DNA of 22,832 nucleotides from the IMG/VR virus record IMGVR_UViG_3300021961_000681, positions 1-22,832 of that record, one strand, 5' to 3'. This DNA comes from a virus. A program made the position numbers and the translations under genes. Positions 1-22,832 of this stretch are shown one piece after another (the first letter of the stretch is position 1; every line of letters begins with the position of its first letter). The notes under the pieces were generated by a model. The model did no database searches and had not been told where the DNA came from. It saw nothing but the letters and a program-made list of their open reading frames with translations.

Positions 1-407
1 AACAACTGTCCACTACGCATCTTTGGAAAGTACCATTTTACATCTGTGTAAAAGTTAACGATATTTATTGTTGCAAAATGTGTTTTGAATCCATCTAACG
101 GATTAAATAAAAATGCCTCAAATCCTCTATCGTTAATACTTGTTAGTGGTAATACTTCTAGATCCATCCCACTTTCTGAATCACCCACAGCAACACTCCA
201 ATCAACGGGCATTGTTATTTCGTGTCCTCCTATATCCAGTACCATAGCTGGAGCACTAAATGACTCTAAAAATATTAAAGGAATAAAAAAGAAGTCCGGG
301 TTTGATGGATCAGAATTATCGAGGACACTAAAGCGTACATCCTCGTCAATTTGTTCTGGTAAATTATCTAATTGATAACATTTATTTTCTAAGGTTAAAA
401 TTCTCAT
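1..407 (-). CDS. Conserved T4-like phage protein of unknown function, 3' end outside the window
   Basis: An open frame starts at ATG (bases 405-407) and runs off the left edge without a stop, giving at least 135 residues. The protein begins MRILTLENKCYQLDNLPEQ and is rich in short hydrophobic beta-like stretches (FFFIPLIFLESF, then a VLDIGGHEI stretch and MPVDW). There is no signal peptide or membrane segment. It starts three bases after the uvsW stop, so it is probably co-transcribed and translationally coupled with uvsW; no Shine-Dalgarno sequence precedes it. I recall similar proteins next to uvsW in marine T4-like phages, but no function. The gene itself is well supported by codon structure and tight packing; its role is unknown. 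Confidence 0.8.
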   Translation of the reverse strand, partial: MRILTLENKCYQLDNLPEQIDEDVRFSVLDNSDPSNPDFFFIPLIFLESFSAPAMVLDIGGHEITMPVDWSVAVGDSESGMDLEVLPLTSINDRGFEAFLFNPLDGFKTHFATINIVNFYTDVKWYFPKMRSGQL

Positions 408-410
408 TAA

Positions 411-1877
411 TTAATTCCAATCAACTTTTTCTAATGTAAAGGGGTATTGTGCCTCCTTATAAAACTTCTTACGTTGAGTAAGATGTCGCTTTGCATACTT
501 ACAGGTACTTGTAATATCCCATATCTGTACAAAGTCTTTGTCTTTTGCCTTTCTTACGCCTCTACCAATTGATTGGATTACACGAACAAAACTTTTGCCC
601 GGCTCAATAAGAACAAGATTAAAAATACGAGGAATGTTAATGCCAACTGCCGCGACCCCATAAGTCGCAATAACCACATGGTTAGTTCCTTCATTAATTT
701 CGTCATATGCTTCCTTTCTGTCTTTCAACTTCACATCGCCTTTGACAAAAGCTGAGCCTGGAATTAGTTCTTGTAACTTTTCTCCTGCGCTAATTCTGTC
801 TACTAGTATTAGTGTATTTCCTGAATCTTTTATTGTGTTTAATAATTTGCCTAAGTAATCTAATCTTTTATCATCTGTAACAAGATATTTTAGTTCTGCT
901 TGGTAGTCTCTAAATTCTGGTAGGTCAACTAATTGTACAACGTTAACATGACAATCAGAAAGCACACCTTTATCTTGTAATTCTTTTGCTGTAATACTTC
1001 CTATTACAGGACCTATGCTTGCGTGTAGTGCTTCAAACTCAAATTTTTCTTTAGGTATAGTTCCAGTTAGTCCCCAACGAATCGGAGCATTACGTAAGTT
1101 TCTTGTTAGCAAATTCTTTAACACTTCTGCTTTTGCTTGATGTACTTCGTCGATAATAATACAACTAACACCATTAAGAAATTCAGCAAGACTTAAAACT
1201 GTCCCACCGTCTTTAAATTTCTTATCTAGTATATTCAGACTTTGCCAAGTGCATATAGTGTGAGTCTTACCAAGTTCCTTACGGTCACCAAAGTACACAC
1301 CTACATCAAGTCCGCAGTTCTTATAGTCTTCTTCTGTTTGTGTAACAAGTGACTTGTTTGGAACAATTACCAGTGAACGTCCATATGGCTCGCATAGATG
1401 ACTTAGTGTTGCTGTTGTAATTGTTTTACCAGCACCAGTTGCAATTTCTTGTAAACTCTGTGGATGTTGTAAGAAATTATTAATTGCTTCAACTTGATAA
1501 TCACGAAGCATGATAAGTTCGCCTTCGGCAGGATGACCTTTTGGCCAATGCACACCTTGATCAGCCCAATAAGTTTCTGTAATTGGTGCAAAGCCTAATT
1601 TTACAGGATGCCTATTATCTTCGATATCAACAATTTCAACAGCATTACGTTGAAGGATATCAACAATAGTATCAAGATGATTAACATAGCCGCTGCCGCC
1701 GATTCCAAAAAACGCAACCTTGCCATCCCAACGTCCTAACTTATACTGGGGCATATACCTTGCATATGGTACTTCAAATTTGAGAGCGTTTGCAAGTTTT
1801 CGTCGTACATCTACATCAAGCCCTTCTAGCTTGATGTTTACTTCATCTTCTATTATTAATTTACATCTAGATGCCAT
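411..1877 (-). CDS. uvsW: UvsW-type RNA-DNA / branched-DNA helicase
   Basis: This 488-residue protein is a superfamily 2 helicase close in length to T4 UvsW (about 500 aa). Visible motifs are a Q-motif-like LRDYQVEA near residue 125, Walker A ATGAGKT (146-152), DEVH box (243-246), motif III LTGT (270-273) and motif VI QSIGRGVRK (435-443). The N-terminal ~110 residues, including YKLGRWDGKVAFF, fit the small DNA-binding domain of UvsW. In T4, UvsW unwinds R-loops and recombination intermediates and drives the switch from origin-dependent to recombination-dependent replication. It follows the 409-aa gene directly. The upstream stop codon and a TATAAATA motif overlap the start region, and there is no clear Shine-Dalgarno sequence. 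The frame is intact. Confidence 0.95.
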   Translation of the reverse strand: MASRCKLIIEDEVNIKLEGLDVDVRRKLANALKFEVPYARYMPQYKLGRWDGKVAFFGIGGSGYVNHLDTIVDILQRNAVEIVDIEDNRHPVKLGFAPITETYWADQGVHWPKGHPAEGELIMLRDYQVEAINNFLQHPQSLQEIATGAGKTITTATLSHLCEPYGRSLVIVPNKSLVTQTEEDYKNCGLDVGVYFGDRKELGKTHTICTWQSLNILDKKFKDGGTVLSLAEFLNGVSCIIIDEVHQAKAEVLKNLLTRNLRNAPIRWGLTGTIPKEKFEFEALHASIGPVIGSITAKELQDKGVLSDCHVNVVQLVDLPEFRDYQAELKYLVTDDKRLDYLGKLLNTIKDSGNTLILVDRISAGEKLQELIPGSAFVKGDVKLKDRKEAYDEINEGTNHVVIATYGVAAVGINIPRIFNLVLIEPGKSFVRVIQSIGRGVRKAKDKDFVQIWDITSTCKYAKRHLTQRKKFYKEAQYPFTLEKVDWN

Positions 1878-1884
1878 ATTTATA
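1877..1884 (-). promoter_or_regulatory. TATAAATA late-promoter-like motif overlapping the uvsW start
   Basis: The minus strand reads TATAAATATG: a perfect T4 late-promoter consensus whose last A is the first base of the uvsW ATG. It also contains the TAA stop of the preceding 409-aa gene. If used as a -10 element, transcription would start inside uvsW, so it may be a chance match or may serve a downstream product. Confidence 0.3.
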
Positions 1885-3109
1885 GACCATATTTACGCGA
1901 CCAAAAAGATCTAAAAGCACTCTTAGACTCTTCTCTATAAAGAATTAGGTCACAAAAACTTTCTATGTAAGTTTTAGTTAACGGTTGCAAAAAACTATTG
2001 AAGCATAATGCAGCTATAGGTTTCCATTCATCGCCAACTAACAATTTAGGAAGTTTATCATTATTAATATATACTACTTTTGTATTTTTGTCAACCCAAT
2101 TGTTTAATGATTTTTCTTTAACCCATTCATTAAAACTTTCTCCTGTTTCGTTCGGTAGTCTAAAAAGAACACTTTGCTCAGAAGAATCTACAAGACCTTT
2201 TAAATTATTAAACACTTCGTATGTTTGAGATTCTGATGTTTCTTTTTCTACACATACTAATAACGGGTATCTATCTAGTGCATGGATAGCCGATATTAAA
2301 TCTGATGCAGGTATCTCAGAAGGTCTTGCTAACATGTCTTGATCTTTTCTAGTTATTATTTTTTCAATAGTAGTTTTAGGGTTAATATTAATATTAATAT
2401 TTACTATACCAAATCTACGTTTACGATCAATGTATTTGTACAAATTATTATGATCTAGTTTACCAATTTCTGTTTCTGCTGCTTCAAGCGCATTAGGAAC
2501 TAATCCAATTAGTTTAGTGTTTTCAATTGCTGGAATAAACTCTGTTGATGAGTCTTTAATTTCAATTAGCTTATTGTAAAATAGTGTAACTTTCTCATCT
2601 ATAACAAAATTATTATTTGAAAATTCACTTAATAAATTGAAAACATTTTGTTCGTTAAAGACAAAAAAATGTTCATGGGTACCTTTTTTATGATAGTAAA
2701 AATTACTATAAACTCCTGTTGGTTTACAGATATCTATCTTTGATATTAGTGTTTTGCTAAAAGGAAACCTAACTTTAATCCACAGTGTACGTTCATCAAA
2801 ATCAGTAGTAGGAATGCTGCTATTACTAACGACAGTAATAAATTTTGAACGATCAACATGTCTTAATGGTTGACGTAACGTATCTAATACAATATCAAAA
2901 TTAGCTACATCATTAAACTGATTCTCATACTTTTTTAATTTTTCTTTCATAAGAACGTGTTGCCTATCGGTTAATGCAACTCCCTTAAATACCTGCCTAC
3001 CAATACTAGACATGATATTAATATCACTAGATTCTAATGATATTTTAGGGCCTTGTGTTAAGCCGGTTGCAAGTTCAAGACAATCTTCAATATTTAAAAT
3101 TTTCAGCAT
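1880..3109 (-). CDS. Protein of unknown function preceding uvsW (409 aa)
   Basis: The function is not recognised. The 409-residue protein has no signal peptide, membrane segment or nucleotide-binding loop. Its N-terminal half is charged and helical. A central stretch around residues 235-245 contains an Asn/Ile alternation from a short DNA repeat. The C-terminal third has a compact alpha/beta pattern with notable segments YPLLVCVEKET, NNWVDKNTKVVYINNDKLPK and GDEWKPIA. I recall C-terminal segments like these in proteins beside uvsW in marine T4-like phages (knowledge, not searched). It starts 18 bases after the last glycan gene and has its own sigma70-like promoter whose predicted start site falls at the ATG. 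Its position with uvsW suggests a DNA-metabolism role, but that is inference only. Confidence 0.85.
   Translation of the reverse strand: MLKILNIEDCLELATGLTQGPKISLESSDINIMSSIGRQVFKGVALTDRQHVLMKEKLKKYENQFNDVANFDIVLDTLRQPLRHVDRSKFITVVSNSSIPTTDFDERTLWIKVRFPFSKTLISKIDICKPTGVYSNFYYHKKGTHEHFFVFNEQNVFNLLSEFSNNNFVIDEKVTLFYNKLIEIKDSSTEFIPAIENTKLIGLVPNALEAAETEIGKLDHNNLYKYIDRKRRFGIVNINININPKTTIEKIITRKDQDMLARPSEIPASDLISAIHALDRYPLLVCVEKETSESQTYEVFNNLKGLVDSSEQSVLFRLPNETGESFNEWVKEKSLNNWVDKNTKVVYINNDKLPKLLVGDEWKPIAALCFNSFLQPLTKTYIESFCDLILYREESKSAFRSFWSRKYGL
2066..2094 (-). promoter_or_regulatory. Possible internal sigma70-type promoter within the 409-aa gene
   Basis: On the minus strand TTGACA (2089-2094) is followed by a 17-base spacer and TATATT (2066-2071). 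It lies about 190 bases before uvsW and could give a separate uvsW transcript. The stretch is AT-rich and encodes the VDKNTKVVYI segment, so chance or coding constraint is possible. Confidence 0.35.
2382..2403. repeat. Short TTAATA tandem repeat
   Basis: The hexamer TTAATA is repeated three times with a partial fourth copy inside the 409-aa gene. It encodes alternating Asn and Ile. It is probably a minor slippage tract. Confidence 0.7.
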
Positions 3110-3116
3110 GTAATAT

Positions 3117-3145
3117 ACTATAACAGATTAGAGCTTATCTGTCAA
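3117..3145 (-). promoter_or_regulatory. Sigma70-type (early) promoter for the 409-aa/uvsW unit
   Basis: The minus strand has TTGACA (3140-3145), exactly 17 bases, then TATAGT (3117-3122). Seven bases later comes the ATG of the 409-aa gene, so the expected start site is at or next to the A of ATG. The -35 box and spacer lie over the end and stop codon of the upstream glycosyltransferase gene. An ACAGAT / ATCTGT inverted repeat overlaps the -35 box and spacer and could be an operator. This is the best match to a host RNA polymerase promoter in the window. Confidence 0.7.
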
Positions 3146-3979
3146 TCGTTTAAGTGGTATACCTTGTGAAATTTCATTAAGTGTAAACTCTGTCCATGCA
3201 TAGTCATTAAGCCATTGCTGTCTGTTTGGCATTAACGGATCTTCTATGTCATGCAAAAAGTCTATGTCATTAGCAGCAGGATATGCTAGACTACTAGGTC
3301 CAACAAATGCAGGCACACCGTTGAGTATACTGTGTATACCAGGATTGCTGCTGTAACTTATTGTTGCCCATACATTATTAAAGTGCATGTCAAAATCGTC
3401 ATAGGTGCCATCAATTTTTACAGGGTCTTGTCTACGAACATTTTTAAATTCTCGTTCAATTTCTGGTAGAGGGCATCTTGGATGTGGACGAAATACAATA
3501 GGTCTATCTGTATGCCTTTGTATTTCTTCAATAGTATTCATGACCCAGTTGCTTATACTGGGCATACCCTGCCATTGTAAACTTTTATCGTGTTGTCCGC
3601 AGATTAATATAAAATCCCCACTGGATCTCCAAGGCTTACAAACCAATCCCAAGCTATCCACGCGAGTGCTATCATTGCCGCTGTTACCAAAGTAACCAGT
3701 TCTGTTAATTCCATTTAATCCTACCTTCCATGTTGTACCTCTTTTAATACCACCAACTTCTAGTACTATAGTCGGCTTATCCATTCTCCTATTACGGTCC
3801 CAGATAGTTTTGTTTGGAGCCATTCGACCACTGAATAATACACTCCAAATAACATCAACGTCGGCGTCATTAGTATTATCGTCAGTAATAAAACCAAGGG
3901 AACGACAACCCGTTCTAAAAGCGTCAAAGACAGGTTTGCTATTAATTGCCCCATATTGTGTCCACAGACTAAACTTCAT
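3128..3979 (-). CDS. GT-B-like capsule-type glycosyltransferase paralogue (283 aa)
   Basis: This protein resembles the C-terminal half of GT-B-fold enzymes of the capsule-synthesis / CDP-glycerol-phosphotransferase type. Visible segments are FILICGQHD near residue 122, RPIVFRPHPRCP near 160, SYSSNPGIHSILNGVPAFVG near 207, and a closing W-x-(D/E)-Y-x-W-x-x-F-T-L pattern. The same order occurs in the 310-aa neighbour and in the C-terminal half of the 579-aa fusion, making three paralogues. It overlaps the 282-aa GT-A gene by 11 bases and is the last gene of the glycan island. The likely role is transfer of a sugar or sugar-phosphate to a cell-surface or virion glycan; donor and acceptor are unknown. 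It is cytoplasmic, with no signal or membrane segment. Confidence 0.75.
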   Translation of the reverse strand: MKFSLWTQYGAINSKPVFDAFRTGCRSLGFITDDNTNDADVDVIWSVLFSGRMAPNKTIWDRNRRMDKPTIVLEVGGIKRGTTWKVGLNGINRTGYFGNSGNDSTRVDSLGLVCKPWRSSGDFILICGQHDKSLQWQGMPSISNWVMNTIEEIQRHTDRPIVFRPHPRCPLPEIEREFKNVRRQDPVKIDGTYDDFDMHFNNVWATISYSSNPGIHSILNGVPAFVGPSSLAYPAANDIDFLHDIEDPLMPNRQQWLNDYAWTEFTLNEISQGIPLKRLTDKL

Positions 3980-4817
3980 TCCAATACTTTTCTTTGCGTT
4001 TGCCCATTAAGTCTTTAGGTAAACTTTTTCCTGCAATTTTACGATCGCCTTTCATATGATCCATCCATTTGCCAAGTACGCTGTTAATTAACGGATGACC
4101 TCCACCGCCTGTCTTGGCTGTTGTATTGTATATGCCGTCGCTATAGTCTAATGATGCATCTTTAAAGTCTTTATACCTGTCAAGTATGATACCAAAGATA
4201 TAGCTGTCGTGCCACTCGTCTAGTGTAAACATGCCGTTATCTGCATCTTCGTACATGCGTTCAAAGTCTTCTAGGAAACTGTGTGCTACTGGATGATTTA
4301 AATTAAAGCCATAAAATCCGCACTCAGGCCATGTTTGACTTCCTTTACCTCTGCCTACATAGGTAACATATTTGTTGTTAGGTAGCAGTTGTGTAAACTC
4401 TGTATAACTCCAGGGACTATGAATATATGTGTCTGCATCCATCCAAACTATCCAAGTAGCTTGACGTTTTTTCCAAACATCAAATACTGCATATACCTTG
4501 TTAGCAAATCGTACAGCATCCCACTTAAATGCTTTATTCCAGTCTCTTGGGCGTTTTGCTTTTATATGATCAGGAGGAATACCGTTTGCCTTAGGTACAT
4601 CTTTCCATTTAGATTTAAAGGCATTTAAACTAGGAAGTGACTGCTTTGCATCTAATATTGTAATTTGATCAGGATTTGTATTTATCGGGTTACAATCTTC
4701 CGCATACACGACTAGTTTAATTTTATTGTCAACGTTTTTTGCAAAACTATCTAAAAATTTTTGACCATATAAATCTAGTCCTGGTTTATGAAATGTCGTT
4801 ACTACTATTATACTCAT
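3969..4817 (-). CDS. GT-A family glycosyltransferase (282 aa)
   Basis: A short GT-A-fold glycosyltransferase. A beta-strand opening (MSIIVVTTFHKPG) leads to the DxD metal and nucleotide-sugar site WMDADTYI (DAD at 127-129). WPECGFYGFN and DEWHDSYIFG are likely acceptor-side loops, and the glycine-rich GGGGHPLINS is followed by GKWMDHMKGDRK near the C-terminus. The DxD motif implies a nucleotide-sugar donor. The gene overlaps the 310-aa gene by four bases (ATGA) and the following 283-aa gene by 11, which points to coupled translation. With the 283-aa partner it mirrors the two halves of the 579-aa fusion. Family-level assignment is firm; the sugar transferred is unknown. Confidence 0.85.
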   Translation of the reverse strand: MSIIVVTTFHKPGLDLYGQKFLDSFAKNVDNKIKLVVYAEDCNPINTNPDQITILDAKQSLPSLNAFKSKWKDVPKANGIPPDHIKAKRPRDWNKAFKWDAVRFANKVYAVFDVWKKRQATWIVWMDADTYIHSPWSYTEFTQLLPNNKYVTYVGRGKGSQTWPECGFYGFNLNHPVAHSFLEDFERMYEDADNGMFTLDEWHDSYIFGIILDRYKDFKDASLDYSDGIYNTTAKTGGGGHPLINSVLGKWMDHMKGDRKIAGKSLPKDLMGKRKEKYWNEV

Positions 4818-5746
4818 GTTTTAATGGCCCATTTCCTTAAATGTTTCCATGCTGTTCCGTTTTTTAACTCATCTAAAGACCAGTGCATTTGTGCCATTTT
4901 ATGTATCCATTTTTCTCTATCAAAATATTTTGGTGTTTCAATTAACGAAAAATCATTGTGTGCAACATCCTTAGATTGACTCCTATCGCAATCCGTAAGA
5001 AAAACTGGAATGCCTTCGATTGCTGCTACTACTCCTGGACTACTGTTATGATTAACAACAGCCCACGCATTGTGTAGATCCTGAAGGAAGTTTTCTGAGT
5101 TACTTATTTTAACATTGGGAATTCTATATTTTATTAACATTTTTTTATGATTTATAATATTTCTGTCGCCCGGATGAAATCTAACCAATATTGTACGCTC
5201 TGAGTACTTTCTAATGCGCTGTATTGTTGCAACTAACCAACTCATTAAACTTTTATTATCCATACTCCACCCGCCGTCCCGCTGACAGCATATCAAAACA
5301 TAATTTCCTTTTTTACTTTCTGGTTTTAACTTTATTCCTAATTTTTTACTAATTAGTTCCCAACGATGAGGATCTGGAGTGTTGTTACAATATTCCCCTG
5401 TTGTTGGAAATATTCCGTCATAGCTATACCTTAAAAACTTTTTTGAATTTCCTTTGTCATATGCTAAAAATAAATTACTGTCTATTATAATACTACGTTT
5501 ATTTCTACGTGTTTGATATTCAAACACTTCTTTTCTTAAGTTTAAATGAAGAGAATTTTTACTACCAGGATGTACAAAACCTTGGACAACAGCTACATCA
5601 ACATCAATAGGGTCGTAATCACAAACAATAGTTCCCCGATCACCAGATGTCCATACACCCTCTATAAAACTTGTTATTACCTGGGGTTTTTCGGGGTTAG
5701 TATTACTAGGCGGTATGCCCATAAGATATGATGCAACAGTAATCAA
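4814..5746 (-). CDS. GT-B-like capsule-type glycosyltransferase paralogue (310 aa, TTG start)
   Basis: This is the second member of the paralogous GT-B-like family. It has YVLICCQRDGGW near residue 165, an RTILVRFHPGDR segment near 197 (the R-x-H-P signature), NHNSSPGVVAAIEGIPVFL near 240, and a closing MAQMHWSLDELKNG pattern. The start chosen is TTG at 5744-5746. It overlaps the TGA of the upstream fusion gene (TTGA) and has a GAGGA Shine-Dalgarno six bases before it. The first ATG would be at 5722, giving 302 aa. The N-terminal third diverges from the paralogues, probably the acceptor-binding half. The substrate is unknown. There is no signal peptide or membrane helix. Confidence 0.75.
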   Translation of the reverse strand: MITVASYLMGIPPSNTNPEKPQVITSFIEGVWTSGDRGTIVCDYDPIDVDVAVVQGFVHPGSKNSLHLNLRKEVFEYQTRRNKRSIIIDSNLFLAYDKGNSKKFLRYSYDGIFPTTGEYCNNTPDPHRWELISKKLGIKLKPESKKGNYVLICCQRDGGWSMDNKSLMSWLVATIQRIRKYSERTILVRFHPGDRNIINHKKMLIKYRIPNVKISNSENFLQDLHNAWAVVNHNSSPGVVAAIEGIPVFLTDCDRSQSKDVAHNDFSLIETPKYFDREKWIHKMAQMHWSLDELKNGTAWKHLRKWAIKT

Positions 5747-7470
5747 TGGTTTTCCTCTAAAATACTAAATGCATAGCCTGACATCATTTCTTTTTTTGTA
5801 AATTGACAGTATGCTAGATGAGAAACAAATGCTATCATTTCATCTTTTGTTGGAATATTTGGATGCTCAATATCTGATAACTTTGAATTGCACAAAATAT
5901 GTGCTGCATTAGGTCCTAGTGCAATTGCAGGTTTTCCGTTTATTAATGATTCTGTAGCTGCAATACTATTGTAGGTTACTAAACAATGAACATCGTCTTT
6001 TAGTGCCGCTTCAATTGTATTAGTACTAATTCTTTCACTACGAAGAGGTTTAAGTCTAACCTCAATTGGCCGATCAGTGTATTTTTTAAGTTCTTGAATT
6101 ACGTTGTTAGTCCATGTTTCAGCATCAGGTTGATTGAATAATTTCATAACTTTATTACTTGGCGGACAAATTAAAATTTTTCTTCCTTTAGTAAAAGGTG
6201 TAAATTTATATCCTGCAGATTGCGCTCTATCAAAAGAACGGTTAACAATTGGTCCTAAATACTGAAGGTCATTTTTTGTAATTCTATGATAAATTTTTGA
6301 TTTGCTTCTTTCATTGCCTAGATACCCGCTATCAATAGAATAAAATGTTCTTCCGGTTTCTTTACAATGATTATATGCAAGTTGTCCTGACTTTGCTAAA
6401 CCTCTAATTACTAACGGTATGTTAGTATTAAGTTCTTCTTCAAAACTGCTAAGGTATCCTCCTACTCCTTTAACAAATGCTTCTAGGTATTCATCATACA
6501 CTATGTTATGTTTTTTATAAGTTTCAGGACCAATATCGTCATTAAAAATTGCTGCTACTTTATTTTCTTTTGTTGCGTCATTCATACCTTGTATTACATT
6601 CTCCTTGGTTATACCATAGTAAGTACCTAACGGATCTATTAAATAATTTTCGTAATTTTTTAACAAAGATTTTGTGCCATTGTTTAACGTAAGGTTGTTA
6701 ACAGTTGTAACTTTTCTCCGTTCCTCTAATTCTTTATCAAGAATCTCTTTGCGTAAATATTCTCTCTCAATTTGATACCATTCTGACGAATACTCACAAT
6801 CATAATAGTTTTTAAACCAAGGGCCTCCCTCAGTGTAATGTATTGCTTTTGGCTTTCCGTCGTTTGGCTCGTTGTACCATCCTACTAACCAATTCCATTC
6901 ATGACTAATTTTACCAATTTCATTGTCTTTTAACCAACTAAATCGATGCAAGTATGCTCCGGTAGTAGTTTCATTGTTAACTAGTTCTTTTGTTAATTTT
7001 TTATTACTAGGGTGTCCACAATTAAAAAGAACCATACTAGACCAGTTTTTCCTAGGATACACTGTTTGTTGCTTGCCGTCCATTTTTATGCCTTCTTTTG
7101 GTGTATAGTCATGGTGTACACACATTACGGCATATTTGTTATCTATTTGATCTATTAAATATTTAATATCTTCTACAAATAAAAAGTCGCAATCAATAAA
7201 CAGTGCCCAGCCAGAAAAATCTGTCAAATGAGGAACTAGGAATCGAGTGAACGTGAACTCGGTGGTAGCTAATGGATCTATACCCCTCCAATAGTTTCCG
7301 CCTTCTCTGAGATTTTTTTGTTTTAGCGGAATAATCGATACAGGTATAGATGAAAGTTTTTCTATGCTGGTTTTACAAACTTGGAATGCTACGTCTTCTC
7401 TAGAATCCCAGCCTACAAATATTTTAAACTTCTCGTCGCTCAATGTCTTCTTCCACACAGTTTGTACCAT
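5743..7470 (-). CDS. Two-domain glycosyltransferase: GT-A domain fused to a GT-B-like capsule domain
   Basis: The ATG at 7470 gives 575 residues; an in-frame TTG at 7482 gives 579, and a TTG at about 7443 has a nearby GGAAG and is also possible. Numbering here uses the 579-aa form. Residues 18-230 form a GT-A domain: KIFVGWDSRED, DxD motif FIDCDFLF (DCD 97-99), HEWNWLVGWYN near 194 and HYTEGGPWFKNY near 215. A charged linker follows. Residues 305-579 repeat the GT-B-like unit of the 310- and 283-aa genes: RKILICPPSN, DRPIEVRLKPL, TYNSIAATESLINGKPAIALG. The HP of the paralogues' FxPHP/FHP segment is replaced by KP, so the second active site may be altered. It overlaps the end of the nucleotidyltransferase-cupin gene and is coupled to the next gene by TTGA. 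Bifunctional glycan assembly is likely. Confidence 0.8.
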   Translation of the reverse strand: MVQTVWKKTLSDEKFKIFVGWDSREDVAFQVCKTSIEKLSSIPVSIIPLKQKNLREGGNYWRGIDPLATTEFTFTRFLVPHLTDFSGWALFIDCDFLFVEDIKYLIDQIDNKYAVMCVHHDYTPKEGIKMDGKQQTVYPRKNWSSMVLFNCGHPSNKKLTKELVNNETTTGAYLHRFSWLKDNEIGKISHEWNWLVGWYNEPNDGKPKAIHYTEGGPWFKNYYDCEYSSEWYQIEREYLRKEILDKELEERRKVTTVNNLTLNNGTKSLLKNYENYLIDPLGTYYGITKENVIQGMNDATKENKVAAIFNDDIGPETYKKHNIVYDEYLEAFVKGVGGYLSSFEEELNTNIPLVIRGLAKSGQLAYNHCKETGRTFYSIDSGYLGNERSKSKIYHRITKNDLQYLGPIVNRSFDRAQSAGYKFTPFTKGRKILICPPSNKVMKLFNQPDAETWTNNVIQELKKYTDRPIEVRLKPLRSERISTNTIEAALKDDVHCLVTYNSIAATESLINGKPAIALGPNAAHILCNSKLSDIEHPNIPTKDEMIAFVSHLAYCQFTKKEMMSGYAFSILEENH

Positions 7471-8206
7471 ATTGGATTTCAACTAATTTTAAGGGTTCTG
7501 TTTGTTCGTTAGCTAGCATATGCCACATACCCTGAGGTATGTGCAATGACTGGTGTTTTTCAAAAACTCCAAAAAGCTCTTGATCTGTACTGTTGTTAAG
7601 TGTATACACTGTTGCAATGCCGCTATCTACAAACCAGTGCTCACTACGATGCTTGTGACGTTGCATTGATAAATGTTTCCCAGGCTCAACTGTAAGTTCT
7701 TTCACTTTGACCTCCTTACTTGATTCATGTAGTACACGATAGTATCCCCAAATACGTTCTGTTTTTGGTGCCTTCCATTCTTCTAATATCCAACTACTAG
7801 AATTTATTTTATTTTTGCCGCCAACTTCCCAAGCAAACTCTAGTCCGTACTTATATTTGTACATTTCGTATTCTGGTGTAGTAGAGTTGTTTCTATCTCC
7901 ACCGTTTGCAAAAACAACTGTGGTACTTTCATCATATTTTGCTAACATGAGATAGATTGCGTGGCAAGCGGTGCCGTCATCATCATTAAACGAAATAACT
8001 TCATCGACACATGCAAGTTCTTTAATAACTGATGCACGTTCTTCAAAAGGCATAAACGGCCTACCTTTTTTACGAGTTAGCCAAGCATCACTATTAAGGC
8101 CAACTACTAGCTTGTTTCCTAGTTTTTTCGCAGCCTTAAAATATTCTATATGTCCAGAATGGAGAGGATCAAACCCACCAGTGATCAATACTACACGTTT
8201 ACTCAT
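7424..8206 (-). CDS. Nucleotidyltransferase-cupin fusion (sugar-nucleotide synthesis)
   Basis: Two domains are joined in 260 residues. Residues 1-145 are a cytidylyltransferase-like HIGH-superfamily nucleotidyltransferase: VVLITGGFDPLHSGHIEYF carries the GxFDPxHxGH motif (H16, H19), and VVFANGGDRNN near 97 is the second nucleotide-binding segment. RfaE2/HldE and glycerol-3-phosphate cytidylyltransferase are relatives. Residues 150-260 are a cupin like the C-terminal phosphomannose-isomerase domain of ManC: RIWGYYRVL, then the metal site in MQRHKHRSEHWFVDSG (H184, H186, E189) and LHIPQGMWH. ManC normally pairs this cupin with a GT-A guanylyltransferase, so this partner is unusual. A plausible role is isomerising and activating a sugar phosphate for the island's transferases. 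A CATAAATA motif lies five bases before the ATG; no Shine-Dalgarno sequence is seen. Confidence 0.85.
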   Translation of the reverse strand: MSKRVVLITGGFDPLHSGHIEYFKAAKKLGNKLVVGLNSDAWLTRKKGRPFMPFEERASVIKELACVDEVISFNDDDGTACHAIYLMLAKYDESTTVVFANGGDRNNSTTPEYEMYKYKYGLEFAWEVGGKNKINSSSWILEEWKAPKTERIWGYYRVLHESSKEVKVKELTVEPGKHLSMQRHKHRSEHWFVDSGIATVYTLNNSTDQELFGVFEKHQSLHIPQGMWHMLANEQTEPLKLVEIQYGTNCVEEDIERREV

Positions 8207-8211
8207 GTAGA

Positions 8212-8219
8212 TATTTATG
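8212..8219 (-). promoter_or_regulatory. CATAAATA late-promoter-like motif before the nucleotidyltransferase-cupin gene
   Basis: The minus strand reads CATAAATATCTACATG. The motif ends five bases before the ATG and contains the TAA stop of the upstream pyruvyl transferase gene. Used as a -10 element, it would yield an essentially leaderless transcript. Confidence 0.35.
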
Positions 8220-8913
8220 TGTGCAATTTATTAAAAACTTCCTTAATTGGAGTTAAGCTTATCTGGCCAACTGAAAATATAGGATCGTCTAAAGACGAAA
8301 GTTTAGCTTCTAATTTTAATGCAGCATAATGATCTTTAAATTTAATGTTATCACCTTTTATATTGTTTGAAAATTTGACCCAAGCTGCTGGTATGCCATA
8401 TGCATGTGCTGCTATTATTCCATGTAATGAACTTGATATAATAGTTCTACATTTAGTTATTTCTTTTGCAACATCTAAAGGATTTGCATTTTCTAATTTT
8501 ATAATTTTATAATTAGGAAATAAATTTTTAACCAACTCATAATCTACGTAATGGGGAGTAATTCCTACATCAAATTCTTTTTTACTTTCATTACAGAATA
8601 ACGGTAGTAGTAATGCAGGGTCGCCATAAATTTCAGGACAATTACCACCACACTCTATAATACGTTTCCGTGTTAGTGGACCTCTTACAAATCGGTAGTC
8701 AGCATTTGGATTTAATTTGTGTTTTGTATGCATAGTTCCACTACCAAGAACTATCATGTTATCTGTAGCTCTATGTACAATAGAACCTATACACATTGCA
8801 GAAGCATTGCTTGGAGATTTAACCATTTTGTGTTTTATATTAAAATAATCTAAAACATAAGGGGTTAAGATATCTCCAAAGTTAGGACGAGCATTTGACC
8901 AATAGACGTTCAT
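8215..8913 (-). CDS. Polysaccharide pyruvyl transferase family protein
   Basis: This 232-residue protein matches the polysaccharide pyruvyl transferase family (PF04230 type). It has NFGDILTPYVLDYF near the N-terminus, a glycine-rich VLGSGTMH strand, VRGPLTRKRI, YGDPALLLP, and the signature SSSLHGIIAAHAYGIPAAWV near residue 161. Family members add a pyruvate ketal from phosphoenolpyruvate to a sugar, giving the polysaccharide a negative charge; some act as other transferases. It is shorter than many members (about 300 aa) but keeps both conserved ends. It overlaps the FkbM gene by four bases (ATGA). Capping or decorating a phage-directed glycan is the likely job. Confidence 0.85.
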   Translation of the reverse strand: MNVYWSNARPNFGDILTPYVLDYFNIKHKMVKSPSNASAMCIGSIVHRATDNMIVLGSGTMHTKHKLNPNADYRFVRGPLTRKRIIECGGNCPEIYGDPALLLPLFCNESKKEFDVGITPHYVDYELVKNLFPNYKIIKLENANPLDVAKEITKCRTIISSSLHGIIAAHAYGIPAAWVKFSNNIKGDNIKFKDHYAALKLEAKLSSLDDPIFSVGQISLTPIKEVFNKLHT

Positions 8914-9533
8914 GACCAGCCAAATATATAATCTTTTCTGATATTAGTGTGTTCTATTGCGCCAATTGATTTAAGAAATTTTCCAGCACAATAATCTGTA
9001 TCTGGATGTTGTTCTACAACAATAATTGGTTTGTACTTTAAGATTGTTTTTTCTGCACCTTGCAGAACTTGCATGTCGTGTCTTTCACAATCTACCTTTA
9101 ATAATCCGAATTTAGGTAGATTTAACTCGTCTAGTGTCTTTAACTCTATTGATCCTGCACTATTTTCAATAACATAACTTGAACCAGTATTTTCGCTATC
9201 ATATACCATGTTAATATTACCTGAAACATTGCTAAGTGCAAACTCGTTTATTTTAACAGGAAGCCCGGTAACATTAAGTTTTAAACATTCTAAAACTTGA
9301 GGGATAGGCTCAAATGCAATGACTTGACTAAACTTTTCAGTTAGCGGCTTTGCCCATAGTCCAACATTTGCGCCCACATCTACTGCTATACTAAAATCTG
9401 TTACATATTTGTATGCTACATCTCTTACATCGTCTTGGTACTGCGCAGGCCCGCCATTTTTTACACGCTTAGTTATTAACCGTTCAAAATGACTGTCGGT
9501 ATCTGGCATCCAGTATTCATAAACTTTTTTCAT
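8910..9533 (-). CDS. FkbM-family SAM-dependent methyltransferase
   Basis: A 207-residue Rossmann-fold methyltransferase. SAM-binding motif I is VDVGANVGLW (51-60), the acidic motif is AFEPIPQV (73-80), and the FkbM-type LKVDCERHDMQVLQGAE lies near 145. FkbM enzymes O-methylate sugars and small molecules; in glycan clusters they typically methylate hydroxyl groups of the growing or terminal sugar. It is coupled on both sides by ATGA overlaps, to the 212-aa glycosyltransferase upstream and the pyruvyl transferase downstream. The protein is soluble, and the exact methyl acceptor is unknown. DNA methylation is unlikely because no N6-adenine or C5-cytosine methyltransferase motif is present. Confidence 0.88.
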   Translation of the reverse strand: MKKVYEYWMPDTDSHFERLITKRVKNGGPAQYQDDVRDVAYKYVTDFSIAVDVGANVGLWAKPLTEKFSQVIAFEPIPQVLECLKLNVTGLPVKINEFALSNVSGNINMVYDSENTGSSYVIENSAGSIELKTLDELNLPKFGLLKVDCERHDMQVLQGAEKTILKYKPIIVVEQHPDTDYCAGKFLKSIGAIEHTNIRKDYIFGWS

Positions 9534-10168
9534 ATTACATACTTGTCATAAACTGATTTATACTTTTGTGTAATTTTCTGGTCACCTTTTAGCGTATAAA
9601 AGATGCTACCATATTTATTTTTTCCGTAAACCATCCACATTAATGGCAGTTCTTTAAATTTATAATCTTTAGCTAACTCTGCTAAAATTACTTGATCTCG
9701 ACCAATATTCCAATTGTCTATACTAATTGCTTGTAACCGAGTCGCATAATCTATTGCAAATGCAGGATTGTTAAATGTAACAAACCCAGCAAGCCAGTTT
9801 CCTGCTTTTCGATGTTTTAATACATGTGTATTGTTAAAAACTTTTTCAAATTCTTTTTCAGTAAATGATTTAGTACAAATTGTATCAGCATCAACAGTTA
9901 CAAATAACTCTGTATTTGATATTTTTTCTGCAACAGCTAAAAATCGAACTGCCTGTAAATATGCAATTCGTGATTCGTCAGAAGAAAAAGTACGGTCCTC
10001 TAACGAATATGTTACATATGGTAATTTTGTAAAGCTAGTAGGATTAACAATATGACAAAATAATTTATTTCTTAGCCAAGGATTTCTGTTGTAAGCAGAT
10101 TTTAAAAATGCTTCTGCCCAATCGTTATAGTAATTTTGATCACATGCTACTAATATGTTTTTGTTCAT
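9530..10168 (-). CDS. Small GT-A glycosyltransferase (212 aa), first gene of the glycan island
   Basis: A compact GT-A enzyme resembling GT8-type and related phage glycosyltransferases. It opens NKNILVACDQNY, has R67 and R75 flanking AYLQAV (donor contacts in such enzymes), the DxD site FVTVDADTIC (DAD 93-95), GNWLAGFVTFNN near 124, GRDQVILAEL near 156, and a basic closing segment GSIFYTLKGDQK. It is short for the class (usually 250-300 aa) but the core elements are complete. Its ATG overlaps the TAA of uvsY (TAATG), and its own stop overlaps the FkbM start (ATGA). The glycan genes thus follow directly from the recombination genes without a break. Confidence 0.82.
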   Translation of the reverse strand: MNKNILVACDQNYYNDWAEAFLKSAYNRNPWLRNKLFCHIVNPTSFTKLPYVTYSLEDRTFSSDESRIAYLQAVRFLAVAEKISNTELFVTVDADTICTKSFTEKEFEKVFNNTHVLKHRKAGNWLAGFVTFNNPAFAIDYATRLQAISIDNWNIGRDQVILAELAKDYKFKELPLMWMVYGKNKYGSIFYTLKGDQKITQKYKSVYDKYVI

Positions 10169-10623
10169 TAGAGAGATGCATCTTCCATTCCAGCAACTCG
10201 AAGTTTAACTATATTTGTAATTTGCCACTGTTTTTGATCAAGTGCTTTAAGCACACCTAACCATTTATTTCTTATAAGAGCAAATTCATTAATAATTTTT
10301 TCGTAATCAACTACATCTGCCTCACCGTCAACATATTTTTCAACATCGCGGCTCGACAATGCTCTTTGATAATTTTCTAGATATTTTTTAAAAAACGAAC
10401 TGCGTAATCTACGCAGTTCAATGTTTAAATATTCTAATATTGCTTCTAGTTCTTGCAGCTGATTAAATCTTTGTTCTACAATACCAGGCATGGATGCTGC
10501 TGCCTTTTCTATACTACCAGAGATTTTAACTTCGGAACGAGCCGTTATTAACTCGTTCTCGAAGTATTGGATTGCGTTTGGAATTTCAGAAATATCTCTT
10601 GATATTTTACTATACCAACCCAT
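10168..10623 (-). CDS. uvsY: UvsY recombination mediator
   Basis: A 151-residue, almost entirely helical, charged protein in the position expected for UvsY (T4 UvsY is 137 aa). The central LRRLRSSFFKKYLENYQ basic helix and the closing helix with QWQITNIVKLR fit the family. UvsY assembles on gp32-coated ssDNA and helps load UvsX onto it. The gene overlaps the small acidic gene upstream (TAATG) and the first glycan gene downstream (TAATG). An odd feature is a perfect 10-bp hairpin followed by six T's within the coding sequence at 10390-10419. The assignment rests on family resemblance and on context with gp32 and uvsX. Confidence 0.85.
   Translation of the reverse strand: MGWYSKISRDISEIPNAIQYFENELITARSEVKISGSIEKAAASMPGIVEQRFNQLQELEAILEYLNIELRRLRSSFFKKYLENYQRALSSRDVEKYVDGEADVVDYEKIINEFALIRNKWLGVLKALDQKQWQITNIVKLRVAGMEDASL
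10390..10419 (-). terminator. Terminator-like hairpin inside the uvsY coding sequence
   Basis: On the minus strand GAACTGCGTA, a 3-base loop GAT and TACGCAGTTC form a perfect 10-bp stem, followed by G and six T's. This has the form of a Rho-independent terminator. It sits within the codons for ELRRLRSSFF, so it may instead be a chance result of coding. Active translation of uvsY would be expected to suppress it. Confidence 0.4.
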
Positions 10624-10856
10624 TAACTATCCCATTCATCATCATTGTCGTCGTCGCAGTAGTCAGCTTCTAGATAGTATTTAATAGCATTGTCTAGGTC
10701 AAAGTCTGATCCTAAACATTCTTCAAAAACTTGGTCGTTAACACCGTAGTCGGCCAATAGATCTATAAACTTTTCTGCAACTACTTCAATTTGTTTTTTA
10801 TCAAGATATTCTTTAAACAAAGTCCAAACATCAGTAATCTGATCTTCACTCAACAT
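10623..10856 (-). CDS. Small acidic protein between uvsX and uvsY (77 aa)
   Basis: The function is not recognised. The ATG at 10854-10856 is preferred, with GAGGAG ten bases upstream; a TTG at 10862 would add two residues. The protein is strongly acidic, ending in an Asp/Glu-rich tail (EADYCDDDNDDEWDS), and mostly helical. It overlaps the end of uvsX by 11 bases and the start of uvsY by one (TAATG), so it is made together with the recombinase and its mediator. I recall small acidic genes at this position in marine T4-like phages. An accessory or regulatory role in recombination, or DNA mimicry by the acidic tail, is possible but unproven. Confidence 0.8.
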   Translation of the reverse strand: MLSEDQITDVWTLFKEYLDKKQIEVVAEKFIDLLADYGVNDQVFEECLGSDFDLDNAIKYYLEADYCDDDNDDEWDS

Positions 10857-11934
10857 TATCAACTAACTCCTCATGGTCAATTACTGATTCATCATCAGTT
10901 TGGGTATTTACCATCTCTGTCTTTTTATTAGGTAAATCTTCCATGACCATTTCGAGTAGTTGGCCGGTCCAGTTTTTTCTGTACTCTAATGTTTCAACGC
11001 CTTCGCTTGATGTATAGCGGTACCGGTTGCCTTGCTTTTCAAGTATGCCCCATTTCTCAAACATGTCAAACAATCCTGAGTAAGGATCCATGCCTGTTTC
11101 GTAAGGAATCTTAACTTGTACGCCTTCGAACGGTTTAGCATAACGTGTCTTCATAACTTTACAGGCTGCACGAATACCATTTACCTCTGAAGTTTTGTTA
11201 CCATCCTCATCTTCTTTGAGTTTGAGCTTCTTCATTGCAACAACAATACTTGATGCATAGATAAAGCCTGCACCGCCTGAAATCTTGTCATCTGGATCAA
11301 ACATATCTTGTGATGCATAAGTGTGATTAGTTACAACCATACCTACGTTGTATGCACCAAACATGTTGACACAGTTAGTAACAAGTGCTTTTAGTGCCTT
11401 GGCCTTACGACCCATGTCACCTTTCATGTCACCTGCTTCAAACTGATTAACTTCAGTAGGAGTCATTAACATACCCAATGAGTCAACTACAAACAAAACT
11501 TTAGGACGCTGATCCTCTGGCATTTCTTTGAAGTCTTTCATGAATACTGAAATAGTTTTGCCCACATCATCAATCATAGCCATGTTGAGCTTGAGCAATT
11601 TTTCTTCTGATGTGTCCACACCAAGTGCATGTAGCCACGATTCATCAAGTGCGTTTTCTGTGTCAATTAGAACAACAAAAATGCCTTGGTCTTGTGCGTG
11701 TTTTACAATGTTACCTGATACAATGTATGATTTGCCTGCGCCAGACTCGCCTGCAAAAACTGATACCTTACCTAGAGGAATACCTTTCTTAAAGTCTCCG
11801 CTGATAAGATAGTTTAGTGCATAGTTGCCTGTTCCAATCCAATCAGTAGGATCGTTAAAGCCTGCACTCATGCCTGTAATGCTCTTTGTTAGAGCTGTTC
11901 GAAATTTAGTTGGATCGAATGCCTTAGATGCCAT
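10846..11934 (-). CDS. uvsX: UvsX RecA-like recombinase
   Basis: This 362-residue RecA-family recombinase (T4 UvsX is 391 aa) has Walker A GESGAGKS (62-69), an IDTENALDE catalytic-glutamate segment near 90-97, Walker B VLFVVDSLGML (146-156) and a KISGGAGFIYASSIV stretch matching the DNA-binding loop L2 region. UvsX catalyses strand invasion that primes recombination-dependent replication and repair, acting with gp32 and UvsY. The start has a good AGGAGA Shine-Dalgarno nine to ten bases upstream. The 77-base leader holds two mutually exclusive hairpins. The C-terminus is acidic. Coupling to the following small gene is by overlap. Confidence 0.97.
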   Translation of the reverse strand: MASKAFDPTKFRTALTKSITGMSAGFNDPTDWIGTGNYALNYLISGDFKKGIPLGKVSVFAGESGAGKSYIVSGNIVKHAQDQGIFVVLIDTENALDESWLHALGVDTSEEKLLKLNMAMIDDVGKTISVFMKDFKEMPEDQRPKVLFVVDSLGMLMTPTEVNQFEAGDMKGDMGRKAKALKALVTNCVNMFGAYNVGMVVTNHTYASQDMFDPDDKISGGAGFIYASSIVVAMKKLKLKEDEDGNKTSEVNGIRAACKVMKTRYAKPFEGVQVKIPYETGMDPYSGLFDMFEKWGILEKQGNRYRYTSSEGVETLEYRKNWTGQLLEMVMEDLPNKKTEMVNTQTDDESVIDHEELVDNVE

Positions 11935-11961
11935 ATGTTTCTCCTATTTTAAAAAGCCGTT

Positions 11962-11998
11962 AAAGTCTGTAGACTTTATTTGTAAAAATAAAGCCTAC
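11962..11998 (-). promoter_or_regulatory. Two overlapping, mutually exclusive hairpins between gp32 and uvsX
   Basis: In mRNA order, hairpin A pairs 11986-11998 with 11969-11981 (13 bp, one G-T wobble, 4-base loop). Hairpin B pairs 11971-11977 with 11962-11968 (7 bp, 2-base loop). They share bases, so only one can form at a time. A GGCTTTTT tract follows. This could be a weak terminator, an RNA-processing site or an attenuator-like switch controlling uvsX relative to gp32. Confidence 0.5.
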
Positions 11999-12011
11999 AA
12001 ACTTAATTTTA

Positions 12012-12998
12012 TTAGCCGTTATTTTGACGTGCGCGGATCATTGCAAGAATATCGCTTGCGCCACCACCTGCCGCAGGTGCTTCTGACTTTGAAGCAGGTG
12101 CTGCTTTTGGAGCAGGTGCTGGTTCGTCGTCAAAGTCATCGGCTGGTGCGCTTTTGCTAGTAGCCGTTGCGTTTGGGCTTGCTGCTTTATTAGGATCGCC
12201 TGTACGTGCTGCCATTCCTGCTGGACGGAAATACTGACCCCATCTTTCAGCATCATATGCTTCGCCTTCAACGCTAGCTTCAAACATTTCCTTGAGGACT
12301 TTAACTTCAATATCAGTTGGCTTCTTAGGAAGGAAATCGCTTAGGTTGAACAGTCCGTGATCATTAACTGCCTTCATTTCAGCATCGCCTAATGCACGTT
12401 CTCTACGGGCCCAGTTACTAGTACCGTAGTCAGCATATCCTCCCTTTGAAGTCTTGTTCAAACGGAAATCAACGCCTGCTGTGTAATCAGTTGGCAGCTC
12501 TTCCATATCAGGATCAAGCAGACTTGCTTTAATGATCTGGAAAATTTGTGGGCCGATAATAAACCGACGAATTGGATTCTCTGGTGTAGAATCTTCATTC
12601 AGCGGACTATCTGTAACAAAGCCTTGGAAGATATAAGAACGCTTCTTCCAATACTTACGACCCATATCTTCTAGTGTAGGATCTTTAAACCAGCCACGCA
12701 CCTCAGAAAGGATTGGGCAAGTTTCACCATACATTTCCATGCATGGAACTTGTACTTGTACTGGACGTGAATCAGTCTCACCTTTAACGCCAGCAAATGG
12801 CAACTTAATCATTAGGCGTTCTGCCCAGAAAAAGTCGTTGTTTGGATTGCCGTCTGGAAGGAATCGTAGTGTTGCGGTCTGACCTTCCTGCATGTTCCAG
12901 AAAGGATAAATTGCGTTGTCGCCACCGCCTGTAGAACTACCGCTTGTGCGTGTTTCTTGTTCTTTGAGCTTTGCTCGGATTTCTGCTAATGATGCCAT
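12012..12998 (-). CDS. gp32: gp32-like single-stranded DNA-binding protein
   Basis: The 328-residue protein matches the T4 gp32 family (301 aa). A basic N-terminal segment (LAEIRAKLKEQE) serves for cooperative binding. The core begins YPFWNMQEGQTATLRFLPDG and includes RRFIIGPQIFQIIKASL. A Pro/Ala-rich linker with acidic residues precedes the last segment SDILAMIRARQ. It coats ssDNA during replication and recombination and organises UvsX and UvsY. In the zinc-ribbon region only C86 and C94 are present, without the His and third Cys that T4 uses, so metal binding is probably lost or changed. The start has an excellent AAGGAGG Shine-Dalgarno seven bases away, fitting high expression. It is the first gene after a 123-base control region. 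Confidence 0.95.
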   Translation of the reverse strand: MASLAEIRAKLKEQETRTSGSSTGGGDNAIYPFWNMQEGQTATLRFLPDGNPNNDFFWAERLMIKLPFAGVKGETDSRPVQVQVPCMEMYGETCPILSEVRGWFKDPTLEDMGRKYWKKRSYIFQGFVTDSPLNEDSTPENPIRRFIIGPQIFQIIKASLLDPDMEELPTDYTAGVDFRLNKTSKGGYADYGTSNWARRERALGDAEMKAVNDHGLFNLSDFLPKKPTDIEVKVLKEMFEASVEGEAYDAERWGQYFRPAGMAARTGDPNKAASPNATATSKSAPADDFDDEPAPAPKAAPASKSEAPAAGGGASDILAMIRARQNNG

Positions 12999-13005
12999 AG
13001 TTATG

Positions 13006-13012
13006 CCTCCTT
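13006..13012 (-). promoter_or_regulatory. Strong ribosome-binding site of gp32
   Basis: The minus strand reads AAGGAGG seven bases before the gp32 ATG, the best Shine-Dalgarno match in the window. It contrasts with several genes here that have none. Confidence 0.85.
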
Positions 13013-13059
13013 ATAAATGTGCCTATGAGCTTGTGCCTTAATGTGTAGCACTAATATAT

Positions 13060-13087
13060 AGTGTACACGATTTATTTATCTTGTCAA
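13060..13087 (-). promoter_or_regulatory. Sigma70-type promoter upstream of gp32
   Basis: The minus strand has TTGACA (13082-13087), a 16-base spacer and TACACT (13060-13065). The start site would be near 13053, giving a leader of about 55 bases that contains two GGCACA direct repeats before the Shine-Dalgarno sequence. The -35 box lies within a perfect inverted repeat (13080-13100). Confidence 0.55.
13073..13080 (-). promoter_or_regulatory. GATAAATA late-promoter-like motif upstream of gp32
   Basis: The motif GATAAATA lies in the spacer of the sigma70-type promoter, about 75 bases before gp32. It could keep gp32 transcribed late in infection. Confidence 0.4.
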
Positions 13088-13100
13088 CCTATTTGACAAG
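13080..13100. repeat. Perfect inverted repeat over the gp32 promoter -35 box
   Basis: CTTGTCAA and TTGACAAG form a perfect 8-bp inverted repeat with a 5-base spacer (13080-13087 and 13093-13100). The half nearer gp32 includes the -35 hexamer. This is the arrangement of a dimeric-repressor or activator site. Confidence 0.6.
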
Positions 13101-13107
13101 ATATTTT

Positions 13108-13145
13108 AGAGAATTAGCAGATCAACGAAGACCTGCTAATTCTCT
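13108..13145 (-). other. Strong hairpin at the 3' end of the 737-aa gene
   Basis: A perfect 13-bp inverted repeat (13108-13120 and 13133-13145) extends by three more pairs, one of them a wobble, to leave a six-base TTCGTT loop. It spans the last codons and the TGA stop of the 737-aa gene. No T-tract follows, so it is more likely an mRNA-stabilising or processing hairpin, or a weak terminator protecting the gp32 control region, than a classic intrinsic terminator. Confidence 0.6.
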
Positions 13146-15335
13146 CATTCTGTCAAACTCTACTGACGGTTCCATTTGTTGTGGTTGTGTACGCATTTGA
13201 AACTGTTCAAAAGTTTGATTAACTCTTTCGATAAACGCCTTAGCAGGTTCTATGAACTGCTCGCCGTAATCTTTTTCAACCATGGTTAATACAGCGGTTT
13301 CGCCTTTGGGAAATTCGCCTGTTTCTCTGTCATAGTAACTTAGTATAAATTCGCCCAGGGGAGCCTTTTGCTCTTTTACTGCTTCGTCATCTTTGCCCGT
13401 GGCTTTTTTAATAGCAATGTCTTTGGCCTTCATGTAATCATCTGAATCAACATCGCCGTCTTTGTCTAGGTCTTTGCCTTTGGCTTCTTGTACGTTCATT
13501 TCAATCCACTGCATTAATGGATATAGTGTGTTAACGATTTCGTTTCCAAAACGTGCATCTTTGCCCGAGCCTGGCTCACGCTCCATGCCTTTTGCTTTTT
13601 TACGCAGTTCAATTACAGGTGCTATAACTTGTTTAAATTTAGCATCACTGGTATTTGCGTTATTGTCTAACCAGCTCATAACATCATATACATCGTTTAC
13701 ATACATGTTGGCTAGATTGCCTTCGTATTCGCCGTCGCCTCTTTCAATGCTTTTACCTATTTTACGTAGGTTGCCTAGTGTCTCAATTGCATCTTTTGAT
13801 GTCTTAATGTATGCTTCGTCTAGGTCTTTGCCGCCATCCGCCACACCTTGAGGCTTCTCATTCCATTGATCGGCATAGGATTTTGTGGTTACATCCTCGT
13901 TGTTATAATCATAAACAATAAACTGGTCAACTTTTTTACGGGGCACATCTATGTTGAAGCCCTCACTGTCCATGAACTGCTCAAACTCACTCACATTGTC
14001 TTTTGAGACATAGATAAAATAATCTTTGCCTTCATTCTCGGCAGGAATAATTTCTGCCATTTCTTTACATTTACTGCAACGTCCGATATTGCCGTCTGGC
14101 TCTCCCATAATAGGAGCATCGCAACAGTTGCTTACGCCTTCTTCTGATTCTGTTTGAGCCGCTTCGCCAAACTGACCCATCATGCGCTCAAAGCCTTGCT
14201 CTAGTTCAATTTCTTCTGGTACGCAGTTAGGAACTTCTTTGCCGCCTTTTTTCTTATGGCCTACCATCTTGTAGCCTTTCCAACAAGGATCGTCTGCGCC
14301 GCCTTTCATTTTCCCAGCTTCTTCTAAGTCGTCTGGACCTAATACTTTAGCCTTTGTAGCCTCTGATACTAGTTTATAGATATATGGGAATACATCTTTT
14401 AGTTCTTCGTTGAACTGACGAATGGTTAATTGGTCAATCCAATTTTCAGCAACATCTGCTGGAACTTCTTCCATGACTGGAGATTCAAAACCTTCAAATG
14501 CTTCTTTGTAGTATGCAGTACGTTGTAGTTGTTCAATAGTTTTCTTAACTGTACCAATACGTTCTTTAACTACATCCATGTAGCCTGCTAGGCTTTCTGC
14601 CATTACTGCTGAACGACCCATATAAGTTTTAAACTTACGTAGTTTGTTTAGTTCTTCGCTTAGACTTACAATATAGTTACCAAAATCATCGTATGGCTTG
14701 CCGCCTTCGCTTACATGACGAGCCATTGCTCTTGCACCGTTTAGGTGTTTATAAGGATACTTAAAACGCTCACCTTCTGAGCTTTCAATGTAGATTGAGC
14801 CAACATGCTGAGTGCGACTCGCTGCTAATTCTTGATTAATATTTTCTGTATGCCTGACAACAATTCTTGCATTGTCTACATTTTGATAACTAACACGGCC
14901 AGTGCCGTACATTTTTGACTCCGTCATGGTTCCTTCTCCAGGGCGATTTTTTGCTAAGAATTTATAATCTCTTTTATCTAAATTAGATTTATTAATATCT
15001 CTAATATCAAACTCTAATCTACGTTTCTTTCCAAAAACTCGAAGTTCTTTTAAAAAGTTATACCAATTTTTTTGCGTAAGTTGATCTTCGTTTGTAATAA
15101 AATCTTTTGAAAAAATTACTGTGAGTTTATTTTTTTCTGTATTATTAGGATCTTCAGAAATATTTACACTTACGGTACCTAGCGTTTTTCCGTTATCTGT
15201 ATAATCAAAATCGAAAAATCTAGCAAGTTTTGGCATATCCGTAACATTGCCGCTAGCGTCGCCAACAGTTATCTTAGAGAAACGTCCTCTGAGCTTATTA
15301 AATAGATCTTCAGCAATATTTTCTAATTTCATCAT
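13122..15335 (-). CDS. Large probable virion-associated protein with zinc-ribbon-like and calcium-loop-like motifs (737 aa)
   Basis: The function is not recognised. Segments in order: an N-terminal mixed alpha/beta region (1-130); a region with GSIYIESSEGERFKYPYKHL near 179-198, of a type I associate with structural proteins of marine T4-like phages; a helical region; DPCWKGYKMVGHKKKGGK ... PNCVP (349-373); a CC-x14-C-x2-C zinc-ribbon-like cluster (404-423); LDKDGDVDSDDY (623-634), which looks like an EF-hand or dockerin calcium loop; and the C-terminus FDRMRELAGLR. Two ATGs are adjacent at the start. A CATAAATA motif lies four bases before the first, and no Shine-Dalgarno sequence is seen. 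It sits directly after gp17. A late virion or scaffold-associated role is inferred from location and late motif. Confidence 0.8.
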   Translation of the reverse strand: MMKLENIAEDLFNKLRGRFSKITVGDASGNVTDMPKLARFFDFDYTDNGKTLGTVSVNISEDPNNTEKNKLTVIFSKDFITNEDQLTQKNWYNFLKELRVFGKKRRLEFDIRDINKSNLDKRDYKFLAKNRPGEGTMTESKMYGTGRVSYQNVDNARIVVRHTENINQELAASRTQHVGSIYIESSEGERFKYPYKHLNGARAMARHVSEGGKPYDDFGNYIVSLSEELNKLRKFKTYMGRSAVMAESLAGYMDVVKERIGTVKKTIEQLQRTAYYKEAFEGFESPVMEEVPADVAENWIDQLTIRQFNEELKDVFPYIYKLVSEATKAKVLGPDDLEEAGKMKGGADDPCWKGYKMVGHKKKGGKEVPNCVPEEIELEQGFERMMGQFGEAAQTESEEGVSNCCDAPIMGEPDGNIGRCSKCKEMAEIIPAENEGKDYFIYVSKDNVSEFEQFMDSEGFNIDVPRKKVDQFIVYDYNNEDVTTKSYADQWNEKPQGVADGGKDLDEAYIKTSKDAIETLGNLRKIGKSIERGDGEYEGNLANMYVNDVYDVMSWLDNNANTSDAKFKQVIAPVIELRKKAKGMEREPGSGKDARFGNEIVNTLYPLMQWIEMNVQEAKGKDLDKDGDVDSDDYMKAKDIAIKKATGKDDEAVKEQKAPLGEFILSYYDRETGEFPKGETAVLTMVEKDYGEQFIEPAKAFIERVNQTFEQFQMRTQPQQMEPSVEFDRMRELAGLR

Positions 15336-15339
15336 AATG

Positions 15340-15347
15340 TATTTATG
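15340..15347 (-). promoter_or_regulatory. CATAAATA late-promoter-like motif before the 737-aa gene
   Basis: The minus strand reads TTGACATAAATACATTATGATG. The motif ends four bases before the first ATG and seven before the second. It lies immediately after the gp17 stop codon. Confidence 0.45.
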
Positions 15348-16928
15348 TCAATAGTTAGTAGATATGAATATAGGCATAGGTTCGATATAATCTATTTCCC
15401 CGTCTGCTTGGCTAAATGTGTTATATATTCTTGGATCCCAGTCTTTCAATACATCCATCATTCTTATAGTTAATAGTGTAGCACTAATTAAATCGTCAGT
15501 CATACCTGTTTTAGCTTGAAAACTAGATCCTGTTGCTACAAACCCTTTAAGCTCGCTAATTAAGGGTTTAGAGTGTACTATCATTTTGTCGTTTTCGATC
15601 ATGGTTTTAAGTCTTGAACAAGCCGTAACTTTGGACGAATGGGTAGTGTTAAAACCTTTGCGGAACTTTCTAACGTGTCCTTTTCGTATGGGCTCGCTAA
15701 CAAACAAACCAGGGATATTTTCTTCCCCAAAGTCATTGATAACAATAAGTGCGGCTTCTCCCAGGCCATTATTTTCTACACTCCAATATATTCCTCCAGG
15801 ATTTTTAGTTTCTTCTGCAATATAAGCACAAATATCTCTTAATACTCTAATCTGCCCAGGTATTGCTGTAGTATTATGTTGCCATTCTGCTACTTGTTCG
15901 TATGTAGGTAGTTCAATAACTTGAATTGCGGCAGAGTCGCCCCCTGTTCCCATACTTGGATCTAACGCTATCGCATACGTATATTGATCAGTTGGTTTTT
16001 TATACCATCGTGTTTGTCCCATATTGAGGAATGGAGTTTTTCCCTCCATGGTAGCAAGTTTAATAGAGTTGATTAATGTTTCATCAAATACTAAGAATTC
16101 ACAACCGTATTCACGACGGAATTTTTCTTCGCCAATACGACCGATTTCTTCATCACGCCATTTTTCATCCCTGTCAGGATGTTCTTCCCAACTTGCTCTA
16201 AATGCATGAAAGCCGTTGATGCCTACGTCACTTTCGTTACCATACTCGTCAAACTTTTGTTCTGCTTGTTTCCAAATAGTAGCAAAAGTGTCTTCGTCTG
16301 AGTTAGGAGTTGAAGTAATAATAGCACGACCACCAGTTGCCAGCGTAGGTGATATTGAAGTCCAAAATTCTTCTGCAATGTTCGGTTGCACGAATGCAAA
16401 CTCGTCACAGTATAGTAATGATATGGACATACCACGTCCTGTGTTGCCCGTTGTTGTTTGACTTACAATACGTGATCCGTTTTCAAACTCCATGCTACCT
16501 TTGTTATAACTTGTAACACCTGCTCTAATGTAATCCGGACACGTTTCATACACATAGCGTATACGTGCCATAATTTCCTGCGCACCCGTGTACTTGTGTG
16601 CAGCAATTAGTATAGTTTGATCTGGATGGAACATTGCATACCATGCAAGATAGATGGCAGCACAGGTCGTTTTACCCGTCTGTCTAGGCATCATGTTGAT
16701 GTTAAAGCGATGGTTGTGATAGCTATGCATTAAACGTAGCTGATACTCGTAAGGATCAAATAACAACTTACCTCTTACAGGATGTTGTATGTAGGCAAAG
16801 TGTCTTGCAAAATGCAGATAGCCTTCATCGGGATCCATGCACCTTGCAAGATCCTCTATCTGTGCATTTGTAAATGTTTCTTTTTGATTGGCTTTTTTAA
16901 TTAAAACGCCGTCAAGTGATTTACTCAT
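15348..16928 (-). CDS. gp17: Terminase large subunit (gp17): packaging ATPase and nuclease
   Basis: The 526-residue large terminase is shorter than T4 gp17 (610 aa). The ATPase domain shows the adenine-binding region near YEYQLRLM, Walker A PRQTGKTT (81-88), Walker B LLYCDEFAF (171-179, with catalytic E176) and coupling motif TSTPN near 206. The C-terminal RNase H-fold nuclease has ALDPSMGTGGDSA (D323), an ENN acidic position near 385 and TDDLISA (D478/D479). It powers DNA translocation into the prohead and cuts headful lengths. The start lacks a clear Shine-Dalgarno sequence. A terminator-like hairpin lies just upstream, so gp17 may depend on its own promoter or read-through; only a weak GTAAATA match is visible there. 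Confidence 0.97.
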   Translation of the reverse strand: MSKSLDGVLIKKANQKETFTNAQIEDLARCMDPDEGYLHFARHFAYIQHPVRGKLLFDPYEYQLRLMHSYHNHRFNINMMPRQTGKTTCAAIYLAWYAMFHPDQTILIAAHKYTGAQEIMARIRYVYETCPDYIRAGVTSYNKGSMEFENGSRIVSQTTTGNTGRGMSISLLYCDEFAFVQPNIAEEFWTSISPTLATGGRAIITSTPNSDEDTFATIWKQAEQKFDEYGNESDVGINGFHAFRASWEEHPDRDEKWRDEEIGRIGEEKFRREYGCEFLVFDETLINSIKLATMEGKTPFLNMGQTRWYKKPTDQYTYAIALDPSMGTGGDSAAIQVIELPTYEQVAEWQHNTTAIPGQIRVLRDICAYIAEETKNPGGIYWSVENNGLGEAALIVINDFGEENIPGLFVSEPIRKGHVRKFRKGFNTTHSSKVTACSRLKTMIENDKMIVHSKPLISELKGFVATGSSFQAKTGMTDDLISATLLTIRMMDVLKDWDPRIYNTFSQADGEIDYIEPMPIFISTNY

Positions 16929-16942
16929 ATAACTATTTACTC

Positions 16943-16970
16943 AGAAAAATAGGCACCGTAGTGCCTATTT
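16943..16970 (-). terminator. Rho-independent terminator between the 219-aa gene and gp17
   Basis: On the minus strand AAATAGGCAC, loop TACG and GTGCCTATTT form a perfect 10-bp stem. The T-rich end continues as TTC, giving five consecutive T's. It lies 26 bases after the end of the 219-aa gene and before gp17, which would reduce transcription into gp17. Confidence 0.7.
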
Positions 16971-16996
16971 GAAACGTCCCATCCCGAATGGTAGTT

Positions 16997-17656
16997 TTAT
17001 TTTTTAAAAGGATTCTTCTTTTTGTCAGCAATAGCTTTTTTCATTGGCTCTTTTTTATTGCCGTCTTTGTCCATATCTAGGAAGTCTGGTTTTGCTTTCT
17101 TTTCGCTTAATGCTTTTAATAGACGTGCTTTGATAGTTTCAACAGCCATTGGATTGTCGCCGTCTTGTGCTTTTTTATACATTTTCTTTTTGCGATTAAT
17201 ACCACCAGAAAGATCATTTAACATAGTGTTATGATCTGCATATTCTTCGTCTGGTTCATTCTCCCATTCTTCAATATCACTTGCGATTGACGGATCTTTA
17301 ACTCGAATGTCTGAAGGATGCTTTTCGTGATGTAGGTCGTCGCCGCCCGCCATTAGTTCTTCAGTGTCCATGTATTCTTCATTAGGACGATTGTCTGCGC
17401 CTTCACCGGGAATCATCGGCTCGTCGTCAACGATATTACGTAGTCTTTCCATATCCATACGCATTGGCATCATTTCTGGATTAACTGGCTGTGCTGCCTG
17501 AAGTCCTGCATTTTTCATCATATTGATTAAATCAGCAACATGATCCTTGCCAGTGGCATTAAGACTGATATTCATTGATACCGGAGTGCCTTCCTGTTGG
17601 CCCATTGGTGCCATTCCACATTCTTCTAGAGACTCTAATAACTTTTTCATTTCCAT
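16997..17656 (-). CDS. Probable virion or prohead-associated protein (219 aa)
   Basis: No function is recognised with certainty. The protein is highly charged and low in hydrophobic content. It begins MEMKKLLESLEECGMAP, then SMNISLNATGKDHVADLINMM near 27-47, an acidic middle with EEWENEPDEEYADHNTM near 130-145, DLSGGINRKKKMYKKAQDGDNP near 149-170, and a basic end with DMDKDGNKKEPMKKAI and KNPFKK. The DKDG element resembles the calcium-loop-like motif of the 737-aa protein on the other side of gp17. I recall proteins with this tail in the virion blocks of marine T4-like phages. The start has a good AGGAG six bases upstream, and the gene is followed by a terminator. A scaffold or capsid-associated role is inference. 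Confidence 0.8.
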   Translation of the reverse strand: MEMKKLLESLEECGMAPMGQQEGTPVSMNISLNATGKDHVADLINMMKNAGLQAAQPVNPEMMPMRMDMERLRNIVDDEPMIPGEGADNRPNEEYMDTEELMAGGDDLHHEKHPSDIRVKDPSIASDIEEWENEPDEEYADHNTMLNDLSGGINRKKKMYKKAQDGDNPMAVETIKARLLKALSEKKAKPDFLDMDKDGNKKEPMKKAIADKKKNPFKK

Positions 17657-17657
17657 T

Positions 17658-18152
17658 TTATTTCTCCTGGGTAGCGTCAGTGCGCTCTTTACGTGCTTTT
17701 TCTAACTCTTTAAGTAGATCCATCACTCTGTTATCGCCTACTGACTTTTGGGCACTTTCGCCGCCCAACTCTTCTGTTGTTAGAAGGGTTTGATATTCTT
17801 CAGCTTCTTTAGTTTGCTGGTATAATTCTTGTGGTTCATTAGGATTTCTAACAATAATATGTGATTGATGTATAGTACAGCAATTGCCAATATATTCTTG
17901 TAGTACCTGTACAGTTGTAGGATAGTTTAGTTCTATTTCAAAATAGGTTACTTCGGTATTTTGAAGTTGTGGGAAATCTAACGGTCTTTCCTGTATAGGT
18001 GTTTTTTTTCCTTGACTCATTTTTTCTACGCCGTATTTTTGTAGGCAAGTTTCTAAATGGTCAACAAAACCTTCAGGTAGTTCTCCTGCAACTCCTATCT
18101 TAAATGGATAGGTTTTTTTTGATTCTATTAGTATATCTTTAAATGATCTCAT
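17658..18152 (-). CDS. Conserved protein of unknown function in the packaging block (164 aa)
   Basis: The function is not recognised. The N-terminal ~105 residues look like an alpha/beta domain (TYPFKIGVAGELPEGFVDHL; TEVTYFEIELNYPTTVQVLQ; SHIIVRNPNEP). This gives way to a charged helical tail ending LLKELEKARKERTDATQEK. It has no membrane or signal sequence. An AGGATC Shine-Dalgarno-like element precedes the ATG, and a GATAAATA late motif 30 bases upstream overlaps the end of gp16, so late expression is likely. It lies between the small terminase and the 219-aa gene, which suggests a head or packaging role. Confidence 0.8.
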   Translation of the reverse strand: MRSFKDILIESKKTYPFKIGVAGELPEGFVDHLETCLQKYGVEKMSQGKKTPIQERPLDFPQLQNTEVTYFEIELNYPTTVQVLQEYIGNCCTIHQSHIIVRNPNEPQELYQQTKEAEEYQTLLTTEELGGESAQKSVGDNRVMDLLKELEKARKERTDATQEK

Positions 18153-18181
18153 TGCGCATTGATCCTAAATTCTTATATATG

Positions 18182-18682
18182 TTATTTATCTTTACCTAGA
18201 CCTTTTAGACGCTCTAAGAGACTGTTGCGATCAGTTACTACATATCCTTCCCCATTGATAATACCAGTTGGGGGTGTGTCTTCCTTGTCTAATTTTTCTT
18301 TTTTAAGTTGTAGTTCAACCATTTTAAGTTTTTTATCTAATTTAGCAACTTTAGCATCAAGACTAGTTTTAAGCATATTACCTGCAACTTCCATTACTCT
18401 GCCAGCATATCTTGCTTCTACATTCATTCCTAAATCCATTAGGTCTTCGTATGCAGCCATTGCTTTATCTGCTATTTCATTTAACTCAGTATCTGCCATT
18501 TCGCCAAGTCCTTTTACTTGAGGCAATGCAGCAGAAATTTTATCAAACTCAGCTATGTCTCGAAAAGTTTTTTCTTGTTCAGCAATTTCATATTTTTTTT
18601 GTTCACGCTCTTGCTTTTCTGCGTTCTGAACTATTTCTTTGCTGTCTGGTAGATTTAACAAGTCTTCTAATTTTTTAGTCAT
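18182..18682 (-). CDS. gp16: Terminase small subunit (gp16)
   Basis: The 166-residue protein is nearly all helical and matches T4 gp16 (164 aa) in size and layout. It has a charged N-terminal arm, a central helix pair including LMDLGMNVEARYAGRVMEV (residues about 75-95), a lysine-rich coiled-coil helix LDKKLKMVELQLKKEK near 115-130, and a flexible tail. The small terminase forms rings that recognise DNA and stimulate gp17. Here it lies two genes upstream of gp17, separated by the 164- and 219-aa genes, unlike the direct 16-17 adjacency in T4. A GATAAATA late motif 31 bases upstream overlaps the gp4 stop. The ribosome-binding site is weak (AAAGAG). Confidence 0.82.
   Translation of the reverse strand: MTKKLEDLLNLPDSKEIVQNAEKQEREQKKYEIAEQEKTFRDIAEFDKISAALPQVKGLGEMADTELNEIADKAMAAYEDLMDLGMNVEARYAGRVMEVAGNMLKTSLDAKVAKLDKKLKMVELQLKKEKLDKEDTPPTGIINGEGYVVTDRNSLLERLKGLGKDK
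18183..18190 (-). promoter_or_regulatory. GATAAATA late promoter for the 164-aa gene
   Basis: The motif lies 30 bases before the ATG, giving a leader of about 24 bases with an AGGATC element. It forms the last sense codons of gp16 (GAT AAA, then the TAA stop). Confidence 0.6.
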
Positions 18683-18713
18683 ACTCTTTTTTCCACTAAT
18701 AATATGCTACTAT

Positions 18714-18721
18714 TATTTATC
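18714..18721 (-). promoter_or_regulatory. GATAAATA late promoter for gp16
   Basis: The motif lies 31 bases before the gp16 ATG and contains the TAA stop codon of gp4 (GA-TAA-ATA). Confidence 0.6.
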
Positions 18722-19154
18722 TTCTTCTACCATTGTGGAATATATCATGCTCACCCACTATGCGAAATAGAACACCTTGCTGCTTGCACCATGCTCTTGC
18801 AGCTTCCCATTTCGCTTGATTCACTACCCAACTTGCTTGATTGTGCTTGCTGCGACCAAGTTTTTCTTTAATAGTTTGATTTTCAGGTTTAACTTCAATA
18901 ACTTCTATTCGTTGTTTTCCGTTTTTATCAGCATAAACGATAAAAAAATCAGGTACGTATATTGTGTGTTTACCGGTTAGTGGATTTCTATAAGGTATTT
19001 TAATTGCTTCGCTTGCCCATTGTTTTATAGCAGGATGCTCGTCGCAGAATTTCATAAAGGCAAATTCCCAGCCAGACCTATAAGTTGGTGTTCTATTGCC
19101 TACATACTTTGAAGGATTTTTGAGATTGAACTTTCCCTGAGCGTAATGTGCCAT
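18717..19154 (-). CDS. gp4: Head completion nuclease-fold protein (gp4)
   Basis: The 145-residue protein matches T4 gp4 (gp50/gp4 head-completion protein, about 150 aa). It begins AHYAQGKFNLKNPSKYVGN, then YRSGWEFAFMKF (E30), and a PD-(D/E)xK-like core with VPDFFIVY (D69) and VIEVKPENQT (E87, K89). A basic helix with SKHNQASWVVNQAKWEAA follows. The family is needed to finish DNA-filled heads before tail joining, and the nuclease-like core is intact here, so it may trim or process packaged DNA ends. It starts one base after the 122-aa gene ends, indicating co-translation. The C-terminus is arginine-rich. Confidence 0.88.
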   Translation of the reverse strand: MAHYAQGKFNLKNPSKYVGNRTPTYRSGWEFAFMKFCDEHPAIKQWASEAIKIPYRNPLTGKHTIYVPDFFIVYADKNGKQRIEVIEVKPENQTIKEKLGRSKHNQASWVVNQAKWEAARAWCKQQGVLFRIVGEHDIFHNGRRR

Positions 19155-19155
19155 C

Positions 19156-19524
19156 TCAAACTACAATGTTCCTTTCTTCGTATAGCTCTATTTTAGAAAC
19201 TCTGTAACCTATGGTACTACTTGCAGATCTGTTTAAATTTAAAATTTGTGCAACGACATTACTTAACTGTACATCAGTTATACCTTTTAGCGTGTCAATT
19301 AATTCAAAAGCAGGAATTTTATCAACCCCTGCTTGCTGTAGTATTAACGATGCAGTATTAACCGCTGCAACTTCGTCAAAGCCTCTTTTTTGAAAATATC
19401 CAACAACAGCATCGATTTCTGCAGGAGTATAGTAGATTTCTTGATTAAAATACCTATTAAGCATACGACTTGGTTGATTTGATTTGTCTTGTACTGCTTT
19501 TTGTAAGCTGCTACTTGTTGCCAT
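19156..19524 (-). CDS. Conserved structural-block protein of unknown function (122 aa)
   Basis: This small helical protein begins MATSSSLQKAVQDKSNQPSR, followed by LNRYFNQEIYYTPAEIDAVVGYF and a hydrophobic helix region including PAFELIDTLKGITDVQLSNVV. It ends in a short beta-like segment. It sits between the 445-aa tube-fold gene and gp4, with a GAGG Shine-Dalgarno sequence upstream, and starts nine bases after the previous stop. I recall proteins with a similar start (SSLQ.AVQ..SN.PSR) in marine T4-like phage structural operons. A neck, tail or head-completion role is likely from context, but none is proven. Confidence 0.8.
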   Translation of the reverse strand: MATSSSLQKAVQDKSNQPSRMLNRYFNQEIYYTPAEIDAVVGYFQKRGFDEVAAVNTASLILQQAGVDKIPAFELIDTLKGITDVQLSNVVAQILNLNRSASSTIGYRVSKIELYEERNIVV

Positions 19525-19533
19525 GAATTAACC

Positions 19534-20871
19534 TCAGTTTGATTTAATTGCTTCGCTTGCAATTTGTAATACTTTTCTATTACCATTTTCTGCCATAGAA
19601 ATAATTTCTTGTTCTATAGCCGTTTGTTCTGCTGTTGTAAGATTATTAAAATCTCCAAAATTTCTACTATTCCAATCGCCGCTATATGCACCAGTTGCTA
19701 GTACTCGTTTAACCGTTGCATTAAGTGCAGGTCTATTAGTTGACAATTCTCTAGATACTAGATTAGCATCTAGAGTTCTAGTTGATGCAATAGTATTATT
19801 CCTTGCAGTATTTGTTGAAAGTCCTGATATTCTACTAGAATTAGTACCTATTCCTGTACTTCTCGATGCTCCAGTATCCCTTTCTCTAGCGCCACGAGGA
19901 GACGGAAACAGTATTTGTCCTAATCTATTAATTTGTCTGCCTTCTTTGCTAGTGTTTAGTATAGAAGTGAGTATTCCTCGAGGGTCTTTTCTTCCACTAG
20001 AAATATTTCTAAATATTCCGCCAAGTGCATTTATACCTTGATTGTCATACTTGTCAAATTGGGGGATAACTACAGGTTCAATAGTTCTAACTCTACCAGA
20101 CTCATAACCTTGAAATGCTTCTAAAGTTGTTAATGGACTATGCACTTGGTCGTAACGTGTTTCTTGGTCTGTAAATCCTACAGGCTCTTGTCCGCTTTCA
20201 ATATTGCCGTTATTGTATAAAACTCCCTCGTATGCAACCATCATACGATTTTCCATTATTCCAGCGCCTTCACTGTAAGCTAAGTTATCGTGACCCCATG
20301 CAGTTAGAATAGGGTTGACAAGAGTGTATGAAAACCAATTGTGTCTTGAAAGTTGATATATTCTTATGTAACTAAAGAATGGTCCATTGTGCCCATTATC
20401 TAAGCCGTACTTAGGCACTTGTCCTTTAAATTTATCCCTCGGACCAAAATCTAATGGTCTACCTCTATCATTTTTATGGCCATCTTTAAAATAATATTTG
20501 TAATATTCTTCTAACATGGCTCTAGTTAAGCCAGTATTATCATCGTGCAACGTTATGGTAATTTCATCATAGTCTATTCTAGTTTGCACACGTTTTTTTC
20601 TGTTATATTGCTGTTTAGTAGTAACTTCTGCTTTAAATTTTGGCAGGTCAATACTTTTTACTAGTACACCTAGTTCTTTTCTGTACGTAGAACTATTTGC
20701 AATTTTATCATAAGGAGCTGCATATTCAAATACTACATGGTATAAGAATTTACTTTTAGGACCTAATGCATGTCCGTGCTCAGTAAACAGTTGCATAGCA
20801 TGACGTGCATCTCTAAGATGCAATTCGCTATCACTGTTAATTAAATATAAGTCTGTTGCTCCGATTCCCAT
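19534..20871 (-). CDS. Tail-tube-fold protein, probable baseplate/tube initiator or cap (gp19/gp48/gp54-like, 445 aa)
   Basis: Residues about 41-225 look like a T4-type tail-tube domain: KFLYHVVFEY, LGVLVKSIDLPKFKAEVTT, KQQYNRKKRVQTRIDY and EITITLHDDNTGL. This is the strand pattern of gp19, also used by the baseplate proteins gp48 and gp54. A region rich in Ser/Thr/Asn/Arg follows (about 325-385), then a short helical end. It lies directly downstream of gp19. Proteins of this size with one tube domain plus an extension fit the tube-initiator or tube-cap role that nucleates tube polymerisation on the baseplate. Which of gp48 or gp54 it corresponds to cannot be decided by eye. A GATAAATA motif ends five bases before the ATG. 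Confidence 0.78.
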   Translation of the reverse strand: MGIGATDLYLINSDSELHLRDARHAMQLFTEHGHALGPKSKFLYHVVFEYAAPYDKIANSSTYRKELGVLVKSIDLPKFKAEVTTKQQYNRKKRVQTRIDYDEITITLHDDNTGLTRAMLEEYYKYYFKDGHKNDRGRPLDFGPRDKFKGQVPKYGLDNGHNGPFFSYIRIYQLSRHNWFSYTLVNPILTAWGHDNLAYSEGAGIMENRMMVAYEGVLYNNGNIESGQEPVGFTDQETRYDQVHSPLTTLEAFQGYESGRVRTIEPVVIPQFDKYDNQGINALGGIFRNISSGRKDPRGILTSILNTSKEGRQINRLGQILFPSPRGARERDTGASRSTGIGTNSSRISGLSTNTARNNTIASTRTLDANLVSRELSTNRPALNATVKRVLATGAYSGDWNSRNFGDFNNLTTAEQTAIEQEIISMAENGNRKVLQIASEAIKSN

Positions 20872-20876
20872 AATAA

Positions 20877-20884
20877 TATTTATC
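20877..20884 (-). promoter_or_regulatory. GATAAATA late-promoter-like motif before the 445-aa tube-fold gene
   Basis: The motif ends five bases before the ATG and follows a terminator, so this gene needs its own promoter. If the usual start-site distance holds, the mRNA would be nearly leaderless. Confidence 0.5.
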
Positions 20885-20907
20885 CTGAGAGAATAACCGC
20901 GTAGATA

Positions 20908-20943
20908 ATAAAAAAGCGAGAACTATTTTCATAGTCCCCGCTT
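20908..20943 (-). terminator. Rho-independent terminator after gp19
   Basis: On the minus strand a 13-bp stem (20931-20943 with 20914-20926, two G-T wobbles) closes on a GAAA tetraloop and is followed by TTTTTTATT. It lies 25 bases after gp19 and would end the abundant tail tube transcript. Confidence 0.85.
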
Positions 20944-20967
20944 AGTTGAATGCCAACGTTAAGTGTA

Positions 20968-21639
20968 TTAGATACTGCCGGCGTTTGTTCCGCCAGTAAT
21001 CTGTGTGCCACCGTCAGCGTCTTGTGTGGCTCTTGTTGTTATCTCACCAATGCCTAGGTTATCAGCACCTTCAGCACCGTATTGGATAGCATTGTCGTAA
21101 CGAATAGTTAACGATACTGTTACAGGATCATTTGTTGCATATGCTAGTGTGTTATAATTAACACTTTCAACATAGCAGCCTACTAGATGGAATCTATCTA
21201 GTACGTTTGCGCCGCCTGCGTCACCGTTACCACCGTCTAAAATTTCAATTCTAGTTTGGAATTTGTATGTACCGCCCGACACTGCTGAAGACTGCTCCCA
21301 GAAGTCAAACTGTCTCTGGATCTGCTGTCCAACAATTTTCTGCACGTTATTGTTAGCATCTTCACGCAAGGTTAGCGTAATTGGTTCCCATGTGTGCTTA
21401 CCAGCTAGATATGAACGGCTGTTGTAAGCATCAACTGTAATCTGTTCAAATGTTAAATTTGGACGGGTTACATCTACTACTTGTCTCGATATTTCTCTAA
21501 CACCATCTGGGCCGCCTGTTGTACCAAATCCGTCTAGTAATACACGGAAGCGATACTGTAGCTTAGGCATCAATAGTGAGCTATTAGAACCAGAGCCAGC
21601 TGTTGGTATCGAAATATTTGTTAATGTTGTGATTGGCAT
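20968..21639 (-). CDS. gp19: Tail tube protein (gp19)
   Basis: The 223-residue protein has the gp19 tail-tube pattern: LQYRFRVLLDGFG near the N-terminus, VDVTRPNLTFEQITVDAYNS near 52-71, WEPITLTLREDANN near 84-97, and YVESVNYNTLAYATNDPVTVSLTIRYDN near 150-180. T4 gp19 is 163 aa; the extra residues are in the termini and a glycine-rich insertion (about 130-142). It polymerises into the inner tube through which DNA passes, inside the gp18 sheath. It has a proper late promoter (GATAAATA), a 17-18 base leader and an AGGAGA Shine-Dalgarno sequence. Hairpins bracket the gene: one between gp18 and gp19, and a clear terminator after it. Confidence 0.93.
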   Translation of the reverse strand: MPITTLTNISIPTAGSGSNSSLLMPKLQYRFRVLLDGFGTTGGPDGVREISRQVVDVTRPNLTFEQITVDAYNSRSYLAGKHTWEPITLTLREDANNNVQKIVGQQIQRQFDFWEQSSAVSGGTYKFQTRIEILDGGNGDAGGANVLDRFHLVGCYVESVNYNTLAYATNDPVTVSLTIRYDNAIQYGAEGADNLGIGEITTRATQDADGGTQITGGTNAGSI

Positions 21640-21662
21640 TCTTAAATCTCCTAATACATAAG

Positions 21663-21670
21663 TATTTATC
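21663..21670 (-). promoter_or_regulatory. GATAAATA late promoter for gp19
   Basis: The motif lies 23 bases before the gp19 ATG. It leaves a normal short leader containing AGGAGA. It is the cleanest T4-type late promoter in the window. Confidence 0.75.
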
Positions 21671-21675
21671 TATTT

Positions 21676-21697
21676 GGCCCCCCATTTCTGAGGGGCC
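21676..21697 (-). other. GC-rich hairpin between gp18 and gp19
   Basis: GGCCCCTCA, a GAAA tetraloop and TGGGGGGCC form a 9-bp stem (one wobble) on the minus strand, starting 11 bases after the gp18 stop. It is strikingly GC-rich for this genome. No T-tract follows on this strand, so it may stabilise gp18 mRNA or terminate weakly. Confidence 0.6.
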
Positions 21698-21707
21698 TAT
21701 TTTACCA

Positions 21708-22832
21708 TTAGCCTAGTGCAGCAATTTCACCAGTATTCTTAATTCTCAACGGAATGTAAATAAACTCCACTGCTTTTACTGGTTCAATTGCAATATCTAG
21801 ATAAAGCTCATTACGGTCTATTCTAGCTGGCGTGTTGTTTGACTCATCGCAAACCACCAAGTAGTCATATAGCGCACGTAAGCTCACTAGTTCTAGACAG
21901 AATGCATCAGCTGCTGCCTTGATCTGATCACGTGTGATCTTATCGTTTGGTTCAAATAAGTATGGTCTTGCTAGTTTTTCTAGCTGGCCACGCATATAAA
22001 CAATCAAACGTGCTACGTTTACACGGTCTAGAGCACTTGCATTTCTTGCACGAGTCTTTTGACCAAACACAACAAGACCTGCACCGCTTAAGAATGTAAT
22101 TGGATTGATGTTGTTGCTGTATAGTGTATCGCGCTGTCCGGTGTTTAGTGCGATTGAAACAAATTCGCCTTCACTGTTAATATAACCGGAAGCTGTTGCG
22201 TTTGTAACACCACCGCGTCTTGTACCTGCTGGAGCAAACCAGGGGAATGCAACTTGGTCGTTTAGTATGATTGTTCTTAGTGCCATATGGCTTGGAGGAA
22301 CAACTACGTTATTGCCAAAGTTGTCGCTAGTAAAGCCCCATGGATAATACATTGCCATGTATTCGTCATAGCTGACTGCACCTTGATCATTATCTTCAAC
22401 TGCTAGTCTAACGTTTGATGCCCATTCGTTTAGCGATGTTGCATCTGGTGTTAGTCTTGCTGGAGAATCGCCAACAACAAATGCTGTTAGTCTACGATCA
22501 TAGTTTAGTGTGATCATTTCGCCAATTAGCTCAGGATAGCCTGGGCAAGCAATTAAGTTAAAGTAACGTGAATCTTCGTCACGAATATCTTGGTTGCTGT
22601 TGACCATTGCCTGTAGAGCTTGTGCTACCGACTTACGTTGTGCATGACGGCCAAATGTACCTGAACCGTCTTCGTTATTACCTGAATCAGTTACCCAACG
22701 ATGTGGATAATATGTATCCATTGTTGCATCTAGTTCGTAACGTGGGTTAGGACCTGCATTTACGTCAACCCAGTTACGTTCAAAACGCTTAACGTTAAAT
22801 CCACTTCTACGTAGGTTCCATAATAGCATACC
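21708..22832 (-). CDS. gp18: Contractile tail sheath protein (gp18), N-terminal part outside the window
   Basis: The open frame continues past the right edge, so only the C-terminal 374 residues are seen; the ATG at 22829 is internal. The sequence is typical of marine T4-like sheath proteins: FNVKRFERNWVDVNAG, TFGRHAQRKSVAQALQAMV, NLIACPGYPELIGEM, APAGTRRGGVTNA, GQKTRARNASALDRVNVARL and the closing ELYLDIAIEPVKAVEFIYIP. The last part forms the conserved core domain that contacts the tube and neighbouring subunits. The sheath contracts to drive the tube through the host envelope. It is followed by a GC-rich hairpin and then gp19. Confidence 0.96.
   Translation of the reverse strand, partial: GMLLWNLRRSGFNVKRFERNWVDVNAGPNPRYELDATMDTYYPHRWVTDSGNNEDGSGTFGRHAQRKSVAQALQAMVNSNQDIRDEDSRYFNLIACPGYPELIGEMITLNYDRRLTAFVVGDSPARLTPDATSLNEWASNVRLAVEDNDQGAVSYDEYMAMYYPWGFTSDNFGNNVVVPPSHMALRTIILNDQVAFPWFAPAGTRRGGVTNATASGYINSEGEFVSIALNTGQRDTLYSNNINPITFLSGAGLVVFGQKTRARNASALDRVNVARLIVYMRGQLEKLARPYLFEPNDKITRDQIKAAADAFCLELVSLRALYDYLVVCDESNNTPARIDRNELYLDIAIEPVKAVEFIYIPLRIKNTGEIAALG

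Follow-up and report, generated by a model that had tools for sequence, protein, structure and literature searches.

A HIGH-type nucleotidyltransferase is fused to a ManC-type cupin in a T4-like phage

The window analyzed here is the whole 22,832-base stretch of IMG/VR record IMGVR_UViG_3300021961_000681 and, by inspection of its list of open reading frames (ORFs), it comes from a T4-like phage, with uvsX, gp32, terminase, and sheath and tube genes. The original prediction, that an ORF at 7424-8206 joins a HIGH-type nucleotidyltransferase (NT) to a ManC-type cupin, is borne out by the ORF, by Pfam and by about 80 loci with the same architecture; the gene lies on the minus strand (Table 1). In its product, an N-terminal RfaE2/TagD-like NT domain is followed by a PF01050 cupin, and the linker between the two is strongly conserved among relatives (NSSSW.L..WK.....R.WG..R). 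Structure prediction, which had been proposed as a check, gave an AlphaFold2 model (built from 32 relatives) with a pLDDT of 91.5, in which both folds are present and the mutual placement of NT and cupin is uncertain (pTM 0.58). Structural matches were obtained with VIA-align, differences in Z of less than 1 being read as ties; the nearest folds were RfaE-like 3glv for the NT and phosphomannose isomerase 7zvy for the cupin.

The fusion gene is flanked by genes for putative sugar-modifying enzymes and glycosyltransferases. In the 579-residue downstream protein, the Glyco_transf_8 model scores 18.7 bits, which is under its cut-off of 24.3; a GT8-like part directly follows the fusion in many phages, and the GT8-like/GT-B-like gene cluster occupies position +1 in 54 loci. 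The next GT-B-like protein has the same fold as KpsC (8fux/6mgc; Z 14.2, rmsd 4.0-4.2, 247-249 residues aligned), and the fully invariant columns of its family alignment contain no Asp (the KpsC nucleophile is D160). Because KpsC and WbbB are CMP-Kdo enzymes, the glycosyltransferase fold is ambiguous as to the sugar donor and was not used to infer it. The window itself contains no gmd.

Table 1 Features of the fusion gene and its neighbors in the window
Feature	Position	Strand	Basis
NT-cupin fusion gene P0001, 260 aa	7424..8206	-	ORF and translation, Pfam/NCBIfam, full-length relatives
HIGH-type NT domain, aa 3-144	7775..8200	-	PF01467, phrog_7878, VIA-align
GFDPLHSGH nucleotide-binding motif, aa 11-19	8150..8176	-	Invariant residues
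FANGGDR signature of this NT family, aa 99-105	7892..7912	-	Invariant residues
Second NT motif NSSS, aa 135-138	7793..7804	-	S136-S138 invariant
ManC-type PF01050 cupin, aa 149-259 (predicted mannose-6-phosphate isomerase half)	7430..7762	-	PF01050, VIA-align
Predicted metal ligands Q182, H184, E189 (motif QxHxxRxE)	7640..7663	-	Invariant in all sequences
Predicted fourth metal ligand H229	7520..7522	-	Invariant
Downstream neighbor, GT8-like (aa ~20-243) and GT-B-like protein, 579 aa	5743..7482	-	phrog_28018, 3e-54
GT-B-like protein, KpsC/WbbB fold	4814..5746	-	Model pLDDT 94.5; VIA-align
Second member of the GT-B-like family of 4814-5746	3128..3979	-	Same BLASTP cluster
Upstream neighbor, polysaccharide pyruvyl transferase family	8215..8913	-	PF04230, 55.1 bits
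Upstream neighbor, FkbM-type methyltransferase	8910..9533	-	PF05050, 46.8 bits

The nucleotidyltransferase scores far below the named families of its fold

The NT domain is a member of PF01467 (CTP_transf_like, matched at aa 8-86 with 57.1 bits; cut-off 21) by Pfam and by its HxGH motif, and homology to phage and standalone NTs spans all of it. The catalytic motifs of both halves of the fusion are invariant among 66 distinct phage sequences and the readable bacterial ones. For the NT these are GGFDPxHxGH (F12, D13, H16, G18 and H19, in every readable bacterial sequence), NGGDR (N101, G102, G103, D104 and R105, in the 66 phage and 77 bacterial-set sequences), and SSS. In the window protein the last of these reads KINSSSWIL and, by inspection, its NSSS occupies the place of the STT motif of RfaE2 and the ISTT motif of glycerol-3-phosphate cytidylyltransferase (GCT).

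After 3glv (Z 16.0), the NT model most closely matches TagD/TarD (Z 15.1 for GCT 2b7l, and 14.7), HldC 5xf2 (Z 14.6), and the Fom1 CyTase (Z 14.2). The closest characterized enzymes (GCT, HldC, and Fom1 CyTase) use CTP or ATP, which speaks against a GTP-dependent, GDP-mannose-forming reaction. RfaE2/HldE-C and HldC share the HIGH-type fold and act on the C1-phosphate of a manno-configured sugar; their model, TIGR02199 (heptose-1-phosphate adenylyltransferase), is the nearest NCBIfam equivalog-domain hit, and HldC is 32% identical in the structural alignment. However, the NT reaches 76.8 of the 181.5 bits required (aa 3-78), has the FANGGDR signature, and is fused to or located beside a phosphomannose isomerase (PMI) cupin. 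We therefore rejected the heptose pathway, given these scores and that no heptose genes were seen beside the fusion. TagD/TarD (TIGR01518, glycerol-3-phosphate cytidylyltransferase; 1coz, 2b7l) likewise have the fold and the HxGH motif in common with the NT, but the score is 48.2 against 165.4 bits, and no teichoic-acid genes were seen near the fusion. The labels that relatives currently carry, for example 'heptose 7-phosphate kinase/heptose 1-phosphate adenyltransferase' or, for the standalone cyanophage relatives, 'glycerol-3-phosphate cytidylyltransferase', are based on matches far under the family cut-offs.

The cupin has a predicted PMI-type metal site

The cupin is a member of PF01050 (MannoseP_isomer; 90.1 bits against a cut-off of 23.6) and corresponds by NCBIfam to the C-terminal part of ManC, TIGR01479 aligning over profile positions 358-461 only. 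The 84.2 bits obtained there fall far short of the curated 372.95 bits of the whole enzyme, the GT-A guanylyltransferase domain being missing; the C-terminus of the same model gives 122.9 bits for the SAR11 cupin and 153.6 bits for one Patescibacterial cupin. By fold, the cupin best matches 7zvy, the phosphomannose isomerase of Thermococcus (Z 16.4, rmsd 1.9, 107 residues aligned). Q182 and H184 align with both metal-binding His of its HxH motif and E189 with its metal-binding Glu; together with H229, at the position of the remaining His ligand of 7zvy, they form a predicted PMI-like quartet. Residue 186, the second His of HKH, was rejected as a ligand, as it varies freely among relatives (D, E, N, K, and others).

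Because CapF is also among the closest folds (Z 15.7) and a Gln (Q182) stands in for the leading His of canonical HxH motifs, we considered that the cupin might be a structural or regulatory sugar-binding module that does not isomerize its ligand, or might act as an epimerase, as the cupin of CapF does. We regard this as improbable: Gln-x-His...Glu...His is the ligand set of type I PMIs and the ManC pattern and does not vary among relatives of the fusion, the protein that the cupin matches best by fold is a phosphomannose isomerase, and a search of 29 genomes for type I PMI found none. The domain is, then, a PF01050 cupin with a predicted PMI metal site, as in ManC. Two observations had been named beforehand as counting against the original prediction. 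The first, a cupin lacking metal binding, is contradicted by the invariance of the predicted site; as for the second, a common fusion with a known unrelated role, the fusion is indeed common, and no known unrelated role was found.

The fusion recurs in uncultivated phages and marine bacteria

The domain-architecture search that had been suggested found the fusion to be recurrent in phages and bacteria rather than a one-off. At least 598 IMG/VR stretches encode relatives, partial matches included, and the best 80 of these are nearly all full length and 59-73% identical, which rules out a chance or assembly join. Among 50,697 cultured-phage records none covers 80% of the fusion, and no full-length fusion was found on plasmids. 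The nearest cultured-phage matches are the standalone NTs of T4-like cyanophages (S-SSM7, P-TIM68, and S-SCSM2R; phrog_7878), which lie between gp43 and uvsX and are 50-54% identical over the entire NT domain but have no fused cupin; S-SCSM2R encodes a separate PF01050-type mannose-6-phosphate isomerase (MPI) elsewhere in its genome.

The bacteria with full-length fusions (36-57% identity) are SAR11, SAR86, other marine Gammaproteobacteria, and Patescibacteria, as well as a Neomarinimicrobiota MAG and Rhodobacteraceae and Bacteroidetes MAGs. A few of these 'bacterial' carriers, such as L087 and L095 with their viral-looking neighbors, could be contigs of phages that were binned as bacterial. 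In the SAR11 family, all 13 genomes sampled under a 90% completeness filter carry the fusion, one copy being a contig-end fragment. The SAR11 locus is conserved, with polA preceding the gene and an MFS transporter gene following it (identities by inspection), and stands outside any sugar cluster.

Neighboring genes suggest a link between the fusion and GDP-mannose

In seven phage loci (L069, L071, L073, L076, L080, L082, and L083), gmd lies directly upstream of the fusion with overlapping frames; the overlap is 14 bp in six of them as ORFs were called and longer in L076. The two gmd products that were scored exceed the TIGR01472 cut-off of 415 bits (499 and 510 bits). A GDP-mannose 3,5-epimerase (GME)-type gene lies five places downstream of the fusion in six of the seven loci, and the copy in L069 matches GDP-mannose-3',5'-epimerase 2c59 with 309.7 bits (E 2.6e-91). 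Thus, the fusion sits between two enzymes that start from GDP-mannose. These seven loci represent one lineage or syntenic group, not independent events. Cyanophage RN05-S, in which a gene annotated 'cytidylyltransferase - GDP-mannose 4,6 dehydratase' lies beside an MPI, was rejected as a split version: its NT has no FANGGDR, and NCBIfam identifies its dehydratase as RmlB (382 against 365 bits).

In one Patescibacterium (L158), NT, cupin, and Gmd form a single ORF of 665 residues, with Gmd at aa 304-642 (587 bits). In three others (L211, L219, and L210), NT, a HAD protein, and the cupin are separate genes in this order, with the NT of L219 on the opposite strand. The HAD proteins of L211 and L219 pass PF03332 (eukaryotic phosphomannomutase; 38-50 bits against 22.4) and that of L210 passes generic HAD models only; in L210 and L211, GH130 mannooligosaccharide-phosphorylase genes follow the row. 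The fusion of L220 also adjoins a PF03332 HAD gene. In L212, a membrane protein (DUF1361) takes the place of the HAD protein between NT and cupin, and L209 has a membrane protein there that resembles it by inspection. Finally, in L214 and L217 the NT adjoins gmd and an fcl-like gene, with a shortened cupin (weak HMM hits) in front of the NT, i.e. in reverse order; on inspection, L214 additionally has a GT11-like gene.

NTs of the TagD type act on terminal phosphates, and by analogy with CDP-glycerol and CDP-ribitol the NT might be coupled to the terminal phosphate of the cupin product, for example mannose-6-phosphate, giving an NDP-6-sugar with no need for a mutase. Consistent with this, many phages with the fusion have no recognized mutase or Gmd in the stretch seen, and the GT-B neighbors are of an unassigned family. 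We nevertheless consider it very unlikely, because in several Patescibacteria a phosphomannomutase (PMM)-like HAD gene separates NT and cupin or adjoins the fusion, GH130 genes being nearby, and because Gmd and GME require a C1-linked GDP-sugar.

The nucleotidyltransferase co-occurs with Gmd in genomes that mostly lack ManC

We examined 25 genomes picked for carrying the fusion, several of whose assemblies may be incomplete. None has a ManC over the TIGR01479 cut-off, and the GT-A domain of ManC is present in one, a Neomarinimicrobiota. Gmd is over cut-off in 12 and not in the other 13; the latter, like the location of the SAR11 gene outside sugar clusters, count against GDP-mannose as the product. 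Of 29 genomes, 23 encode PGM/PMM-family enzymes, with two each in most SAR11. The PF00483 proteins that we inspected were GlmU, RmlA or RmlA-like, MurU, RfbF, and unassigned CBS-type enzymes, and in the Gmd-positive SAR11 genome G005, GlmU is the sole PF00483 protein at E<=1e-10.

Co-occurrence was quantified in the Patescibacterial order to which genome G014 belongs (247 genomes), using a Fisher test, which ignores shared ancestry. The NT (51 genomes) and Gmd (52 genomes) coincide in 30 genomes vs 10.7 expected (p 9e-12, OR 11), and this link persists without RmlB-positive genomes (22 vs 7.5 expected, p 5e-9). RmlB, the control, coincides with the NT in 8 genomes vs 4.7 expected (p 0.07). The PF01050 cupin alone is unlinked to Gmd (14 vs 12.6 expected), so the part that follows GDP-mannose use is the NT. 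Of the 52 genomes with Gmd, only one has the ManC GT-A domain. NT and Gmd share a contig in 15 of the 30 genomes that have both, and in five of these they lie within 2 kb.

We also considered that the NT activates another sugar-1-phosphate (heptose-1-phosphate, glucose-1-phosphate, or a less usual hexose-1-phosphate) with ATP, CTP, or UTP, the cupin supplying or adjusting the matching sugar phosphate, and the Gmd link reflecting shared polysaccharide clusters. Consistent with this, the closest solved NTs are 3glv, HldC, and GCT; several SAR86 loci have a UDP-sugar-dehydrogenase-like gene next to the fusion; and the nearest match of the PMM-like HAD is the Lactococcus alpha-phosphoglucomutase 4bnd, which would also fit a glucose-1-phosphate route. 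However, the NT is far below the heptose and glycerol-3-phosphate cut-offs, and RmlB, likewise a polysaccharide-cluster gene, associates weakly. Because this explanation also does not account for the one-frame NT-cupin-Gmd protein, the gmd overlap and GME in phages, or the Gmd genomes without ManC, we regard it as unlikely.

Discussion

Taken together, we consider it quite likely that the fusion is a bifunctional mannose-6-phosphate isomerase/mannose-1-phosphate guanylyltransferase, i.e. a GDP-mannose-making functional analogue of ManC/AlgA. We infer each of catalytic activity, mannose-1-phosphate as the substrate, and GTP as the nucleotide; the GDP-mannose reading is based on the neighbors, the one-frame Gmd fusion, the co-occurrence with Gmd, and, in the genomes searched, the absence of type I PMI and of any ManC above its cut-off. 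The same evidence points to ordinary GDP-mannose rather than the unusual nucleotide sugar that had been envisaged. In the proposed mechanism, the cupin would interconvert fructose-6-phosphate and mannose-6-phosphate using a metal coordinated by the quartet of Q182, H184, E189, and H229. A phosphomannomutase encoded separately, by the host or by a nearby gene, would shift the phosphate to C1, and the HIGH-type domain would join mannose-1-phosphate to GMP from GTP with release of pyrophosphate. The phage presumably feeds GDP-mannose or sugars derived from it to its own glycosyltransferases; in the window, with no gmd, the product may be used directly by the transferases of the island. Of note, the GT-B neighbors there share the fold of the CMP-Kdo-dependent KpsC/WbbB and not that of a mannosyltransferase, which counts against this reading.

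ManC/AlgA (TIGR01479; type II PMI) shares with the fusion the C-terminal PF01050 cupin, the proposed two-step division of labor, and the company of gmd, fcl-like, and PMM-like genes; it differs in that its guanylyltransferase is a GT-A domain of about 350 residues, whereas the fusion has a HIGH-type NT of about 140 residues and unrelated fold. The architecture keeps the logic of ManC and exchanges one half, which supports the parallel drawn in the original prediction, namely that an RfaE2/GCT-like NT replaces the GT-A domain beside the same cupin as another way of coupling isomerization and activation. More broadly, we find it fairly likely that there is a non-orthologous family of GDP-mannose synthases, with a HIGH-type (TagD/RfaE2-like) mannose-1-phosphate guanylyltransferase fused to or beside a ManC cupin, that serves SAR11, SAR86, and many Patescibacteria as a core enzyme in place of GT-A ManC, and that many marine phages without cultured representatives carry it as well.

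Phage-borne cupins of this family are known. Cyanophage S-SCSM1 carries a single-domain cupin MPI, with genes for GDP-mannose 4,6-dehydratase, GDP-L-fucose synthase, and GDP-mannose 3,5-epimerase a few genes on (PMC9602691); it thus differs from the fusion in domain number, and a FANGGDR NT was not recognized in S-SCSM1. All 267 metagenomic cyanophage MPIs retrieved in that study were monofunctional (PMC9602691), and the fused form falls outside its account. Searches of the open-access literature turned up neither a previous account of the fusion nor one of a HIGH-type GDP-mannose synthase. The abundance of 'mannose-6-phosphate isomerase' genes in viral metagenomes has been noted (PMC9602691), and the fusion, if our interpretation is correct, might partly account for it.

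If it is correct, half of a bifunctional enzyme has been swapped for an unrelated fold while its cupin partner was kept, and the named members of the enzyme family involved now carry heptose or glycerol-phosphate annotations. Mannose, fucose, L-galactose, and related surface sugars all stem from GDP-mannose, and SAR11, SAR86, and Patescibacteria genomes that are seemingly unable to make it would be able to do so. The SAR11 bacteria, which share the gene with marine phages, are the most abundant bacteria of the ocean.

Glycosyltransferase-like genes downstream of the fusion

On the downstream side of the nucleotidyltransferase–cupin fusion lie tandem arrays of phage GT-B-like genes, whose family cluster comprises 193 copies at 56 loci, a count that takes in the GT8-like parts. 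The family has no Pfam match and its alignment contains no invariant Asp; the predicted structure of the 4814-5746 protein has the fold of the KpsC/WbbB/KrkA Kdo-transferases (Z 14.2 against KpsC), and this is possibly a new glycosyltransferase family. The listed TTG start of the gene next to the fusion, at 7482, lies within the fusion gene (overlap 7424-7482), and because several relatives begin ~19 codons later, the true start is probably further down.

Features in the window and at related loci
Feature	Coordinates	Remarks
GT-B-like family members	3128-3979; 4814-5746; 5743-7482	window; of the 5743-7482 protein the part from aa ~308 to 579
Standalone nucleotidyltransferase, same family as the fusion's	L001:5992-6456; L002:5992-6453; L003:5992-6453	T4-like cyanophages
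Annotated GDP-mannose 4,6 dehydratase	L224:11695-12612	Synechococcus phage RN05-S
Nucleotidyltransferase-cupin-Gmd	L158:3413-5410	Patescibacterium; one 665-aa reading frame
Cupin-like part, then nucleotidyltransferase	L214:3494-4159 and L217:3164-4039 (minus strand)	reverse order
GH130 mannooligosaccharide-phosphorylase	L210:4238-5425; L211:1-566	PF04041 tested
GH130 mannooligosaccharide-phosphorylase	L212:1-1117	by inspection

Related genes in Patescibacteria and other phages

In the two Patescibacterial proteins of reverse order, which adjoin gmd, the cupin-like N-terminus is shortened (apparently repeated in L217), and this cupin may be degenerate. At three further Patescibacterial loci the nucleotidyltransferase/cupin gene row ends with a GH130 gene; mannooligosaccharide-phosphorylases of this family release mannose-1-phosphate.

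The cyanophage standalone nucleotidyltransferases, flanked by DNA polymerase gp43 on one side and uvsX on the other, are currently labeled heptose kinase/adenylyltransferase or glycerol-3-phosphate cytidylyltransferase. The RN05-S dehydratase scored 382 for RmlB dTDP-glucose 4,6-dehydratase (cut-off 365), and the GDP-mannose label is a probable misannotation.

At nine loci of another phage group (L032, L033, L037, L040, L046, L052, L066, L078 and L085) the fusion lies within a conserved run of phage genes, whose products near the fusion include, by inspection, an exonuclease resembling RNase H and a protein resembling a ligase. Because no glycosyltransferases adjoin the fusion there, genes in other parts of the phage genome, or the host, may use what it produces.
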